Source: Bradyrhizobium sp. NAS96.2 (GTDB lineage: Bacteria > Pseudomonadota > Alphaproteobacteria > Rhizobiales > Xanthobacteraceae). From it: a stretch of 64,000 bases of DNA. The notes under the pieces were generated by a model. It was not told where the DNA came from. It made no database searches and saw only the letters and a program-made list of their open reading frames with translations. The stretch spans positions 1-64,000 of the forward strand of contig NZ_LGHK01000023.1 of assembly GCF_001908235.1 (NCBI RefSeq). Direction: 5' to 3'. Every line of letters begins with the position of its first letter. Position 1 is the stretch's first letter. This document shows positions 1 through 64,000 of the stretch, one piece after another. A program made the translations under genes and the position numbers.

Positions 1-1118
1 TTGGACTCTTCCGGCTTCTTGATCCGCATCAGATACATGTCGTGCACCATGCGGCCGTCCTCGCGCACCACGCCGTTCTGGGCAAAGAAATCATTGACCG
101 GGGTCTTGCGCATCTGCGCGATCACGGTCTCGGAATCGACCGAGTTGGTGGCGGCGACCGCCTTGAAATAGTGCCGGAGCGCCGAGTTGACGCCGGCCTG
201 GTAGGCGGTCGGCATTGCGCCGTGGCGCTTGAAGAACTCCTGGGCGAAGACGCGGGTCTCGGGCGTGCGATCCCAATAGAACGAATCGGTGAACAGCAGA
301 TCGTGCGCATGCGCGAGGCCAAGCGCGGGGACGTCGGTGAGCGTCACCTGCAGCGCGACGAGTTGCATGCTGGCGCGGATGTTGAACTCGTCGGCCTGCG
401 ACACTGCGTTGCGGAAGTCGGAGCCGGCATTGGCGAGCGCCAGGATCTTGGCGCCGGAGGACTGGGCCTGCAGCAGGAAGGAAGAGAAATCGGCGGTGTC
501 GAAAGGATGGCGGACCGCCCCCAGCACCTTGCCGCCGGCCGATGTGACGGCCTTGCTGGCGTCGCGCTCCAGCGCCTGGCCGAACGCATAGTCCGCCGTG
601 AGGAAGAACCAGGGCGTGCCGCCGCGCGCAACCACCGCCTTCGCGGTGGCGTTCGAGGAAGCATAGGTGTCGTAAGTCCACTGCACGCTGGTCGGCGAAC
701 ATTGCTTGCCGGTGAGGTCAGATGAACCGGAACCCGAGATCAAAAACAGCTTCTTGCGTTCGCGGGTCACGGTCTGGATCGCGAGTGCCACCGCCGAATT
801 GACGCCTTCGGCGATCACGTCGACACCCTTGTTGTCGATCCAGTTGCGCACGATGCCGGTCGCGACGTCGGGCTTGTTCTGGTGATCGGCCGAGATGATC
901 TCGATCTTGCGTCCGGCGACCGTGCCGCCGATTTCCTCCGCGGCCATCTGCGCCGCGATCACCGATCCCGGGCCATTGCCGTCGGAATATTGCCCGCTCA
1001 TGTCGGTGATGATGCCGACACGCAGGACGCCATCCTCCGCGCGAGCCGCGCCGGCGGCAAAGGAGAGACACACCGCAGCAATTGCGATCAGGACATGCGA
1101 GCGTTTCGTGATGGACAT
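1..1118 (-). CDS. Branched-chain amino-acid-type ABC transporter substrate-binding protein (3' end off the window)
   Basis: Periplasmic type 1 binding protein of the LivJ/LivK superfamily that would deliver a small solute to a Liv-type permease. The start ATG (1116-1118) is followed by a Sec signal peptide of about 27 residues (MSITKRSH, hydrophobic core, then AGAARA). The mature part opens with the family pattern LRVGIITDMSGQYSDGNGPG. Some 372 codons are visible without a stop, and the last residues (MRIKKPEES) resemble the end of this family, so only a few codons should be missing beyond base 1. It is read in the same direction as the upstream amidase, but a hairpin at 1277-1308 separates them. 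The substrate cannot be read from sequence; the amidases nearby suggest an amide, urea-like compound or amino acid (inference). Confidence 0.88.
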   Translation of the reverse strand, partial: MSITKRSHVLIAIAAVCLSFAAGAARAEDGVLRVGIITDMSGQYSDGNGPGSVIAAQMAAEEIGGTVAGRKIEIISADHQNKPDVATGIVRNWIDNKGVDVIAEGVNSAVALAIQTVTRERKKLFLISGSGSSDLTGKQCSPTSVQWTYDTYASSNATAKAVVARGGTPWFFLTADYAFGQALERDASKAVTSAGGKVLGAVRHPFDTADFSSFLLQAQSSGAKILALANAGSDFRNAVSQADEFNIRASMQLVALQVTLTDVPALGLAHAHDLLFTDSFYWDRTPETRVFAQEFFKRHGAMPTAYQAGVNSALRHYFKAVAATNSVDSETVIAQMRKTPVNDFFAQNGVVREDGRMVHDMYLMRIKKPEES

Positions 1119-1276
1119 TTCGTTCCCAGGGATTCGGATGGTTCGGACGATCTCCTGAAACAATCAGGGACCGCCGACAACCCCGTCGGCCGGCATGGCG
1201 CTCTGCGAATCCGCGCCAAAATTCCGGGAGGAGGAACACGGCTGCGGCGCCGGCTCACGCTCCTCGCTAATCATGC

Positions 1277-1308
1277 GAACGCCGCGACGAGATTTCGCCG
1301 CGGCGTTC
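1277..1308 (-). terminator. Hairpin downstream of the first amidase
   Basis: Perfect 10-bp inverted repeat GAACGCCGCG / CGCGGCGTTC (1277-1286 and 1299-1308) with a 12-nt loop, located between the amidase stop at 1354 and the binding-protein start at 1118. No T-run follows on the minus strand, so this is a terminator-like or attenuating hairpin rather than a textbook intrinsic terminator. Confidence 0.45.
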
Positions 1309-1353
1309 CTTGGATGATACGAATCGACAATGCGAGATGGCGTCGAGATCGCC

Positions 1354-2784
1354 TCAGCGCCGCTCCCACAATTGCCTGGCCAGAATGCCAACCTTGCGCT
1401 CGATCGCCTCGGCGGCATCGAGGCACATATCCTCGCGATAGCGCGAGCCGACGATCTGGACGCCGACCGGCACGCCCTCATGCAGGCCGACCGGCACCAC
1501 GGCCGCCGGCAGGCCCAGCACGTTGATCGACGAGATGAAGCGCAGATCGTTCCAGAACAACTCCTTGACGCGCTGGTCGCCACCGAGATCGGCGTTGACC
1601 TCTGGCGTCTTGCGCACCGATGTCGGCGTCAGCACCAGCGGATATTGTTCGAGGAACGTCATCCAGTTCCTGATATGACGGGACCGCTCGGCGATCGCCT
1701 TCATGTAGCCGGCCTGATCGAGCGGGTTGGCCAGCGCCATGAAGCCGTGGAACGTCTTCTGGAAGTCGGCGCTGGTGGTCGCCAGCATCTGGTCCTGCTG
1801 CAACACGCGGGTCTCGGTCATGATCAGGTCGCACCAGAGCTGCCAGACCTTGTTGAGATCCGGCACCTCGACTTCGCTGACCGCGTAGCCCGCATCGGCC
1901 AGATGATCGGCCGCCTTGCGTTGAAGCGCGATCACGCCGCGATCGGTCGCCATGTCCTCGGGGATCTTTGCGAGCGCGACCTTGACCGGTGCGGCGGGCT
2001 TCGGCCCTTGCAATGGCGCCGGCACGTACCACGGATCGCGCGGGTCGCGCTGCGCCATCACCTCGAGGCCGAGACGCACGTCGGCGACGTGGCGCGCCAG
2101 GGGTCCCTGCGACGACATGAACTGCGCCATCAGGGGCCGTTCTGCCGTTGCGCTCGGATTGAATGCCGGAATCCGGCCCTGGGTCGGCTTGATCGTGGCG
2201 ATGCCGTTGCAATGGGCCGGCCAGCGCAGCGAGCCGCCGATGTCGTTGCCATGCGCGATGGTGCCGATGCCGGCCGCGATCGACGCGCCGGCGCCGCCGG
2301 ATGACCCGCCGCACGTCACCTCCGCGTTCCAGGGATTGCGCGTCAAACCGTGCAGCGGGTTGTCGGTGAAGCCGCGCAGCGAGAATTCCGGCGTGTTGGT
2401 CAGGCCGATGATGATGGCGCCGGCCTTCTTGAGATTGGCCGTCACCGGCGAGTCGCCCGGGGCGATGTTGTCCTTGAAGGCGACCACGCCGTTCGAATTG
2501 GCCTGGCCCTCGACGTCGATGTTGATCTTGATCGTGACTGGCACGCCGTGCAGCGGCCCGACGGCGCCGCCCTTCCCTTTGCTCGCCGCCAGCGCTGCAT
2601 CCGCCGCCTTGGCGGCCTGCATCGCTGACGCGCCGAGATCGACGACGACGGCGTTAAGCGCCGGGTTGGCCTCCTGCATGCGGTCGAGATGGGCGCGAAC
2701 CACCTGCTCCGATGTCACTTCGTTGTTCCTGATCGCCGCCGCCGTGTCCACGGCGGACCATTGCCAGATCGGTGTCTTCGTCAC
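1354..2784 (-). CDS. Amidase (amidase signature family)
   Basis: 476-residue cytoplasmic hydrolase of the amidase signature (AS) family, which hydrolyses carboxamides to acids and ammonia with a Ser-cisSer-Lys triad. The glycine/serine-rich signature is visible as TCGGSSGGAGASIAAG (around residue 160), with the upstream Lys-containing strand VPVTIKINIDVEGQ (around residue 82). Length is normal for the family. It lies 40 bp downstream of a second amidase on the same strand; the two share the N-terminal layout (WQWSAVD versus WSWSAVD) and are paralogues. Start chosen at the ATG at 2784, which precedes this shared N-terminus. The substrate is not predictable; the nearby transporter and GntR regulator suggest catabolic use of an imported amide. 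Confidence 0.9.
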   Translation of the reverse strand: MTKTPIWQWSAVDTAAAIRNNEVTSEQVVRAHLDRMQEANPALNAVVVDLGASAMQAAKAADAALAASKGKGGAVGPLHGVPVTIKINIDVEGQANSNGVVAFKDNIAPGDSPVTANLKKAGAIIIGLTNTPEFSLRGFTDNPLHGLTRNPWNAEVTCGGSSGGAGASIAAGIGTIAHGNDIGGSLRWPAHCNGIATIKPTQGRIPAFNPSATAERPLMAQFMSSQGPLARHVADVRLGLEVMAQRDPRDPWYVPAPLQGPKPAAPVKVALAKIPEDMATDRGVIALQRKAADHLADAGYAVSEVEVPDLNKVWQLWCDLIMTETRVLQQDQMLATTSADFQKTFHGFMALANPLDQAGYMKAIAERSRHIRNWMTFLEQYPLVLTPTSVRKTPEVNADLGGDQRVKELFWNDLRFISSINVLGLPAAVVPVGLHEGVPVGVQIVGSRYREDMCLDAAEAIERKVGILARQLWERR

Positions 2785-2824
2785 GTGGTATTCCTCCCGT
2801 TGCGTTAGGTGCGTTGTTATGGGT

Positions 2825-4243
2825 TCAGTCGCGCGGATCGATCGGCGTCAGCGTCGACGCACGCGCCTCGATCACCTCGGCGACGGCGAGACAGACATCC
2901 TCGCGGAAGCGGCCGGCGATCACCTGGACGCCGACCGGCACGCCGCCGGCGGTCCCCGTCGGCACCACGACCGACGGAAAGCCGAGCGCAGGCACCGCGA
3001 GCAGCGGCCGCTGCGCGTCGAGCAGCGCGTGAACGACGTCAGCATCTTCCTGATCCTGATCGAAGCGGAACGGCAGTTGCGCCGAGACCGGCAGGATGAT
3101 GACGGGGCAGCGCTCCTGGAACAGCTGCCAGGCCCGCACGATGGCGAGCCGCTGCTCGAAGCAGGCGAGTACCTGATCGCCGTCGAGCTCGGGCGCATAC
3201 GCAATATGGCCCTCGAGATTGTAGCGGGATCTGTCGTCGCCGAATTTGCGGATCATCGGCGCCAGCACACGCCGCTCCTCATTGATGACGAGGCGATGCC
3301 AGAGATCGGCAGCCTCGGCGAGCCGCGGCGGCGGGGTCTCCTCCACGGCAAAGCCGGCCTCCGCGAGCCAGCGTCCGACGGCGCTCACCGCTGCGCTGAT
3401 CTCCGGCGCCTCGTCGCCGAATGGCGCCGGCGCGATCGCAACGCCGATCGGTCGCTTCAGCGGCGTGCCTTCCAGGGGTACCGGCAGCCAAGTGCCGTCA
3501 CGGGCGTCCGCCTGCGCCATAGCAGCGAGGCCGGCGCGCAGATCGGCGACCGAGCGCGCGAGCGGTCCCTGCACCGACATCATCTGCGCCGTGATCGGAC
3601 GATCGCTGGTGGCCGACGGATTGAAGGCGGGGATCCGTCCCGGCGTCGGGCGCAGGCCGGCGACGCCGCAGGCGTAAGCCGGATAGCGGATCGAGCCGCC
3701 GAAATCATTGCCATGCGCGATCGCGCCCATGCCGGAAGCGACCGCCGATGCGGCGCCGCCGCTGGAGCCGCCCGGCGTCAGCCGGCGGCTCCAGGGATTA
3801 TAGGTCGCGCCGTGCAGATCGTTGTTGGTGAACCAGCGGTGCGAGAAGGCCGGCGTGTTGGTGCGGCCGACAATGACCGCGCCCGCCTTGCGAAGATTCG
3901 CGACCACCGGGCTGTCCTCGATGGCGATGACGTCGCGGAAGGCGACGACGCCGTTGGTGGTGGCGTGACCGCGCTGATCGACATTCACCTTGATCGTGAC
4001 CGGCACGCCATGCAGCACGCCGAGTTCCGCGCCCGATTTCACCGCGGCGTCCGCGGTATCCGCGGCGGCCAGGGCCTCATCCGCCAGCACCTCGACAATG
4101 GCGTTCAACGCCGGATTGACAGCGGCGATGCGGTAGAGGCTGGACTGCACGGCGTCCCGGCTGGAAATCGCGCGCGTTGCGATCGCGCGCGCCAGGTCGA
4201 CCGCCGACCAGCTCCACAATTCATTCTCGCGCCGCGTGACCAT
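2825..4243 (-). CDS. Amidase (amidase signature family), second paralogue
   Basis: 472-residue AS-family amidase. The signature reads TPGGSSGGAASAVASG and the lysine region VPVTIKVNVDQRG, so all three catalytic positions appear intact. The reading frame is open a further 107 codons upstream, but that part is Arg/Pro-rich noise antisense to nothing known. The ATG at 4243 (MVTRREN) aligns with the start of the neighbouring amidase and follows a GGAGGAAA-like Shine-Dalgarno sequence. It sits between the GntR regulator (44 bp upstream) and the first amidase (40 bp downstream), so the three genes probably form one transcript controlled by that regulator (inference). Confidence 0.9.
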   Translation of the reverse strand: MVTRRENELWSWSAVDLARAIATRAISSRDAVQSSLYRIAAVNPALNAIVEVLADEALAAADTADAAVKSGAELGVLHGVPVTIKVNVDQRGHATTNGVVAFRDVIAIEDSPVVANLRKAGAVIVGRTNTPAFSHRWFTNNDLHGATYNPWSRRLTPGGSSGGAASAVASGMGAIAHGNDFGGSIRYPAYACGVAGLRPTPGRIPAFNPSATSDRPITAQMMSVQGPLARSVADLRAGLAAMAQADARDGTWLPVPLEGTPLKRPIGVAIAPAPFGDEAPEISAAVSAVGRWLAEAGFAVEETPPPRLAEAADLWHRLVINEERRVLAPMIRKFGDDRSRYNLEGHIAYAPELDGDQVLACFEQRLAIVRAWQLFQERCPVIILPVSAQLPFRFDQDQEDADVVHALLDAQRPLLAVPALGFPSVVVPTGTAGGVPVGVQVIAGRFREDVCLAVAEVIEARASTLTPIDPRD

Positions 4244-4287
4244 TGCTGTTTCCTCCAACGCGTGATGCAGCAGTCTGCCGATGCGGT

Positions 4288-5082
4288 TCAGTCGAGCCGC
4301 AACGGCTGGTGAAAGACCGGCAGGTCCATCCGCCGGTCCTCTGCGGGGACGACGACGGCTTCGGCGCTCAGCACATGATCGAGCATCACACGCCGGGCAC
4401 GCGCCGCGTTGCCGGAGCGGAACGCAGCCATCAGGCGCTTGTGAAACTCGATATTCTCGCAGGTGAAGCTGGATGCGAATTCCTGCACGCCGAGCTTGCC
4501 GATGAGATGACGGATCGCCTCGTTGACGAAGCGGGCGACCAGGCCGAGCAGCGGATTGGGACAAGCCTCGATCAGGATGTCGTGGAAGTCGATCTCGGCA
4601 TGGCGGTGATGCTCCCAGTCCTCCGCGCCGCCGGGATGATGCTCCTGGACCGCGATCGCCTTGTCGAGCGCTTTGAGATGCTCCGGCGTGAGGTGGCCGA
4701 CCACGCTGAAGGCGAGCTCCGGCTCGATCAGGCGGCGGATCTGGTAGATCTGCGCGGTCGAGACCGACTGGAAATAGAAGTAGTTGCTGAGCAGGCCGAC
4801 GATCCGGTTGATCGACACCGGCGCCACCCGTGCGCCGCCGCCGGGACCGGTGGTGTTCTGCACCAGCCCCTGCACCTCCAATGATTTGAGCGCTTCACGG
4901 ATGGTCGAGCGGCTGCAGCCGAACATCTCGATCAGTTCTGGCTCCTGTGGCAGCCGGTCGTTCGGCTGCAAGCCGGCCTGGAAGATGTGGCTGCGGATCA
5001 GGTCGGCAACCGCGTCCGACCGCTTGCGCTTGATCGAGGCGCGCCGCGAGGGGTCCAGGGACGGAAGGGCCGATTTATCCAT
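4288..5082 (-). CDS. FadR/FCD-subfamily GntR transcriptional regulator
   Basis: 264-residue DNA-binding regulator. A winged helix-turn-helix occupies residues ~15-85 (RLPQEPELIEMFGCSRSTIREALKSLEVQGL), followed by an all-helical FCD effector domain with the metal or ligand histidines expected for the subfamily (EIDFHDILIEA, EFHKRLMAAF). Such regulators usually repress a neighbouring catabolic operon until a small carboxylic acid or amino acid binds. It is the first gene upstream of the two amidases. No Shine-Dalgarno sequence precedes the ATG at 5082: a perfect 14-bp palindrome abuts the start codon, suggesting autoregulation. Effector unknown. Confidence 0.9.
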   Translation of the reverse strand: MDKSALPSLDPSRRASIKRKRSDAVADLIRSHIFQAGLQPNDRLPQEPELIEMFGCSRSTIREALKSLEVQGLVQNTTGPGGGARVAPVSINRIVGLLSNYFYFQSVSTAQIYQIRRLIEPELAFSVVGHLTPEHLKALDKAIAVQEHHPGGAEDWEHHRHAEIDFHDILIEACPNPLLGLVARFVNEAIRHLIGKLGVQEFASSFTCENIEFHKRLMAAFRSGNAARARRVMLDHVLSAEAVVVPAEDRRMDLPVFHQPLRLD

Positions 5083-5096
5083 TTTATGATCATAAA
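5083..5096. promoter_or_regulatory. Perfect palindrome abutting the GntR start codon (probable operator)
   Basis: TTTATGATCATAAA is its own reverse complement and lies directly against the ATG (5080-5082) of the GntR gene. FCD-type GntR proteins bind short palindromes of this size. It occupies the place where a ribosome binding site would be. Confidence 0.6.
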
Positions 5097-5120
5097 TTGG
5101 ACCGAGACGGCTTGGCAAGA

Positions 5121-5175
5121 GGGGCGATCGCCCCAAAGGGCCGTCCTGCCCGGGGCTCATCCCGGGCATGACGGC
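5121..5175. repeat. Palindromic intergenic element between aapM and the GntR gene
   Basis: Two nested palindromes: GGGGCGATCGCCCC at 5121-5134, and a near-perfect hairpin with arms at 5140-5154 and 5161-5175 (GCCGTCCTGCCCGGG / CCCGGGCATGACGGC). The second resembles a common 'CCCGGGCATGACGG' intergenic repeat of Bradyrhizobium. It could end the aap transcript (5208 is the aapM stop) before the GntR-amidase unit. Confidence 0.55.
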
Positions 5176-5207
5176 AGACCGAACATTTGAGGACGAGCGA
5201 CGATCGC

Positions 5208-6329
5208 TCAGTTCGTTCCGCGCTGCGCCTCGAGGCTGCGGCTGTAGCGCGACATCGCAAAGCAGAACACGAAGTAGATCACGCCGACGAAGACATAGAC
5301 CTCGACGCTGAAGGACTGCCAGGCCGGATCGACGATCGCGGTCTTGGCGGTCGTCAAGAGGTCGAAGATGCCGATGATCAGGACCAGGCTGGTGTCCTTG
5401 AAGAAGGCGATGAAGGTGTTGACCAGCGGCGGGATGACGTGGCGGATCGCCTGCGGCAGCACGATCAGCGCGTGCTTCTGCCAATAGGACAGGCCGAGCG
5501 CATCCCCCGCTTCATACTGTCCGCGCGGCACCGCCTGCAGGCCGCCGCGCACGACTTCGGCGAGATAGGCGCCGGCATAGAGGATGAAGGCGATCTGCGC
5601 GCGCAAGAGTTTGTCGATGTTGACGCCGTCAGGCATGAACAGCGGGAACATCACGCTCGCCATGAACAAGAGGCTGATCAGCGGCACGCCGCGGATCAAT
5701 TCGACATAGAGCACGCAGAGCGAGCGGATCGCCGGCAGTTTCGAGCGGCGGCCGAGCGCGACCAGGATGCCGAGCGGGAAGCCGAACGCCAGTCCGAAGG
5801 TCGCAAGGATCAGCGTCACCGGCAACCCGCCCCAGCGGTCCTGCGTGACGAAGGTGAGACCAAGGAAACCGCCCCACATCAGGCAGCCGATCACGATCAG
5901 GGCCGCGGCCCACAGCAGGAACAGCTCCTTGCGCCAGAAGCTGCGGCGGCTCGAGACCGCGAACAGCGCGATGAAGATCACGACCGCGAGCGCCGGCCGC
6001 CACTGCTCGCTGAATGGATAGGTGCCGAACAGGATGAAGCGGTACTTCTCCGGGACGACCGCCCAGCAGGCGCCGACGCCGCGCAGCGCGCGGCAGGCGC
6101 TGCTGTCGTTGCCGGAGACGATCCAGACCGCGTTGGCGATGCCCCACTGCCAGAGGCCAATGCACGCCTTGCCGAGCAGGAACAGCAAGAGCAGCGTCAT
6201 GATGCTGGAAGGGATCGAGGCGAACAGATTGGCGCGCAGCCACGCGGTGAGGTGACCACCGAGCGCCCGTGGTGCGGGGCGCGGGCCGATCGGCAATGGA
6301 TCCTGTGGCAGGTGGGCGACCGAACTCAT
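5208..6329 (-). CDS. aapM: General L-amino-acid ABC transporter permease AapM-like
   Basis: 373-residue inner-membrane permease of the HisM/GlnP family, matching the enlarged AapM type: an N-terminal helix, a long insert with a second helical segment (residues ~110-150), then the BPD_transp_1 core with the EAA loop EAGDALGLSYWQKHALIVLPQA, the site that contacts the ATPase. Together with AapQ it forms the channel for a broad range of L-amino acids. The ATG at 6329 (MSSVAHLP) is preferred over one further upstream because the upstream gene aapQ ends at 6331, one base away, indicating translational coupling. The matching ATPase aapP is not next to it, which is unusual. Confidence 0.9.
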   Translation of the reverse strand: MSSVAHLPQDPLPIGPRPAPRALGGHLTAWLRANLFASIPSSIMTLLLLFLLGKACIGLWQWGIANAVWIVSGNDSSACRALRGVGACWAVVPEKYRFILFGTYPFSEQWRPALAVVIFIALFAVSSRRSFWRKELFLLWAAALIVIGCLMWGGFLGLTFVTQDRWGGLPVTLILATFGLAFGFPLGILVALGRRSKLPAIRSLCVLYVELIRGVPLISLLFMASVMFPLFMPDGVNIDKLLRAQIAFILYAGAYLAEVVRGGLQAVPRGQYEAGDALGLSYWQKHALIVLPQAIRHVIPPLVNTFIAFFKDTSLVLIIGIFDLLTTAKTAIVDPAWQSFSVEVYVFVGVIYFVFCFAMSRYSRSLEAQRGTN

Positions 6330-6330
6330 G

Positions 6331-7530
6331 TCAGCGCTCCACCAGCGCGATGCGCGCATTGTACCAGTTCATGAACAGGCTGATGCCGAGGCTGATGGTG
6401 AGGAACACCATCATGATCAGCGCGATCGACTCGATCGCCTGCCCGGTCTGGTTCAGCGTGGTGTTGGCGACCGAGACGATGTCCTGGTAGCCGACCGCGA
6501 CCGCGAGCGAGGAATTTTTCGTCAGGTTCAGGTATTGGCTGGTCATCGGCGGGATGATGACGCGCAGCGCCTGCGGCAGCACGATGTGCTGCAACACGAA
6601 GCTGCGCTTCAGCCCGAGCGCCTTGGCGGCGTCCGACTGGCCGCGCGGCACCGCCTGGATGCCGCTGCGCACGATTTCCGCAATAAAGGCCGAGGTATAG
6701 GTGACGAGCGCGATCAGCAGCGCGAAATACTCCGGCGCCAGGGTCAGCCCGCCGACGAAGTTGAAGCCGCGCAACTCCGGCAGCATGATGCTCCAGTTCG
6801 CGCCCGAGAGCAACGACACCAGCGCAGGCAGCGCGACGACGAGGCCGAGCGCATAGGGCCAGGCCGGCCGCGCCCGGCCGTCCAGCATCTGCTGCGCGAT
6901 CAGGCGGCGCCTGACGAGCGTGAAAACAATCAGGCCTGCGACCAGCGCCAGGATGGTCCACCAATTGGCCTCATGCAGCGGGACCGACGGCAGGATCAGC
7001 CCGCGATTGGAAAGATAGACGCCCTCGACCGGCTTCCACGCCTGGCGCGCCGCAGGCAGGCCCTGCATCAGCACGTACCAGAACAAAAGCTGCAGCAAGA
7101 GCGGCAGGTCGCGCAGCACCTCGACATAGACGGCGGCGAGCCGCGCCAAGAGCCAGTTCGACGACAGCCGGGCAATGCCGACCAGCGTGCCGATCACAGT
7201 CGCCAGCACAATGCCGATCACGGCGACGCGCAGCGTGTTGACGATGCCGACGATGAAGGCCCGCAGGTAAGTGTCCTTCGGCGTGTAGTCGATCCAGCTG
7301 TCGGCGATCGGCATGCCGGCTTCGCGGCCGAGGAAGGCGAAGCCGGTCGAGATGCGCCGCACCGAGAGATTATGGATCGCGTTCGACCACAGGAAGGCGA
7401 CGATCGCGACCGCGATTCCGACCACCAGGATCTGCCAGAACAGGCCGGCGACGCGGGGATCGCTGAGCGAAAGCCGCCAAGTCCGACTTGAAGACCGGGC
7501 GGGAGGGCGTTTCGGCGTCGATGTCGTCAC
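6331..7530 (-). CDS. aapQ: General L-amino-acid ABC transporter permease AapQ-like
   Basis: 399-residue inner-membrane permease. The N-terminus carries a first helix (WQILVVGIAVAIVAFLW), then a typical AapQ insertion and the conserved permease core with the EAA-type motif SDAAKALGLKRSFVLQHIVLPQA near residue 300. Its stop is 1 bp from the aapM start. It is the first gene of the leftward unit and is divergent from the RpiR-type regulator; the binding protein aapJ lies on the opposite arm, 2.4 kb away. Function assigned from family resemblance and the QM order; specificity may be narrower than in Rhizobium. Confidence 0.9.
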   Translation of the reverse strand: MTTSTPKRPPARSSSRTWRLSLSDPRVAGLFWQILVVGIAVAIVAFLWSNAIHNLSVRRISTGFAFLGREAGMPIADSWIDYTPKDTYLRAFIVGIVNTLRVAVIGIVLATVIGTLVGIARLSSNWLLARLAAVYVEVLRDLPLLLQLLFWYVLMQGLPAARQAWKPVEGVYLSNRGLILPSVPLHEANWWTILALVAGLIVFTLVRRRLIAQQMLDGRARPAWPYALGLVVALPALVSLLSGANWSIMLPELRGFNFVGGLTLAPEYFALLIALVTYTSAFIAEIVRSGIQAVPRGQSDAAKALGLKRSFVLQHIVLPQALRVIIPPMTSQYLNLTKNSSLAVAVGYQDIVSVANTTLNQTGQAIESIALIMMVFLTISLGISLFMNWYNARIALVER

Positions 7531-7576
7531 AGCACAAGGATCCCGGTGAGAAGCGATCTTCTGCCATGCGCAAAAC

Positions 7577-7625
7577 CGTTTTCGAACGAAGTGGGTTCCG
7601 GATCGCGTGAAGAAAACGCGTCAAA
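7577..7625. repeat. Short dispersed repeat, family R1
   Basis: A copy of a Bradyrhizobium-type dispersed repeat with the pattern CGTTTTCG..CGAAGTGG, then CCGG.TCGCGTGA and GAAAACGCGTCAAA. A second copy at 19983-20031 lies inside a coding region. This copy is in the 5' region of aapQ. Confidence 0.75.
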
Positions 7626-7647
7626 CTCAAATCGGCCATGCGCGCGT

Positions 7648-7684
7648 CATATGTTGCACCAAATTGATAATTGTGCAACATATG
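7648..7684. promoter_or_regulatory. 12-bp perfect inverted repeat (probable RpiR operator) in the aapQ/rpiR divergent region
   Basis: Arms CATATGTTGCAC (7648-7659) and GTGCAACATATG (7673-7684) are perfect reverse complements around a 13-bp centre. A -10-like GATAAT (7666-7671) lies in the centre, so bound protein would block RNA polymerase. The right arm ends 4 bp before the ATG of the RpiR-family gene at 7689; no Shine-Dalgarno sequence is visible. Confidence 0.65.
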
Positions 7685-7688
7685 TTTC

Positions 7689-8564
7689 ATGGCCCAGGCA
7701 CAGCCGAAACCATCGCCCCTCAACGAATTGTGCAGCGCATTGCCGTCGCTGCCAATGCGGTTGCAGGAGGTTGGTCGGTTTGTCGCAGCCAATGATTATG
7801 ACGCCACCACCCGCTCGATGCGCGAGCTTGCCTCCGTCGCCGGCGCCGATCCCGCCTCCTTCACCCGTCTGGCCAAAGCGCTCGGCTATTCCGGCTGGGA
7901 CGAATTGCGCGCCGCACTCACCGAGGCGCGGAGGCCGGCGCAGGGCTCGCCATTCTCCGGCCGCGCGAGGAGCCGCCGCGGCGGGCCGAATGCCGACGTC
8001 AAGCTGGTTCACGAGAAGCTCGAGGCGGAAGCCGCAGGCCTTGCGCGGATTTCCGCGAACGCGATCGCGGATGCCGCGCGTGCGCTGCACACGGCGAGCC
8101 GGATCTGGATCACGGGATTTCGCAGCTGCCGCAGCGTCGCGGAACTCTTGACCTACCAGCTTCGCCTGTTCCGTCCCGACGCCGTGCAACTGGTCGGTGG
8201 TTCCGGTCCGTTCGACCTCGACCATGGCGCCTTCCGTTCTGATGACGCCGTGGTCGTGATCGGCTTTGCACCCTACACGCTGGTCAGCGTCGAGACGGCG
8301 CGTGCGGCGCATCAGGCGCGCGCCACGCTGATCGCGATCGCCGACACGATCGCCGCGCCGATGGCCGAGGGCGCCGATCACCTGCTGCTGTTCGAGGCCG
8401 CCTCTTCCCCCGGCTTCTTCCCGAGCCTCACCGGCGCGATCGCAGTCGCCCAGTCGCTCGCCGCCGTCGCCTTCACGCTGGGCGGCGCGAGCGCCAAGCG
8501 CAAGCTGGAGGAAACCGAGGGCCGGCTTGCCAAGATGTCGCAATACACTGTCGAGAAAGGATGA
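7689..8564 (+). CDS. MurR/RpiR-family transcriptional regulator (HTH + SIS domain)
   Basis: 291-residue regulator. Residues ~10-85 form the RpiR-type helix-turn-helix (TRSMRELASVAGADPASFTRLAKALGYSGWDELRAAL), and residues ~115-270 a SIS sugar-isomerase-fold ligand domain (RIWITGFRSCRSVAELLTY, then FAPYT and IAIADT). Family members sense phosphosugars, or in rhizobia amino-acid-derived metabolites. The stop overlaps the aminotransferase start by 4 bp (ATGA), so it is cotranscribed with that gene and aapJ. The ATG at 7689 starts the recognisable domain; a TTG six codons upstream is a less likely alternative. It probably controls both divergent arms through the 12-bp inverted repeat against its start (inference). 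Confidence 0.9.
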   Translation: MAQAQPKPSPLNELCSALPSLPMRLQEVGRFVAANDYDATTRSMRELASVAGADPASFTRLAKALGYSGWDELRAALTEARRPAQGSPFSGRARSRRGGPNADVKLVHEKLEAEAAGLARISANAIADAARALHTASRIWITGFRSCRSVAELLTYQLRLFRPDAVQLVGGSGPFDLDHGAFRSDDAVVVIGFAPYTLVSVETARAAHQARATLIAIADTIAAPMAEGADHLLLFEAASSPGFFPSLTGAIAVAQSLAAVAFTLGGASAKRKLEETEGRLAKMSQYTVEKG

Positions 8565-9919
8565 GTGTCATGGCCGCCAATAAGAGCCGCGTGATGCATC
8601 GCAGCCTGCGCGAAACCCCGCCAAAGGCGGTCGGGGGCGACGGCGTCTGGTTGATCGGAGAGGATGGCCACCGCATTCTGGATTCCTCCGGCGGCGCCGC
8701 AGTGTCCTGCCTCGGCCATCAGCATCCGCGAATTCTGGCGGCCATCGCCAAGCAGGCCTCAAAGCTTGCTTACGCGCACACCAGCTTCTTCTCGTCGGAG
8801 CCTGCGGAAGAGCTCGCCGAGCGCCTGGTCGGCCGTGAGCCCGGCGGCCTCGGCTATGTCTATTTCGTCAGCGGCGGCTCGGAGGCGATCGAGGCCTCGA
8901 TCAAGCTGGCGCGGCAATATTTCATCGAGCGCGGCGAGCCGAAGCGCGCGCGCTTCATCGCGCGGCGGCAGAGCTATCACGGCAACACGCTTGGCGCGCT
9001 GTCGGCCGGCGGCAACGCCTGGCGCCGCGAGCCCTACGCGCCGCTGCTGTCGCCGTCGTTCAGCCATGTCACGCCCGCCTTCGCCTATCACGAGAAGCGC
9101 GACGATGAATCGGAGGCCGCCTTTGTGGCCCGCCTCGCCGCCGAGCTCGAGGCCGAATTCCAGCGGCTCGGCCCGGAGAATGTCGCAGCCTTCATCGCCG
9201 AGCCCGTGGTCGGCGCCACCGCCGGCTGCGTGCCGGCGCCGGAAGGTTACTTCAAGGCGGTGCGCGAGATCTGCAACCGCCACGGCGCGCTCCTGATCCT
9301 CGACGAGGTGATGTGCGGCATGGGCCGCACCGGCACGCTGCATGCGTGGGAGCAGGAAGGCATTTCGCCCGACATCCAGGCGATCGCCAAGGGACTCGGC
9401 GGCGGCTATCAGCCGATCGGCGCAATGCTCGCGAGCGGCAATATCGTCGACACCGTGCGCAACGGCTCCGGCGCGTTCCAGCACGGCCATACGTATCTGG
9501 CGCATCCGCTCGCCTGCGCCGCCGCGCTCGAGGTGCAGAAGACGATCGCGGAAGAAAAGTTGCTCGACCAGGTCAAGGAGCGCGGCCGCCAGCTCGAGCA
9601 GCGGCTGGTCGAACGCTTCGGCAATCATCGCCACGTCGGCGACATCAGGGGTCGCGGCCTGTTCTGGGGGATCGAGCTGGTCGCCGACCGCGGCTCGCGG
9701 CAGTCGTTCGATCCCAAGCTGAAGCTGCATCAGCGGATCAAGTCGGCGGCGTTCGCCGGCGGGCTCGGCTGCTATCCGTCGGGCGGCACAGCCGACGGCC
9801 AACGCGGCGACCATGTGCTGCTCGCCCCGCCCTATATCGCAACTTCCGGCGACATCGACATGATCGTCGAAAGGCTAGGCGCTGCTGTAGACAGCGCATT
9901 GAAAGACATCGGTCATTAG
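8561..9919 (+). CDS. Class III (omega) aminotransferase, PLP-dependent
   Basis: 452-residue cytoplasmic transaminase. PLP-binding elements are clear: SGGSEAIEASIKLARQY (phosphate loop, residues 104-120), QSYHGNT (138-143), LILDEVMCGMGRTG with Asp248 contacting the pyridine nitrogen, and the Schiff-base lysine K277 in AIAKGLGGGYQP. Class III enzymes move amino groups from omega-amino acids, diamines or beta-alanine-like compounds to pyruvate or 2-oxoglutarate. The gene overlaps the regulator and is followed 12 bp later by aapJ, so import and deamination of the same amine or amino acid are likely coupled. An in-frame ATG three codons downstream is an alternative start. Confidence 0.9.
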   Translation: MSVMAANKSRVMHRSLRETPPKAVGGDGVWLIGEDGHRILDSSGGAAVSCLGHQHPRILAAIAKQASKLAYAHTSFFSSEPAEELAERLVGREPGGLGYVYFVSGGSEAIEASIKLARQYFIERGEPKRARFIARRQSYHGNTLGALSAGGNAWRREPYAPLLSPSFSHVTPAFAYHEKRDDESEAAFVARLAAELEAEFQRLGPENVAAFIAEPVVGATAGCVPAPEGYFKAVREICNRHGALLILDEVMCGMGRTGTLHAWEQEGISPDIQAIAKGLGGGYQPIGAMLASGNIVDTVRNGSGAFQHGHTYLAHPLACAAALEVQKTIAEEKLLDQVKERGRQLEQRLVERFGNHRHVGDIRGRGLFWGIELVADRGSRQSFDPKLKLHQRIKSAAFAGGLGCYPSGGTADGQRGDHVLLAPPYIATSGDIDMIVERLGAAVDSALKDIGH

Positions 9920-9931
9920 GAGGAGGACAGA

Positions 9932-10942
9932 ATGAGGAACGTGATCATCGCGGCGAGCCTGCTCGTCGCAAGTGTCTCAACCGCAAGCGCGGCGACGCTC
10001 GACACTATCAAGCAGCGCGGCACGCTGGTGTGCGGCGTTTCGACCGGCTTTGCCGGCTTCTCGGCGCCGGACTCGCAGGGCAATTTCAAGGGCCTCGATG
10101 TCGATTACTGCCGCGCGCTCGCCGCCGGCATCCTCGGTGATCCCGCCAAGGTGCGCTACGTCGCGCTGACCGCGCAGAACCGCTTCACCGCGCTGCAGTC
10201 GGGCGAGATCGACGTGCTCTACCGCAACTCGACGCAGACTTACTTGCGCGGCACCACGCTCGGCCTGCGCCAGGGCCCGGTCAATTTCTACGACGGCCAG
10301 GGCTTTGTGGTGAAGAAGGACCTTGGCGTGAAGGAGCTGAAGGATCTCAAGGGCGCCACCGTCTGCGTAGCCCAAGGCACCACGCATGAGGTGACGCTCG
10401 GCGATTACGGCCGCGCCAACGGCATCGACTGGAAGCCGCTGGTGTTCGACCGCCCCGACACCATGTACCAGACCTTCTTCGGCGGCCGCTGCGATGCCAT
10501 GACCCAGGACGCCTCCGCGCTTGCCGGCGCGGTGGCGACCGCGGCACCAAAGGCCGACGACTATGTCGTGCTGCCGCAGACCATCAGCAAGGAGCCGCTC
10601 GGCCCGTTCACCCGCAACGGCGACGAGGTGTGGAGCGACATCATCACCTGGCTGCATTACGGCCTGGTCGAAGCTGAAGAACTCGGCGTCACCCAGGCCA
10701 ATGTCGACGAGATGACGAAGTCGCAGGTCCCGGCGATCCAGCGCCTGCTCGGTGCGTCCGGCGATCTCGGCTCGCGGCTCGGGCTCGACAACAAATGGCT
10801 GGTCGCGGCGATCAAGGCCGGCGGCAATTACGGCGAGATCTTCGAGCGCAATGTCGGCAAGGCGAGCCCCTTGAAGCTCGAGCGCGGCCTCAACGGCACC
10901 TGGAGCAAGGGTGGGTTGATGTACGCGATCCCGTTCAAGTGA
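9932..10942 (+). CDS. aapJ: Amino-acid ABC transporter substrate-binding protein AapJ-like
   Basis: 336-residue periplasmic protein with a Sec signal peptide (residues 1-21, ending STASA). It has the family-3 solute-binding fold: TLDTIKQRGTLVCGVSTG at the mature N-terminus, then GNFKGLDVDYCRALAAG and the amino-acid-contact region RFTALQSGEIDVLYRN. The length and the cysteine pairs (VCGV, DYCRA, TVCVA, GRCDAM) fit AapJ/BztA. RBS AGGAGGA precedes the ATG. It is the third gene of the RpiR-aminotransferase-aapJ run and is the partner expected for AapQM on the other strand. Confidence 0.92.
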   Translation: MRNVIIAASLLVASVSTASAATLDTIKQRGTLVCGVSTGFAGFSAPDSQGNFKGLDVDYCRALAAGILGDPAKVRYVALTAQNRFTALQSGEIDVLYRNSTQTYLRGTTLGLRQGPVNFYDGQGFVVKKDLGVKELKDLKGATVCVAQGTTHEVTLGDYGRANGIDWKPLVFDRPDTMYQTFFGGRCDAMTQDASALAGAVATAAPKADDYVVLPQTISKEPLGPFTRNGDEVWSDIITWLHYGLVEAEELGVTQANVDEMTKSQVPAIQRLLGASGDLGSRLGLDNKWLVAAIKAGGNYGEIFERNVGKASPLKLERGLNGTWSKGGLMYAIPFK

Positions 10943-10962
10943 TGACCTAAGAATCTATCCCT

Positions 10963-11046
10963 CCCGTCATTGCGAGCAAAGCGAAGCAATCCATCGCGCC
11001 GCAAGCTTCGAGATGGATTGGTCGCTATCGCTCCTCGTAATGACGA
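10963..11046. repeat. Dispersed palindromic repeat, family R2
   Basis: Imperfect inverted repeat starting CCCGTCATTGCGAG and GAAGCAATCCATCG and ending in a degenerate complement ATGGATTGG...CGTAATGACGAG. Related copies lie at 12960-13081 and 19402-19491. These are transcribable hairpins of the REP/BIME type found between genes. A G/C-rich run resembling part of family R3 (CTCTCCCC..GGGGA) follows at about 11072-11132. Confidence 0.75.
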
Positions 11047-11160
11047 GTTGATAGATTTGCGACCTCCGCCCTCGCTCGCGGGGAGAGGGGCCCTCACCCC
11101 TGCCCTCTCCCCCGCGAAGGGCGGGGAAAGGGAGAAAAAGGAAGAGGCGGTAACAACCTC

Positions 11161-11793
11161 ATGCGCATCACGCTCATTCATGCCCTGAAGCATTCGATCG
11201 TGCCGATCGAGGCCTCGTTCGCGCGCCATTGGCCTGAGGCGCGGCTGATGAACCTGCTCGATGACAGCCTCTCCGCCGACCTCGCGCGCGATGGCAAGCT
11301 CACTGATCGCATGACCGAGCGCTTTCTGACTATGGGCCGCTATGCGGCCAGCACCGGCGCTGACGGTATTCTCTTCACCTGCTCGGCGTTCGGCCCCTGC
11401 ATCGAGGCGGTCGCGCGCGCACACGCACCGATGCCGGTGCTGAAGCCGAACGAGGCGATGATCGAACAGGCGGCAGCACAGGGAAAGCGCATCGGCCTGC
11501 TCTCGACCTTCCCGCCGACGCTGGTGTCGATGCCGCCGGAATTTCCTGCGTCGGTGACGCTGGTGCCAAAACTCGCCGAGGGCGCGCTGGCCGCGCTCGA
11601 TCGCGGCGACCGCGCCGAGCATGATCGCATCGTGGTCGAGGCAAGCAAGGACTTGCGCGACTGCGACCTGATCGCGCTTGCCCAATACAGCATGGCGCCG
11701 GCGGCCGAGCGCGTCGCCGAAGTTACCGGTCGGCCAGTACTGACGACGCCCGACAGCGCGGTGCTGAAGTTGAAGGCGATGCTCGGGAAGTAG
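11161..11793 (+). CDS. Asp/Glu/hydantoin racemase-superfamily protein
   Basis: 210-residue cytoplasmic protein of the Asp/Glu racemase superfamily (racemases, arylmalonate decarboxylase, maleate isomerase). The first active-site loop is intact: ILFTCSAFGPC with Cys74. The region where two-cysteine racemases carry the second catalytic Cys reads LIALAQYSMAP, with no Cys, so a classical two-base racemase is doubtful; decarboxylase- or lyase-like chemistry is possible. It follows aapJ after a 218-bp repeat-containing gap, so cotranscription is uncertain. The start ATG is poorly supported by an RBS but begins the Rossmann-like strand MRITLIHAL. Confidence 0.8.
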   Translation: MRITLIHALKHSIVPIEASFARHWPEARLMNLLDDSLSADLARDGKLTDRMTERFLTMGRYAASTGADGILFTCSAFGPCIEAVARAHAPMPVLKPNEAMIEQAAAQGKRIGLLSTFPPTLVSMPPEFPASVTLVPKLAEGALAALDRGDRAEHDRIVVEASKDLRDCDLIALAQYSMAPAAERVAEVTGRPVLTTPDSAVLKLKAMLGK

Positions 11794-11977
11794 GCGCGGC
11801 CATCAACGCCGGGTCCCGGCGATCAATCGTCGGCTTTTGCCCGTAGCCGACAAACGAGTCTATCGATACTGTGCCGCGCGGCCTCGGCGGAGGCTCGCGT
11901 GACGGTCACGTTCTGCGTCACATAATCTCCCAGGCTGAGGGCGGCCAACTTCCGGCTGAGATGAGGGCAAACTCCCG

Positions 11978-12919
11978 ATGCGAAATACGGCATTCCTTGT
12001 GGTTGCAGCCATCGCTGCTTTTCTCGAACCGGCCGCCGCCCAACAGGCCCCGCCTGCGTCACCGGCGAGCGCGCAACTGACGCATAAGATGAATGCCTAT
12101 GTCGGGTGCATCAACCGTCTCTCGGCGCGATCGTACGAATCCCGCGACCGCTACTTTTCCTGGGCCGCCAAGAGCGGTCCCACCGGCAAGGAGCGGATCA
12201 TCTACGGCACCTACACGATCTACGACACTTCCGACTGCAAGACGAGCGTCGCGGCCGCCAATGCGGCGGACCCGCACGATGCCGAGCTTGAGGCCGCTGC
12301 GAATGCCTATGTTGCGGCCGTCACCACGCTCGAGCCGCTGTTGAAGGAGGCGGACGACTATTACAGCCAGGAGAATTACAAGGACGACAAGATGGCCAAG
12401 GGCAAGGCGCTGCATCCGCGCCTGGTCGCGGCATGGGATGCGTTTGCCAGCGCCGACAAGGCGCTGCGCGCCGGCGTCGAGGCGATCAATGACAAGCGCG
12501 CCGCCGAGCAGCTGGCCGCGATCGAGGCGAGCGAAGGCCGCAAGTCGCACTACTATGTCGAGGCCCTGATGATCCAGGCCACACGCGTGCTTCGCGCGCA
12601 GCAGGCCGACAAACCCGACATCGACGCGATAACCCAGGCGCTCAACGAGTATGAGGCCACGGTGAAGGCAACGGAGGACGCCTCCGGCAAGGACGGCGAC
12701 GTCAAGCTCGGCTCGATGTTCATCGGCAGCGCGAAATCATTCCTCACCACGGCCAAGCAACTGATGCGCCGCGTTCGCGACAAGGTGCCTTACAGCTCGG
12801 GTGAGAAGATGATGCTGAGCAACGCCGGCTCCGGCTGGATGGTGGAAGGATCGCCGGCCCGGCTGATGCGCGACTACAATCAGCTCGTCGACGGCTACAA
12901 CCGCGGCGCCCGCATCTAG
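11978..12919 (+). CDS. DUF3829 (YiiG-type) secreted protein
   Basis: 313-residue exported protein of unknown function. Signal peptide residues 1-21 (MRNTAFLVVAAIAAFLEPAAA) are followed by a helical DUF3829-like domain (KMNAYVGCINRLSARSYESRD, RYFSWA, then repeated Ala/Lys/Glu-rich amphipathic helices). No lipobox Cys is present, so it is probably a soluble periplasmic protein. It stands alone between the racemase-like gene and a convergent MFS transporter. No role can be given from the sequence; the DUF assignment rests on the helical pattern and the GCINR/SRDRY motif. Confidence 0.75.
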   Translation: MRNTAFLVVAAIAAFLEPAAAQQAPPASPASAQLTHKMNAYVGCINRLSARSYESRDRYFSWAAKSGPTGKERIIYGTYTIYDTSDCKTSVAAANAADPHDAELEAAANAYVAAVTTLEPLLKEADDYYSQENYKDDKMAKGKALHPRLVAAWDAFASADKALRAGVEAINDKRAAEQLAAIEASEGRKSHYYVEALMIQATRVLRAQQADKPDIDAITQALNEYEATVKATEDASGKDGDVKLGSMFIGSAKSFLTTAKQLMRRVRDKVPYSSGEKMMLSNAGSGWMVEGSPARLMRDYNQLVDGYNRGARI

Positions 12920-12959
12920 GTGACGGCGCCCGACATTGCGGCGCTGGCTGGGGCATGAT

Positions 12960-13081
12960 CCCGTCATTGCGAGCCAACGGGTCGCGCGAACGCGCGCCCG
13001 ATGACAGGCTCAGCGAAGCAATCCATCGCGCGGCATACGCGGAGCCATGGATCGCTTCGCTATCGCTCCTCGCAATGACGG
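12960..13081. repeat. Dispersed palindromic repeat, family R2 (long variant)
   Basis: Second R2 copy: CCGTCATTGCGAG at the left, GAAGCAATCCATCGCGCGGC internally, and TGGATCGCTTC...CTCGCAATGACGGG at the right. It fills the gap between two convergent genes (stops at 12919 and 13099) and can form a long hairpin that might terminate both transcripts. Confidence 0.75.
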
Positions 13082-13098
13082 GAGACACCCCTCATAGC

Positions 13099-14433
13099 CT
13101 ACACGCCTGCATCATTCACGTTCAGATCGACGCCCTGCGGGTCCTTGATGGTCGACACCGTGATCAGCGAGATCAGCGACAGCACCGCGATGTAGACGCC
13201 GACCCGCCAGGACTCGCCGTAGGTGCCGATGATCCACTGCGCGATCATCGGCGCGAAGGCGCCGCCGAAAATGGCGCCGAGCGCGTAGCCGATCGAGACG
13301 CCGGAATAGCGCACCTTGGCCGGAAACAGCTCGGCATAGAGCGCCGCCTGCGGGCCATAGGACAAGCCAAGCGCGATGGTGAGGCCGACGGCGCTAATGA
13401 AGAACAGCAAGAGGTTCTTGCTGTCGATCAAAAACCACATCGGCACCGCCCACAGCACCATCAGGGAGTAGCCGATCTGGAAACAGCGCACGCGACCGAT
13501 CTTGTCGCCGAGGATGCCGCCCAGGAGCGTGAAGATGAACCAACTCACCGCCGCCAGCGTGCCGATCAGCAGCAGCTGGTCGGACGGCATCTTCAGCGTG
13601 TTGGCGCCGTAGCTGATGATGAACGCGATCAGGATATAGCCGGCCGCATTGTTGGCCATGAAGATCAGCGCCGTGCGGAAAATCTCCTTGGCATGATTGC
13701 GCATCAATTCCTTCAGCGGCGCGGAGGATTCCCGGTGCCGCCGTTGCATCGCCTTGAACACCGGCGATTCCTCCACGGTGCGGCGGATCACGATGCCGAC
13801 GACGATCAGCAGGATCGACAGCAGGAACGGGATGCGCCAGCCCCATTCGATCATCGCCTGCTTGCCGAGCGTCGTGGTGAGCACCCACAACACGCCGGTC
13901 GCCAGGATCATGCCGAGCGGCGTGCCGATCTGCGGGAACGAACCGAAGAAGCTGCGCTTGTCGCGAGGTGCCGACTCCACCGACATCAGCGCTGCGCCGC
14001 CCCACTCGCCGCCGGCCGAGAAGCCTTGCAGGATGCGAAGCAGAATAAGGAGTGCCGGCGCCCAGGCGCCGATCTGCGCATAGGTCGGCAGCAGGCCGAC
14101 CAGCGCGGTCGCGGCGCCCATCAGCAGCAGCGTGGCGACCAGCATGTTCTTGCGGCCGAAGCGGTCGCCGAGATGGCCGCAGACGATGGCGCCAAGCGGA
14201 CGGAACAGGAATGACAGGCCGAGCGTCGCGAACGAGACGATCTGCGCCAGCAGCGGATTGTTGGCGTTCATCGGCGCGAAGAACAGCGCGCCGAACACCA
14301 GGCCCGCCGCCTGGGCGTAGACGAAGAAGTCGTACCATTCGATCGTGGTGCCGACGAGCGTTGCGGTGAGGACCTTGCGCTCCTCATCCGACAGCGTAGC
14401 GCCGCGCGAGCGCGCGGACATTTCGATGGACAT
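13099..14433 (-). CDS. MFS transporter, metabolite:H+ symporter (MHS) family
   Basis: 444-residue inner-membrane carrier with 12 predicted helices. It begins ATLVGTTIEWYDFFVYAQAA, the hallmark of the MHS family (ShiA, ProP, KgtP), and has the cytoplasmic loop 2-3 motif GHLGDRFGRKNMLV and a matching half-motif GDKIGRVR in the second half. These proteins import carboxylates, shikimate or betaine with protons. The ATG at 14433 (MSIEMSARS) was chosen because the 47 upstream codons are not MFS-like. Substrate unknown; the gene is monocistronic. Confidence 0.88.
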   Translation of the reverse strand: MSIEMSARSRGATLSDEERKVLTATLVGTTIEWYDFFVYAQAAGLVFGALFFAPMNANNPLLAQIVSFATLGLSFLFRPLGAIVCGHLGDRFGRKNMLVATLLLMGAATALVGLLPTYAQIGAWAPALLILLRILQGFSAGGEWGGAALMSVESAPRDKRSFFGSFPQIGTPLGMILATGVLWVLTTTLGKQAMIEWGWRIPFLLSILLIVVGIVIRRTVEESPVFKAMQRRHRESSAPLKELMRNHAKEIFRTALIFMANNAAGYILIAFIISYGANTLKMPSDQLLLIGTLAAVSWFIFTLLGGILGDKIGRVRCFQIGYSLMVLWAVPMWFLIDSKNLLLFFISAVGLTIALGLSYGPQAALYAELFPAKVRYSGVSIGYALGAIFGGAFAPMIAQWIIGTYGESWRVGVYIAVLSLISLITVSTIKDPQGVDLNVNDAGV

Positions 14434-14701
14434 GTGGCCTCCCCAAAGACGTTCTTGACCATGCGGGCGTGGTCGGCGGCGAAGCGCCTGCCCTGCACGG
14501 GTGCTGGTACCGGGATAGCAGAGCTTTCCGCGCGGCACGAGGAAATAGTTGCACCAGCAACGATAATGCCCCAAACCGGTGCCCTCAGGGCCGGTTCCAT
14601 GACCGGATTACCTCACCCGCCGTCGACGGTCTCCCATCCCGAAACGCTGATTGTGCAACGCAACAAAGCCACTATGATCCCTGCTCTCCAAGAGGTCTTA
14701 A

Positions 14702-15949
14702 GTGTCTGACATCAATGCCGATGCCTGGGTGTCCTCAGGCCACCGCCCGATGGGCTTTCCGGAATTCGTCGTCGTCATTGCCTCCATCATGGCGCTGAAC
14801 CCGCTGGCAATGGACATGATGCTGCCGGCGCTGCCGAACATCCGTTCCGCATTCCAGATCGCCGACGCCAACCGTCCGCAGATGGTGCTGTCGATCTTCC
14901 TGGTCGGCTTCGGCGTCGGCCAGTTCGTGATGGGCCCGCTGTCGGACCGCTTCGGCCGCCGCCCGGTGCTGCTCGGCGGCATGACCGTCTACACCATCGC
15001 CGGCCTGCTCGCGATCATGGCGCCCTCGTTCGAGACGCTGCTGCTGGCGCGCGCGCTGCAAGGGCTCGGCACCGCGGCAACCCGCGTGATCGCGACCTCG
15101 ATCGTGCGCGACTGCTACGCCGGACGGCGGATGGCGAGCGTGATGTCGCTCGCGATGATGGTGTTCATCGCAGTCCCCGTGATCGCGCCGTCATTCGGCC
15201 AGGCGGTGAAGCTGCTGACGCATTGGCGCGGCATCTTCGTGCTGCTGATGATCTATGGCGTGATCGCGCTGGCCTGGAGCGCGATGCGGATGCCAGAGAC
15301 GCTCCCTAAGGAACTGCGCAAGTCGCTGGCAATTCCGGAGGTGCTCTCAGCGTTCCGCCAGACCGTCACCAACCGCCAGACGCTCGGCTACGCGCTCGCC
15401 GCCGGCGGCGTGCAGGGCTCGCTGTTTGCCTTCGTGTTCTCGTCGCAGCAGATCTTCACCGAGGTCTTCAAGCTCGGACATTATTTCCCGGTCGCCTTCG
15501 CGGCCTGCGCGGTCGGCGTTGCGATCGCCGGCTTCCTCAATTCGCGCATCGTCGGCCGCATCGGCATGCGCGTGATCTCGCACGCCGCACTCACCGGCTT
15601 TGCGGTCGTCGCAGGCGCACTGTTCGTTGCCGTGAAGACCGACACGCTGTCGCTGCCGCTGTTCATGATGCTGTCGGGCCTGATGATGTTCGCGTTCGGG
15701 TTGATGATGGCGAACTTCACTGCATTGGCGATGGAGCCGCAGGGCAAGATCGCCGGCACCGCCTCCTCGCTCTACGGCACCATCACCACGCTGCTCGGGA
15801 TCGGCGTCGGCACCACGATCGGCCAGGATTACGACGGCACGCTGCTGCCGTTCGCGACCGGCTTCTTCCTCTGCACGCTGGCCGCGCTCGCGGTGGTGCT
15901 GGTGACGGAGAAGGGCCGGATGTTCCGGTCCCATCATCATCCGATTTGA
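14702..15949 (+). CDS. Bcr/CflA-family MFS drug-efflux transporter
   Basis: 415-residue inner-membrane protein with 12 predicted helices. The family signature is visible: NPLAMDMMLPALPNI in helix 1, QMVLSIFLVGFGVGQFVMGPLSDRFGRRPVLLGG (motif A), and LARALQGLGTAATRVIATSIVRD in helix 4. Bcr/CflA proteins export chloramphenicol, bicyclomycin, sulfonamides or peptides in exchange for protons. The start is GTG at 14702; no better ATG precedes the first helix. The gene is divergent from the MHS transporter and appears to be a single-gene unit. Confidence 0.88.
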   Translation: MSDINADAWVSSGHRPMGFPEFVVVIASIMALNPLAMDMMLPALPNIRSAFQIADANRPQMVLSIFLVGFGVGQFVMGPLSDRFGRRPVLLGGMTVYTIAGLLAIMAPSFETLLLARALQGLGTAATRVIATSIVRDCYAGRRMASVMSLAMMVFIAVPVIAPSFGQAVKLLTHWRGIFVLLMIYGVIALAWSAMRMPETLPKELRKSLAIPEVLSAFRQTVTNRQTLGYALAAGGVQGSLFAFVFSSQQIFTEVFKLGHYFPVAFAACAVGVAIAGFLNSRIVGRIGMRVISHAALTGFAVVAGALFVAVKTDTLSLPLFMMLSGLMMFAFGLMMANFTALAMEPQGKIAGTASSLYGTITTLLGIGVGTTIGQDYDGTLLPFATGFFLCTLAALAVVLVTEKGRMFRSHHHPI

Positions 15950-15955
15950 TGATCT

Positions 15956-16040
15956 GTAGCCGGATGAAGCGTAGCGCAATCCGGGACGGTATCGCCTGCG
16001 GGACGAACCCCGGATTTCGCTGCGCTTCATCCGGGCTACG
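15956..16040. repeat. Dispersed palindromic repeat, family R4
   Basis: Inverted repeat with outer arms GTAGCCGGATGAAGCG.AGCGCA and the complement GCGCTTCATCCGGGCTAC, and an internal CCGGGA..CCCCGG hairpin. It lies exactly between two convergent genes (stops at 15949 and 16056). Confidence 0.7.
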
Positions 16041-16055
16041 ATTCCGTAGTCTGCG

Positions 16056-16514
16056 TCAGGCTTCCGCCTTCGCTCGCTGAGCTACGGCGGACAAGTCGCG
16101 CGTCCGTCCGACGCTGCTCCGCGCCTGCACCGGCACAGCACGACGCCGCGTTGCCGCAAATCCCTCCATCCCGAGCTGCCACTGCAGGCCGACGATCGCG
16201 CCCTTGGTCGGCTGCAACAGTCCGAGCGCGCTGAACAGCGTGAACGGCAGCCAGATTGCCAGTTGCAGCCAGGCCGGCGGCGCGTAGGTCATTTCCATCC
16301 AGAGCAGCGCCGGCACCACGACGTGGCCAACCACGACGATCACGAGATAGGCCGGAAAGTCATCCGCACGCTGCGGGGTGAAGTCCTCGCCGCAGACCTC
16401 GCAATGGTCAGCAACTTTAAGGAAGCGGCCGAACAGATGGCCGCGCCCGCAGCTCGGGCACTTCATCGTGAAGCCGCGCAACATCGCCTTTGGCAGGGAA
16501 ACCGTCTCGGTCAT
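16056..16514 (-). CDS. DUF983 zinc-ribbon membrane protein
   Basis: 152-residue protein. An N-terminal zinc ribbon with two Cys pairs (CPSCGRGHLF, then CEVCGEDF; residues ~17-45) is followed by two transmembrane helices (YLVIVVVGHVVVPALLW and LQLAIWLPFTLFSALGLLQP). This order and the PTKGAIVGLQW motif match DUF983, often encoded near cytochrome oxidase genes but of unknown function. The frame is open upstream, but the ATG at 16514 (MTETVSLPKA) gives the family N-terminus. It is divergent from a MocR regulator across a 94-bp region with direct repeats, so the two may be coregulated. Confidence 0.85.
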   Translation of the reverse strand: MTETVSLPKAMLRGFTMKCPSCGRGHLFGRFLKVADHCEVCGEDFTPQRADDFPAYLVIVVVGHVVVPALLWMEMTYAPPAWLQLAIWLPFTLFSALGLLQPTKGAIVGLQWQLGMEGFAATRRRAVPVQARSSVGRTRDLSAVAQRAKAEA

Positions 16515-16557
16515 TGTCGTCGTCCTTGGTCGTTGTCCTTGACCTGATCTGATGATC

Positions 16558-16586
16558 CATACAATATGATTTGAAGAGCATACAAT
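16558..16586. promoter_or_regulatory. Pair of CATACAAT direct repeats upstream of the MocR gene
   Basis: CATACAAT occurs at 16558-16565 and again at 16579-16586, a 21-bp period (two helical turns). MocR-type regulators such as GabR and PdxR are known to bind spaced direct repeats, so this is a candidate operator for the divergent MocR and DUF983 genes. Confidence 0.5.
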
Positions 16587-16608
16587 CAAAGACAAAGCGT
16601 CGGATTGC

Positions 16609-17985
16609 ATGGATTGGATCCCTACAGTTTCGGAATGGCACGGCCCGATGTTCCTGCGCATCGTCGACGCGCTTGCGGCCGATATCGCCAGCGGCCGGCT
16701 GGTGCGCGGCCAGCGGCTGCCGACCCACCGCGCGCTGGCGACCGCGCTCGATATCGATCTGACCACGGTGACGCGCGCCTATGGCGAGGCGCGGCGGCGC
16801 GGGCTACTCGACGCCCGCGTTGGCCAGGGCACTTTCGTGTCGGAGACCACGGCGCGCGCGGCGTCCGAGCTATCAGCGCCCGTCAACATCGACCTGTCGA
16901 TGAACCTGCCGCCGCAGCCGGTCGAGGCCAATCTCGACCTGCGCATCGCACAGGGACTTGCGACCATCCGCTCCGAGGCGGGGTTCTCCGCCTATCTCGG
17001 CTACACGCGTCCCGGCGGCACCGCTGACGAGCGCGAGGTCGGTGCCGCATGGCTCGCGCCGCGCGTGCCGAACGCATCGGCCGACCGGATCGTGATCTAT
17101 CCGGGGTCGCAGGCGATCATCTTCAACGCCCTGCTGGCGCTGACATCGCCGGGTGACGTGGTGCTGACGGAGGCATTGACGTTTCCCGGCATCAAGGCCG
17201 CGGCCGCGCGGCTCGATGTTAGGCTTGTCGGCGTTGCGATGGACGCTGAGGGCGCAAGGCCCGACGCGCTCGACGAGGCCTGCCGCAAGCACAAGCCGAA
17301 GGCCGTCTATCTGATTCCGACGCAGCAGAACCCGACCACGGCGACGATGGGCGCTATCAGACGCAAGGCGATCGCCGAGATCATACGGAAGCGCGGCTGC
17401 GTGCTGATCGAGGACGATGTCTACGGCCCGCTCGAACCGCAGGTGGCACCGATTGCCACCCTGATCCCCGAACGCACCTACCTTGCCGCGAGCATCGCGA
17501 AATGCATCGCGCCCGCACTGCGGGTCGCCTATCTGCTGGCGCCCGACGCCGCCACCGAGCAACGGATGCGCGCCGGCATGCAGGCCACCATGCAGATGCC
17601 GCCGTCGCTGATGGTCGCGCTGGTCACGCAATGGCTGCGCTCCGGCGTTGCCGCCGAGATCATCCGCGCCATCCGCAACGAGGCGGCTGCGCGCCAGCAG
17701 CTCGCGACCCGCTTCCTCAAGGGTGTGACCTATGCGGCGCGGCCGGCGAGCCACCATCTCTGGATGCCGCTGCCGAAGCATTTCGACGGCACCGACCTGC
17801 TCTCGCATCTGATGCGCAATGGCCTCGCTGTGGTCGGCGAAGACGCCTTTGCGGCCGGAGAAGCCGCGCCGCGCGGCCTGCGCGTATCGCTCGGCGCCGC
17901 CCGCAACCGCGCCGAGCTGAGCCAGGCGCTGCAGGTGCTGTCCAACGCCGTGCGCACACCGGTCGGCGCCACCCAAATTGTGTAA
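16609..17985 (+). CDS. MocR-family regulator (GntR helix-turn-helix fused to aminotransferase-like domain)
   Basis: 458-residue dimeric regulator. Residues 1-80 are the winged helix (PMFLRIVDALAADIASGRL, HRALATALDIDLTTVTRAYGEARRRG). Residues ~95-450 are a fold-type I aminotransferase domain with NPTTATM and IEDDVYGPL, and the candidate PLP lysine K298 in YLAASIAKCIAPALRVAYL. Family members sense PLP, GABA or taurine. It is divergent from DUF983. The starting ATG lies just downstream of the direct-repeat pair. Target genes beyond itself and the DUF983 gene cannot be named. Confidence 0.9.
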   Translation: MDWIPTVSEWHGPMFLRIVDALAADIASGRLVRGQRLPTHRALATALDIDLTTVTRAYGEARRRGLLDARVGQGTFVSETTARAASELSAPVNIDLSMNLPPQPVEANLDLRIAQGLATIRSEAGFSAYLGYTRPGGTADEREVGAAWLAPRVPNASADRIVIYPGSQAIIFNALLALTSPGDVVLTEALTFPGIKAAAARLDVRLVGVAMDAEGARPDALDEACRKHKPKAVYLIPTQQNPTTATMGAIRRKAIAEIIRKRGCVLIEDDVYGPLEPQVAPIATLIPERTYLAASIAKCIAPALRVAYLLAPDAATEQRMRAGMQATMQMPPSLMVALVTQWLRSGVAAEIIRAIRNEAAARQQLATRFLKGVTYAARPASHHLWMPLPKHFDGTDLLSHLMRNGLAVVGEDAFAAGEAAPRGLRVSLGAARNRAELSQALQVLSNAVRTPVGATQIV

Positions 17986-18094
17986 ATTTTCGACCATCGT
18001 TAAGGAATAAACTCGCTCGAAAATAATTATCGTGCGCGGGAGCGCTCACGCTAAGTTCGGGCGCTCAAGGGCATCAGGCAGGGGCAGCTTTTCA

Positions 18095-19387
18095 ATGTCG
18101 TACGGATATGGTCGAGCGGTCCCCATGGCCATGCGGACGCTTCGTGCGGCCGCGGTCGCTTGTCTTGCACTTGTCACATCGGGCGCGGCGCGCGCCTCCG
18201 ACGCCCCTGCCCCGTCGCTGGAGAAGCTCGAACGCATCACCGAGTTCTTCAACAACGAGGTCGCGAGCGGCAAGCTGCCCGGTGCGGTCATCCTGATCCA
18301 GCAGCACGGCAAGCCCGTCTATCTGAAGACCTTCGGCTATCGTGACGTCACGACCAAGTCGCCGATGCGGCCGGACACCATGTTCGCATTGCATTCGATG
18401 ACCAAGCCGATCACCAACACCGCCGCTATGATGCTGGTCGACGACGGCAAGCTGTCGCCACGGGACCCGCTGTCGAAATACATTCCGGCCTTCGCCGACG
18501 TGAAGGTCGCGATCGAACCGGATGGCGGCAACGATCCGGCCAAGGTCGAGCTGGTGCCGCCGATCCGCCCCGTCACGATCGAAGACCTGATGCGGCATAC
18601 CTCTGGCATCACCTACGAATATATCGGCGCCGACTGGATCCAGAAGATCTACCGCGCCGGCCATCTGTTCGACGGCAAGTTCGACAACAAGGAATTCACA
18701 GCAAGGCTCGCCAAGCTGCCGCTGTCGCGGCAGCCCGGCACGCTGTGGCGCTACGGTCATTCCACCGACGTGCTCGGCCGAGTGATCGAGATCGTCTCGG
18801 GCAAGACGCTTTATCAGTTCGAGAAGGAGCGCATCTTCGATCCCCTCAAGATGAACGACACCAGATATGTGCTCGATGCGGAGACCGAACGGACGCGATT
18901 GGCCGAGCCGCTTCCGTCTGACACGATCCTGATCGACGGGGAGAACGACCGCCGCGCGCATCCGGAGTGGGAGTCCGGCGGCGGCGGCCTGGTGTCGACC
19001 ATTCTCGATTATGCGCGCTTCGCGCAAATGCTGCTCAACGGCGGCGAGTTCGACGGCAAGCGCTATCTGAGCCCGGCTGCGTTCAAGGACATGACGAGGG
19101 ACCATATCGGGCCGGGCTCCGGCGTCGGCCGCGACTACTGGTACTTCCCGGGCGACGGCTTCGGTTATGGCTACGGCATCGCGGTGCGCACCGATCCCGG
19201 CATCGCCAGGCCGCCGCCGCCCGGCTCGATCGGCGAGTTGAAATGGGACAGCGGCAGCGGAACCTATTTCGGCGTCGATCCGAAGCTCGACATGATCTAC
19301 ATCATGCTGGAGCAGACCCAGAACGAGCGCCAGCGCATCACGCCGGCGTTCCGCAAGCTGGTGTACGACGCGTTCAGCCCGGATTGA
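18095..19387 (+). CDS. Secreted beta-lactamase-fold serine hydrolase (class C / EstB-like)
   Basis: 430-residue exported protein. The signal peptide is visible after a basic stretch (RTLRAAAVACLALVTSGAARAS). The catalytic SxxK tetrad is S101-M-T-K104 (FALHSMTKPIT), and the second motif reads Y220-G-H222 in place of Y-A-N. A G/S-rich segment WESGGGGLVST fits the esterase-type branch. Such proteins are esterases, D-aminopeptidases or transpeptidase-like hydrolases; true beta-lactamase activity is not implied. Start: the ATG at 18095 has AGGGGCAG eight bases upstream; ATGs at 18125 and 18131 are alternatives that would still keep the signal peptide. Confidence 0.85.
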   Translation: MSYGYGRAVPMAMRTLRAAAVACLALVTSGAARASDAPAPSLEKLERITEFFNNEVASGKLPGAVILIQQHGKPVYLKTFGYRDVTTKSPMRPDTMFALHSMTKPITNTAAMMLVDDGKLSPRDPLSKYIPAFADVKVAIEPDGGNDPAKVELVPPIRPVTIEDLMRHTSGITYEYIGADWIQKIYRAGHLFDGKFDNKEFTARLAKLPLSRQPGTLWRYGHSTDVLGRVIEIVSGKTLYQFEKERIFDPLKMNDTRYVLDAETERTRLAEPLPSDTILIDGENDRRAHPEWESGGGGLVSTILDYARFAQMLLNGGEFDGKRYLSPAAFKDMTRDHIGPGSGVGRDYWYFPGDGFGYGYGIAVRTDPGIARPPPPGSIGELKWDSGSGTYFGVDPKLDMIYIMLEQTQNERQRITPAFRKLVYDAFSPD

Positions 19388-19401
19388 GTTCCGCTAGTGG
19401 C

Positions 19402-19491
19402 CCCGTCATTGCGAGGAGCGAAGCGACGAAGCAATCCATCTATCCGCGTGCTCACGGATAGATGGATTGCTTTGCGTCGCTCGCAATGACG
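19402..19491. repeat. Dispersed palindromic repeat, family R2 (near-perfect hairpin)
   Basis: CCCGTCATTGCGAGGAGCG...GAAGCAATCCATCTATCCG followed by its near-exact complement CGGATAGATGGATTGC...CTCGCAATGACG. It can fold into one long hairpin between the serine hydrolase and the convergent small zinc protein. Confidence 0.75.
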
Positions 19492-19510
19492 AAAGCGGAA
19501 GCGTCGCGCC

Positions 19511-19714
19511 TTACGGCTTCCGCCTAACGTTCTCCTGCCTGCGCCGTGCTGCGGCCGCGATCAGGCTCGCGGTGCATTCGTTGCAGACGAACGCACACTC
19601 ATCCGTGAACAAGCCGATCCGCGGTTCGAGTCCGATCGCCGTCTCGTCGGCGAGCCCGTCGATGACGCCACCGCAGCACACGCATTGGTGGCGCGACGCC
19701 AATTCTCGCTCCAT
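19511..19714 (-). CDS. Small CxxC zinc-binding protein, uncharacterised
   Basis: 67-residue cytoplasmic protein with two Cys pairs spaced like a zinc ribbon: HQCVCCGGVIDG (N-terminal third) and FVCNECTASLI (C-terminal half). The ATG at 19714 (MERELASRH) has GGAGAG about eight bases upstream; a TTG at 19762 would add 16 residues and is less likely. The pattern resembles small ClpX-type zinc fingers but no family name is certain. The tail is basic (ARRRQENVRRKP), so nucleic-acid or protein contact is possible (inference). Confidence 0.6.
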   Translation of the reverse strand: MERELASRHQCVCCGGVIDGLADETAIGLEPRIGLFTDECAFVCNECTASLIAAAARRRQENVRRKP

Positions 19715-19761
19715 GACGCGCTCTCCAGCGCTCGCTGCTTCCCGCTTCAGCTTCCCTTTCA

Positions 19762-19781
19762 ATATATACTATCGTATATAT
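19762..19781. promoter_or_regulatory. AT-rich inverted repeat upstream of the small zinc protein
   Basis: ATATATAC-TATC-GTATATAT, a perfect 8-bp inverted repeat with a 4-bp centre, stands out in a GC-rich surrounding. It lies 48 bp upstream of the zinc-protein ATG and 124 bp upstream of the divergent propeller gene; a candidate operator or promoter core. Confidence 0.45.
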
Positions 19782-19904
19782 CGATGGCGACAAGGCAGGC
19801 GGGTGAACAATCCGGTCGGGAACCCTGCAACAACAACCATCGGCCGGAGACGATCGCCTCACAATTCTGCCTGGTCCAACCAGGTTCATTGAGGAAACGC
19901 GATC

Positions 19905-20972
19905 ATGATAAGAAAGAATGGCGACGCGGAGCATCCGCGCGCAACGGGAGAACTGCTCAATATCCGCCGCGCATCACTGGAGCGTTTTCGGGCGAAGTGG
20001 TTACCGGCTCGCGTGAGGAAAACGCGTCAAAATAAGAATCTGCTGAGCGCTGCGGCCACCATCCTTGCGCTTGGCGCGGCCGGCCACGTGCGCGCCGAAA
20101 CGGCTCCGGTCGGCGTTCCCGAAAAGAGTTTCCCTGAAAGCGTGACCTCGACCTCCGACGGCACGCTTTATGTCGGCAGCTTCAATCAGGGCGGCGTGAC
20201 CAAGATCTCCGGCGGCAAGGCCGAGCAGCTGGTCAAGCCGGGTGCCGCCGACAGCCGCTCGACGCTCGGCGTGCTCGCCGACGAGAAGAGCGGCACGCTC
20301 TATGTCTGCTCCAACGACATCAGCGCGATGGGCGTCGCTGGGCCGAGCGACACCAAGGGCGCGTGGCTGAAAACCTTCGATCTCAAGAGCGGCGCGCCGA
20401 AGGGCAGCTTTGCCCTGAGCGATCCGAAATCGTTCTGCAACGACATCGTGGTTAGTGCCGACGGCACCGCTTATGTCAGCGATTCCTTCGCGCCGTTCGT
20501 CTACAGCCTGAAGCCCGGCGGCACCGCGCTGGCGACGTTTGCCACCGATCCGCAGCTCGCGCCGGCCAAGGACGGCGTCGGGCTCGACGGCATCGCCATC
20601 GGCGCCGACGGCAACCTCTATGTCACGACCTTCATTCCAGCAAAACTGTTCAAGATCGAGGTGAAGGACGGCAAGGCCGGCACGGTGACAGAGTTGAAGC
20701 CGTCGCGGCCGCTCGATCATGCCGACGCGCTGCGCGCCCATGGCAGCGGTTTCCTGCTGATCGAGGGCAACGGCAAGCTCGACAAGGTAACGGTGAAGGG
20801 CAGCGACGCCACGATCGACACCATCAAGGATGGCCTTGCCGAACCGGTCTCGGTGACGCAGGTCGGCGATGTCGGCTGGGTCGCCGAAGGCAAGCTGTCC
20901 TACGTGATCGGCGACAACAAGGGCAAGGACCCCGGCCCGTTCAAGCTGACGCCGGTGGCGCTGCCGAAGTAA
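19905..20972 (+). CDS. Secreted SMP-30/NHL-like beta-propeller protein with repeat-derived N-terminal insert
   Basis: 355-residue protein. The body (residues ~65-355) has beta-propeller blades with repeats such as SDGTLYVGSFNQGG, SADGTAYVSDSFAPFV and GADGNLYVTTFIPAKL, as in SMP-30/gluconolactonase-like proteins; enzyme activity is uncertain. The start ATG has a good RBS (GAGGAA at 19891-19896). Residues 6-44 interrupt an otherwise perfect signal peptide: MIRKN joins directly to LLSAAATILALGAAGHVRA. The inserted 117 bp (19920-20036) end in a copy of dispersed repeat R1, read in frame as RAKWLPARVRKTRQ. Export of the present product is therefore doubtful. The gene appears monocistronic. Confidence 0.8.
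   Translation: MIRKNGDAEHPRATGELLNIRRASLERFRAKWLPARVRKTRQNKNLLSAAATILALGAAGHVRAETAPVGVPEKSFPESVTSTSDGTLYVGSFNQGGVTKISGGKAEQLVKPGAADSRSTLGVLADEKSGTLYVCSNDISAMGVAGPSDTKGAWLKTFDLKSGAPKGSFALSDPKSFCNDIVVSADGTAYVSDSFAPFVYSLKPGGTALATFATDPQLAPAKDGVGLDGIAIGADGNLYVTTFIPAKLFKIEVKDGKAGTVTELKPSRPLDHADALRAHGSGFLLIEGNGKLDKVTVKGSDATIDTIKDGLAEPVSVTQVGDVGWVAEGKLSYVIGDNKGKDPGPFKLTPVALPK
19983..20031. repeat. Dispersed repeat R1 inside a coding region
   Basis: Copy of the R1 repeat (CGTTTTCG..CGAAGTGG, CCGG.TCGCGTGA, GAAAACGCGTCAAA) embedded in frame in the propeller gene. The intergenic copy at 7577-7625 shares the same core. The short match AAGAAT at both edges of the 117-bp insert (19914-19919 and 20031-20036) could be a target duplication. 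Confidence 0.7.
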
Positions 20973-21007
20973 GGGCCGAGTTAAGTATCTCGACAAACTC
21001 GGTGAAC

Positions 21008-21121
21008 CTCTCCCGCTTGCGGGGGAGGTCGGATCGCATCGGCAGATGCGATCCGGGTGGGGGCTCACTCCATGATACGACTCGCGGAGAGAGCCCCCAC
21101 CCCAACCCTCCCCCGCAAGCG
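21008..21121. repeat. Dispersed repeat R3, left part (split by the IS element)
   Basis: Begins CCTCTCCCGCTTGCGGGGGAGGT, has an inner hairpin GGATCGCATC..GATGCGATCC, then GGGTGGGGGCT and its complement AGCCCCCACCCCAACCCTCC. It resumes at 22315 after the IS (CCCGCAAGCGGGAGAGG). An uninterrupted copy is at 38357-38483. Confidence 0.75.
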
Positions 21122-22314
21122 CAGGGGAATCGCATATGAGTAAAACGCGACTTGCGGATCGGTGTTTGAGAGATTCTGTTGTGGCTTTCTCTTTGCGGAG
21201 AAGGCCCGATGCAGTCTTACATTTCGATATTGCGAGAAGTGCGTGACCCGCGCGACATCAATGCTCGTCACCCTATTGGAACTATATTGTTTTTGACTTT
21301 GGCGGCGACGCTGTGCGGGGCCAAGAGCGGTGCCGAGGTGGCCGATTTTGTGGAAGCTCGCGTGGAAGAACTTTCCGCGATCGTCGATCTGCCGCATGGG
21401 GCACCGAGCCACGATACCTTCAGTCGCCTGTTCCGCCTGCTCGATCCGGACGAACTGGCGAAGGCGTTTACGGCCTTTATGGCGGCGCTGCGGGCGGAAC
21501 TCGGGTTGCGGCCGGCGCCGGGGGTTGTGGCGATCGATGGCAAAAGCCTGCGGCGTGGCTACGAGAAGGGGCGGCCCTACCTTCCGCCACTGATGGTGAG
21601 CATCTGGGATACCCAGACGCGAGTGGCCTTGGCCCAAGCGCGGGCGCCCGGTGGAAACGAGGTGGCCGCAACCCTGCAATTGCTGGGCAGCCTTGTCCTC
21701 AAGGGCTGCACAGTGACGGCGGATGCGCTGCATTGCCACCCGGCGATGGCACAGGCGGTATTGGACGCCAAGGCCGATTATGCTCTCGGTCTCAAGGCTA
21801 ACAATGGTCCGCTTTACGCGGAGGCCGAGCGCGCCTTCGCAAAGGCCGGCGACGACATTCCTTCGCTGGCCACGGAGGAGAAGGCCCACGGCCGGATCGA
21901 CCGACGCCGCGCGAGCGTGGTGCCGGTTCCGGCCGCGGCGCGCACCTTGCTGCCTGGCCTCCAGGCGTTTGGTCGCATCGAAGCGGAACGCACCATGGCC
22001 AGCGGCAAGCGCGAAACTGCCACCCGTTATATTGCGCTCTCGCGCAAGCTCTCGCCAGAAACAATGGCCCAAGTCGTGCGTGCGCATTGGAGCATCGAGA
22101 ACCAGTTGCATTGGATTCTCGATGTTGTATTCGACGAAGATGCCGCACGAACCCGCAAGGATTACGGACCGGAAAACCTCGCTGTGATCCGTCGCCTTGC
22201 TCAGAACATCTTGCGAATGCATCCCTCCAAAACATCCATCAGCAGCAAAATGCGCCGCGCCATGTGGAGCAAAGACTTCTTCTTCGAACTCTTTACTCAT
22301 ATGCGATAGCCCTG
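21122..22314 (+). mobile_element. Complete ISAs1-family insertion sequence
   Basis: 1193-bp element bounded by 23-bp terminal inverted repeats (21122-21144 and 22292-22314; start CAGGG, inner part ATCGCATATGAGTAAA, two mismatches). It is flanked by a 10-bp direct duplication CCCGCAAGCG (21112-21121 and 22315-22324). A single transposase gene fills it, and the stop codon lies inside the right repeat. Identical flanks and an intact gene indicate a recent insertion, into an R3 intergenic repeat. Length, TIR and duplication size fit the ISAs1 family. Confidence 0.92.
21209..22309 (+). CDS. ISAs1-family transposase (DDE type)
   Basis: 366-residue DDE transposase. The N-terminal domain (VRDPRDINARHPIGTILFL, FSRLFRLLDPDEL) is the DDE_Tnp_1-associated region typical of ISAs1. 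The catalytic residues are probably D110 (VVAIDGKSLRRG), D172 (VTADALHCHP) and E297 (HWSIENQLHWILDVVFDED). No frameshift or internal stop. The ATG at 21209 has GGAGAAGG 6-13 bases upstream; an ATG at 21179 is in frame but lacks an RBS. It moves the surrounding 1193-bp element. Confidence 0.93.
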   Translation: MQSYISILREVRDPRDINARHPIGTILFLTLAATLCGAKSGAEVADFVEARVEELSAIVDLPHGAPSHDTFSRLFRLLDPDELAKAFTAFMAALRAELGLRPAPGVVAIDGKSLRRGYEKGRPYLPPLMVSIWDTQTRVALAQARAPGGNEVAATLQLLGSLVLKGCTVTADALHCHPAMAQAVLDAKADYALGLKANNGPLYAEAERAFAKAGDDIPSLATEEKAHGRIDRRRASVVPVPAAARTLLPGLQAFGRIEAERTMASGKRETATRYIALSRKLSPETMAQVVRAHWSIENQLHWILDVVFDEDAARTRKDYGPENLAVIRRLAQNILRMHPSKTSISSKMRRAMWSKDFFFELFTHMR

Positions 22315-22378
22315 CCCGCAAGCGGGAGAGGGGGCGCAGTCTCTCCGTGGTCAAGGTCCGACCACATCTCATCATGTG

Positions 22379-23611
22379 CTAGATCACATAAAACCCGTGG
22401 GTCCCGTCGCGGCGGAGCTGGTCGACGAGGCCGTACTCCCAATCGAGATAGGCCTGCATCGCCTGCTCCGCGACGCCGGTGCCTTCATAGGGACGCCGGT
22501 AGCGATGCGCGGGGTCGGGCCTCGGCACGACGCGCGGCGGGCCGACTTCCAGTGATCCGTCATAGCCGCCTTCGAGCACGTAAGCTTCCCAGCCCATCTG
22601 CGCGAGCCAGGACGCCGTCATGTCGGCGCGGATGCTCTTGTCGTCGGTCAGCACGATGCGCGCGCCGCGCACCGGCGCGGCCATGTCGATCTCCTGCACC
22701 AGCTGGCCGCCGGCATAGTGGCGGAAGCCGGCAAGATGACCCGCGGCATATTCCTCCGCATCGCGCACGTCGAAACGATAGAGCGTGCGGTGCGCATCGC
22801 CCTCCAGCGCGGCGAGTTCGCGCGCGCCGATGTGGCGGACGCCGGCCCGATAGGCGACGTCGCGGGCATTGTCGGAGGCGCCCGCGAACGGCCCGACATC
22901 GCCGCGCTTGCCGGCGCCATGCTCGAGATCGTGCTTGGCGAGCGTCCAGCCAATGGTGCCATTGCGCAGTGCCCGCACCTTGTTGGGCAGGCCGGCATTG
23001 ATCAGCGACTGCGTGCCGATGATCGAGCGGGTGCGGCCGGCGCAGTTGACGATGATGGTGGTGTCGGGATCGGGCGCCGCGCCGCCTGCGCGCAGCACGA
23101 GCTCCGCACCGGGCACGCTGACCGAGCCCGGGATGTTCATGGTGGCATATTCGTCGAACCGACGCACATCGAGGATCGCGATGTTGGCCTTGTCCGAGAT
23201 CAGCGCGGCGACCTCGTCGGCACTGAGCGATGGCGTGTGCTTGCGCGCCTCGACCAGCTCCCCGAACGCCTTGGCGTAGGAATTGACGTCCTCGAATACC
23301 TCGTAGCCGGCCGCCTTCCAGGCCTTGAGGCCGCCGGCGAGCGCGGCGACGTTGCCATAGCCGAGCTGCCGCAACTGGTCGGCCGCGGCAGCGACCAGTC
23401 CCTCACCATTGTCATAGAGCACGATCGGCGCGTCCTTGCGCGGCAAGCGCTGCTCGGCTTCGAGCGCGATCCGGCCGGCCGCCATGTTGGCGGCAAACAG
23501 CGGATGGCCGGTGGCGAATTCCGCCTCGTGCCTGACGTCGAGCAGCGCGATCTCCCGGCGCAGCAGCAGCGTTGCACGGATGTCCTGGGGGGTGACGGAA
23601 GAAACTGTCAT
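22379..23611 (-). CDS. Multidomain rhodanese-like protein (three tandem domains)
   Basis: 410-residue sulfurtransferase-like protein of three consecutive rhodanese modules: residues ~5-105, ~125-235 and ~260-375, each with the LLDVR/ILDVR/RFDVRD strand. Only the second has an active-site cysteine (IIVNC190AGRTRS). In the first the loop reads LYDNGEG and in the third LTDDKSI, so those are non-catalytic. It may transfer sulfane sulfur or cyanide sulfur, with flanking domains serving binding. The ATG at 23611 precedes the first strand; an upstream ATG at 23671 adds a 20-residue non-conserved tail. Monocistronic, divergent from glgC. Confidence 0.85.
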   Translation of the reverse strand: MTVSSVTPQDIRATLLLRREIALLDVRHEAEFATGHPLFAANMAAGRIALEAEQRLPRKDAPIVLYDNGEGLVAAAADQLRQLGYGNVAALAGGLKAWKAAGYEVFEDVNSYAKAFGELVEARKHTPSLSADEVAALISDKANIAILDVRRFDEYATMNIPGSVSVPGAELVLRAGGAAPDPDTTIIVNCAGRTRSIIGTQSLINAGLPNKVRALRNGTIGWTLAKHDLEHGAGKRGDVGPFAGASDNARDVAYRAGVRHIGARELAALEGDAHRTLYRFDVRDAEEYAAGHLAGFRHYAGGQLVQEIDMAAPVRGARIVLTDDKSIRADMTASWLAQMGWEAYVLEGGYDGSLEVGPPRVVPRPDPAHRYRRPYEGTGVAEQAMQAYLDWEYGLVDQLRRDGTHGFYVI

Positions 23612-23848
23612 GCGATGCCGGTCCGGAGGAAATATGCAGGCCTGCTCTAGGCTGAAATCGCGCGTCGTCAATAGGTTTAACCAAGTCGCAACCCCGCTCC
23701 CCGGCAGAAGAAATCCAAGGAACGAAAACCCGCCATCCCGCTTTGCCCAACCGGGACGCTCTTGCTACGTTCCAATCGGCCCCGTTGGCGCCCGATCAGG
23801 CCTTCCGGACAAGAGAAGGTAGCGGGGCCAGCCTGAAGTTCTGGGAGG

Positions 23849-25117
23849 ATGACCATGAGACCAGTCGGAAATGAACCATTGTCGCGCTACGCCCTCGCCT
23901 TCGTGCTGGCCGGCGGACGCGGCAGCAGACTTCAGGAGCTCACCGACAGGCGCGCCAAGCCGGCGGTGTATTTCGGCGGCAAGTCCCGCATCATCGATTT
24001 CGCGCTCTCCAATGCGGTGAACTCCGGCATCCGCCGCATCGCGGTGGCGACCCAGTACAAGGCGCACAGCCTGATCCGGCATCTGCAAGGCGGCTGGAAT
24101 TTCTTCCGCCCGGAGCGAAACGAGAGTTTCGACATCCTGCCCGCAAGCCAGCGCGTCTCTGAAACGATGTGGTATGTCGGCACGGCCGACGCGGTCTACC
24201 AGAACATCGACATCCTCGAGGCGCACGGCACCAAGTACATCCTGGTGCTCGCCGGCGACCATGTCTACAAAATGGATTATGAGATCATGCTGAAGCAGCA
24301 TGTCGAGAGCGGCGCCGACGTCACGGTCGGCTGCCTCGAGATGCCGCGCGCGGAATCCAGCGCCTTTGGCATCATGCATGTCGACGAGAACGGCCTGATC
24401 CAGTCCTTTCTGGAGAAGCCGGCCGATCCGCCACCGATGCCCGGCAAGCCCGACAAGTCGCTGGCCAGCATGGGCATCTATGTCTTCAATTCGGAATTCC
24501 TGTTCGACGAATTGCGCCGCGATGCCGCCGACCCGAACTCGGCCCACGATTTCGGCAAGGACATCATCCCCTATATCGTGAAGCACGGCCGGGCGATCGC
24601 GCATCAGTTCAACGATTCCTGCGTCCGCTCCGGCGACGATCCCCGCTCCTACTGGCGCGATGCCGGCACCGTCGATGCCTATTGGGGCGCCAACATCGAT
24701 CTTACCGACGTGGTGCCCGAGCTCGATCTCTACGATCGATCATGGCCGATCTGGACCTACGCCGAGATCACTCCGCCCGCCAAATTCGTCCACGACGAGG
24801 ACGGACGGCGCGGCCAGGCGGTGACCTCGCTGGTCTCGGGCGCCTGCATCATCTCGGGCGCGTCGCTGCGCCGCTCGCTGCTGTTCACCGGCGTTCATGT
24901 CAATTCCTACGCCAATGTCGAGAACGCGGTGATCATGCCCTATGTCAATGTCGGCCGCGGCGCGCGGCTGAGGAACGTCGTGATCGATCGCGGCGTGCGG
25001 ATTCCGGAAGGGCTCGTGGTCGGCGAGGATCCCGAATTCGACGGCAAGCGCTTCCGCACCACCGAGAACGGGATCACGCTGATCACGCAATCGATGATCG
25101 ACAGGCTCGGCACATGA
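23849..25117 (+). CDS. glgC: Glucose-1-phosphate adenylyltransferase
   Basis: 422-residue enzyme that makes ADP-glucose from glucose-1-phosphate and ATP, the committed step of bacterial glycogen synthesis. The nucleotidyltransferase domain shows [38 protein letters not shown] (ATP and regulatory site), [23 protein letters not shown] and the glucose-1-P site SFLEKP. A left-handed beta-helix domain follows ([24 protein letters not shown]). Length is standard. The stop overlaps glgA by 4 bp (ATGA), so both are cotranslated. RBS GGGAGGA precedes the ATG. Confidence 0.97.
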
Positions 25118-26565
25118 CGCCCATCCGCGTCCTCGCGGTCGCTTCGGAAGTCTACCCGATCGTCAAGACCGGCGGCCTCGCCGACGTGGTCGGCGCGCTG
25201 CCGGCGGCACTGCAGCAGCACGGCGTCGCGACGCGGACGCTGGTGCCCGGCTATCCGGCCGTGCTCAACGCGCTGGCCTCGGCGGAGACGCTGCTGCAGT
25301 GGGGCGAGTTCTACGGCGGGGCGGTGCGCGTGCTCGGCGGCACCCATGACGGCCTCGATCTCTATGCGCTGGACGCGCCGCATCTCTATGCGCGGCCGGG
25401 CAATCCCTATGTCGGCCCCGACGGCCGCGATTGGCCCGACAACGGCATCCGCTTCGCGGCGCTGTCGCGGATGGCGGCGGAAATCGGCCGCGGTGCGATC
25501 GCCTCCTTCGTCCCCGACATCGTGCATGCGCATGACTGGCAGGCCGGCCTCGCGCCGGCCTATCTGCATTATGGCGGGCAACCGCGGCCGGGCACGGTGA
25601 TGACCGTGCACAACCTCGCCTATCAGGGCCAGTTCTCGCCGGACATGCTCACAATGTTCGGCCTGCCGGGCGAGGCCTACTCGCTTCACGGCGTCGAATA
25701 TTACGGCACCATCAGCCTGCTCAAGGCCGGCCTGCAATTCGCCGACCGTATCACCACGGTGTCGCCGACCTATGCACAGGAGATCCAGAGCGACGAGGGC
25801 GGCATGGGTCTCGGCGGCCTGCTGCGCGAACGTTCCGACGTGCTGAGCGGCATCCTCAACGGCATCGACATCGCGGTATGGAATCCAGCGACCGATCCCG
25901 ATATCGCTGCGCGCTTCAGCGCCGAGCAGATGGCGGAGCGCGCCGCCAACAAGGCGGCATTGCAGCGGCGCTTCGGGCTCGATCCGGCGCCGGATGCGAT
26001 GCTGCTCGGCGTCATCAGCCGGCTGTCTTGGCAGAAAGGGCTCGACCTGCTGCTCGACAATATTCCGACATTGCTCGGCGAAGGCATCCAGCTGGCGCTG
26101 CTCGGCAGCGGCGATCGCGATCTACAGGATCGCTTCGCTGCGCTGGCGCGCGACAATCCCGGACGGATCGCAGTCGTGATCGGCTATGACGAGGCGCTGG
26201 CGCATCTGATCCAGGCAGGCTCCGATGCGCTCGCAGTGCCGTCGCGCTTCGAGCCGTGCGGCCTCACCCAGCTCTGCGCGCTGCGCTACGGCGCGGTCCC
26301 CGTTGTCGCCAATGTCGGAGGCCTCGCCGACACCGTGCAGGGCTTCGACGAAGCCGCAATCACGGGCAGTGCGGCAACCGGCATCAAGTTCGCACCCGTC
26401 ACCTCGGAGGCGCTCGCCCACGGCTTGCGCACAGCGAACCTGCTGTTCAACGACAAGGTGACCTGGCGCCGGCTGCAGCTAGCCGGCATGGCCACCGATG
26501 TCTCCTGGCACAATCGCGCCGGCCGCTACGCCGCGCTCTATCGCGAGCTTGCCGCCAGAGCATGA
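25114..26565 (+). CDS. glgA: Glycogen synthase (ADP-glucose specific, GT5)
   Basis: 483-residue retaining GT-B glycosyltransferase that extends the alpha-1,4-glucan from ADP-glucose. It has the [13 protein letters not shown] motif (the GT5 Lys-x-Gly-Gly loop, residues ~18-30), [46 protein letters not shown] and the acceptor/nucleotide motif [33 protein letters not shown]. Start ATG overlaps the glgC stop. The last codons and the TGA (26563-26565) fall in the left arm of a dispersed repeat (R6), so the C-terminus may have been trimmed or replaced by a repeat insertion. Confidence 0.96.
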
Positions 26566-26631
26566 TCCGCAAAAGTGCGACGCGGTTTTCCCTCGCGACA
26601 AACGCGATGCGCTTGCGCCGAGATCATGCTC
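26558..26631. repeat. Dispersed repeat R6 overlapping the end of glgA
   Basis: Perfect 10-bp outer arms GAGCATGATC (26558-26567) and GATCATGCTC (26622-26631) around the core GCGGTTTTCCCTCGCGACAA. Typical 'AGCATGATC..GATCATGCT' intergenic repeat. It supplies the glgA stop codon. Confidence 0.7.
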
Positions 26632-26655
26632 ACAAAGTGAACAGGTAAAGCGCGC

Positions 26656-26973
26656 TCAGTTCAAGAGATCGCAGGACGCGATGCGGTTGATGTCGGCGAG
26701 GCGCCGGTCGGGATTTCCCTTGAAATCAAGGCTTGCTACGAGATCGAGCAGCCGGCCATAGGCGCGGTCGGCGACCGCAACGGGCAACGGCTCCTCGTCA
26801 AAGGCCTCGATGTAATTGCCGACGAGACCGCTCAGCAGACGACACATCGCCCGTTGCTCGGGGTCGTGCCTGCTCAAGGTCTCAAGTTTTTCCTGGAGGG
26901 TTCGGTAGGTTCGCAAGCCGTGCGGCTGTTGCGAAAGCCAACCGTGCAGATCGGAATTATTCAGATCACTCAT
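26656..26973 (-). CDS. Hypothetical protein, small helical, cytoplasmic
   Basis: 105 residues, no signal peptide or membrane segment, with an AGAGG ribosome binding site about six bases before the ATG at 26973. The sequence is mostly helical, with charged segments (RTYRTLQEKLETLSRHDPEQRAMCRLLSGLVGNYIEAFDEEPL) and a C-terminal cysteine (ASCDLLN). Convergent with glgA. I do not recognise a family; GC usage and the clean reading frame support a real gene. Confidence 0.55.
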   Translation of the reverse strand: MSDLNNSDLHGWLSQQPHGLRTYRTLQEKLETLSRHDPEQRAMCRLLSGLVGNYIEAFDEEPLPVAVADRAYGRLLDLVASLDFKGNPDRRLADINRIASCDLLN

Positions 26974-27123
26974 ATCAGCCTCTTCAACATGGAGAAGAAG
27001 CTACCGGCTTATACAGCCGATCATGGTTCCGCGCCATCGCAATTTTTGCATGCATCCCCTGCCCGGGCGTGCAGGCCGTGTCATCGGATTGGCACGCAGT
27101 GTCGCTAGGCTATTCTGGTTTGA

Positions 27124-28257
27124 TCAGAGTCGCGCGAGTGCCGGCAGAATCCTGTAGCGCGCGATTTCGTGCGGATAGTCGCCGCGATTGGCGAGCAGCA
27201 CGATGCCGAACCTGCGCGCCGGCACCAGGCCGATATAGGCCGAGGCATTGTTGAGACCGCCGGGCTTGTCGATGACGGTGACGCCGTCGAGCCGCACGTG
27301 CTCCCATGCCATCGCCTGCCCGAACTTCGCATCGACACGAAAACTCTCGCGCATGGTCATCTGCAATGCCGCGCGCAATTCGGGATCGATCACCCCGCCG
27401 TCGAGACAGGCCTGCAGCAGGATGCCGAGATCGCGCGCCGAGGAGAACACCTGGCCGGTACCCGGAAAATCGTAATAGCTCTGCTGATTGCCGATTGGGC
27501 CGATCGGCGTGCCGTCGTGGGAGTAGCCCTGGACCAGGCGCTGCATGATCTCGGGCGCCAGCGCCGCGCGGTTGTCTTCGGCACGGCCAGGAACGAAGGT
27601 CGACGTCATGCCGAGCGGCTTGAGGATGCGGCTTTCGATCAACGTCGCGATCGGCATGCGATAGCGCCGTTCCAGCACCAGCTGCAGCAGAACATAGCCG
27701 GCATGGCTGTAGATGCGCTGCTTGCCCGGCTGCTCGCCGGCCGGCGGCGTCCACGTATTGAGCATCGCAATGAACTGATCGCGGCTGAAGGTCTCGTTCG
27801 GCCAGGGCGGGTGATCGGTCGACAGCAGCAGCCCGGATGTATGGTTGACGAGCTCGCCGACGGTGACGTGGCTGATATAGTCGCCGTGCAACTCGGGCAA
27901 AATCTTGCCGACCGGATCGTCCAATCGCAATTCACCGCGCTCCGTGGCGAGTGCGACCAGCGTCGCCTCGAACAGCTTGCGCAACGAGGCGAGGTTGAAC
28001 AGCGTGTCCGACGTGACCGGCCGCTTGGCCGCGGTGTCGGCGAAACCGTAGTTGACGAAGGTGACCTGGCCGCCGGCATAGACCGCGGCGGCGAGGCCGC
28101 CCGGATCGGACGCGGTCGCGGTCGGCGCGAGTTCCGTCGTGACGATGTCCCTGATCAGCGCATCCATGTCGGAATCCGCACGCGCCCCCGCGAGCGCGCT
28201 AACTGCTATGGCAAGCACGACGGCTACGATCCGGACGGGGAGCCACTGTTTCATCAA
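27124..28257 (-). CDS. Secreted class C beta-lactamase-related serine hydrolase
   Basis: 377-residue exported protein (signal peptide residues 1-28, LAIAVSALAGARA). All three penicillin-binding motifs are recognisable: S91-L-R-K94 (NLASLRKLFEA), Y183-S-H185 (where AmpC has Y-A-N) and K331-P-G-G (AmpC K-T-G). It therefore belongs to the beta-lactamase/D-alanyl-D-alanine carboxypeptidase clan; the modified second and third motifs point to an esterase or peptidase rather than a lactamase. A second ATG follows the first. Monocistronic. Unrelated in sequence detail to the other serine hydrolase at 18-19 kb. Confidence 0.82.
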   Translation of the reverse strand: MMKQWLPVRIVAVVLAIAVSALAGARADSDMDALIRDIVTTELAPTATASDPGGLAAAVYAGGQVTFVNYGFADTAAKRPVTSDTLFNLASLRKLFEATLVALATERGELRLDDPVGKILPELHGDYISHVTVGELVNHTSGLLLSTDHPPWPNETFSRDQFIAMLNTWTPPAGEQPGKQRIYSHAGYVLLQLVLERRYRMPIATLIESRILKPLGMTSTFVPGRAEDNRAALAPEIMQRLVQGYSHDGTPIGPIGNQQSYYDFPGTGQVFSSARDLGILLQACLDGGVIDPELRAALQMTMRESFRVDAKFGQAMAWEHVRLDGVTVIDKPGGLNNASAYIGLVPARRFGIVLLANRGDYPHEIARYRILPALARL

Positions 28258-28783
28258 GAGCGAAATCGGAACGATGTTGCGATGTCATCCGCAGGCTGAT
28301 CTGTTCAGCCACCGCGAGATGGCGACATCGCGATCCTAGCGATGGAACCTAGGCGTCCGCGTTCACGATTGCGCGTATTTCACCGTTACCTGTCCCGGCT
28401 GGGGAAGGGGAGCGGCCCGATCGCTGTTCCGGGGGTCACTACCGGAAACCGCGATCGCGACCGCCCTCCCACTCCAGCCACGGTGCGGGAACTGCAATCA
28501 CACTAAAAAATGCGGGGCGTTTGAAAATGGCGGGAGCGTGTTGCGACGGAACGGCAAGACCAACGCTTGCCGGGCCGACCGCCGATATGTCCGACTTCGT
28601 CACGTTCCGCTCCCAACCGGGGACCGTTTCCCAATAGCAACAATTCGTCAATCGAAGGTTGCATAGGCCGATCTGATTCGAGTTACAAGACATGGAGCGC
28701 TGCGACCTATTGTCCAGTTCCAGATCCCGTTGCACGCTTGCCTCGGTTAAGCATGGCTTAACCATCGACCGCACGACGCGACA
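28258..28783. other. 526-bp gap without a convincing gene
   Basis: Between the serine hydrolase start and the DUF417 stop I see no coding region I would support: the open frames here lack RBS and coding bias. The only structure is the 19-bp palindrome at 28745-28763, just past the DUF417 stop. Confidence 0.5.
28745..28763 (-). terminator. 19-bp palindrome just downstream of DUF417
   Basis: GGTTAAGC-ATG-GCTTAACC, a perfect 8-bp inverted repeat with a 3-nt loop, 21 bp past the stop of the DUF417 gene on the minus strand. It could be a weak terminator hairpin, but the lack of a T-run and half-AT content leave open a protein-binding site. Confidence 0.35.
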
Positions 28784-29272
28784 CTATGCGGCGCGCGACC
28801 GGACGATCGACTGCGGCAACGATGCCAACAACAGCACGAGGCAGACGCAGAGCAGCACGATGTCCTTGAACAGGAACTCGCCGGCCAGGTTCCAGGCCAT
28901 CGGGTCGGTCGACAGGCTCCATTTGACCACCCCGGGTGTCGTGAAGAAGAACGACCACGTCGCCGCGAAGGTGATCACGCCCATCAGCGAGCCGATCGCT
29001 GAGAGCATCGGGCTGAATGCACCCGTCGCCAGCAACGCGGCGATGCCGAGCTCGGCCACGCCGAGCACATAAGCCTCGCCGCGGAGACCGAACACCGAGA
29101 GCCAGGAGACGAACGGGCTGTTGCTGATGAATTGCACGATGCCTTGCGCCGACTGCAGCGTGAACTTCTGCATGCCGAACGACACAAAGATCACCACCAT
29201 GACCCAGCGCAGGATCGCGAGCGGACGATAAGACCCCTCGCCTTGTTCGGCGATGTTGAACGATAGATTCAT
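28784..29272 (-). CDS. DUF417 / YkgB-type membrane protein
   Basis: 162-residue inner-membrane protein with four predicted helices (LAILRWVMVVIFVSFGMQKF, AYVLGVAELGIAALLATG, SAIGSLMGVITFAATWSFFF, and IVLLCVCLVLLLASL). The patterns FGMQKFT and ATWSFFFTTPGVVKW are characteristic of DUF417, which includes E. coli YkgB (RclC) of the reactive-chlorine response. No neighbouring rclA or rclB genes are seen, so the link to oxidant stress is only a family hint. Confidence 0.85.
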   Translation of the reverse strand: MNLSFNIAEQGEGSYRPLAILRWVMVVIFVSFGMQKFTLQSAQGIVQFISNSPFVSWLSVFGLRGEAYVLGVAELGIAALLATGAFSPMLSAIGSLMGVITFAATWSFFFTTPGVVKWSLSTDPMAWNLAGEFLFKDIVLLCVCLVLLLASLPQSIVRSRAA

Positions 29273-29437
29273 GCGGACGTTTCTTCCCTCACTGCGATGC
29301 CACCATCTGCCGCTGTTGCGGCGCTCGTGGCAGGACTACGCAGCGTGTCATGCGCGCGTTACGCGTGGGGCGCGTGAACGTCCTTCACAAGGATGTGCAG
29401 ACGAAGTGATGAGTTCCACCGTCCAACCGCGACGGCC

Positions 29438-30073
29438 TCACGCGCGCTGGCGCAGCGGCCGCGCGGCATCCTTCGCCGGCACCGGCATGGTGAAACCGTA
29501 CAGGAACAAGTCCACCACCATGTCGGCGAATTCGTGAGGATCAACGCCGCCCTTGGCGTCGTACCAGGTGTGGCTGAAGTTCAGGATGCCGAACAGCATC
29601 ATGCTGTAGATCTTCTTGGTCCGCTTGACGATCTTGCCTTCCTTGTCGAGCTTGACCAGAAGATCGGAGACCGTGTCGACCAGCTGACGCTCCAGCGCCT
29701 TGATCGCATCCTGCTCGGTCTCGCCGAGGAACGAGAGGTCGTTGAGGATGACGCGCTGCTCGTCGCTCGAGCGCGCATTGAGCGCGACGATAGCCTGGAT
29801 CGCCGCACGGAACTGCTCCAGCGTCGCGGTCTTGCCGGCCATCGCGGCCTCGACATTGGCGATCATCTCGTGGATATGCGCATCGAGGATCGCGAACAGG
29901 ATCGCTTCCTTCGAATCGAAATAATGGTACAGCGCACCGCGCGACAGCTTGCAGGCATCCGCAAGATCGGCGATCGAGGCACGCATATAGCCTTGCCGCG
30001 CGAACAGGCCGCAGGCGGTGGTGAGAATGCCCCGCTGGATCTCGTCGTAATTTTCTGAGCGCGTCCGCGCCAT
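29438..30073 (-). CDS. TetR-family transcriptional regulator
   Basis: 211-residue repressor. The N-terminal helix-turn-helix is RGILTTACGLFARQGYMRASIADLADACKLSRGALYHYFDSKEAIL (residues ~12-55), and the rest is a helical ligand domain of the type common in acyl-CoA-responsive regulators (AIVALNARSSDEQRVILNDL). The ATG at 30073 (MARTRSENY) is preferred over one five codons upstream. It is divergent from the catabolic operon starting at 30325, and a palindromic site CGACCGGTCG sits between them. It is the best candidate regulator of the supercluster (inference). Confidence 0.9.
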   Translation of the reverse strand: MARTRSENYDEIQRGILTTACGLFARQGYMRASIADLADACKLSRGALYHYFDSKEAILFAILDAHIHEMIANVEAAMAGKTATLEQFRAAIQAIVALNARSSDEQRVILNDLSFLGETEQDAIKALERQLVDTVSDLLVKLDKEGKIVKRTKKIYSMMLFGILNFSHTWYDAKGGVDPHEFADMVVDLFLYGFTMPVPAKDAARPLRQRA

Positions 30074-30208
30074 CCCCGTCTCTCTCATCCACCATCGGCG
30101 CCGCCGGAATCGGGCAGCCGCCGTCTCTCTATACTACTGCGGCTCCGCGCCCTCCTCCCCTTTGCGGGCACCATCCACCAGAACTGTTCGACCGCTCGCA
30201 TTCAGGCT

Positions 30209-30224
30209 TTGACCTGCGTCAAAA
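30209..30224. promoter_or_regulatory. FNR/FixK-like box
   Basis: TTTGAC-CTGC-GTCAAA is a perfect inverted repeat that satisfies the FixK/FNR pattern TTGA-N6-TCAA. It lies 101 bp upstream of the FAD-oxidoreductase start and suggests oxygen-responsive activation of the operon. It could also serve the divergent TetR gene. Confidence 0.5.
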
Positions 30225-30230
30225 AAAATT

Positions 30231-30250
30231 TGAACGACCGGTCGGATTAT
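30231..30250. promoter_or_regulatory. TetR-type operator A
   Basis: GAACGACCGGTCGG contains the palindrome CGACCGGTCG. It differs at one base from the site upstream of the Rieske operon (GAACGACCGTTCGG, 44787-44800). It lies between the TetR gene and the FAD oxidoreductase. Confidence 0.65.
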
Positions 30251-30324
30251 ATTAGACTGCCCGTCATCAAGCAAGCGGATTGCGCACGCCGGGACCAACC
30301 CGGCGGCATCGAGGGAGGCTGCGC

Positions 30325-31635
30325 GTGGATACTCAGAGGATCGATGCTGTCGTGATCGGAGCGGGCGCCGGCGGGCTGTGCGCCGCGGCGCGCCTCGCCC
30401 ATGGCGGGTTGCATACGCTCGTCGTCGACGACAAGGATCGGCTCGGCGGCCGCGCCTCGACCGAGGAGATCGACGGCTTCAAGGTCAATATCGGCGCGAT
30501 CGCGATCGAGTTCGGCGGGGTGTTCGAGGAGACCTTCCACACCGTCGGCGCGCCGCTCGACATCCGCGCGCCGGAGCCCGCGAGCTCGTTCTTCATCGAC
30601 GGTAAGGTGATCGATGTCGGCCGCGGCGGCTGGTCGCTGCTGCTCGGGCAGCTCACGAAACAGGCCTCGCGCATCCTGGAGAAATTCGCCGATGCCCGCT
30701 CCGGCAATCTGCCCGACGGACGGCAATCGACCGAGGACTGGCTGAAGGGCTACACCAGCAACGCCACGGTGCACGCGCTGTTCCGCAACCTCTGCGCGGC
30801 GATCTTCGCCTGCAACGCCGCCGAGCTGCCTGCCCGCGCCTTCCTCACCTATTTCACCAGCAAAGGCGCCTTCAAGAAATTCGGCTTCTGCCCGCAGGGC
30901 ACGATCGGCGTCTGGAACAGCCTCGGCAGCGCGATCAAGCGCAACGGCGACATCTGGCTCGGCACGCCGGCGACCGCGATCCACAGCGCCAATGGCCGCG
31001 TCGAAGGCGTCACCGTTCTGCGGAACGGCGAGCGGGTGCGGATCGACACCGATCTTGTCATCAGCAATGCCGGACCGAAAGCCACCGTCGCGCTCGCCGG
31101 CAGTGAAGCCTTCCCGGCGGATTACATCGCCAAGGTGAAGAACGACCTTCGTCCGGCCGCCAACATCGTCATCAATGTCGCGAGCCGCGAGCCGCTGATC
31201 AACCATCCCGGCATCGTTACCTTCGGCAAGACGCGCCGGCTCTGCAACATGGCGAACCTCTCCGCCACCTGTCCGGAGCTGGCACCAGCCGGCTGGCACC
31301 TCTATGTCGCCTATGCCGTGCCGGTGCCCGCGCTCGGCGATTTCGACGCCGATGCCGAGCTTGCGCTGGCGCTCGAAGATCTGCGCGAACAGTTCGCGAA
31401 TTTCGACCAGGCGAAAGTCCTGTCGATCCGGGTGATGCGCGACGACTGGCCGGCGCAACGCAGCTGCGCCGGCTACGACCTGCCGCGCGAAACCGGCATC
31501 GAGGGCCTGTGGTGCGTCGGCGACGCGGTGAAGCAATATGGCAATGGCGGCACCCAGGCTTGCGCCGAGACCGCCAAGATCGTCACCGACGCGATCCTCG
31601 CCGCGCGCCCGCGCCGCTCGGCCGGCCGGGTTTGA
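30325..31635 (+). CDS. FAD-dependent phytoene-desaturase-like oxidoreductase
   Basis: 436-residue flavoprotein. The ADP-binding Rossmann motif VVIGAGAGGLCAAARLAHGG lies at residues ~8-27, and the C-terminal FAD motif is GLWCVGDAVKQYGNGGTQACAETAKIV. The overall layout matches the CrtI/phytoene-dehydrogenase-like NAD(P)/FAD superfamily. It could dehydrogenate or isomerise a hydrophobic substrate. The start is GTG at 30325, six bases after a strong GAGGGAGG; an upstream TTG has no RBS. First gene of a seven- or eight-gene transcript with livFGHM; livF starts 5 bp after its stop. Confidence 0.85.
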   Translation: MDTQRIDAVVIGAGAGGLCAAARLAHGGLHTLVVDDKDRLGGRASTEEIDGFKVNIGAIAIEFGGVFEETFHTVGAPLDIRAPEPASSFFIDGKVIDVGRGGWSLLLGQLTKQASRILEKFADARSGNLPDGRQSTEDWLKGYTSNATVHALFRNLCAAIFACNAAELPARAFLTYFTSKGAFKKFGFCPQGTIGVWNSLGSAIKRNGDIWLGTPATAIHSANGRVEGVTVLRNGERVRIDTDLVISNAGPKATVALAGSEAFPADYIAKVKNDLRPAANIVINVASREPLINHPGIVTFGKTRRLCNMANLSATCPELAPAGWHLYVAYAVPVPALGDFDADAELALALEDLREQFANFDQAKVLSIRVMRDDWPAQRSCAGYDLPRETGIEGLWCVGDAVKQYGNGGTQACAETAKIVTDAILAARPRRSAGRV

Positions 31636-31640
31636 GCAAG

Positions 31641-32495
31641 ATGCCTACGACGATCCCGCATCCGACGCCGCAGGCAGCGCCGCTCACGGCAACGGCGACG
31701 GATGTCCTGCTGGAATTCCGTAACATCCGGATCGTCTACGACAACGCGATCGAGGCGATCCGCGATGTCTCGATCGCGGTGCCCGAGGGCAGCATCGTCG
31801 CTTTGCTCGGCTCCAACGGCGCCGGCAAGTCGACGCTGCTGAAGGCGATGTCCGGCATCCTCTACACCGAGGAAGGCGTGATCGAGAACGGCGGCATCCG
31901 CTTCCGCAATGACGAGGTGCATCGTCTTGCGCCGGATGAACTGGTGCGCCGCGGCATCGTCCAGGTGCCGGAGGGCCGCCGCGTGTTCGCGGCGCTGACA
32001 ACAGACGAGAATTTGCAGATGGGCGGCTACACCAGGACCGGCGCCGAGGCGCGCGAGCGTCGCGACAAGGTGTTCGCGCTGTTCCCGCGGCTCCATGAGC
32101 GGCGCGATCAGATCGCCGGCTACATGTCCGGCGGCGAGCAGCAGATGCTCGCGATCGGCCGCGCGCTGATGACCGATCCGGTGCTGCTGGCGCTCGACGA
32201 GCCCTCGCTCGGCCTCGCGCCGCTGATCATCGACCGCATCTACGAGGTGATCGTTCGCCTCCGCGACGAGCTGAAGATGACCGTGCTGTTGGTCGAGCAG
32301 AACGCGCAGCGCGCGCTGGATATCGCCGACTACGGCTACATCCTGGAGACCGGCCGCGTCGTGCTCGACGGCACGGCCAAAAAGCTCACCGCCAACGAGG
32401 ATGTCCAGGAATTCTACCTCGGCGTCTCCTCGTCCGGCCGCAAGAGCCTGCGGGACGTCAAGCATTACAAGCGCCGCAAGCGGTGGCTGTCGTGA
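31641..32495 (+). CDS. livF: Liv-type ABC transporter ATP-binding protein LivF
   Basis: 284-residue ATPase that energises a branched-chain-amino-acid-type (HAAT) importer. Walker A GSNGAGKST, signature MSGGEQQMLAIGRAL, Walker B PVLLALDEPSLGLAPL and the H-loop-equivalent region TVLLVEQNAQRAL are intact. An N-terminal extension of ~35 residues (Pro/Thr-rich) and a basic C-terminal tail (GRKSLRDVKHYKRRKRWL) exceed the usual 235-240 residues. ATG at 31641 lies 5 bp after the previous stop; its stop overlaps livG. Confidence 0.92.
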   Translation: MPTTIPHPTPQAAPLTATATDVLLEFRNIRIVYDNAIEAIRDVSIAVPEGSIVALLGSNGAGKSTLLKAMSGILYTEEGVIENGGIRFRNDEVHRLAPDELVRRGIVQVPEGRRVFAALTTDENLQMGGYTRTGAEARERRDKVFALFPRLHERRDQIAGYMSGGEQQMLAIGRALMTDPVLLALDEPSLGLAPLIIDRIYEVIVRLRDELKMTVLLVEQNAQRALDIADYGYILETGRVVLDGTAKKLTANEDVQEFYLGVSSSGRKSLRDVKHYKRRKRWLS

Positions 32496-33286
32496 CCGCG
32501 TTGCTCACGGTCGAGAACCTGTCCAAGCGCTTCGGCGGCCTGCACGCGGTCGCCGAAGTCAGCCTGCAGGTCAGCCCCGGCGAGATCTGCAGCGTGATCG
32601 GTCCGAATGGCGCCGGCAAGACCACGCTGTTCAACATGATCTCGGGCGTGCTGCGGCCGAGCGGCGGCCGGATCACCTTTGACGGGATCGACCTTTCGAC
32701 GATTTCGCCGTGGAAGTTCGCCACTGTGGGCATCGGCCGCACCTTCCAGAATCTGGCACTGTTCAAGCACGGTACCGTGGTCGAGAACATCCTGACCGGC
32801 CGCCACACCCATCTGCGCTCGACCGTGCTCGACGCCGTGGTGTTCTTCGGGCGCACCCGCAAGGAAGAGATCGCGGCCCGGCAGCGCGTCGAGCACATCA
32901 TCGAATTCCTCGAGATCGAGCATATCAGGGACGCCGTCGTCGGCACCCTGTCCTATGGCCAGCAGAAGCGCGTCGAGCTCGCCCGGGCACTCGCCTGCGA
33001 GCCAAAACTGCTGCTGCTCGACGAGATGGTCTCCGGGATGAACCAGGAAGAGACCGAGGACATCGCGCGCTTCGTGCTCGACATCCGGGACGAGCTCGGC
33101 ATCACCGTCGTGATGATCGAGCATGAGATGCGCATCGTGATGGACATTTCTGACCGCATCCATGTGCTGAATTTCGGTCGCAAGATCGCCGAGGGCACGC
33201 CCGACGAGATCAGGCGCGATCCGGCCGTCGCGGAGGCCTATCTCGGCGGCCAGCGCGCTGAAGCGATGACAAAGGCAGGCGCATGA
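32483..33286 (+). CDS. livG: Liv-type ABC transporter ATP-binding protein LivG
   Basis: 267-residue ATPase paired with LivF. Walker A GPNGAGKTT, the LivG-specific segment GRTFQNLALFKHGTVVENIL, signature LSYGQQKRVELARAL, Walker B KLLLLDEMVSGMN and the H-loop VVMIEHEM are present. Start: GTG at 32483 overlaps livF; a GTG at 32492 forming a GTGA overlap with the livF stop is equally possible. The stop overlaps the acyl-CoA synthetase start. Role: ATP hydrolysis for import of the cluster's substrate. Confidence 0.92.
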   Translation: MAVVTALLTVENLSKRFGGLHAVAEVSLQVSPGEICSVIGPNGAGKTTLFNMISGVLRPSGGRITFDGIDLSTISPWKFATVGIGRTFQNLALFKHGTVVENILTGRHTHLRSTVLDAVVFFGRTRKEEIAARQRVEHIIEFLEIEHIRDAVVGTLSYGQQKRVELARALACEPKLLLLDEMVSGMNQEETEDIARFVLDIRDELGITVVMIEHEMRIVMDISDRIHVLNFGRKIAEGTPDEIRRDPAVAEAYLGGQRAEAMTKAGA

Positions 33287-35220
33287 TGTCGACGCTGGAC
33301 AGCCTGCGCACCACCCATCCGCCGCTGCACGCTAGTGCCGTGCGCAGCGCATCTGCGGCAGGAGCCGACACGCTGCAGGCGGCTCTTGCGGATGCCGCCA
33401 TCACCATCCCGCAGCTGCTGCGGCAGCGCGCCGCCATGCATGGTGATGCGCTGGCGCTGCGCGAGAAAGATTACGGCATCTGGAATCCGTATTCCTGGCG
33501 GCATTACTACGGGACCGCACGTGCCGTCGCGCTGGGCCTGCTCTCGCTCGGCATCAAGCCCGGCGATCGTATCGCCATCGCCGGCGAAAACACCCCGGAA
33601 TGGTTCTACGCCGATCTCGGCGCCCAGATGATCGGCGCGGTCGCGGTTGGCATCTATCCGACCAATCCCTGGGTCGAACTGCAATATATCGTCAAGCATT
33701 CCGGCGCCCGCATCGTCGTCACCGGCGATCAGGAGCAGACCGACAAGGTGCTCGACGCGATGGCCAACAATGGCGGTCTGCCGGATCTCGAAGCCATCGT
33801 CTGCATCGACATGAAGGGCCTTCGGCACTATCGCCAATCGCAGCTGATGTCGTTCGCGGCGCTCTGCGAGCGCGGCACGACATATGCGCAGGAGAATCCG
33901 GAGGCCAACGCCACCCTCGATCGCTTGATCAGCCAGGGCGCGCCCGACGATGTCTGCATCCTCGTCTACACCTCGGGCACGACGGGTCCGCCCAAGGGGG
34001 CGATGCTGACCCATCGCAATCTCGTCTACGCCGCCTATGCCTACGCCAAAACCGTCCGGATCGCCGACAAGCCGTTCGAGGCGGTGAGCTATCTGCCGCT
34101 GTGCCATGTCGCCGAACGCTGCTACGGCACGGTCACGCATCTCGTGCTCGGCGGCACGGTCTCGTTCGCCGAGTCGATCGACACCGTCGCGATCAACATC
34201 CGCGAGATCGCGCCGACGTTCTTTGTCGGCGTGCCGCGCATCTACGAGAAGCTGCAGCAGGGTTTTCTGTTCAGGCTGGGTGAGAGCGGCCAGCTGCGGC
34301 AGAGTTTCACCAAGGCCTGCCTCGCCTGGGGCCGCAGGCTGTCCGACCGCCGGCAGGCCGGCAAAGCCAATTGGCTCGATCACGCCGCCTATGGGCTTCT
34401 CTACCTCCTGATGTTCCGCAATTTGCAGCGCCATCTGGGCTTCGCCTACAGCCGTCACCGGCTGTGCGCCGGCGCCTCGATCTCGCCCGAGACGCTGCGC
34501 TTCTTCGACATCATCGGCCGTCCGGTGTCGCAAGGCTATGGCCTCACCGAAAGCGGCGGCGTCGCCTTCATCCAGACCGAGGGTCACCACCGGATCGGCG
34601 GCTGCGGCGTGCCGTTGCCCCAGACGGAATGGAAACTCGATGCCGACGGTGAGATCCTGCTGCGCAACCCCGGCGTCTTCAAAGGCTACTTCCTCGACGA
34701 GAAAGCCTCGACTGCCTCGCTGGAACAAGACGGCTGGCTGCGCACCGGCGACATCATCGACATCCTCGACAATGGCGAGATTGCCGTGGTCGACCGCAAG
34801 AAGGCGATCATCATCACTGCCGGCGGCAAGAACATCGCCCCGTCGGAGATCGAGAACGCGCTGAAGGATTCCGAATTCATCAAGGAAGCGATCGTGGTCG
34901 GCGAGGCCAAAAAGTACCTCGGCGCCATCGTGCAGGTCGATTACGACAATGTCGGCCGCTGGGCGCGCAACCGGGCGCTGGCCTACACCAACTACAAGTC
35001 GCTGTCGCAGCTGCCGGAAGTGCACGAGCTGGTCGAGCGCATCGTGGGCGAGACCAACAAGCGCTTCGCCCGGGTCGAGAACATCAGGCGCTTCGCCATC
35101 CTCGAGAAGGAGCTCGACCATGACGACGGCGAGCTGACCGCCACGCAGAAGGTGCGCCGCGCCATGATCGAGAAGAAGTTCGCGCGCGAGCTCGCGATCA
35201 TCTACCGGGCGGAGGCCTGA
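33283..35220 (+). CDS. Long-chain acyl-CoA synthetase-type AMP-forming ligase embedded in the liv operon
   Basis: 645-residue adenylate-forming enzyme that would activate a carboxylic acid to its CoA thioester. The P-loop is ILVYTSGTTGPPKGAMLTH (residues ~228-246); the motif SQGYGLTESGGVAF is A5, WLRTGDIIDILDNGEIAVVDRKK is A7-A8, and GGKNIAPSEIENALK is A10. The length and FACS-type layout fit FadD15-like long-chain/aryl acids. Its position between livG and livH, with ATGA overlap at the left and start directly after its stop at the right, shows that import and CoA activation are one unit. Two start codons (33283, 33286) are adjacent. Confidence 0.92.
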   Translation: MMSTLDSLRTTHPPLHASAVRSASAAGADTLQAALADAAITIPQLLRQRAAMHGDALALREKDYGIWNPYSWRHYYGTARAVALGLLSLGIKPGDRIAIAGENTPEWFYADLGAQMIGAVAVGIYPTNPWVELQYIVKHSGARIVVTGDQEQTDKVLDAMANNGGLPDLEAIVCIDMKGLRHYRQSQLMSFAALCERGTTYAQENPEANATLDRLISQGAPDDVCILVYTSGTTGPPKGAMLTHRNLVYAAYAYAKTVRIADKPFEAVSYLPLCHVAERCYGTVTHLVLGGTVSFAESIDTVAINIREIAPTFFVGVPRIYEKLQQGFLFRLGESGQLRQSFTKACLAWGRRLSDRRQAGKANWLDHAAYGLLYLLMFRNLQRHLGFAYSRHRLCAGASISPETLRFFDIIGRPVSQGYGLTESGGVAFIQTEGHHRIGGCGVPLPQTEWKLDADGEILLRNPGVFKGYFLDEKASTASLEQDGWLRTGDIIDILDNGEIAVVDRKKAIIITAGGKNIAPSEIENALKDSEFIKEAIVVGEAKKYLGAIVQVDYDNVGRWARNRALAYTNYKSLSQLPEVHELVERIVGETNKRFARVENIRRFAILEKELDHDDGELTATQKVRRAMIEKKFARELAIIYRAEA

Positions 35221-36093
35221 ATGCAGTATCTCGTCCAGCTCCTGATCTCCGGCCTTGCAATCGGCGCGATCTACGGCCTGATCGCGATGGGCTTTGCGGT
35301 GATCTACAAATCCACCGGGCTGGTCAATTTCGCCCAGGGCGAGATGACCATGATCACGGCATATATCGCCTGGACGATCTCGACCACGGTCAGCGGCAAT
35401 GTGTTCGTCGTCGCATTGGGTGCAATCCTCGCCGCGGTCCTGCTCGGGCTCATCATCGAGCGGCTGGTGATGCGGCCGATGCTGGGCGAGCCGGTGTTCG
35501 CGACCGTGATGGTCACGATCGGACTCGCGGTGATCCTGCGCTCGGCGATCAACTTCATCTGGGACGCCTATCCGCATGGCCTCGATATCGGCATGGGCCG
35601 CGGCATCGTGCATCTCGGCGGCATCGGCGTGCGCACCGGGCAGCTTGCCGTGATCGCGACGCTGCTGTTGCTGCTCGCTGCGATCTGGGCGTTCTTCCGC
35701 TACAGCAAGGTCGGTGTCGCGATGCGCGCGGTCGCGGCCGACGACCGCACCGCGCTGTTGATGGGCATCAGCGCCACAAAGGTCCATGCGCTGGCCTGGG
35801 CAGCGTCCTCCGTGATCGCCGGCATCGGCGGCGTGTTCTTCGCGCTGTCCTACGATTTGTCGCCGGCGATGTTCCAGCTCGGGCTGAAGGCGTTTCCGGC
35901 CACGATCCTGGGCGGGCTCGACGCCGTGCTCGGCTCCGGCCTCGGCGGCCTCCTGATCGGCATCACCGAAAACCTGGCGGGCGGCTATCTCGGCTCCGGC
36001 ATGAAGGAGGTCGCGGGCTTTGCCATGATCATCGTGGTGCTGATGGTCCGCCCGTTCGGCATTTTCGGCGAACGCGATATCGAGAGGGTGTGA
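35221..36093 (+). CDS. livH: Liv-type ABC transporter permease LivH
   Basis: 290-residue inner-membrane permease with about eight helices. The family start MQYLVQLLISGLAIGAIYGLIAMGFAVIYKSTGLVNFAQGEMTMI is unmistakable, and the C-terminal GLDAVLGSGLGGLLIGITENL matches. It forms half of the channel with LivM. ATG follows immediately after the synthetase stop; the stop overlaps livM (TGATG). Confidence 0.94.
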   Translation: MQYLVQLLISGLAIGAIYGLIAMGFAVIYKSTGLVNFAQGEMTMITAYIAWTISTTVSGNVFVVALGAILAAVLLGLIIERLVMRPMLGEPVFATVMVTIGLAVILRSAINFIWDAYPHGLDIGMGRGIVHLGGIGVRTGQLAVIATLLLLLAAIWAFFRYSKVGVAMRAVAADDRTALLMGISATKVHALAWAASSVIAGIGGVFFALSYDLSPAMFQLGLKAFPATILGGLDAVLGSGLGGLLIGITENLAGGYLGSGMKEVAGFAMIIVVLMVRPFGIFGERDIERV

Positions 36094-37139
36094 TGCGGAC
36101 CGGCGATTACAGGCAGAGCTATGGCGAGCTGGTTGCGCTGATCGATTCCCCGCCGGTGTGGCTGTGGTCAGCCGTGCTGCTGCTGGCGCTGATCGCAGCG
36201 CCCTATTTGCTGAACTCCTACGCGCTGTCGTTCCTGATGATCATCCTGATCACGGTGACCGGCGCGCTCGGGCTCAACATCCTGACCGGCTACACCGGCC
36301 TGATCTCGCTCGGCCATGTTGGCTTCCTCGTCACCGGCGCTTATGCCTATGCGGTGCTGGTGTCGAAATATCACATGCCGCCGCTGGTCGGCTTCCTCGG
36401 CGCCGGCATCGTGCCGGCGCTGGCGAGCCTGATCGTCGGTGCGCCATCGCTGCGGCTCAAGGGGCTCTATCTCGCCATCACCACGCTCGCCTTCTCCTTC
36501 ATCATCAACACCGTGATCCTGGAGATGCGCTGGCTCACCAATGGCGCCCGCGGCATCCAGGTGCAGCGGCCGGAGATCTTCGGCATCGGCTTCGACGGCG
36601 ATGCCGCCTTCACCTATCTCTGCCTCGCGATCGCGGCGCTGACGTTGTTCGCCACCCTCAACATCCGCCGCAGCCGGGTCGGCCGCGCCTTCGTCGCGAT
36701 CCGCGACAACGACACCGCGGCCCGCGTGATGGGCATCAATCTGCACGCCTACAAGCTGTTCGCCTTCGTCACCTCCGCCTTCATCACCGGGATCGCCGGC
36801 GCGCTCTACGGCATCTATCTCTCCTTCGTCAGCGTCGAAGGCTTTCCGTTCCTGCTCTCGATCGAGGCGCTGGCGATCCTGATCGTCGGCGGGCTCGGCT
36901 CGGCGCTCGGCGCCGTGCTCGGCACCGTCCTGATCGTGCTGCTGCCGGAGGCGACCAGGCTCGTCTTCAGCCTGTTCAGCGCGCAGATGGACGCGACCTT
37001 CACGACCGGGGCGCAAGAGCTGAAGAGCATGCTCTACGGCCTCGTCATCATCCTGTTCCTGCGCTTCCAGCCGAGGGGGCTGGTCGGCGCCTGGCACGAC
37101 GTCAAGCGGACCTGGGTGCACTGGCCGCTGCGCTACTAA
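36093..37139 (+). CDS. livM: Liv-type ABC transporter permease LivM
   Basis: 348-residue inner-membrane permease. It carries the LivM core ALGLNILTGYTGLISLGHVGFLVTGAYAYAVL, LRLKGLYLAITTLAFSFI and the EAA-loop region FVAIRDNDTAARVMGINLHAYKLFAFVTSAF. The ATG at 36093 shares bases with the livH stop (TGATG); a GTG one codon earlier is the alternative. Followed after 32 bp by the binding-protein gene. Confidence 0.94.
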   Translation: MRTGDYRQSYGELVALIDSPPVWLWSAVLLLALIAAPYLLNSYALSFLMIILITVTGALGLNILTGYTGLISLGHVGFLVTGAYAYAVLVSKYHMPPLVGFLGAGIVPALASLIVGAPSLRLKGLYLAITTLAFSFIINTVILEMRWLTNGARGIQVQRPEIFGIGFDGDAAFTYLCLAIAALTLFATLNIRRSRVGRAFVAIRDNDTAARVMGINLHAYKLFAFVTSAFITGIAGALYGIYLSFVSVEGFPFLLSIEALAILIVGGLGSALGAVLGTVLIVLLPEATRLVFSLFSAQMDATFTTGAQELKSMLYGLVIILFLRFQPRGLVGAWHDVKRTWVHWPLRY

Positions 37140-37171
37140 CAAAAAAGGCACAACGCCATGAGGAGGAGACA

Positions 37172-38332
37172 ATGATCAAACATCTGACGGCAGCCGCGCT
37201 GCTGCTTTCCACCGCCCATCTTGCCATCGGCCCGGCCGTGGCCGCCGACCCCGGGATCACCGACACCGAGATCCTGATCGGCGACGTCGAGCCTCTGACC
37301 GGCCCGCCGGCACTGCTCGGCGTCGCGGCCTCGATCGGCCACAAGATCGCGATCGCGGAAGCCAACGCCGCCGGCGGCATCAACGGCCGTAAGATCAAAT
37401 ATGTGCTGGAGGACGACGGCTACGTCACCGCGCGCACCATCCAGGGCGTCAAGAAGGTGATCGACGTCGACAAGGTGTTCGCGATGATCGGCATTTCCGG
37501 CTCCGGCCAGTCGATCGCCGTGATGCCGGTGCTGGAAAAATCCGGCATCCCGACCGTGATCGACGTCGCGCCGGTCAAATTCCTGTGGGAGGCGCCGCGC
37601 AAGAACGTGTTCGTGGTCGGGCAATCCTATGAGGAAGGTATCATCCACCTTGTCAACTTCCTCGCCGACAAGAACCCCGGCAAGAAATGGGGACTGATCA
37701 CCCAGGACGACGATTACGGCATCACCGTGCGCGACGGCTTCGATTCCGTGGTCAAGGCCAAGAAGCTGAATGTCGTCTACAGCGGCAATTACAAGAAGGG
37801 CCAGCAGGACTTCTCGTCCGACATGCTGCAGCTGAAGGATTCGGGCGCCGAGGTGTTCCTGGCCGGCGGCATCATCGCCGAGAACATCGCGATGATGAAG
37901 GAGATCGAGAAGCTCAGCATCAAGCCGGTGACCGGCATCTTCTGGCCCGGCCGCATCGAGCCGGTGCTGAAGCTGATGGGGCCGGCGGGCGATGGCATCT
38001 ACGCTGTCGACTATGTCGAGCCGTTCGCCGGCACGGCCGGCAAGGCTTTCCTGGAGAAGGCCAAGCCGCTGGTCTCGGAAGCCGAGTTCAAAGGCATCAA
38101 CCGCTACACTATGACCGGCTATGCCGCCGCGAAGGTCCTGATCGCGGCGATCGAGCGCTGCGGCAAGCAGCCGACCTGGGCCTGCACCATCGCGGAGCTG
38201 GAGAAGACCAAGAACGTCGAGACCGGCGTGATGGCACCGATCAGCTTCGGCCCCGGCGTCCGCTTCTCCAACCAGAAGCTGCAGATCATGCAGGCTGATG
38301 CGAAAACGCTCAGCTTCAAGCCGGTGAATTAA
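37172..38332 (+). CDS. Liv-type ABC transporter substrate-binding protein
   Basis: 386-residue periplasmic protein. Signal peptide residues 1-25 (MIKHLTAAALLLSTAHLAIGPAVAA) with AVAA cleavage; mature N-terminus DPGITDTEILIGDVEPLTGPP is family-typical, and two lobes follow with INGRKIKYVLEDDGYVTARTIQG and GLITQDDDYGITVRDGFDSVV. Strong RBS GAGGAGG before the ATG. Belongs to the livFGHM operon; the cluster encodes a second binding protein at 48.2 kb, so the permease may be served by two receptors. Its ligand is presumably a carboxylate activated by the embedded ligase (inference). Confidence 0.93.
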   Translation: MIKHLTAAALLLSTAHLAIGPAVAADPGITDTEILIGDVEPLTGPPALLGVAASIGHKIAIAEANAAGGINGRKIKYVLEDDGYVTARTIQGVKKVIDVDKVFAMIGISGSGQSIAVMPVLEKSGIPTVIDVAPVKFLWEAPRKNVFVVGQSYEEGIIHLVNFLADKNPGKKWGLITQDDDYGITVRDGFDSVVKAKKLNVVYSGNYKKGQQDFSSDMLQLKDSGAEVFLAGGIIAENIAMMKEIEKLSIKPVTGIFWPGRIEPVLKLMGPAGDGIYAVDYVEPFAGTAGKAFLEKAKPLVSEAEFKGINRYTMTGYAAAKVLIAAIERCGKQPTWACTIAELEKTKNVETGVMAPISFGPGVRFSNQKLQIMQADAKTLSFKPVN

Positions 38333-38356
38333 GCTGCTTCCGCAAACTCGACTCAC

Positions 38357-38483
38357 CTCTCCCGCTTGCGGGGGAGGTCATATCGCATCGAAGATGCGAT
38401 ATGGGTGGGGGCTCTTTCCGCACAACGAGTGTCTCTTTGCGGAGCCACCCCCACCCCAACCCTCCCCCGCAAGCGGGAGAGGG
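38357..38483. repeat. Dispersed repeat R3, intact copy
   Basis: Same architecture as the IS-interrupted copy at 21.0 kb: CTCTCCCGCTTGCGGGGGAGGT, inner hairpin ATATCGCATC..GATGCGATAT, GGGTGGGGGCTC, its complement, and CCTCCCCCGCAAGCGGGAGAGG. It separates the binding-protein gene from the quinone-oxidoreductase-like gene. Confidence 0.78.
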
Positions 38484-38533
38484 AGAAGACCGCCGTCGCG
38501 GCATTGCGTCGCCCGGATCGATGGAGTGAGAAG

Positions 38534-39280
38534 ATGAAGGTCCTAATCGTATTTGCCCATCAGGAGACGCAGTCGTTCAATGCTGCGCTGCTGGCGCGGT
38601 CGGTCGCGGAGCTCACCGCGCTCGGGCACACGGTCAGGATCTCCGATCTCTACGCCATGCGCTTCAACCCGGTGGCGACCGCCGACGACTTTGGTACGCG
38701 GCGGTTTCCCGACCGGCTGCAATATGACCGCGAGCAGAAATACAATCTGCAACATGGCGCGCTCAGCGGCGACATCGCCGCCGAGATCGAGAAGCTATTG
38801 TGGTGCGACCTGCTGATCCTACAGTTTCCGCTGTGGTGGTTCTCCGTCCCCGCCATCATGAAGGGCTGGATCGACCGTGTGTTCGTCAACGGAGCAATTT
38901 ACGGCAGCGGCCGCCGCTACGACACCGGTGGCCTTGCCGGCCGCCGCGCCATGGTCGTGACCTCGACCGCCGCCTATCCCGGCATGTGCGCGCCCGACGG
39001 ACTGGTCGGCGCACTCGATGTGGTGCTGTGGCCGATCCAGAACGGCATGCTGGCCTATGCTGGCTGCAAGGTGCTGCCGCCCTTCGTGTCGTATTCGGTG
39101 AACTTCGTCGATGAAGCGACGCGCCATCGCTATCTCGACGACTACGCCGAGCGACTGCGGCAGATCGAGACGACCGAGCCGCTGTTCTTTCATCCGCTCG
39201 CGGACTTTGGACAGGATTGGCGGCTGAAGCCGGGCATCGCGGCGCGGACCGTTGGGCAGGGCAAGCCGGTGGTGCCGTAA
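38534..39280 (+). CDS. NAD(P)H dehydrogenase (quinone)-like flavodoxin-fold protein
   Basis: 248-residue NQO1/MdaB-type flavoprotein. The flavodoxin fold begins MKVLIVFAHQETQSFNAALLARS; the FMN/FAD-binding loop is QFPLWWFSVPAIMKGWIDRVFVNGAIYG, characteristic of NQO1-like NAD(P)H:quinone oxidoreductases. It could reduce quinones formed by ring oxidation in the neighbouring pathway (inference). The frame is open further upstream, but that sequence is repeat R3. ATG at 38534 is preceded by GGAGTGAGA. Convergent with the acyl-CoA dehydrogenase, 6 bp apart. Confidence 0.87.
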   Translation: MKVLIVFAHQETQSFNAALLARSVAELTALGHTVRISDLYAMRFNPVATADDFGTRRFPDRLQYDREQKYNLQHGALSGDIAAEIEKLLWCDLLILQFPLWWFSVPAIMKGWIDRVFVNGAIYGSGRRYDTGGLAGRRAMVVTSTAAYPGMCAPDGLVGALDVVLWPIQNGMLAYAGCKVLPPFVSYSVNFVDEATRHRYLDDYAERLRQIETTEPLFFHPLADFGQDWRLKPGIAARTVGQGKPVVP

Positions 39281-39286
39281 GGCCCC

Positions 39287-40480
39287 TCACATCCGCTTGG
39301 CGATCTCTTCCAGCATCACCTCGGTGGCGCCGCCGCCGATGGTCAGCACGCGGGCGTCGCGCACCATGCGCTCGATCGGCGTGCCGCGCATGAAGCCTGA
39401 GCCGCCATGCAGCTGCAGGCAGCCATGCACGACCTCGTGCAGCACCTCCGGCGACAGCGCCTTCACCATCGACACTTCGCGGAGACATTCCTTTCCGGCC
39501 GCGGCCAGCTCGGCGGCCTGATAGGCCAGCGCCCGCGCCGCAGCCGCCTTCGCGGCGAGCTGAGCAAGCTTCATCCGCACGCCCTGCTGATTCCAGAGCG
39601 GGCCGCCGAACGCCTGCCGTGTCTTCACATAGTTCGTCGTCAGCTCGATCGCCTTGGCGGATTCGCCGGCGCAGATGCCGCCGATGCAGATGCGCTCGTT
39701 CTGGAAGGTCTCCATGATGCCATAGAACCCCTTGTTCTCCTCGCCGAGCAAATTCTCCGCCGGCACGGGCACATCCTGGAAGGCGAGCTCCGCGGTGTCC
39801 GAGCAAAGCCAGCCATGCTTGTCGAGCTTGGTTGCCGTGATGCCGGGCGTGTTGCGCTCGACGATGAACAGCGAGATGCCGCGGCTACCCTTGGCATGAG
39901 GATCGGTGCGCGCGGCGACGATCAGGATATCGCCATAGACCGCGTTGGTGATGAACATCTTGGCGCCGCTGATGACCCAATGATCGCCATCGCGCCGCGC
40001 GCGCGTCTTCAGACCCGCGACATCGGAGCCGGCATCGGGCTCGGTCACCGCGATCGAACAGACCGTCTCACCGCGGATGATCGCCGGCAGATACTTCTGC
40101 TTCTGCTCCGGCGTGCCGCGCAGGCTGATGTGCACTGCCGACATGTCGGTGTGGACAAGGATCGACGAGGTGAAGCCGCCGAAGCTCGAGCGGCCGAGCT
40201 CCTCGGCGAACACCATCGAGGCCAGCGGCCCCATGTCGGTGCCGCCATACTCGGCCGCGTGGCGCATGCCGAGAAAGCCGAGCGTGCCCATCCGGCGATA
40301 GATCTCGCGCGGGATCTTGCCGCCGCGCTCCCAGGCCTCGGCATGCGGCACCACTTCCTTCTCGACGAAGCGGCGCACCTGCTCACGCAGCATGCGCAGC
40401 TCCTCGGGCAGATTGGGCGGCTCCGAGAAATGGAATTCGGCTTCGGTATGCTGGCGCGGATCCGAGGTCATGACGTTCAT
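39287..40480 (-). CDS. Acyl-CoA dehydrogenase
   Basis: 397-residue flavoenzyme that would form the 2,3-double bond of an acyl-CoA, or act in phosphate elimination in 4-hydroxyacyl-CoA pathways. Motifs: SIAVTEPDAGSDVAGLKT (ACADs signature 1), SGAKMFITNAVYGD, and LQLHGGSGFMRGTPIERMVRDARVLTIGGGATEVM (signature 2/FAD). Final gene of the dioxygenase operon; its start overlaps the hydrolase stop (ATGA). Length is typical. The closest functional parallel is discussed with the kinase at 45.4 kb. Confidence 0.93.
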   Translation of the reverse strand: MNVMTSDPRQHTEAEFHFSEPPNLPEELRMLREQVRRFVEKEVVPHAEAWERGGKIPREIYRRMGTLGFLGMRHAAEYGGTDMGPLASMVFAEELGRSSFGGFTSSILVHTDMSAVHISLRGTPEQKQKYLPAIIRGETVCSIAVTEPDAGSDVAGLKTRARRDGDHWVISGAKMFITNAVYGDILIVAARTDPHAKGSRGISLFIVERNTPGITATKLDKHGWLCSDTAELAFQDVPVPAENLLGEENKGFYGIMETFQNERICIGGICAGESAKAIELTTNYVKTRQAFGGPLWNQQGVRMKLAQLAAKAAAARALAYQAAELAAAGKECLREVSMVKALSPEVLHEVVHGCLQLHGGSGFMRGTPIERMVRDARVLTIGGGATEVMLEEIAKRM

Positions 40481-41412
40481 TGTGGCGCCCTCTCATGGCC
40501 GATGTGAAGATGGTTGCGCAAAAAAGCTGCGATGGATGCGATCGCCTCTCGCGCCTGCGCAATCTCCGGGAATAGCTGGAACACGTGGATCATGCCGTCC
40601 CAGACCTGGAGTTCGACGTCGACGCCGGCCGCCTTGGCCCGCGCAGCGAGGTCCACTGAATCGTCGCGCACGGTCTCGCGGTCGCCGACCTGCACCAACA
40701 ACGGCGGCAGGCCGGCGAGATCGGCATAGAGCGGCGAGGCCAATGGATCGCTGACATCGCCATCCTTGCCGAGATAGTTCTTGGCCAGCGCCAGGATCAT
40801 CGCGCGCTGGTGGATCGGATCGGCCTCCGCCCTGCTCTCATAGCTGGCGCCGGTCGCGGCGAGATCGGTCCAGGGCGACATCAGCACGCCCGCGGCGGGG
40901 AGCGGCAGGCCGCGATCCCGCGCGGCGAGCATCGCAGCGAGCACGAGATTGCCGCCGGCGGAGTCACCGGCGAAGGCGATATCCTCCGGATGCAGTCCCT
41001 GATCGCACAGATATTGATAGGCCGTCAGCGCATCATCCAGCGCCGCAGGAAAGCGGTGCTCCGGCGCAAGCCGATAATCGATCGCAAGCACGCGGCAGCC
41101 GGTCGCATCGGCGATCCGCGCGATCAGGTCGCGATGCGAGGCGATCGAGCCGATGCGGAAGCCGCCGCCGTGAAAATAAAGGATCGCCTTGTCCCGCGGT
41201 GCGTTAGCCGGCGCGATCCATTCGCCATCGACGCCGCCGGCGGAGACCGGCTGGCACGTCACCGGCACCGAGCAGCCGGCAAAGGCGGCATCCCAATCGG
41301 TGCGCATCTGCGCCACGGTCGTTTCGCGGGTCCAGCTCCGATAGATCGCGCGCAGTCGCTCGATCGCACGTTCGACCGGATCGATTGCAATATCGTCGCC
41401 CGCGGTGCCCAT
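40477..41412 (-). CDS. Alpha/beta hydrolase (HSL family)
   Basis: 311-residue hydrolase of the hormone-sensitive-lipase type. The oxyanion motif is ILYFHGGGFRIGS (residues ~77-89), the nucleophile elbow is FAGDSAGGNL, and the acid/His region reads GDRETVRDDS and DGMIHVFQLF. It would cleave an ester or lactone. Start overlaps the SDR stop (TGATG at 41412), so translation is coupled. In this cluster it may open a lactone or release an ester-linked acid (inference). Confidence 0.9.
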   Translation of the reverse strand: MGTAGDDIAIDPVERAIERLRAIYRSWTRETTVAQMRTDWDAAFAGCSVPVTCQPVSAGGVDGEWIAPANAPRDKAILYFHGGGFRIGSIASHRDLIARIADATGCRVLAIDYRLAPEHRFPAALDDALTAYQYLCDQGLHPEDIAFAGDSAGGNLVLAAMLAARDRGLPLPAAGVLMSPWTDLAATGASYESRAEADPIHQRAMILALAKNYLGKDGDVSDPLASPLYADLAGLPPLLVQVGDRETVRDDSVDLAARAKAAGVDVELQVWDGMIHVFQLFPEIAQAREAIASIAAFLRNHLHIGHERAPQ

Positions 41413-42161
41413 CAGCCGCCGATGCCCATGCCGCCGGACACGCCGAGCGTCTCACCGGTGATATAGGCCGCCTGGTCGGAAGCCAGGAACAGCGCTGCGG
41501 CCGCGACCTCCTCCGGCTCGCCGAGGCGACCGAGCAGCGTCGCACCGGTCATCGCCTGCAGGATCTTGTCGCCGCCGTTTGCCACGGCCTGCTCCAGCAT
41601 CGGCGTGCGGATCGGCCCCGGCGCGATCGCATTCGCGGTGATGCGAAACCGCGCGTTCTCCCGCGCGATGCTGCGGGTGAAGGAGATCACGCCGCCCTTG
41701 GCCGCGGAATAGACCGCGCCGCCCCTGGAGCCGAGCCGGGCGGCCTCCGAAGTGACGTTGATGATGCGGCCGAAGCGCGCCGCCTGCATCGCCGGCAACG
41801 CGGCGTGCGTGCAGGCCAAGACCGAAGTGAGATTGACCGCGATCAGCCGGGCCCAATCCTCCACGGTGGTATCGGTGAAGAAGGCATGTTGATCGATGCC
41901 GGCATTGTTGACGACGATGTCGAACGGGCCGTCCTGCGCCATCATGGCTTGCACCGCCGTCGCATCGCTGACGTCGAGCCCTGCGGCGTGAGCCCCCGTC
42001 TCGCGCGCGAGCTCCGAGGCAGCGGCGACATCGAGATCGGCGATCACGACCCTGGCGCCGGCCGCGGCAAAGCTGCGGACAATCGCGGCACCGATGCCGC
42101 GCGCGCCGCCGGAGACGAAGGCGCGGCGGTCATCGAGACGCCCGAATGGCAAGGTCGCCAT
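41412..42161 (-). CDS. Short-chain dehydrogenase/reductase (SDR)
   Basis: 249-residue classical SDR. Cofactor motif FVSGGARGIGAAIV, D in VVIADLDV (NAD preference), NNAG and the catalytic YxxxK in VYSAAKGGVISFTRS. Ends GETLGVSGGMGIGG as in FabG/3-hydroxyacyl-CoA or cis-dihydrodiol dehydrogenases. In a Rieske dioxygenase operon, the dihydrodiol-dehydrogenase role is plausible, but 3- or 4-oxo reduction is equally open. ATG at 42161 is 1 bp from the enoyl-CoA hydratase stop. Confidence 0.91.
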   Translation of the reverse strand: MATLPFGRLDDRRAFVSGGARGIGAAIVRSFAAAGARVVIADLDVAAASELARETGAHAAGLDVSDATAVQAMMAQDGPFDIVVNNAGIDQHAFFTDTTVEDWARLIAVNLTSVLACTHAALPAMQAARFGRIINVTSEAARLGSRGGAVYSAAKGGVISFTRSIARENARFRITANAIAPGPIRTPMLEQAVANGGDKILQAMTGATLLGRLGEPEEVAAAALFLASDQAAYITGETLGVSGGMGIGG

Positions 42162-42162
42162 T

Positions 42163-42957
42163 TCAGCGCCCCGTGAACACTGGCTTGCGCCGTTCGATCA
42201 CGGCGGCGAGCCCTTCGCGGGCATCGGCCATTCCCGAGAGTTCGGCAACCGTGCGCGCCTCTTCAGAGAGGCACTGCTCGATGCTGGTGCCGGTGCCGGC
42301 CCAGACCAGCCGCTTGGTCGCCGCCAGCGCTTTCGGCGCACCGGCGGCAAGCTCACGCGCCAGCGCCAGCGATGCATCGGCCAGTTCATCATCGGGCACG
42401 ACCTTGGTGACGATGCCCATCTGCAACGCTTCGGCCGCCGGGATCACCGGGTTGGTCAACAGGATCGACATCGCCCGCCGCAGGCCGACCAGCCGCGACA
42501 GCGTGACCGAGACGCCGGCATCCGGCGCCATCGCCACCCGCGTCGCGCCGGCGAGGAATTTTGCCGACTCCGCCGCGATCACGATATCGGAGGCGCAGAC
42601 CAGGCCAAAGCCGCCGCCACCGGCCGCGAAGCCCTGCACCGAGGCGATGACGGGCGCCTCCAGCCGCAGCAGGCCGGTCACCGCATTCTGCAGATAGGCC
42701 GTGGCTTGCCGAATATAGTCCGGCAGCTTCTCGCGCTTGGAGGCGAAGGCACGGACATCGCCGCCCGCACAGAAATTGGTGCCCTCGCCGCTCAGCAGCA
42801 CCACGCGCAGATCCGGATGGCCGTGGCAGACCATGATGGCGTCGCACAGCGCGCTCAAGAGCTCGGCGCTCATGCCGTTAGCCGCATCGGGACGGTTGAG
42901 CCGCAACCGCGCGATGCCGTCGGTGATGTCGAGCAGAACGGGGCCCTTGTCGATCAT
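42163..42957 (-). CDS. Enoyl-CoA hydratase/isomerase family protein
   Basis: 264-residue crotonase-fold protein. Oxyanion-hole segments GTNFCAGGDVRAF and FAAGGGGFGLVCASDIVIAA are clear. The second catalytic-acid region reads MAPDAGVSVTLSRLVG, so a Glu of classical hydratases is replaced by Asp/Ala; hydratase, isomerase or other crotonase chemistry cannot be separated. ATG at 42957 (MIDKGPVLLD) chosen because upstream codons are Ser/Arg noise. It lies 13 bp downstream of the dioxygenase beta-subunit gene. Confidence 0.9.
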   Translation of the reverse strand: MIDKGPVLLDITDGIARLRLNRPDAANGMSAELLSALCDAIMVCHGHPDLRVVLLSGEGTNFCAGGDVRAFASKREKLPDYIRQATAYLQNAVTGLLRLEAPVIASVQGFAAGGGGFGLVCASDIVIAAESAKFLAGATRVAMAPDAGVSVTLSRLVGLRRAMSILLTNPVIPAAEALQMGIVTKVVPDDELADASLALARELAAGAPKALAATKRLVWAGTGTSIEQCLSEEARTVAELSGMADAREGLAAVIERRKPVFTGR

Positions 42958-42970
42958 GGCGAGACCTTCC

Positions 42971-43468
42971 CTAAACCAGGAATGACAGCGTGTAGATCGC
43001 CTTGTCGTTGTTGACGAGGATGACCTTCTTGCTGGCCATCCGCAATTCGCCATCAACATGACGCAGCCGGTATTCGTTGCGCGCCGCCCACAGCGTGTCG
43101 TCGCGAAGGCTGGACTCGAAAATCAGGCTGTTGCTGGCGACCGCGATGTCGCCATTATCAGGCTGCTCGTCCATCAATTCGATGTTGGAGATCAGCCGGC
43201 GCAGGTTCGACTGCGGCGTCTGGGTGAAGTGCTTGCCGGTCATCAGCTGCCGGACACGCAGCGCGATCCGCGAGCGGTTGTCGTAGATGATCGACATCTG
43301 CCGCTCCGGGTCGATGTCGGCGCCGTTGGCCGGCACCCAGTAGACGCCGTCATCGGTCCAGAGCTTTTCCCAGGCCTCGTATTGATGCTCGTCCTGCAGC
43401 CGCGCCTCGCGATAAAGGAAGGCGGTGATGGCGCTCATCAAGGTGGCGCTGCTCTCGCGTGACAGCAT
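42971..43468 (-). CDS. Ring-hydroxylating dioxygenase, beta (small) subunit
   Basis: 165-residue SnoaL/cystatin-fold structural subunit of an alpha3-beta3 Rieske oxygenase. It has the typical start AITAFLYREARLQDEHQYEAWEKLWTDDGVYWVP and R-rich IYDNRSRIALRVRQL, with a C-terminal strand KKVILVNNDKAIYTL. ATG overlaps the alpha-subunit stop (TGATG at 43468), so the subunits are made in fixed ratio. No ferredoxin or reductase gene follows. Confidence 0.92.
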   Translation of the reverse strand: MLSRESSATLMSAITAFLYREARLQDEHQYEAWEKLWTDDGVYWVPANGADIDPERQMSIIYDNRSRIALRVRQLMTGKHFTQTPQSNLRRLISNIELMDEQPDNGDIAVASNSLIFESSLRDDTLWAARNEYRLRHVDGELRMASKKVILVNNDKAIYTLSFLV

Positions 43469-44727
43469 CAGGCCGGCTCCATCAGCTTGCGATAATGGGT
43501 CCAGATGCCGCGTGACGGCACCTCGTCGGTGACGTGGCCGACCGTGAAGCCGAGTTCGTCCTGCCGCTCGCGCTTCTCGCCGCGGCCGAGGAAGATCCAT
43601 TCCGGATTGCGCGCCAGCACGCCGCGGTGGCAGCGCTCGTACATCTCGGAATCGTCCGCAAGCAGGAAGCCGGCCGGTCCGACCGAGCCCATGGTCTGCT
43701 GGCGCAGCCTGCGGTTCAGATCGGGGGCGCCCTTGAATTGCAGCGCGGTGACGTGCTGCACGCTGTCGTCGACGCCGAGCGGCTGGATCACGAACATCTG
43801 GATCTCGGCGATGAACAGGTTCGGGAAGATCATCACATGCGGCGTACCGTCGATCATGATCTCGCGCGCCGCGGTGTCGCCATAGGCCGTCTTCATCCGC
43901 GCGGTGTAGTCGGGCAGCCGCTCCTCGCTGGTGCCGAACCAGCTCATCGGCGCATCGCGCTTGCGGAACTCGGGCCGCAGGTCGATCTCGGTGTGACCGT
44001 TGCCATAATCGCGCGTCAGTGCGGTCGAGGCGCCGCCATAGAGCTTGCCGATCATGCTGTCGGCGACGCCGAAGATCGAGGTGTGCACGAAGGCCGGGTG
44101 ATAGCCGTCGCACTCATTCTCCAGGATGAACTTCCAGTTCGCTTTGACGCGATGCTTGAGGAAACCCGCGGTGATCTCGACCTCGCCCTCCGGCGAGGTG
44201 CGCACCAGCCGATCGATGGTCTCGGCGGCGCCGCCGAGATGCTCCTTCAGGGTCGGGCCATCGGCCGCGAACGAGCCGAACACGAAGCCGCGGTAGGACT
44301 CAACGCGCGTCACCCGCCCGAGCGCGAGCTGCGACTTGTCCTGCCCCTCGTAACCGTCGGGGAAGGCGTAACCGACCAGACGGCCGTCATTGGCAAAGGT
44401 CCAGGAGTGGAACGGACAGGTGAACGAGCGCGCATTGCCGCGATCGAAGGAGCAGACCTGGTTGCCGCGATGCGAGCAGCGGTTGAGCAGCAGGTTGACC
44501 TTACCCTGCTCGTCGCGCGTCATGATCACGGATTGCGGGCCGATCGACTTGACGACGTAGTCGTTGGCGTTCGGCACCTCGCTCTCGTGGCCGACATAGA
44601 CCCACGTCCGGTACCAGATGTTCTTGAGCTCGGCTTCGAATATCTCGGGATCGGTGTAGAGCGATCCGTGCACCCGGTCGGGCCGGATCAGCCGCTCCCA
44701 TGGCGGGACGCCGGTCATCATGTTCAT
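43468..44727 (-). CDS. Ring-hydroxylating dioxygenase, alpha subunit (Rieske)
   Basis: 419-residue catalytic subunit. The [2Fe-2S] Rieske cluster ligands are C84-S-H86 and C104-P-F-H107; the mononuclear iron ligands are H210 and H215 (ENECDGYHPAFVH) with Asp358 or Asp359 (LLADDSEMYERC). The pattern resembles benzoate/p-cumate-type dioxygenases that cis-hydroxylate aromatic acids or aryl compounds. First gene of the alpha-beta-ECH-SDR-hydrolase-ACAD operon. A TetR-type operator lies 58-73 bp upstream of the ATG. Needs electron donors not encoded here. Confidence 0.94.
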   Translation of the reverse strand: MNMMTGVPPWERLIRPDRVHGSLYTDPEIFEAELKNIWYRTWVYVGHESEVPNANDYVVKSIGPQSVIMTRDEQGKVNLLLNRCSHRGNQVCSFDRGNARSFTCPFHSWTFANDGRLVGYAFPDGYEGQDKSQLALGRVTRVESYRGFVFGSFAADGPTLKEHLGGAAETIDRLVRTSPEGEVEITAGFLKHRVKANWKFILENECDGYHPAFVHTSIFGVADSMIGKLYGGASTALTRDYGNGHTEIDLRPEFRKRDAPMSWFGTSEERLPDYTARMKTAYGDTAAREIMIDGTPHVMIFPNLFIAEIQMFVIQPLGVDDSVQHVTALQFKGAPDLNRRLRQQTMGSVGPAGFLLADDSEMYERCHRGVLARNPEWIFLGRGEKRERQDELGFTVGHVTDEVPSRGIWTHYRKLMEPA

Positions 44728-44784
44728 CGCTCCGTCTCCCTCGCCGACCGCTTGCTGCGGGTGCCTTTACCGGCCAATAATAAT

Positions 44785-44800
44785 CCGAACGACCGTTCGG
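44785..44800. promoter_or_regulatory. TetR-type operator B upstream of the Rieske operon
   Basis: CCGAACG-AC-CGTTCGG, a perfect 7-bp inverted repeat, shares GAACGACCG.TCGG with operator A at 30231-30250. Confidence 0.7.
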
Positions 44801-44904
44801 TAAATTAATAGCACGGGCACCGGGGGTCGGCAAGCGTCTTTCTGGACACCACGCACCGCCGAGCAGCGCGCAAAGATGCAATTCCCGGTGGTCGCCGGTG
44901 CGCC

Positions 44905-45414
44905 TCAGCCCTGCGCTGCGCTACCCTCGCGTTCGCCGCCCGCGATCTGTTGCAGCATCGACTTCGGCGTCGTCGCGAGTTCGATCTTGAGCTGGTCGCA
45001 GATCGCCCGCCGCAGCAGACGCTCGATCTCGGTCGCGGCGTCACGATCGGCTGCACGCGCATCCTCGCCGCTCGCCCAGAGCAGGAGCTGTCCCAGCTGC
45101 CGGTCGCCATCGTTGCGCAACGCCTCGATCGCGGTCGCATCCGACGTGTCGCCCTGGACGCGGGGCGTCGTGGGAATCTCGGGATGGATCATGCCGTCGG
45201 CCAGTCGCCTGACGGCCGCGAACGTGTCGTCCTGCAGACGCACCTGCTCCAGCAGCGGCCCGGCCTTCCAATCCGCGGCGAGCTTCAGCCCGTTCAGCGC
45301 GTAGATCGCAGAGAACACCTGTCCGCGGACAAAATCGTCGTTGCTATTCGGCACGACATGGCTTTGCAGGGCATCGATGACGCCGTCGATCAGCCGTTCG
45401 AAAGATACGCTCAT
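44905..45414 (-). CDS. DUF6285-type protein (LvaB-like candidate)
   Basis: 169-residue helical cytoplasmic protein without signal peptide. ATG at 45414 (MSVSFERLIDGVIDALQ) overlaps the kinase stop (ATGA). The segment FVRGQVFSAIYALNGLKLAADWK and the tail ICDQLKIELATTPKSMLQQI fit DUF6285, which, as I recall, is regularly encoded next to APH-type phosphotransferases in acyl-CoA catabolism. In Pseudomonas putida a small protein (LvaB) is needed with the kinase LvaA for 4-hydroxyacyl-CoA phosphorylation. Homology to LvaB itself is inferred from context and not proved here. Confidence 0.72.
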   Translation of the reverse strand: MSVSFERLIDGVIDALQSHVVPNSNDDFVRGQVFSAIYALNGLKLAADWKAGPLLEQVRLQDDTFAAVRRLADGMIHPEIPTTPRVQGDTSDATAIEALRNDGDRQLGQLLLWASGEDARAADRDAATEIERLLRRAICDQLKIELATTPKSMLQQIAGGEREGSAAQG

Positions 45415-46481
45415 GCCGCGGCCTCCAATGCCCGCTCGAAGGCCCGCACGATCGAGGGCATCTGGCTTGCCATCACCGCAAGTCGCATGTCGTTGAAGCG
45501 ATCGACCTCGAAGGCGCGCACGGCGCACATCTGGATCGCTGCCGCCTGGTACAGTGCATACGCCTCGTAGAAGGCGAGGCTCCTGTCCGAAACCGCAATG
45601 CCGGAGGCGCGCTGATAGAGATCGATCACCTCGGCGCGCTCGAGCACGCCGTAGAGCTTGCGGCTCCTGGCGTTGAAGGTCGGCATCATCGCCCAGGCGA
45701 GATCCTCATGGGGATCGCCGAGATGAGTCAGCTCCCAATCGAGAATGGCGGCGATCCGCCCCCTATGCTCGATGAAATTCCCGATCCGGTAGTCGCCATG
45801 CACGATGGTGCGGCACGGCGGCTGCGGACAATTGTCGTGCAGCCAGCGGCCGCCCCAATCGAGCAGCGGATAGTAGCGCGCCGTCGGACGCGCGAGGGAG
45901 GCACGCCAGCCGGCGATTGCGCTGACTTCGGCACGTTCGCCGCCCTGCTGCAGCGATGCGAATGGCGTTGCGCTCGGGTCGATCCGATGCAGTGACGCGA
46001 GGATCTCGATGAACTGCCGGGCGATCGCGCGCTTGTGGTCGGGATCGATCTCGCTCGCCGCCCAGGGCGCTGGAACGTCGCCCTCGATGTGCTCGCAGAT
46101 GAAGAAAGGAAGACCGATCTCGGCGCCATCCTGCGCCGACGACACCAGTGCCGGAACCGGAACGCCGCTGCCGGCCAATGCTTGCAGCGCATGGACCTGC
46201 GGCAGCACGGAGTAAGGCGCAAACAGCCCGCTCGGCGGACCGACACGCAGGATCAGCTTGCGGTCCCCACCGAGAGCGGAGCGTGCCGCAAAGGCGTAGG
46301 TGATCCAGGAGAAGCCCGACGATTTGCGGCCGAAGCATTTGATCTCCGTCCGGCTCCCGGATATCCGCGACATGTGTTGCGCGAGCGCAGTCTGCACCGC
46401 ATCGTCATTCACCACGGCCGGGCGAACAAGGTTCGGCGCAGTACCCGGCACATCGTCGGATCGTTTCGCAGCCTCCGGCAT
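45411..46481 (-). CDS. APH-family phosphotransferase (LvaA/ACAD10-11-type hydroxyacyl-CoA kinase candidate)
   Basis: 356-residue kinase of the aminoglycoside phosphotransferase fold. Catalytic loop H228-G-D-Y-R-I-G-N235 and the metal-binding D248 (ILDWE) are intact, with an N-lobe nucleotide region LILRVGPPS. This APH branch sits in acyl-CoA catabolic clusters; LvaA of Pseudomonas and mammalian ACAD10/11 phosphorylate 4-hydroxyacyl-CoA so that an acyl-CoA dehydrogenase-type partner can eliminate phosphate. ATG at 46481 overlaps the ligase stop (TGATG), and the frame end overlaps DUF6285. An antibiotic-resistance role is unlikely. The substrate is unproved. Confidence 0.87.
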   Translation of the reverse strand: MPEAAKRSDDVPGTAPNLVRPAVVNDDAVQTALAQHMSRISGSRTEIKCFGRKSSGFSWITYAFAARSALGGDRKLILRVGPPSGLFAPYSVLPQVHALQALAGSGVPVPALVSSAQDGAEIGLPFFICEHIEGDVPAPWAASEIDPDHKRAIARQFIEILASLHRIDPSATPFASLQQGGERAEVSAIAGWRASLARPTARYYPLLDWGGRWLHDNCPQPPCRTIVHGDYRIGNFIEHRGRIAAILDWELTHLGDPHEDLAWAMMPTFNARSRKLYGVLERAEVIDLYQRASGIAVSDRSLAFYEAYALYQAAAIQMCAVRAFEVDRFNDMRLAVMASQMPSIVRAFERALEAAA

Positions 46482-48034
46482 CAATTGACCGACCTCGTAT
46501 AGCCCTGCCACTTCTCTTCGCGCAGCGCCGACTTCATGATCTTGCCGGAGCCGGTGAGCGGCAGCGGTTCAAGACGGATGTCGACCGAGCGCGGGCATTT
46601 GTAGCCAGCGATCAGCGTGCGGCAATGCGCGATCACCATCTCGGAATCGAGCCGCGCGCCGTCCTTCGGCACGACGATGGCATGCACCGCCTCGCCCCAT
46701 TGCGGATCGGGAACCGCGATCACGGCGCATTCCTTGACTTGCTCATGCTGGAAGATGGCGTTCTCCACCTCGCCGGAATAGACGTTCTCGCCGCCGGAGA
46801 CGATCATGTCCTTCAGGCGGTCGACGATATAGACAAAGCCGTCCTCGTCCATCCAGGCGCCGTCGCCGGTGTGCAGCCAGCCATTGCGCAACACGCGCGC
46901 GCTCTCCTCGGGCTTGCGCCAGTAGCCGAGCATCACGCCGGCGCCGCGGATCGCGATCTCGCCGACGCTGCCGCGCGGAAGCTCGTTGCCCGCGGGATCG
47001 ACGATGCGGATCTCGACGCCCGGCGCCGCCCGGCCCGCCGATTTGCGCTTGCCTGCCAGCGGCCCCTCGAGCGCATGGTATTCCCAGGGCAGGATCGTCG
47101 CCAGCGCCGCGCTCTCGGTCATGCCGTAGCCCTGATGGAAGCGCCAGCTCGGCAGCACGCGCATCAGCTTGACCAGCAGCGCATCCGGCATCGGAGAGGC
47201 GCCATATTCGCAATCCTTCACGCTGCTCAGATCATAAGTGCCGAAGGACGGATGATTGAGCATCATGTTGAGCATGGTCGGCACGAACAGGCAGTAATCC
47301 ACTTTGTGCTCGGCGATCGTCTTCATTGCCAGTTCAGGCTCGAATTTCGGGATGGTGACATGCGTGCCGCCGACCAATGTCAGTGCGATCATCGGCGAGG
47401 TGCCGGCCAGATGGAACATGCCGGCCGAGTGCAGGTATCGGGTGTCCTCGCGGAATCGGAGCGCATAGATCCAGACCAACGATTCATAGACGATGTTGGC
47501 GTGTGACAGCATCACGCCCTTGGGGAAGCCGGTGGTGCCCCCGGTGTAGAAGATGCCGGCAAGATCGTTGTAGGCGCCGGATGCATCTTCGATCGGCGCG
47601 TGCGCAACCAGCTCGTCATAGCCCTGCATGCCGTCGGGAACCTTTCCCTCATCCAGATAGACCATCGCGGTGAGTGATTTCGCGCCGCGCAGCGCGGATC
47701 CAATCTCGGCAAAGGCCTGGTCGACCAGCAGCAGCTTTGGTGTGGAATCGTCGATCGCATAGGCGTTTTCGGCGACCGCCCAGCGCGTGTTGAGCGGCAC
47801 TGCGACCGCACCGGCCCAGGCGATGGCGTAGAGCGCCTCGATATAGAGGTCGCTGTTGTGCGCCAGGATGGCGACGCGATCGCCGGGCTCGATGCCGAGC
47901 CTCCGCAGCCCGCCCGCGGCACAGGCGACGCGGCGGCCGATCTCCTTCCAGTTCCGCGACCGTCCGGCATGGATGGTGCCCGGTGAATCCTTGCGCAACT
48001 GCACAGCCGAGATGAGCGCCTGCGTCAGCTTCAT
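46481..48034 (-). CDS. Acyl-CoA synthetase (AMP-binding ligase)
   Basis: 517-residue adenylate-forming CoA ligase. P-loop FYTGGTTGFPKGVMLSHAN (residues ~163-181; TGG for the usual TSG), A5 FHQGYGMTESAAL, A7 WLHTGDGAWMDEDGFVYIVDRLKD, A8 SGGENVYSGEVENAIFQH, and the C-terminal catalytic lysine in PLTGSGKIMKSAL. It activates a carboxylic acid before kinase or dehydrogenase steps. First gene of the ligase-kinase-DUF6285 operon; a weak TetR-type site lies at 48129-48144. Second acyl-CoA synthetase of the cluster besides the one at 33.3 kb. Confidence 0.93.
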   Translation of the reverse strand: MKLTQALISAVQLRKDSPGTIHAGRSRNWKEIGRRVACAAGGLRRLGIEPGDRVAILAHNSDLYIEALYAIAWAGAVAVPLNTRWAVAENAYAIDDSTPKLLLVDQAFAEIGSALRGAKSLTAMVYLDEGKVPDGMQGYDELVAHAPIEDASGAYNDLAGIFYTGGTTGFPKGVMLSHANIVYESLVWIYALRFREDTRYLHSAGMFHLAGTSPMIALTLVGGTHVTIPKFEPELAMKTIAEHKVDYCLFVPTMLNMMLNHPSFGTYDLSSVKDCEYGASPMPDALLVKLMRVLPSWRFHQGYGMTESAALATILPWEYHALEGPLAGKRKSAGRAAPGVEIRIVDPAGNELPRGSVGEIAIRGAGVMLGYWRKPEESARVLRNGWLHTGDGAWMDEDGFVYIVDRLKDMIVSGGENVYSGEVENAIFQHEQVKECAVIAVPDPQWGEAVHAIVVPKDGARLDSEMVIAHCRTLIAGYKCPRSVDIRLEPLPLTGSGKIMKSALREEKWQGYTRSVN

Positions 48035-48128
48035 GTTTCCTCCTCGCCGTCACGCCGCTGCGTACGCCTGCGGATATTTCCGTCATGCGCGCATGCCGAT
48101 ACGCCGCCCGGAGATTCCAGTTGATAAT

Positions 48129-48144
48129 CCGGACAGACGGTCTA
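48129..48144. promoter_or_regulatory. TetR-type operator C (weak) in the ligase / binding-protein divergent region
   Basis: CCGGACAGACGGTCTA keeps CCG.AC and CG.TC of operator B, 10 of 16 positions, and contains the odd palindrome AGAC-G-GTCT. Lies 95 bp before the ligase ATG and 95 bp before the binding-protein ATG. Confidence 0.4.
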
Positions 48145-48238
48145 TTATTGCATAGCGAGCGCGGCGGGTAAAGCCTGGAAGGCGGCCGTCGTCGGGATCA
48201 ACGAGCCCCGCAAAAGAGGGCCGTCATGGGAGGGGAAG

Positions 48239-49462
48239 ATGCGGAAGCCAATCGTCACGTTTGCAGTGTGGGCGTTCGCGCTCACCGGCGCGCTCGGAAC
48301 AGCGAACGCCCAGAAGGCCTATGGTCCGGGGGTCAGCGACACCGAGATCTTGCTCGGCGCCAATGCGCCCTACAGCGGGCCGGCGTCGATCTATGCGAGC
48401 TTCCCGAAGACCATGCTCGCCTATTTTGCGATGCTGAACGAAAAGGGTGGCATCAACGGCCGCCACATCAACCTTCTGACCCGCGACGACGGCTATAGCC
48501 CGCCGAAGACCGTCGAGGCGACGCGCGCGCTGGTCGAAAACGACAAGGTGCTCGCGATCATGGCGCCGTTCGGCACCCCGACCAACGCGGCGATCCAGAA
48601 ATATCTCAACAGCAACGGGGTCCCGCAGCTGCTGGTGCAGAGCGGCGGCACGCGCTGGAACGATCCGAAGCAGTTTCCCTGGACGACGCCCTACTCGCCG
48701 ACCTACGTCAACGAGTCCCGGATCATCGCGCGCTACGTCCTGCGCGAGAAGCCGGATGCCAGGATCGGCGTGCTGCTGCAGGCCGACGACATCGGCAAGG
48801 ACTTTGTGCTCGGCCTGAAGGAAGGGCTCGGTGCGAAAGCCGAGACGATGATCGTCAAGGAGGCGATGTATCAGTCGACCGAGCCGACGATCGACTCGCA
48901 GATCGTGAACCTGAAGGCATCGGGCGCCGACACCATCCTGATCGCCGCGCAGAACAAGTTCGCCTCGATGGCGATCCGCAAGATCCACGAACTCGGATGG
49001 AAGCCGCTGATCTTCCTCGGCTCGACCGCGAATTCGATCGCCGGCGTGCTGGTGCCGGCCGGACTCGAGGCCTCGACCGGCATCCTGACCACGACCAGCT
49101 ACAAGACGCCGAACGATCCGGCCTGGGCCAACGACAAGGGCATGGCCGACTATCTCGCCTTCGTCGCGAAATATATGCCGGGCATGGACCCGAACGACGT
49201 GATCGCGGTGACCGGCTACACCACGGCACAGCTCGGGGCGATCATCCTGCAGCGCTGCGGCGACAACCTCACCCGCGAGAACGTGCTGAGACAGGCCACC
49301 AATCTCAGCGGCATCGAGCTGCCGATGCTGCTGCCGGGCATCACCATCCAGACCACGCCGCAGGATTACGCGGCGATCACCGAACGCCGCTTCGCACGCT
49401 TCGACGGCAGGACCTGGGTGCTGTTCGGCGACATCGTGGGCGCAGGAACGGCTAAGGACTGA
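48239..49462 (+). CDS. Branched-chain-type ABC transporter substrate-binding protein (second receptor)
   Basis: 407-residue periplasmic protein. Signal peptide residues 1-24 (FAVWAFALTGALGTANA). The mature start YGPGVSDTEILLGANAPYSGPASIY and segments GGINGRHINLLTRDDGYSPPKTVEATRAL place it in the Liv type 1 family, distinct in sequence from the receptor at 37.2 kb. RBS GGAGGGG six bases before ATG. It starts a three-gene operon with a CrtC/AttH-like protein and a thioesterase, and probably feeds the livFGHM permease of the cluster, as no other permease is near. Confidence 0.93.
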   Translation: MRKPIVTFAVWAFALTGALGTANAQKAYGPGVSDTEILLGANAPYSGPASIYASFPKTMLAYFAMLNEKGGINGRHINLLTRDDGYSPPKTVEATRALVENDKVLAIMAPFGTPTNAAIQKYLNSNGVPQLLVQSGGTRWNDPKQFPWTTPYSPTYVNESRIIARYVLREKPDARIGVLLQADDIGKDFVLGLKEGLGAKAETMIVKEAMYQSTEPTIDSQIVNLKASGADTILIAAQNKFASMAIRKIHELGWKPLIFLGSTANSIAGVLVPAGLEASTGILTTTSYKTPNDPAWANDKGMADYLAFVAKYMPGMDPNDVIAVTGYTTAQLGAIILQRCGDNLTRENVLRQATNLSGIELPMLLPGITIQTTPQDYAAITERRFARFDGRTWVLFGDIVGAGTAKD

Positions 49463-49515
49463 TCCCGCACCACATCCGACGAACCGAACCGGCTCAAACA
49501 CCAAGGACAAGAACA

Positions 49516-50631
49516 ATGCTGACAGCCCAGGACGATCTCATCGGCCATCAGACACCGCAGCCGTTTGCCAAGGCAGGCGGCGGCGATATCAGGTTCACCG
49601 AGCGCTACTGGTACACCGCGCATCCGATCGACGGCAGCGAGCTGCTGATCGATATCGGGCTCGGCTATTATCCGAACCGCAACGTGATGGACGGCTTTGC
49701 CGGCATCACCATCGGCCGCTGCCAGCACAATTTCCGTGCCTCGCGGCGGCTCGGGACGCGTCCGCTGGAGACGGAAGTCGGCGGGCTCAGAATCGAGATC
49801 GTCGAGGGCAACAGCCTGCACAGGGTCTCGCTCGCCGAGAATCCGTCGGGCATCAGCTTCGCGCTCGAATTCAAGGCGAGCTTTCCGGCAGCGCAGGAGA
49901 AGCAGAATTTCCGCGAGCGCAATGGCGTCGTCGAGGAGGATCTCGCCCGTGTCTCGCAATTCGGCCGCTGGCGCGGCTGGATCGACGCCGACGGCAAGCG
50001 CTACGACATCGAGCCGGAACGATGGTGGGGACAGCGCGACCGCTCCTGGGGCCTGCGCTCGGAGATGCGCACCGACGAGACGCGGCCGCCGGTTGCGACG
50101 CATCGCAATTTCTTCTGGACCTGGTCGATGTTCCAGTTCGAGGCGTCGGCGCTGTCGATCTTCATCAAGGAGCGCACGCCCGGCAAGCCGCATTACCTGT
50201 CGGGCACCGAGTTCCGCCGCGAGACCGACGGATCGGTGTCGCATCGCGAGGTCACCGCGGTCGAACACACAATCGAGTGGGCCGACGATCCGCACGGGCA
50301 GACCATCGCTGCGGCCGACTTCACCTTCAGCTTCGATCGCGGCGAGCCGCGCCGCGTCAGGATGCTGGGATTGCCGACCCGGTTCTATCTCAAGGCCGGC
50401 ATGTATGGCGGGTTGCAGGGCTGGACCCATGGCGACGACCGCGGCGAGAACCATGCCGCGCACGACGTGTGGAACCTCGACGATGCGGCGACGCGTGCCA
50501 TCGCGCGCACGCTGTCGGACCATGTCGTCCGGCTCGAAAGCGGCAACGAGACCGGATATGGCATCAGCGAATATGGCGTCGCCGCCGGCTATCCGCGCTA
50601 TCCGGGACCGCAGAAATTCCCGGCGATGTGA
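49516..50631 (+). CDS. CrtC/AttH-like (DUF7064/DUF7065-type) beta-barrel protein, function unknown
   Basis: 371-residue cytoplasmic protein, no signal peptide. Beta-rich with aromatic patterns ERWWGQRDRSWGLR and HRNFFWTWSMFQF, as in the hydroxyneurosporene synthase (CrtC)/AttH lipocalin-like superfamily, where a similar tryptophan/arginine 'DRSWG' motif recurs. CrtC hydrates isoprenoid double bonds; whether this protein is enzymatic or binds a hydrophobic ligand is not known. Stop overlaps the thioesterase start (TGATG at 50631), linking it to CoA-ester metabolism. Family call is from motif memory only. Confidence 0.6.
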   Translation: MLTAQDDLIGHQTPQPFAKAGGGDIRFTERYWYTAHPIDGSELLIDIGLGYYPNRNVMDGFAGITIGRCQHNFRASRRLGTRPLETEVGGLRIEIVEGNSLHRVSLAENPSGISFALEFKASFPAAQEKQNFRERNGVVEEDLARVSQFGRWRGWIDADGKRYDIEPERWWGQRDRSWGLRSEMRTDETRPPVATHRNFFWTWSMFQFEASALSIFIKERTPGKPHYLSGTEFRRETDGSVSHREVTAVEHTIEWADDPHGQTIAAADFTFSFDRGEPRRVRMLGLPTRFYLKAGMYGGLQGWTHGDDRGENHAAHDVWNLDDAATRAIARTLSDHVVRLESGNETGYGISEYGVAAGYPRYPGPQKFPAM

Positions 50632-51554
50632 TGGACGGGCAAGGCATCCGCGTCGCGGACGGTGACGAAACCGCGTGCGATCCATGGGACAACCAGGCGG
50701 CCGAGGCGTTGGTCTCGCTCGAGACCATCGCGCCGCTGCGCTATCGCAGCCGCTTCGGCGACGGCAATCTCAACGGGCGCTCTTACGGCGGCCAGATCCT
50801 TGGCCAGGCCATGATGGCCGCGACGCTGAGTGCGCCCGAGGATCGCCCGGCGGCAATGCTGCAGCTCTTGTTCCTGCGCGGCGCCGATCCTGCCCGGCGC
50901 ATCACGTTTGACGCGCAGATTCTCCAGGACGGCAAACGGTTCTCCTCTCGCCATATCGTAGGCCAGCAGGGCGAACAAACGGTCCTGAGCGCGCAGGCCA
51001 CGTTCTGCGCACCGCAGCCGGGTCCGCGGCACGCCGCCCGGTTCGCGCGATTGGAGGATCCGGAAGGCCTGCCTGACCTGACCGCGATCCCAGACGCGCT
51101 GATGGCGCAGTTGCGGCCGCTCGGTCCCTACTCGCCGCTGATCAAACCCAGCATGGATTTTCGCGTTCCCGAGATCGAGCGGCAGCTCTCGGCCACGACC
51201 GCAGAGCCGCGCCTGCGCTTCTGGATCAGATCCAGGCAGCCGCTCGCCACGGGTTCCCGCGCCCAAGCGGCGGTGTTCGCCTATCTCTCGGATTGGTGGC
51301 TCAACTTTTCCAGCGTCGGCGGCCATCTCCGCGACCTGCAGGCGCGCGCCCCGCTCTATCTGTCGAGCCTCAACCATTGCATCTGGTTTCATCGCGCATT
51401 TTCGCCCGACGCCTGGATGCATGTCGACACCGAGAGCCCGTGCGCCGACGGCGGCCGCGGCCTGTCGATCGCCCGCGTCCATGACCGCGACGGAACGATG
51501 CTCGCAACGTCAATCCAGGAAACCCTGATGGTGCATCCCGACGGCGATGCGTAA
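50631..51554 (+). CDS. Acyl-CoA thioesterase, TesB-like double-hotdog
   Basis: 307-residue TesB-type thioesterase II, which hydrolyses acyl-CoA to acid and CoA. Two hotdog domains are visible: FGDGNLNGRSYGGQILGQAMMAAT (residues ~42-65) with FSSRHIVGQQGEQTVLSAQATF, and a C-terminal domain with AYLSDWWLNFSS and LNHCIWFHRAFSPDAWMHVDTESPCADGGRGL. ATG overlaps the previous stop. It could release a dead-end acyl-CoA or regenerate CoA when the pathway is overloaded (inference). Last gene of the operon and of the supercluster. Confidence 0.9.
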   Translation: MDGQGIRVADGDETACDPWDNQAAEALVSLETIAPLRYRSRFGDGNLNGRSYGGQILGQAMMAATLSAPEDRPAAMLQLLFLRGADPARRITFDAQILQDGKRFSSRHIVGQQGEQTVLSAQATFCAPQPGPRHAARFARLEDPEGLPDLTAIPDALMAQLRPLGPYSPLIKPSMDFRVPEIERQLSATTAEPRLRFWIRSRQPLATGSRAQAAVFAYLSDWWLNFSSVGGHLRDLQARAPLYLSSLNHCIWFHRAFSPDAWMHVDTESPCADGGRGLSIARVHDRDGTMLATSIQETLMVHPDGDA

Positions 51555-51752
51555 GCCACGCCGCGACAGAGTTGAGCGCGCGCCGTGATCGCGGCTGGGT
51601 TGCTGTCGATGCGCCGCGCTGGTTCCAACGTCTGTTGAATCCCGGCAACACCGCCAGACAAAAACGCACAATCGCGCAGATTGCGCGCTTTGAATCACGA
51701 ATGTGCCGCATCCCTGTCAAATCCTGTTCGCGGGTGGCGCAACAAGAACACT

Positions 51753-52001
51753 ATGGGGAAAACCTACATGCAGCAGGCACCGCTGGCCGCACGGAGTGCG
51801 GAATCGTCTGGATATGTTCTCTACTTCCAGCTCGCCAGCAATGGCACCAGACGCGCGTGCAGTCTGACGATCCAGGCGGAAAGCGCCAACGAGGCGGCGC
51901 GCATCTTCCGCGAGAACTGGGGCGAGATCGAATCGATGGCACGCGACGGCGTGAGCACCGGAGTGGTCGGCTCGGCGCCCGTCAGCCTGGCGATGTCGTG
52001 A
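51753..52001 (+). CDS. Small hypothetical protein
   Basis: 82 residues from the ATG at 51753 (MGKTYMQQA). One compact domain: GYVLYFQLASNGTRRACSLTIQ followed by an amphipathic helix SANEAARIFRENWGEIESMARDGV, reminiscent of small stand-alone alpha/beta proteins. No signal peptide. A 13-bp-stem hairpin about 110 bp past the stop would terminate its transcript. No family recognised; it is included because codon pattern and start look genuine. Confidence 0.5.
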   Translation: MGKTYMQQAPLAARSAESSGYVLYFQLASNGTRRACSLTIQAESANEAARIFRENWGEIESMARDGVSTGVVGSAPVSLAMS

Positions 52002-52111
52002 GACACTTCGCGCGACGTACGGCGAACTCTACGCGTGAGGCGTGACAGGATAGCGACCTCCGGGATCGCGCGACCAATTGACGCGCTTACGCAACAATCA
52101 AGTCATGGGGT

Positions 52112-52141
52112 GCGAGGCTCGCGCACACGCGCGAGCCTCGC
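52112..52141 (+). terminator. Strong hairpin after the small hypothetical gene
   Basis: Perfect 13-bp arms GCGAGGCTCGCGC (52112-52124) and GCGCGAGCCTCGC (52129-52141) with an ACAC loop, followed by TGCGTCTTAG. Probably terminates the 51753-52001 transcript ahead of the iron operon promoter. Confidence 0.65.
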
Positions 52142-52146
52142 TGCGT

Positions 52147-52163
52147 CTTAGAACGATTCAAAT
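52147..52163. promoter_or_regulatory. Iron-control-element (Irr/ICE)-like box
   Basis: CTTAGAACGATTCAAAT keeps TTAGAA-N3-TTC.AA of the Bradyrhizobium ICE consensus (TTTAGAA-N3-TTCTAAA) bound by Irr. It lies about 103 bp upstream of the TonB receptor start. Confidence 0.55.
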
Positions 52164-52265
52164 CCAATCCGGTTAGAGGGATTCAAGTCTGCTCCGGTTC
52201 TTTTCGCGCGCGCCGACTGCTAGAGGCGCGGCGTGCATGAGTTCGCGTGAATCGGAAGCCCAAGA

Positions 52266-54605
52266 GTGCCTGTGAATGCTGATCGCCGGGTTGTCGGCGA
52301 CCGTCGAATTGCCGCCGACAAGGGCCGCACCCACCTGCTGATCGGCGCAGCGTTCCTGCTCGCCGACGTCTCCTCCGCAGTAACGCCGGCAAACGCCCAA
52401 TCGAGCGTCCCGTTGCCACCGGTCACGGTCGAACAGCCGACGCAGAAGCGCAAGCCTGCAGCCAATTCGGCGCGGTCGGCGCAGCGAACGCAGGCGGCGG
52501 CCACGGCGCGGCAGCGCAGCCGAAATACCCAGCCGACGCCACCGACCGCATCGGAGCGCGCGGCAGCCAGCGCCGCCGCGCTGAACGAAGCCAAGCTCGG
52601 CTATCGCGCGATGCCAAGCGCGACCACCTTGCGCAGCGGCGCCTCGCCGCTCGACACCTCGCAGACGGTCAACGTCGTGCCGGAGCAGGTGCTCAGGGAT
52701 CAGCTGCCGCGCAATCTCGACGACGCGCTAGCCAATGTCAGCGGCGTCACCCAGGGCAACACGCTGGCAGGAACCCAGGATGCCGTGATGCGCCGCGGCT
52801 TCGGCGACAATCGCGACGGCTCGATCATGCGCAACGGCATGCCGCTGGTGCAGGGCCGCAGCCTCAATGCCGCGGTCGAGAGCGTCGAGGTGCTGAAGGG
52901 CCCGGCCTCGCTGCTCTACGGCATCATGGATCCCGGCGGCATCGTCAACACGATCAGCAAGCGCCCCGAGCTCTACCAGCACGGCTCGGTGACCCTGCTC
53001 GGCTCGACCTACGCCAACAACAAGAACGGCGCCGACGGCACCATCGACATCACGGGCCCGATCGGCAATGGCGGCCTCGCCTATCGTTTCATCGGCTATG
53101 GCGTGAGCGAGGACTACTGGCGCAATTTCGGACGCCATCGCGAGATGCTGGTCGCGCCGTCACTGGCCTGGTACGGCGACAACACCACCGTCCAGCTCAA
53201 CTATGAGCACCGCGAATTCATTGCGCCGTTCGACCGCGGCACCGCGTTCGATGCCGTGACCAAGGCACCGCTCGCGATCCTCGCGACACGCCGGCTCGAC
53301 GAGCCCTTCAACAACATGTGGGGAACCTCCGACCTGATGCAGGCCTCGGTCCAGCACCGACTGAACCAGGACTGGAAGCTGTTCGCGGCCTACAGCTACA
53401 ACACCGAGACATTCAGCGCCAACCAGCTCCGCATCACCGGCATCAACAGCAAGACCGGCGTCGAGACCCGCAGCAATGACGGCACGCAGGGCTCGCTCAG
53501 CAATTCGAGCTACGGCACCTCCTATCTGCAGGGCAATGTCTGGCTCGGCGGGTTCCGCAACGAGGTGCTGTTCGGCGGCGACGGCCAGTACCGCACGATC
53601 TACCGCGACAATCTGATCCGGCAGGCGACGCCAAGCTTCAACTTCTACAATCCGGTCTATGGGCTGATCACGCCGGGCGCCACGGTATCGGCCAGCGACA
53701 GCGCCCAGACCGACAAGCTCGGCCAGTGGTCGCTGTTCTTCCAGGACACGCTGCATCTGACTGAGCGCTTCGCGCTGGTCGGCGGCGTGCGCTACATGGA
53801 TTACGACCAGATCGCCGGCAGGGGCCGGCCCTTCATCACCAACACCAATGTGTCGGCGGACAAGGCGCTGCCGCTTGGCGGCGCCATCCTTAAGCTCACC
53901 GACCAGGTCTCGCTCTATGCGAGCTACACGCAGTCGCTGAAGCCGACCTCGACCATCGCGCCGCTCACCGGCGGCGTCGTGATCGGCTCCAACATCGCGC
54001 CCGAAGAGGGCACCCAGTGGGAGACCGGCGTCAAGTTCGACTTCAACAAGCGGATCTCCGGCACGCTTGCGCTCTACGACATCGAGAAGAAGAACGTGCT
54101 GGTTTCGCAGCTCAATCCTGCGACCGCCATCGTCGAGTACCGCACCGCAGGCAAGGTTCGCTCGCGCGGCGTCGAGCTCGACGTCACCGGCAGGCTGACT
54201 GACAGCTGGAGCATGATCGGCAGTTATGGCTACACCGATGCACGCGTCACCGAGGATCCGACGCTCGCCGGCAACGCCTTGCAGAACGTCGCGCTCAACA
54301 CCGCCTCGCTCTATCTGGTCTATGACTTCGGCACCACCCTGCCCGGCCGGCTGCGTCTCGGCGGCGGCGCGCACTATGTCGGCGACCGGCCCGGCGACGC
54401 CGCGAACAGCTTCGTGCTGCCGGCCTACACCGTCGCAGATGTGTTTGCGACCTGCGAGACCAAGGTCCAGACGTTCCCGGTGATCTACCAGTTCAACGTC
54501 AAGAACCTGTTCGACACCGTCTACTATCCATCCGCCAACAACATCCTGACGGTGGCGATGGGCGATGCGCGGCGCTTCTCGCTCTCGGCGACGGTGAAAT
54601 TCTAG
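52266..54605 (+). CDS. TonB-dependent siderophore receptor (FhuE/FpvA-like)
   Basis: 779-residue outer-membrane transporter for ferric siderophores. After a long N-terminus (basic residues, hydrophobic LLIGAAFLLADVSSAVTPANA, then a Pro/Gln/Arg-rich linker) comes the plug domain: QTVNVVPEQVLRDQLPRNLDDALANVSGVTQGN, MRRGFGDNRDGSIMRNGMPL and VEVLKGPASLLYGIMDPGGIVNTISKRP. The rest is a 22-strand barrel ending in the aromatic residue of TVKF. The start used is GTG at 52266; the exact start is uncertain. It heads a three-gene iron operon, likely Irr-controlled (see ICE box). Confidence 0.9.
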   Translation: MPVNADRRVVGDRRIAADKGRTHLLIGAAFLLADVSSAVTPANAQSSVPLPPVTVEQPTQKRKPAANSARSAQRTQAAATARQRSRNTQPTPPTASERAAASAAALNEAKLGYRAMPSATTLRSGASPLDTSQTVNVVPEQVLRDQLPRNLDDALANVSGVTQGNTLAGTQDAVMRRGFGDNRDGSIMRNGMPLVQGRSLNAAVESVEVLKGPASLLYGIMDPGGIVNTISKRPELYQHGSVTLLGSTYANNKNGADGTIDITGPIGNGGLAYRFIGYGVSEDYWRNFGRHREMLVAPSLAWYGDNTTVQLNYEHREFIAPFDRGTAFDAVTKAPLAILATRRLDEPFNNMWGTSDLMQASVQHRLNQDWKLFAAYSYNTETFSANQLRITGINSKTGVETRSNDGTQGSLSNSSYGTSYLQGNVWLGGFRNEVLFGGDGQYRTIYRDNLIRQATPSFNFYNPVYGLITPGATVSASDSAQTDKLGQWSLFFQDTLHLTERFALVGGVRYMDYDQIAGRGRPFITNTNVSADKALPLGGAILKLTDQVSLYASYTQSLKPTSTIAPLTGGVVIGSNIAPEEGTQWETGVKFDFNKRISGTLALYDIEKKNVLVSQLNPATAIVEYRTAGKVRSRGVELDVTGRLTDSWSMIGSYGYTDARVTEDPTLAGNALQNVALNTASLYLVYDFGTTLPGRLRLGGGAHYVGDRPGDAANSFVLPAYTVADVFATCETKVQTFPVIYQFNVKNLFDTVYYPSANNILTVAMGDARRFSLSATVKF

Positions 54606-54606
54606 C

Positions 54607-55633
54607 ATGGGCGCGGCGCGGATAGCGATCGGAGTGCTCGCCGCCGTGGCCGCGACCGCTTTCGCCTGCACTGCGGTGTGCGCTGACGAGCTCACACTTT
54701 ACTCGACCCGCGAAGCCAATCTGGTCGAACCCGTGATCGCGGCGTTCACCACAACGACCGGCACCAAGGTCAGGACCGTCTTTGTCGAGGACAGCCTGGT
54801 CAAACGCCTGACGTCGGAGGGCAACGATTCGCCCGCGGACGTTCTCCTCACCATCGGCCTCGACAAGACGACGCAGCTTGTCACGCGCGGGCTGACGCAG
54901 CCGCTTGCATCTTCAGTGCTTGACCAGGCGGTGCCGGCGAACTTGCGCGGTGGCGGCGGCCAGTGGATCGCGCTCGCCGTCCGTCCGCGAGTGGCCTTCA
55001 CACGCAACGACAGCTCCCTCGCCGCGATCGACTATGAGGAACTCGCCGACCCCAAATGGCGCGACAAGCTGTGCATGCGACCGGCCACGCACCAGAACAA
55101 TGTCGCGCTGATCGCGGCCTATCTTGCGCACCATGGGCCGGATGCGACGGAGAGCTGGCTCGCCGGACTGAAGGCCAATCTCGCCCGCAAGCCGACCGGC
55201 AAGGACAACGATGTGGTCCGCGAGATTGCGGAAGGACGCTGCGAGATCGGGATCGGCAATACGGTTGCGCTCGCGCAGCTCCGCGACGGCCGCGAAGGCA
55301 ATGATTGGCGCGGATGGGCGGATGCCGTGAAAGCCGTGCCGACTGCGTTCGCGGGCGGCGGCAGCCACGTCAATCTAACCGGCGCGGCAATTGCCCGGCA
55401 CGCACCGCATCCGGCCGCCGCACGCGCCTTCCTCGAATTCCTCGTCACTCCGGACGCCCAGACGATCTTTGCCGCCGCCGAGCTGGAATATCCCGTACTT
55501 GCGACCGCAAAGCGGCTCCCAATCGTCGAGGGACTCGGATCGTTTCCCCCCCGATGCGCTGCCCGTCGACGAGATTGCCGCGCACCAGGCGGCCGCAATC
55601 GCCCTGATCCGAAAGGCCGGATTCGATGAGTGA
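54607..55633 (+). CDS. Fe(III) ABC transporter substrate-binding protein with a C7-tract frameshift near its end
   Basis: Periplasmic FutA/SfuA-type ferric-binding protein: signal peptide (MGAARIAIGVLAAVAATAFACTAVCA), LTLYSTREANLVEPVIAAFTTTTGTKV, and a C-terminal domain with AAIARHAPHPAAARAFLEFLVTPDAQ. The reading frame continues through ...VEGLGSFPP and then meets seven C residues at 55546-55552. In frame, the product ends RCAARRRDCRAPGG...GRIR at 55629. With six C's it would read DALPVDEIAAHQAAAIALIRKAGFDE and stop at 55633, a normal family end overlapping the next ATG. So the last ~25 residues are shifted by one base: a sequencing error, a true mutation, or phase variation. Iron ligand Tyr residues lie upstream and appear unaffected. 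Confidence 0.8.
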
Positions 55634-56840
55634 CGTCCGACGCCCGATCAAGGCCGCGCTGTTGCAGGTCCATTCCATCGCCGGCCTTGCGCTGGCGCTG
55701 CTCTGGGCCGTGGTCGGCCTCACCGGCGCGACGATGGCTTTCGAGGACGAGATCGAGGCCAGCCTGAACAGCCACATCATGCGCATCGACGCCAGTGCGA
55801 CGCGGCGGCTAACTCCGGATGAGCTCATCGCACGTCTCCAGTCGGCCGGCGATTTCGGCCGGGCCTCGGCCGTGACGATGGCGAGCGACCCGTCGGCGGC
55901 CGTACGCATCCGCTTCGCCCGCAGCGAAGGCGGCGCGCGGCCGTCCTCGGTTTATGTCGATCCCTACGACGGACACGTGCTCGGCTCGCCGCGCGGCGAG
56001 GACTTCTTCGCGACCGTACGCAAGCTGCATCGCTGGCTGCTGCTGCCGGGTGACGGCAATGGCATGGGCCGCAAGATCACCGGCACTGCCGCGATCTGCC
56101 TGATCGTGATGCTGATCACCGGCCTCGTGCTGCGCTGGCCGCATCGCGCGCGCAGCGTGAAGATGTGGCTGAAGCCAAATCTCGGACTGCGCGGGCGCGG
56201 CCTGCACCGCTCGCTGCATGCGGTGATCGGCACCTGGGTGCTGCCGGTCTATCTGGTGATGACGCTGACCGGCCTGTGGTATTCGTTCGAATGGTACAAG
56301 GCCGGCGCCAACTGGCTGCTGGCTCGGCCGCAGGCCACGGCAGCGGCGATGCAGCCGAAACCACCGCGCGGCGCGGCGGCTGCCGAGAACAACAGTGAAG
56401 CAAGGGCGGAAGCGAAGGCCGAGGCAAAGCCGCTCGTGTTCGATCACGTCTGGTCAGCGTTCCTGCAACAGGAGAACAACGATTACGGAAGGGCACTTCT
56501 GACCTTGCCGGCCGGCACGGGCACTGCGGCGCGCGTGCGGTCGTGGTCGCGGGATTCGACGCTCGAGAGCGTGCGTGACGAATTCCGCATCGATGCCATC
56601 ACCGGGCGCGTCATCTCGTCGGATCGCTACGCGGACAAGACGGTTGGCGAGCGCGTCCTTGCCGGCGTGCTCGACATCCACCGCGGCGCCATCCTGGGAT
56701 GGCCCGGCAAGCTCGCGTTCATGCTGGCCGCGGCCATGATGCCGCTGTTCGCCGTGACCGGCCTGCTGCTCTATCTGTCCCGCCGCCGGCACCGGCGCGT
56801 CGCGCGGCCGCCGGTTGCTCACCTCGTTCCGGGTGAATGA
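55626..56840 (+). CDS. PepSY-associated transmembrane protein (iron-uptake associated)
   Basis: 404-residue inner-membrane protein with four predicted helices: ALLQVHSIAGLALALLWAVVGLTGATMAFEDEI, GTAAICLIVMLITGLVLRWP, HAVIGTWVLPVYLVMTLTGLWYSF, and FMLAAAMMPLFAVTGLLLYLS. The conserved His/Arg of PepSY-TM proteins (VRKLHRWLLLPG, GRGLHRSLHAV) may bind heme-like groups. An Ala/Glu-rich charged stretch (residues ~245-272) follows helix 3. PepSY-TM proteins accompany siderophore receptors and probably act as ferric-siderophore reductases. ATG overlaps the end of the preceding gene by 8 bp. Confidence 0.86.
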   Translation: MSDVRRPIKAALLQVHSIAGLALALLWAVVGLTGATMAFEDEIEASLNSHIMRIDASATRRLTPDELIARLQSAGDFGRASAVTMASDPSAAVRIRFARSEGGARPSSVYVDPYDGHVLGSPRGEDFFATVRKLHRWLLLPGDGNGMGRKITGTAAICLIVMLITGLVLRWPHRARSVKMWLKPNLGLRGRGLHRSLHAVIGTWVLPVYLVMTLTGLWYSFEWYKAGANWLLARPQATAAAMQPKPPRGAAAAENNSEARAEAKAEAKPLVFDHVWSAFLQQENNDYGRALLTLPAGTGTAARVRSWSRDSTLESVRDEFRIDAITGRVISSDRYADKTVGERVLAGVLDIHRGAILGWPGKLAFMLAAAMMPLFAVTGLLLYLSRRRHRRVARPPVAHLVPGE

Positions 56841-56896
56841 ACCTCATGTCGCGAGAAGGCGAATGCCGTGACTCATAGATCGTGGAAAGACATTTG

Positions 56897-57022
56897 CTGT
56901 CGTCCCTGCGAAAGCAGGGACCCATAACCACAGATGCCGATCGTTGCGCGATGACGGAACGACGAGTCCCGATCACAACAACCGCTGCGGAGTATGGGTC
57001 CCTGCTTTCGCAGGGACGACAG
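56897..57022. repeat. R5 element with perfect 30-bp terminal inverted repeats (MITE-like)
   Basis: The 30 bases at 56897-56926 (CTGTCGTCCCTGCGAAAGCA...) are the exact reverse complement of 56993-57022 (...CTTTCGCAGGGACGACAG). Spacer of 66 bp. Such elements recur in Bradyrhizobium genomes; no ORF inside. Confidence 0.75.
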
Positions 57023-57116
57023 TGGTGAATGCTGCCACGGACACAGACTAAACGATTTTGCAAAACATTGGGGGTGATTTCGACCGCCTCGCCGTGGTCG
57101 ACCCCACCAACGGCGA

Positions 57117-57147
57117 ACAGGCGGGACTGCATCGCAATCCCGCCTGT
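57117..57147 (-). terminator. Probable terminator hairpin of aceA
   Basis: Perfect 10-bp arms ACAGGCGGGA (57117-57126) and TCCCGCCTGT (57138-57147), 11-nt loop, 33 bp downstream of the aceA stop on the minus strand. No T-run. Confidence 0.5.
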
Positions 57148-57180
57148 CCGGCCGTTATTCGGAATGATCCGTTCGAGCTG

Positions 57181-58818
57181 TTAGCCGAACTGGTTCATCG
57201 TGTTGTGGGCGCCGCCTGCCTTCAGGGCAGCCTCACCGGCGAAGTACTCCTTGTGATCGTCGCCGATGTCGGAGCCCGCCATGTTCTGATGCTTGACGCA
57301 GGCGATGCCCTGACGGATCTCCGCGCGCTGCACGTTCTTGACGTATCCGAGCATGCCCTGCTCGCCGAAATACTCCCTCGCGAGATTGTCGGTCGACAGC
57401 GCCGCCGTGTGATAGGTCGGCAGCGTGATCAGATGGTGGAAGATGCCGGCGCGCTTGGCCGAATCCGCCTGGAAGGTGCGGATGCGCTCGTCGGCTTCCT
57501 TCGCCAGCGGGGTGTCGTCGTACTCCGCCTTCATCAGCTCGGCGCGGTTGTACTTGCTGACGTCCTGGCCGGCTTCCTTCATCGCGTCGTAGACCTGCCA
57601 ACGGAAGTTGAGGGTCCAGTTGAACGACGGCGAGTTGTTGTAGGCCAGCTTGGCGTTCGGAATGACCTTGCGGATGCGGTCGACCATCGAAGCGATCTGC
57701 TCGATATGCGGCTTCTCGGTCTCGATCCACAACAGGTCCGCGCCATTCTGCAGCGAGGTGATGCAGTCGAGCACGCAGCGGTCCGCACCCGTGCCGGGAC
57801 GGAACTGGTAGAGGTTGCTGGGCAGCCGCTTCGGACGCATCATCTTGCCGTTCTGGTTGATGATGACGTCGCCGTTGCGCGCATTGGCGGCCGTCACTTC
57901 CTCGCAATCGAGGAAGCTGTTGTACTGGTCGCCGAGGTCGCCGGGCTTGTGGCTGACGGCGATCTGCTGGGTCAGGCCGGCGCCGAGCGAGTCGGTACGG
58001 GTCACGATGATGCCGTCTTCGACGCCAAGCTCGAGGAACGCATGGCGGCAGGCGCGGATCTTCGCGATGAACACCTCGTGCGGCACGGTGACCTTGCCGT
58101 CCTGGTGACCGCACTGCTTCTCGTCGGAGACCTGGTTCTCGATCTGCAGCGCGCAGGCACCCGCCTCGATCATCTTCTTGGCGAGCAGATAGGTCGCTTC
58201 CGCGTTGCCGAAGCCGGCGTCGATGTCGGCGATGACGGGCACGACGTGAGTCTGGAAGTTGTCGATCTTCTCGATCAGCGCCTTTTCCTTGGCCTTGTCG
58301 CCTTCCTTGCGCGCCGCGTCGAGCGCACGGAAGATGTCGTTGAGCTCGCGGGAATCCGCCTGACGCAGGAAGGTGTAGAGCTCTTCGATCAGCGCCGGCA
58401 CCGAGGTCTTCTCGTGCATCGACTGGTCGGGCAGCGGTCCGAATTCGGAGCGCAGCGCTGCAATCATCCAGCCGGAGAGATAGAGGTAACGGCGGTCGGT
58501 ATTGCCGAAGTGCTTCTTGATCGAGATCAGCTTCTGCTGGGCAATAAAGCCGTGCCAGCAGCCGAGCGACTGGGTGTACTTGGTGCTGTCGGCGTCATAG
58601 GCGGCCATGTCGGCGCGCATCAGCGCAGCCGTGTAGCGGGCGACATCCAGACCGGTCTTGAAGCGGTTCTGCAGGCGCATGCGCGCCACGGCTTCGGCGG
58701 TGACGCCATTCCAGGTGTCCTTGGTCTTGAGCAGCGCTTCGGCCGCCTCAATCTCGCTCTGATACGAAGCCGGTCCCTGGATGGCCCGGTCGCTGATCCC
58801 GCGCGGTTGGAAGTTCAT
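57181..58818 (-). CDS. aceA: Isocitrate lyase
   Basis: 545-residue glyoxylate-cycle enzyme cleaving isocitrate to succinate and glyoxylate. The active-site loop reads EKQC236GHQDGK, keeping the catalytic cysteine although the usual KKCGH has Gln in the second position. Other motifs: PVIADIDAGFGNAEATYLLAKKMIEAGA and the C-terminal NNSPSFNW. The length belongs to the larger ICL type. ATG at 58818 follows GGGATC; upstream in-frame codons are non-coding-like. Divergent from the XRE regulator with TTGTAAG-type inverted repeats between them. Needed for growth on acetate, ethanol or fatty acids. Confidence 0.95.
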   Translation of the reverse strand: MNFQPRGISDRAIQGPASYQSEIEAAEALLKTKDTWNGVTAEAVARMRLQNRFKTGLDVARYTAALMRADMAAYDADSTKYTQSLGCWHGFIAQQKLISIKKHFGNTDRRYLYLSGWMIAALRSEFGPLPDQSMHEKTSVPALIEELYTFLRQADSRELNDIFRALDAARKEGDKAKEKALIEKIDNFQTHVVPVIADIDAGFGNAEATYLLAKKMIEAGACALQIENQVSDEKQCGHQDGKVTVPHEVFIAKIRACRHAFLELGVEDGIIVTRTDSLGAGLTQQIAVSHKPGDLGDQYNSFLDCEEVTAANARNGDVIINQNGKMMRPKRLPSNLYQFRPGTGADRCVLDCITSLQNGADLLWIETEKPHIEQIASMVDRIRKVIPNAKLAYNNSPSFNWTLNFRWQVYDAMKEAGQDVSKYNRAELMKAEYDDTPLAKEADERIRTFQADSAKRAGIFHHLITLPTYHTAALSTDNLAREYFGEQGMLGYVKNVQRAEIRQGIACVKHQNMAGSDIGDDHKEYFAGEAALKAGGAHNTMNQFG

Positions 58819-58898
58819 GTCCGTGATCCCTTCGGTGACGAAATAACTGCATCGTTTGTGACGCCTGGCGGCGTTGGGAGCTAGACCTGGCGCGGAAA

Positions 58899-58949
58899 AC
58901 TTGTCATAACTTACAAGAAACCGTTGTATTGTTGTAAGAATCTTACAAG
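58899..58949. promoter_or_regulatory. Operator region between aceA and its divergent regulator (TTGTAAG/CTTACAA repeats)
   Basis: A perfect 7-bp inverted repeat TTGTAAG-AAT-CTTACAA lies at 58932-58948. Further half-sites CTTACAAG (58910-58917) and ACTTGT (58899-58904) sit nearer aceA. The repeats straddle the divergent promoters and are candidate binding sites for the XRE regulator. Confidence 0.6.
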
Positions 58950-58963
58950 GATTGGATGAGGCA

Positions 58964-60400
58964 ATGGTAACCTCAAGCGCCCGTTCCGTTTTCATGGGCC
59001 CGCGACTGCGGCGGCTGCGGCGCGACCTCGGGCTGACCCAGGCGGACATGGCCGCCGATCTCGAAATCTCGGCTCCCTATGTCGCCCTGCTGGAACGCAA
59101 CCAGCGGCCGGTGACGGCGGATATGCTGCTTCGGCTGGCCCGCACCTACAAGATCGATCTGGCAGATCTCGCCGGCGACGGCGGTGCGGACCACACCGCC
59201 CGCATGCAGTCCGTCTTGAAGGAGCCGATGTTTGCCGACATCGATATCCCCACGCTCGAAGTCAGCGACCTCGCGGTCAGCTATCCCGGAATGACCGAGG
59301 CGTTCCTGCGCCTCTATACGGCCTATCGTGAAGAGCAGCTGGCGCTCGCGGAGCGGCGCGCGCCGGACCTGGCGGGTGCCGCCTTGCTGCCGGGCGAGAA
59401 CTTCGACGCCAACGATCCCGTCGCGGAAGTCAGGCGATTTCTCGCCGCGCGCCGCAACAATTTCGCCAACCTCGACGATGCCGCCGAGCGTCTCGTCCAC
59501 GAACCGGCCGGACCGGCCGGATTCATCGAGCGGCTTCGCGAACGTCACAAGCTCCAGGTCCGCTATCTGCCGCCCAATGTCATGCTCGGTTCGGTCAGGC
59601 GACTGGATATGCATCGCAGGCAGTTGCTGCTCGAGGACTCGCTCGATACAGCAGGGCTCAATTTTCAGCTCGCCAAGCAACTCGCCTATCTGGAACTGGA
59701 AGGCGAGATCAGCGCGGCGGTGGAAGACGGCAAGTTCAGCAGCAAGAGCGCCGAGCTGCTGGCCCGCCGCGCGCTTGCGGCCTATGCCGCAGCCGCGCTC
59801 ATCATGCCGTATTCCGTGTTTGCGAAAGCGGTCGAGACGCGGCGATACGATCTCGAGGCGCTGGCGCGGCAATTCGGCACCAGCTTCGAGCAGACCGCGC
59901 ATCGGGTCACGACGTTGCAGCGGCCGGGCCTCGAGAAGGTGCCGTTCTTCCTGATCCGGGTCGATCCGGCCGGCAACATCTCTAAGCTGCTCGACGGCGC
60001 CGGCTTCCCGTTTGCGAAGCACGGCGGCGCATGTCCGCTGTGGTCGGTCCACGATATCTTCAAGACGCCGCGCCAGATCGTCACGCAATGGCTGGAATTG
60101 CCCGACGGACAGCGGTTCTTCTCGATCGCCCGCACCGTGACCGCCGGCGGCGGCGCGTTCGGCGCCATCCGTGTCGAGCGGGCGATCGCGATCGGCTGCG
60201 CGGCCGAGCACGCGGGGCAGCTCATCTACACGCGCGACGGACAGGGGCCGAACGCCGATGAGCCGACCCCGATCGGCGTCGCCTGCCGGGTTTGTCATCG
60301 CCCGCGATGCGCGGCGCGATCGGCTCCCCCGATCGGACGCGAGATTCTTCCCGATGATTTCAGAACCTCGAGCGTGCCGTTCGGCTTCTCGGCCGACTGA
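58964..60400 (+). CDS. XRE/ScfR-type short-chain acyl-CoA transcriptional regulator
   Basis: 478-residue regulator. An N-terminal XRE helix-turn-helix (GPRLRRLRRDLGLTQADMAADLEISAPYVALLERNQRPVTADMLLRLARTY) is followed by an IrrE-like (DUF955) domain and a C-terminal DUF2083-type domain ending in a Cys-rich patch (VACRVCHRPRCAARSAPP). The IrrE metal motif HExxH is lost: the site reads LNFQLAKQLAYLELEG, so it is not a protease. The family (ScfR/RamB-like) controls glyoxylate and acyl-CoA genes. Divergent from aceA. ATG at 58964 preferred over a TTG 12 bases upstream. Confidence 0.88.
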   Translation: MVTSSARSVFMGPRLRRLRRDLGLTQADMAADLEISAPYVALLERNQRPVTADMLLRLARTYKIDLADLAGDGGADHTARMQSVLKEPMFADIDIPTLEVSDLAVSYPGMTEAFLRLYTAYREEQLALAERRAPDLAGAALLPGENFDANDPVAEVRRFLAARRNNFANLDDAAERLVHEPAGPAGFIERLRERHKLQVRYLPPNVMLGSVRRLDMHRRQLLLEDSLDTAGLNFQLAKQLAYLELEGEISAAVEDGKFSSKSAELLARRALAAYAAAALIMPYSVFAKAVETRRYDLEALARQFGTSFEQTAHRVTTLQRPGLEKVPFFLIRVDPAGNISKLLDGAGFPFAKHGGACPLWSVHDIFKTPRQIVTQWLELPDGQRFFSIARTVTAGGGAFGAIRVERAIAIGCAAEHAGQLIYTRDGQGPNADEPTPIGVACRVCHRPRCAARSAPPIGREILPDDFRTSSVPFGFSAD

Positions 60401-60409
60401 TGCGGTCGA

Positions 60410-61660
60410 TCACCCCTGCGGCCGGTTCTGGTCATACAGCACCCGCGCGCGGATGGTGCCGTCAATGTCTTTCAGGTCGGCCAGGAGCGCCTCGCCTTCG
60501 CCGCCGACCACGTCGGTCTCGAGCACGACATAGCCGACTTCCGGATCGGTCTGCAGATATTGCGCCAGGATGTTGATCCCGTGCCGGGAGAGTGCGTCGT
60601 TGACCTGACGCATGACGCCGGGAACGTTGCGGTGAACATGGATGAACCGGGTGCCGGTCGGTCGCGCCGGCAATTGCACCTGCGGGAAATTGACCGCGCC
60701 GAAGGTCGATCCGACGTCGGAATAATCGATCAGCTTGCGCGCCACTTCGCCGCCGATACGATCCTGCGCTTCTTCCGTCGAGCCGCCGACATGCGGCGTC
60801 AGGATGACGTTGGGGAGCCCCTGCAGCGGCGAGACGAAGCGCGCCTCGTTCGAGACCGGTTCGACCGGAAACACGTCGACCGCGGCACCCGCCAGGCGGT
60901 TCTCACGCAATGCGCTCGCCAGCGCGTCGAGATCGACCACCGTGCCGCGTGAGTTGTTGATCAGATAGGCTTCGGGCTTCATCAACCGAAGCTGGGCCGC
61001 GCCAATCATGTTGGCGGTAGCCGGCGTCTCCGGCACGTGCAGCGACACGACGTCGCTGGCCGAGAGCAGCTCGTCGAGCGAGTCGACCGGCTCCGTATTG
61101 CCGTGACGCAGCTTGTCGGTGTGATCGAAATAGATCACGCGCATGCCCATGGCTTCCGCGAGGTTCGACAGCTGGGAGCCGATATTGCCGTAGCCGACGA
61201 TGCCGAGCGTCTTGCCGCGCACCTCGCGGCTGCCTTCGGCGGACTTGTCCCAGCCGCCGCCGTGTGCGGAGACCGAGCGCGGAAAGATCCGGCGGAATAG
61301 CATGACGATCTCGGCGATGGTCAGCTCCGCCACGCTGCGGGTGTTGGAATATGGTGCATTGAAGACCGGGATTCCGAGCTTTCGCGCGGCGTCGAGATCG
61401 ACCTGATTGGTGCCGACCGAAAAGCAGCCGACGACCAGCAGCCGGTCGGCAGCCTCCAGGATGTCCGCGGTCAACTGGGTCCGCGACCGAATTCCCAGCA
61501 TATGGATGCCCGACAGCGCTTGCTTGAGTTCTTTCGGTCCCAGCGCCTTGGGCAGACGTTGCAGCTCGGTATAGCCGTTCGCCTCGAACATCCGGACCGC
61601 GGAATCGTTCACGCCCTCCAGCAGCAGCACGCGTATCTTTGTCTTGGGAAGCGACAACAT
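60410..61660 (-). CDS. serA: D-3-phosphoglycerate dehydrogenase (ACT-domain form)
   Basis: 416-residue NAD-dependent dehydrogenase for serine synthesis (3-phosphoglycerate to 3-phosphohydroxypyruvate). Catalytic and NAD motifs: IRSRTQLTADIL, VAELTIAEIVMLFR, LGIVGYGNIGSQLSNLAEAMGM, INNSRGTVVDLDAL, AAVDVFPVEP and NVILTPHVGGSTEEAQ with the catalytic His. C-terminal ACT domain (HVHRNVPGVMRQVNDALSRHGINI) for serine feedback, as in E. coli-type SerA. Convergent with the XRE gene, 9 bp apart. Two ATGs (61660, 61663) adjoin. Confidence 0.94.
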   Translation of the reverse strand: MLSLPKTKIRVLLLEGVNDSAVRMFEANGYTELQRLPKALGPKELKQALSGIHMLGIRSRTQLTADILEAADRLLVVGCFSVGTNQVDLDAARKLGIPVFNAPYSNTRSVAELTIAEIVMLFRRIFPRSVSAHGGGWDKSAEGSREVRGKTLGIVGYGNIGSQLSNLAEAMGMRVIYFDHTDKLRHGNTEPVDSLDELLSASDVVSLHVPETPATANMIGAAQLRLMKPEAYLINNSRGTVVDLDALASALRENRLAGAAVDVFPVEPVSNEARFVSPLQGLPNVILTPHVGGSTEEAQDRIGGEVARKLIDYSDVGSTFGAVNFPQVQLPARPTGTRFIHVHRNVPGVMRQVNDALSRHGINILAQYLQTDPEVGYVVLETDVVGGEGEALLADLKDIDGTIRARVLYDQNRPQG

Positions 61661-61891
61661 CATCAAGATCCAGGCTCGTAGGTTCGGCAGGTCATGCACG
61701 AACGCAGTTTCGACGGATCAGGTGATAACATAGAAAGCAATCGCGTCAGAAGCGGCTGTCAGCGGCCTGCCCCGCGATTTCCGGTCAAGCCCCCTCGATC
61801 CGCGCATCCGGACGCCGGGCGGGAACCGATTCAGCCAAATATCTTGCTCGATTCGCGGGCAGAGGTCCGTTCTGTCGGGCGTTCGAACGCC

Positions 61892-61915
61892 TGCTCCGGC
61901 TCACACGCCGGAGCA
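61892..61915 (-). terminator. Hairpin downstream of the BA14K gene
   Basis: Perfect 9-bp arms TGCTCCGGC (61892-61900) and GCCGGAGCA (61907-61915) with a TCACAC loop, 22 bp after the BA14K stop on the minus strand. Confidence 0.5.
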
Positions 61916-61937
61916 AGCGCGGCGGCATCTCAACCGC

Positions 61938-62300
61938 TTACTGGCAAGGATAGCGCCGGCCGTCCTTGGCCTGGAAGGTATTCGACGCCGGATCGTACGA
62001 GCGATAGCGCTGGGCGCAGGACGTCGCGTGCTGCTGGGCGGCGGCAGCTTCCTGCTGCGCAGCCGCGTTGGCCGCGCCGGCTGCGATGACGCCGCCGATG
62101 AGGCCGCCGACCAGTCCGCCGACGGCGGCGCCACCATCGCAGTTCCCGTAGCGGCACCAGACCTTCTCGGTCACGGCCGGCGCTGCGGCGGCAACACCCG
62201 CACCATGCTGCAGCGGAGCCGAGATCGCGGAGACGGAAAACATCATAACGCCGGTGGTGGCCGTCAAAACAACTTTCAGAAAGCGAGCCCTACGCATCAT
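61938..62300 (-). CDS. BA14K-family secreted protein
   Basis: 120-residue exported protein. Signal-like N-terminus (MMRRARFLKVVLTATTGVMMFSVSAIS), a glycine-zipper helix (GGAAVGGLVGGLIGGVIAAGAANAA), then the BA14K signature SCAQRYRSYDPASNTF..KDGRRYPC. BA14K is named after a Brucella 14-kDa immunoreactive protein with lectin-like activity; the glycine-zipper suggests membrane association. AGGAGA lies five bases before the ATG at 62300. Function otherwise unknown. Confidence 0.75.
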   Translation of the reverse strand: MMRRARFLKVVLTATTGVMMFSVSAISAPLQHGAGVAAAAPAVTEKVWCRYGNCDGGAAVGGLVGGLIGGVIAAGAANAAAQQEAAAAQQHATSCAQRYRSYDPASNTFQAKDGRRYPCQ

Positions 62301-62367
62301 ATCTCCTGCTTCATTGCTGTGGGCGCAGGCCGGCACCTGCGTCCTGATTCCCTCAACATGGATGGGC

Positions 62368-62390
62368 TCGTCTGGTCCTGGACCGGACGA
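62368..62390 (-). terminator. Possible hairpin downstream of the small secreted protein
   Basis: Arms TCGTCTGGTC (62368-62377) and GACCGGACGA (62381-62390), one T:G pair, 3-nt loop. Lies 63 bp past the stop of the 62453-62863 gene. Confidence 0.35.
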
Positions 62391-62452
62391 CACCCGGACA
62401 CGCGCGGCCGGTTACAATTCGCGCGTCAGCCTGCTTCACGGATGGGCGGAGT

Positions 62453-62863
62453 TCATTGGCCGGCTGCGTTCACGACGCGGCAGAGGTTATCGCCGACACC
62501 CGGAGCCAGCTGTCCCGGCGGCAAGATGAAGGTCGCATCGACGCGGCTGCCCTTGCCGTCCTTGCGGACGACGACCTGCAATGTTTGCGGCCGGCCGGAT
62601 CCGGTGGTCTCCTGCTGAACGGTCAGCGTGCCGAGTTTCTTGTCCACGTTCACACCGACAAAGCCCTCGGCCAGGACGGCGCGGGACACCTTGTCGAGAG
62701 CAGCAGCGGGATTGACCGATGGGAAGATCATCCAGGTCTTGTGCGTCATACCCGTGACCATCGGAACGCCGGTGCTCTGGACGTGATCTGCGCAACCATC
62801 GGCCAGCGCAGGTATCGACGAAAGAACCGTGAGCGCGAATACGCAAGTTATCCTTGTAAGCAT
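62453..62863 (-). CDS. Small secreted hypothetical protein
   Basis: 136-residue protein with a clear signal peptide (MLTRITCVFALTVLSSIPALA, residues 1-21). The mature part has a Cys near each end (DGCADHV and DNLCRVV, likely a disulfide) and a beta-rich core (VDKKLGTLTVQQETTGSG, QTLQVVVRKDGKG). No family recognised with confidence. It lies 152 bp upstream of the BA14K gene on the same strand, with a possible terminator between them. Confidence 0.6.
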   Translation of the reverse strand: MLTRITCVFALTVLSSIPALADGCADHVQSTGVPMVTGMTHKTWMIFPSVNPAAALDKVSRAVLAEGFVGVNVDKKLGTLTVQQETTGSGRPQTLQVVVRKDGKGSRVDATFILPPGQLAPGVGDNLCRVVNAAGQ

Positions 62864-63316
62864 GCTTTCATAACCCGTTTGAGTAGGCCCGGAGCATTTA
62901 GGCCAAATGGGCTATGAGTCCATGGACGCCATCGCATTCTGGATGGATACATTCGGATTTTGGCTAGCATGAACGGTTGCGTGCGCGGCCACGCTCGCTG
63001 GTATTCTGAAACGCCAGTACCGCGATAGGTGTGACCTCAACGGAGACGCTCCGAGGCGACGGTCGGCGCTGCACAGCAGTCAATCTAGGCGGCGAATTGG
63101 ATCAAATCTTACCTTTCGCTGCTCGATTTCGCGATCTGGATATCGTGTTCGGTAATTGGATATCGAGCGAGAAGAAAAAGAGAACGCGACCTGATTTCCC
63201 CAAGGCTGTGTTAGGGTGACCGTGCGGTTTGTGCGTGTGGCAGACGTCTCAATGGATGGCTACCCCCCGGTCAGATGGATCGGGTCACTTCGCGCACAGC
63301 AATTGGTTAGGATTTG
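62864..63316. other. 453-bp gap without a supported gene
   Basis: AT content is higher than in the flanks. The short open frame at 63031-63219 has no RBS or coding pattern and is not called. No hairpin or repeat stands out. It probably holds the promoter of the AraC-type gene. Confidence 0.5.
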
Positions 63317-64000
63317 ATGGTCGAAGACGTACTCGCTGCACCTCCCACACGATCGGGCTCTTCGTTTGAAGAACTCCTTGAAATGCTCAGACCGCACGGG
63401 ATCAGCGCCCACTCCCCGCTGCAGCCCGACCAATCGTTTCGTTGGCACGCGGATATTGCAATTGGCGCGGAGATTGACGTCGTACGGGCGGACCTCTCTG
63501 CAGGCTGGGATTGGCGCTACGCATATGAGGACTCTGCTGGAGAACTCGCAATAGGCCTGCTGAATGCCGGTAAGGCCGAGACGCTCATTGCGGGGAAGAA
63601 CGTCGAGCGAACCCCGTCCGAGATTGCCATCGTCCCCCTCCCGACGATGCAGGCGCAGCGCGTCGAAGCGGTCGATGGACGATATTCAAGCGTAACGCTT
63701 ACCTTGCATACGGACATCGTTTCGAAGGTGCTGTCCGCGACATTCGGAAGTGCTGCGCTCGAAGATCTCAATTTGACGCCCATCGTGGGCTTGTCGACCG
63801 GAGCCGGGCAGACGCTGCTTCAACTCGTTCGCACCAGCGCGACCGGTCTGTATGACGGCACCCTGGCGCGCTCTCCAAAAGCCAGCGCGCTGCTGTCCGA
63901 GGCCACGATCCAGCTCATCCTTGAGAACGTCCCGCATCGGCTGAGCGACCGGTTGAACCGCCACCCGCTGGATGCGCCGCCGCGCTACATCAGGCGGGCT
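63317..64000 (+). CDS. AraC-family regulator (partial, HTH off the window)
   Basis: 228 codons from ATG 63317 to the edge without a stop. The N-terminal domain is of the AraC-binding-like cupin type (SAHSPLQPDQSFRWHADIAIGAEIDVVRADLSAGWDWRYA), followed by long strands and the segment that normally links to the HTH (LILENVPHRLSDRLNRHPLDAPPRYIRRA). The DNA-binding domain should begin just beyond base 64000. Codon usage is less GC-biased than the neighbours. Target unknown. Confidence 0.78.
   Translation, partial: MVEDVLAAPPTRSGSSFEELLEMLRPHGISAHSPLQPDQSFRWHADIAIGAEIDVVRADLSAGWDWRYAYEDSAGELAIGLLNAGKAETLIAGKNVERTPSEIAIVPLPTMQAQRVEAVDGRYSSVTLTLHTDIVSKVLSATFGSAALEDLNLTPIVGLSTGAGQTLLQLVRTSATGLYDGTLARSPKASALLSEATIQLILENVPHRLSDRLNRHPLDAPPRYIRRA

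Follow-up and report, generated by a model that had tools for sequence, protein, structure and literature searches.

A copy of a dispersed palindromic repeat, here termed R1, lies in frame in the n-region of the signal peptide encoded by the open reading frame (ORF) 19905-20972 of a 64,000-nucleotide stretch of Bradyrhizobium sp. NAS96.2 (contig NZ_LGHK01000023.1), the whole of which is called the window below. The original prediction, of a dispersed repeat inserted in frame in a signal peptide downstream of the start codon, is borne out in this respect, while the length and boundaries it gave to the insert and the meaning it attached to a bordering AAGAAT motif are not. The features on which the argument rests are as follows.

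19891..19897, forward strand: GAGGAAA motif, the likely ribosome-binding site for the native ATG
19905..20972, forward strand: 355-aa ORF whose product is probably exported and shows weak beta-propeller similarity (SMP-30/phytase-like/ScyE)
19905..19976, forward strand: ancestral codons 1-24 (MIRKNGDAEHPRATGELLNIRRAS), found in orthologues with and without R1
19980..20042, forward strand: inserted 63 bp, one R1 unit of 21 codons, delimited by orthologue alignment
19982..19989, forward strand: left stem arm GCGTTTTC of the R1 palindrome
20018..20025, forward strand: right stem arm GAAAACGC of the R1 palindrome
20043..20096, forward strand: hydrophobic core of the signal peptide and A-x-A cleavage region, recognized by eye
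7574..7627, forward strand: second, diverged R1 copy, found by sequence match within the window and originally described as intergenic

The host gene and its product

The ORF is present as originally called, its ATG lies 7 nt past the GAGGAAA motif, and both signals are located upstream of the repeat, which is in frame within the coding sequence. A Pfam scan of the ORF returned three matches, with SSL_N alone scoring above the cut-off and the phytase-like and SMP-30 models below it, and the ScyD/ScyE score was far under the NCBIfam cut-off. The sequence matches of the 355-aa product in the PDB are mainly beta-propellers (designed Pizza proteins, DrP35 and PknD), along with one SodC entry. The GC content at third codon positions is 61% in codons 1-24 as against 86% in the remainder of the ORF. 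A Tat signal was considered and rejected by eye: the RR pair ahead of the insert is without a hydrophobic +2 residue in most aligned rows and is not conserved in the rows of distant orthologues.

Several further elements are found around the gene. Upstream of it is a perfect inverted repeat, ATATATAC-TATC-GTATATAT (19762-19781), which is operator-like and is conserved in those close orthologues whose upstream DNA is visible. On its 3' side a palindromic stretch (20995-21125) with CTCTCCCGCTTGCGGGGGAGG and GGATCGCATC...GATGCGATCC is probably another dispersed repeat, and closely downstream there is an ORF for an ISAs1-family transposase (21179-22309; NF033564, 295.7 bits against a cut-off of 70).

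Filled and empty sites among orthologues

A search of 100 genomes for orthologues recovered matches in 18, the own genome included; in seven other genomes the copy is at least 70% identical and free of internal stops, whilst that in G037 is broken. To these were added 22 further loci from named genomes, all of them Bradyrhizobium. In the alignment of 5' ends, close orthologues lacking R1 begin with MIxKNGDAGxPRATGELLxIRRAS or a similar sequence, which is directly followed by the hydrophobic core. Seven rows are filled, namely the window, L034 (genome G004), L051 (B. tropiciagri SEMIA 6148), L052 (a metagenome-assembled genome), L053 (B. altum), L060 (SZCCT0338) and L071 (B. pachyrhizi), and they carry 63 extra bp (54 in L071) with a common junction and orientation. 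Eight close rows are empty (L033 of genome G010, L054-L059 and L061), and R1 is likewise lacking at the junction in the nearest outgroups (L062-L064) and in more distant rows. Thus, an in-frame R1 copy occupies a gene whose orthologues may lack it. The insertion claim had been staked on orthologues in related strains lacking the added residues and would have fallen had all of them carried these; the empty sites in 8 of the 15 close-clade orthologues and in the outgroups support insertion. The region AGGAAACGC around GAGGAAA and the native ATG are kept in all 18 aligned rows, and all seven filled frames are open, the sole internal indel being an in-frame one of 9 bp in L071. One of the outgroups, L062 (Bradyrhizobium sp. 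LTSP885), shows an R1 copy in the 5' leader just upstream of the start codon, without an in-frame insert.

The same alignment redraws the insert, which had been taken to span 117 bp (19920-20036). The first half of that segment is the ancestral N-terminus, as orthologues without R1 keep GDAGHPRATGELLNIRRA or close variants of it; hence the ancestral signal peptide was not MIRKN-LLSAAA but MIxKNGDAGxPRATGELLxIRRAS-LLSAAA or similar. The AAGAAT match at the borders is a coincidence and was rejected as a target duplication: the left copy lies in ancestral codons and recurs in L054 and L057, which lack R1, and the right copy is the tail of the R1 consensus. The 63-bp insert corresponds to one R1 unit, as indicated by the length of the consensus and by the spacing of tandem units in another genome (see below). 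Its placement is ambiguous by 3 bp (19977-20039 being equally possible) because CTG stands at both edges. A target-site duplication cannot be pinned down, since the right edge reads CTG in the window and L051 but CTA in the five remaining filled rows; with regard to the hallmarks of MITEs (terminal inverted repeats and a target-site duplication), CTG at both edges is confined to the window and L051. Taken together, the aligned rows show a genuine insertion that is polymorphic and shorter than 117 bp, with the empty site as the ancestral state.

The R1 repeat family

The own genome yields 120 matches to the encoded R1 peptide (E<=1) and has about 100 R1 copies, several of which read as lying between genes, making R1 a dispersed repeat with intergenic copies. 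The further copy predicted near 7577-7625 is indeed present: the R1 core pattern, allowing up to 3 mismatches, occurs twice in the window (once perfectly and once with 1 mismatch), whereas shuffled sequence gives 0.36 occurrences on average and reaches a count of 2 in 4 of 100 shuffles, and together with the genome-wide matches this confirms the repeat as real. The R1 consensus is about 65 bp long, running from CTAGAGCG to AAGAATCTAGAGC, and in an alignment of 97 rows, which leans on the consensus as its query, conservation reaches at least 90% in 40 of 47 core columns. The consensus folds with -23.6 kcal/mol (z -3.33), is often followed by a second palindrome, and is fully open in three of its six frames, of which the one used in the gene is basic (+6) and the other two have charges of -1 and -3.

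Of 61 genomes of the order, 12 (the own genome among them) gave R1-like matches (E<=0.01), as did eight plasmid records (four of Bradyrhizobium and one each of Xanthobacter, Asticcacaulis, Sinorhizobium and Bosea). A member of another family of the order (G129:C1:3419499-3419715) shows four R1-like units arranged head to tail with a 64-65-bp spacing. No Rfam family matched window positions 19000-22500. The tail of R1 contains a GANTC site (GAATC, GACTC or GAGTC), which is kept in all seven in-gene copies though the encoded residue varies (N, T or S); GANTC is the CcrM site (PMC2229807). In the 28 nt past the palindrome it is found in 34 of the 97 R1 rows, too few to conclude from.

Other R1 copies in reading frames

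In the own genome 59 ORFs of at least 140 aa overlap R1 copies; two of these represent the gene studied here, and 40 of the remaining 57 were scanned with Pfam. A domain was detected in 10 of the 40, invariably past the repeat; no ORF had domains flanking it on both sides. Seven of the ten are Pfam-supported N-terminal candidates, four of which (L017, L121, L148 and L137) likely have their own start after R1, while the remaining three (L128, L007 and L113 on the reverse strand) are undecided; in L154, L109 and L113 on the forward strand the domain is found only after R1. A codon-position test on 160 R1 copies from G000, G004 and G010, a part of the copies in those genomes, gave two candidates with coding-like flanks, L115 and L131 (70 aa), and is insensitive, failing to flag the left flank of R1 in the gene studied here. 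L115 (positions 734-2017; G000:C199) is a 428-aa ORF that carries R1 midway, between two stretches of coding-like sequence. Its halves match G003, G004 and G010 in different frames, which could reflect the fusion of two frames by R1 or by a frameshift; alternatively, the ORF may be spurious. Neither the 40 of 57 ORFs nor the codon-position test, an incomplete and insensitive survey, provided a second convincing in-frame copy. The search for further such copies that had been suggested thus offered no evidence, within its limits, for a genome-wide habit like that of Rickettsia, with in-frame R1 in many unrelated genes.

Probable origin, translation and fate of the insert

Based on these observations we consider it very probable that an R1 unit was inserted in the ancestor of a clade, is read through, is near-neutral, and has been kept in several species and lost or replaced elsewhere. 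One unit of about 60-63 bp would have entered between codons 24 and 26 in the ancestor of a single Bradyrhizobium clade, which, going by the species names, may be the B. elkanii group. The ribosome would then read through R1 from the native ATG, which is permitted by an added length that is a multiple of three and by a stop-free, basic strand and frame. The insert extends the n-region to about 45 residues, compared with about 24 without it, while the hydrophobic core, the cleavage region and the mature protein remain intact, so that the protein would still be exported with an unchanged mature product and the insert would be near-neutral, persisting in some species and being lost or replaced in others. 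Basic stretches suit the n-regions of Sec signal peptides, and this may be why R1 survived in this orientation and frame.

Read-through is the simplest account, with a start at an internal GTG possible in six rows. In an alternative that we regard as unlikely, R1 itself supplied a new start, the GTG at codon 37 (34 in L071), and the old ATG is a relict, so that the product in the window would begin MRKTRQNKN-LLSAAA with a short basic n-region. This would give a signal peptide of ordinary length, and an in-frame GTG does occur within R1 in six of the seven filled rows (L052 also has an ATG at codon 33). However, L051 has no such GTG and indeed no ATG, GTG or TTG between codon 1 and codon 62, so that, barring an unusual start codon, R1 must be translated in this row. 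Retention of the native ribosome-binding site and ATG also speaks against a relict, as do the in-frame nature of the 9-bp deletion upstream of the GTG and the state of the upstream codons, which stay open and show a pN/pS of 0.50 over codons 2-24 in filled rows (0.63 in empty rows).

Selection on the insert itself bears on a different, very unlikely scenario, in which R1 was recruited, its basic stretch or its hairpin near the start altering synthesis or export and being kept for that effect. The in-gene hairpin (-19.4 kcal/mol) begins 75 nt past the start codon, and 55 of 56 in-gene codons retain a basic residue, as against 643 of 731 in other copies of the own genome; both would fit such a role. 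However, the seven in-gene copies are related and the 55 of 56 are not independent evidence, the in-gene fold in the window is no better than many shuffles (z -1.40, with 18 of 200 folding as well), and half of the clade does without the insert. Its pN/pS is near one (0.91; 0.75 without the first codon; 1.23 without L071) on very few changes, too few for a firm verdict; the residues show no clear constraint and the insert looks tolerated. The stronger suggestion that the basic frame of R1 is suited to enlarging n-regions, with its gain and loss acting as a reversible modulator of the protein's synthesis or export, appears highly improbable.

The patchy distribution of the insert on both the gene tree and the rpoB tree could also be explained by repeated independent insertion at a preferred target at the codon 24/26 site. 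On the rpoB tree (19 genomes, 6 filled) the filled rows do not form a clade (p-AU 2.25e-7) and at least four changes are required. The gene tree (21 rows), which requires six, is poorly resolved, with 2 of 18 inner branches starred; all filled rows fall within one node (support 96/96), 8 of the 15 rows under which are empty. Even the sister pair L071 and L033 differ, the former being filled and the latter empty. Nevertheless, repeated insertion seems distinctly unlikely, since junction, orientation and length are the same in all seven filled rows, and an old insert subject to deletion or recombination offers a simpler explanation. The agreement at the junction, rather than the tree, is the reason why we prefer a single gain followed by losses or recombination as the likeliest history. 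Empty rows L033 and L061, which have CTA at the junction, possibly bear a scar of loss; in L061 the sequence is CTAGCG, matching the right edge in L034, L060 and L071.

Relationship to known repeat systems

Among the repeats of alphaproteobacteria, RIME1 consists of two adjacent palindromes and is about 108 bp long; R1, often followed by a second palindrome, may resemble it in layout. The CIR elements (CcrM-associated repeats), likewise alphaproteobacterial, possess GANTC sites, and the R1 consensus contains GAATC. However, CIRs are described as having stops in all six frames, with no intragenic copy reported in the text concerned (PMC2229807), whereas the R1 consensus has three open frames and a copy inside a gene, placing it outside the CIR definition. 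The GTAG/CGTC REPs, like R1, are short and mostly intergenic palindromes, some of which lie in ORFs, and they occur in Bradyrhizobium and other alphaproteobacteria (PMC3733652). In CGTC elements the stems measure 8-9 bp and the loops 4-5 nt, and there is a terminal CGTC, whereas R1 has an 8-bp outer stem around a branch of about 28 nt; judged by its consensus fold against the description in the section text of PMC3733652, R1 fits neither the CGTC nor the GTAG class. Br-REP1 and Br-REP2 of B. japonicum are similarly dispersed intergenic Bradyrhizobium palindromes, but their printed consensus sequences are, by eye, unlike R1 (PMC5082802). In the article texts searched, no account of R1 within a Bradyrhizobium gene was found, and four R1 sequence words had no match there, a result that speaks only for those texts.

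In-frame palindromic repeats are described from Rickettsia, Enterobacteria, Neisseria and several REP families (PMC3733652, PMC10969869, PMC2229807, PMC2759123). Like the RPEs of Rickettsia, R1 is a palindrome that also occurs between genes and that, having entered a protein gene in frame, is apparently tolerated there (PMC10969869, PMC2229807); the RPE unit, however, is about 150 bp as against about 65 bp, and RPEs are described in many genes, whereas one convincing case of R1 was found in our incomplete survey. The Yersinia palindromic element RU-2 supplies the N-terminal 30 residues of YPO1552 (Delihas 2007, PMC2759123, PMC2229807). R1, which has no stated relation to RU-2 in these texts, differs in lying between a kept ancestral N-terminus and a kept hydrophobic core, with empty-site orthologues available. 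The R1 insertion is thus a clear instance of a type of event with precedents elsewhere, and it opens no new kind of system. With both states of the site represented among closely related soil bacteria, it provides a natural experiment on how far a basic insert can enlarge the n-region of a signal peptide, and on the way in which non-coding palindromes enter proteins outside Rickettsia and Enterobacteria.
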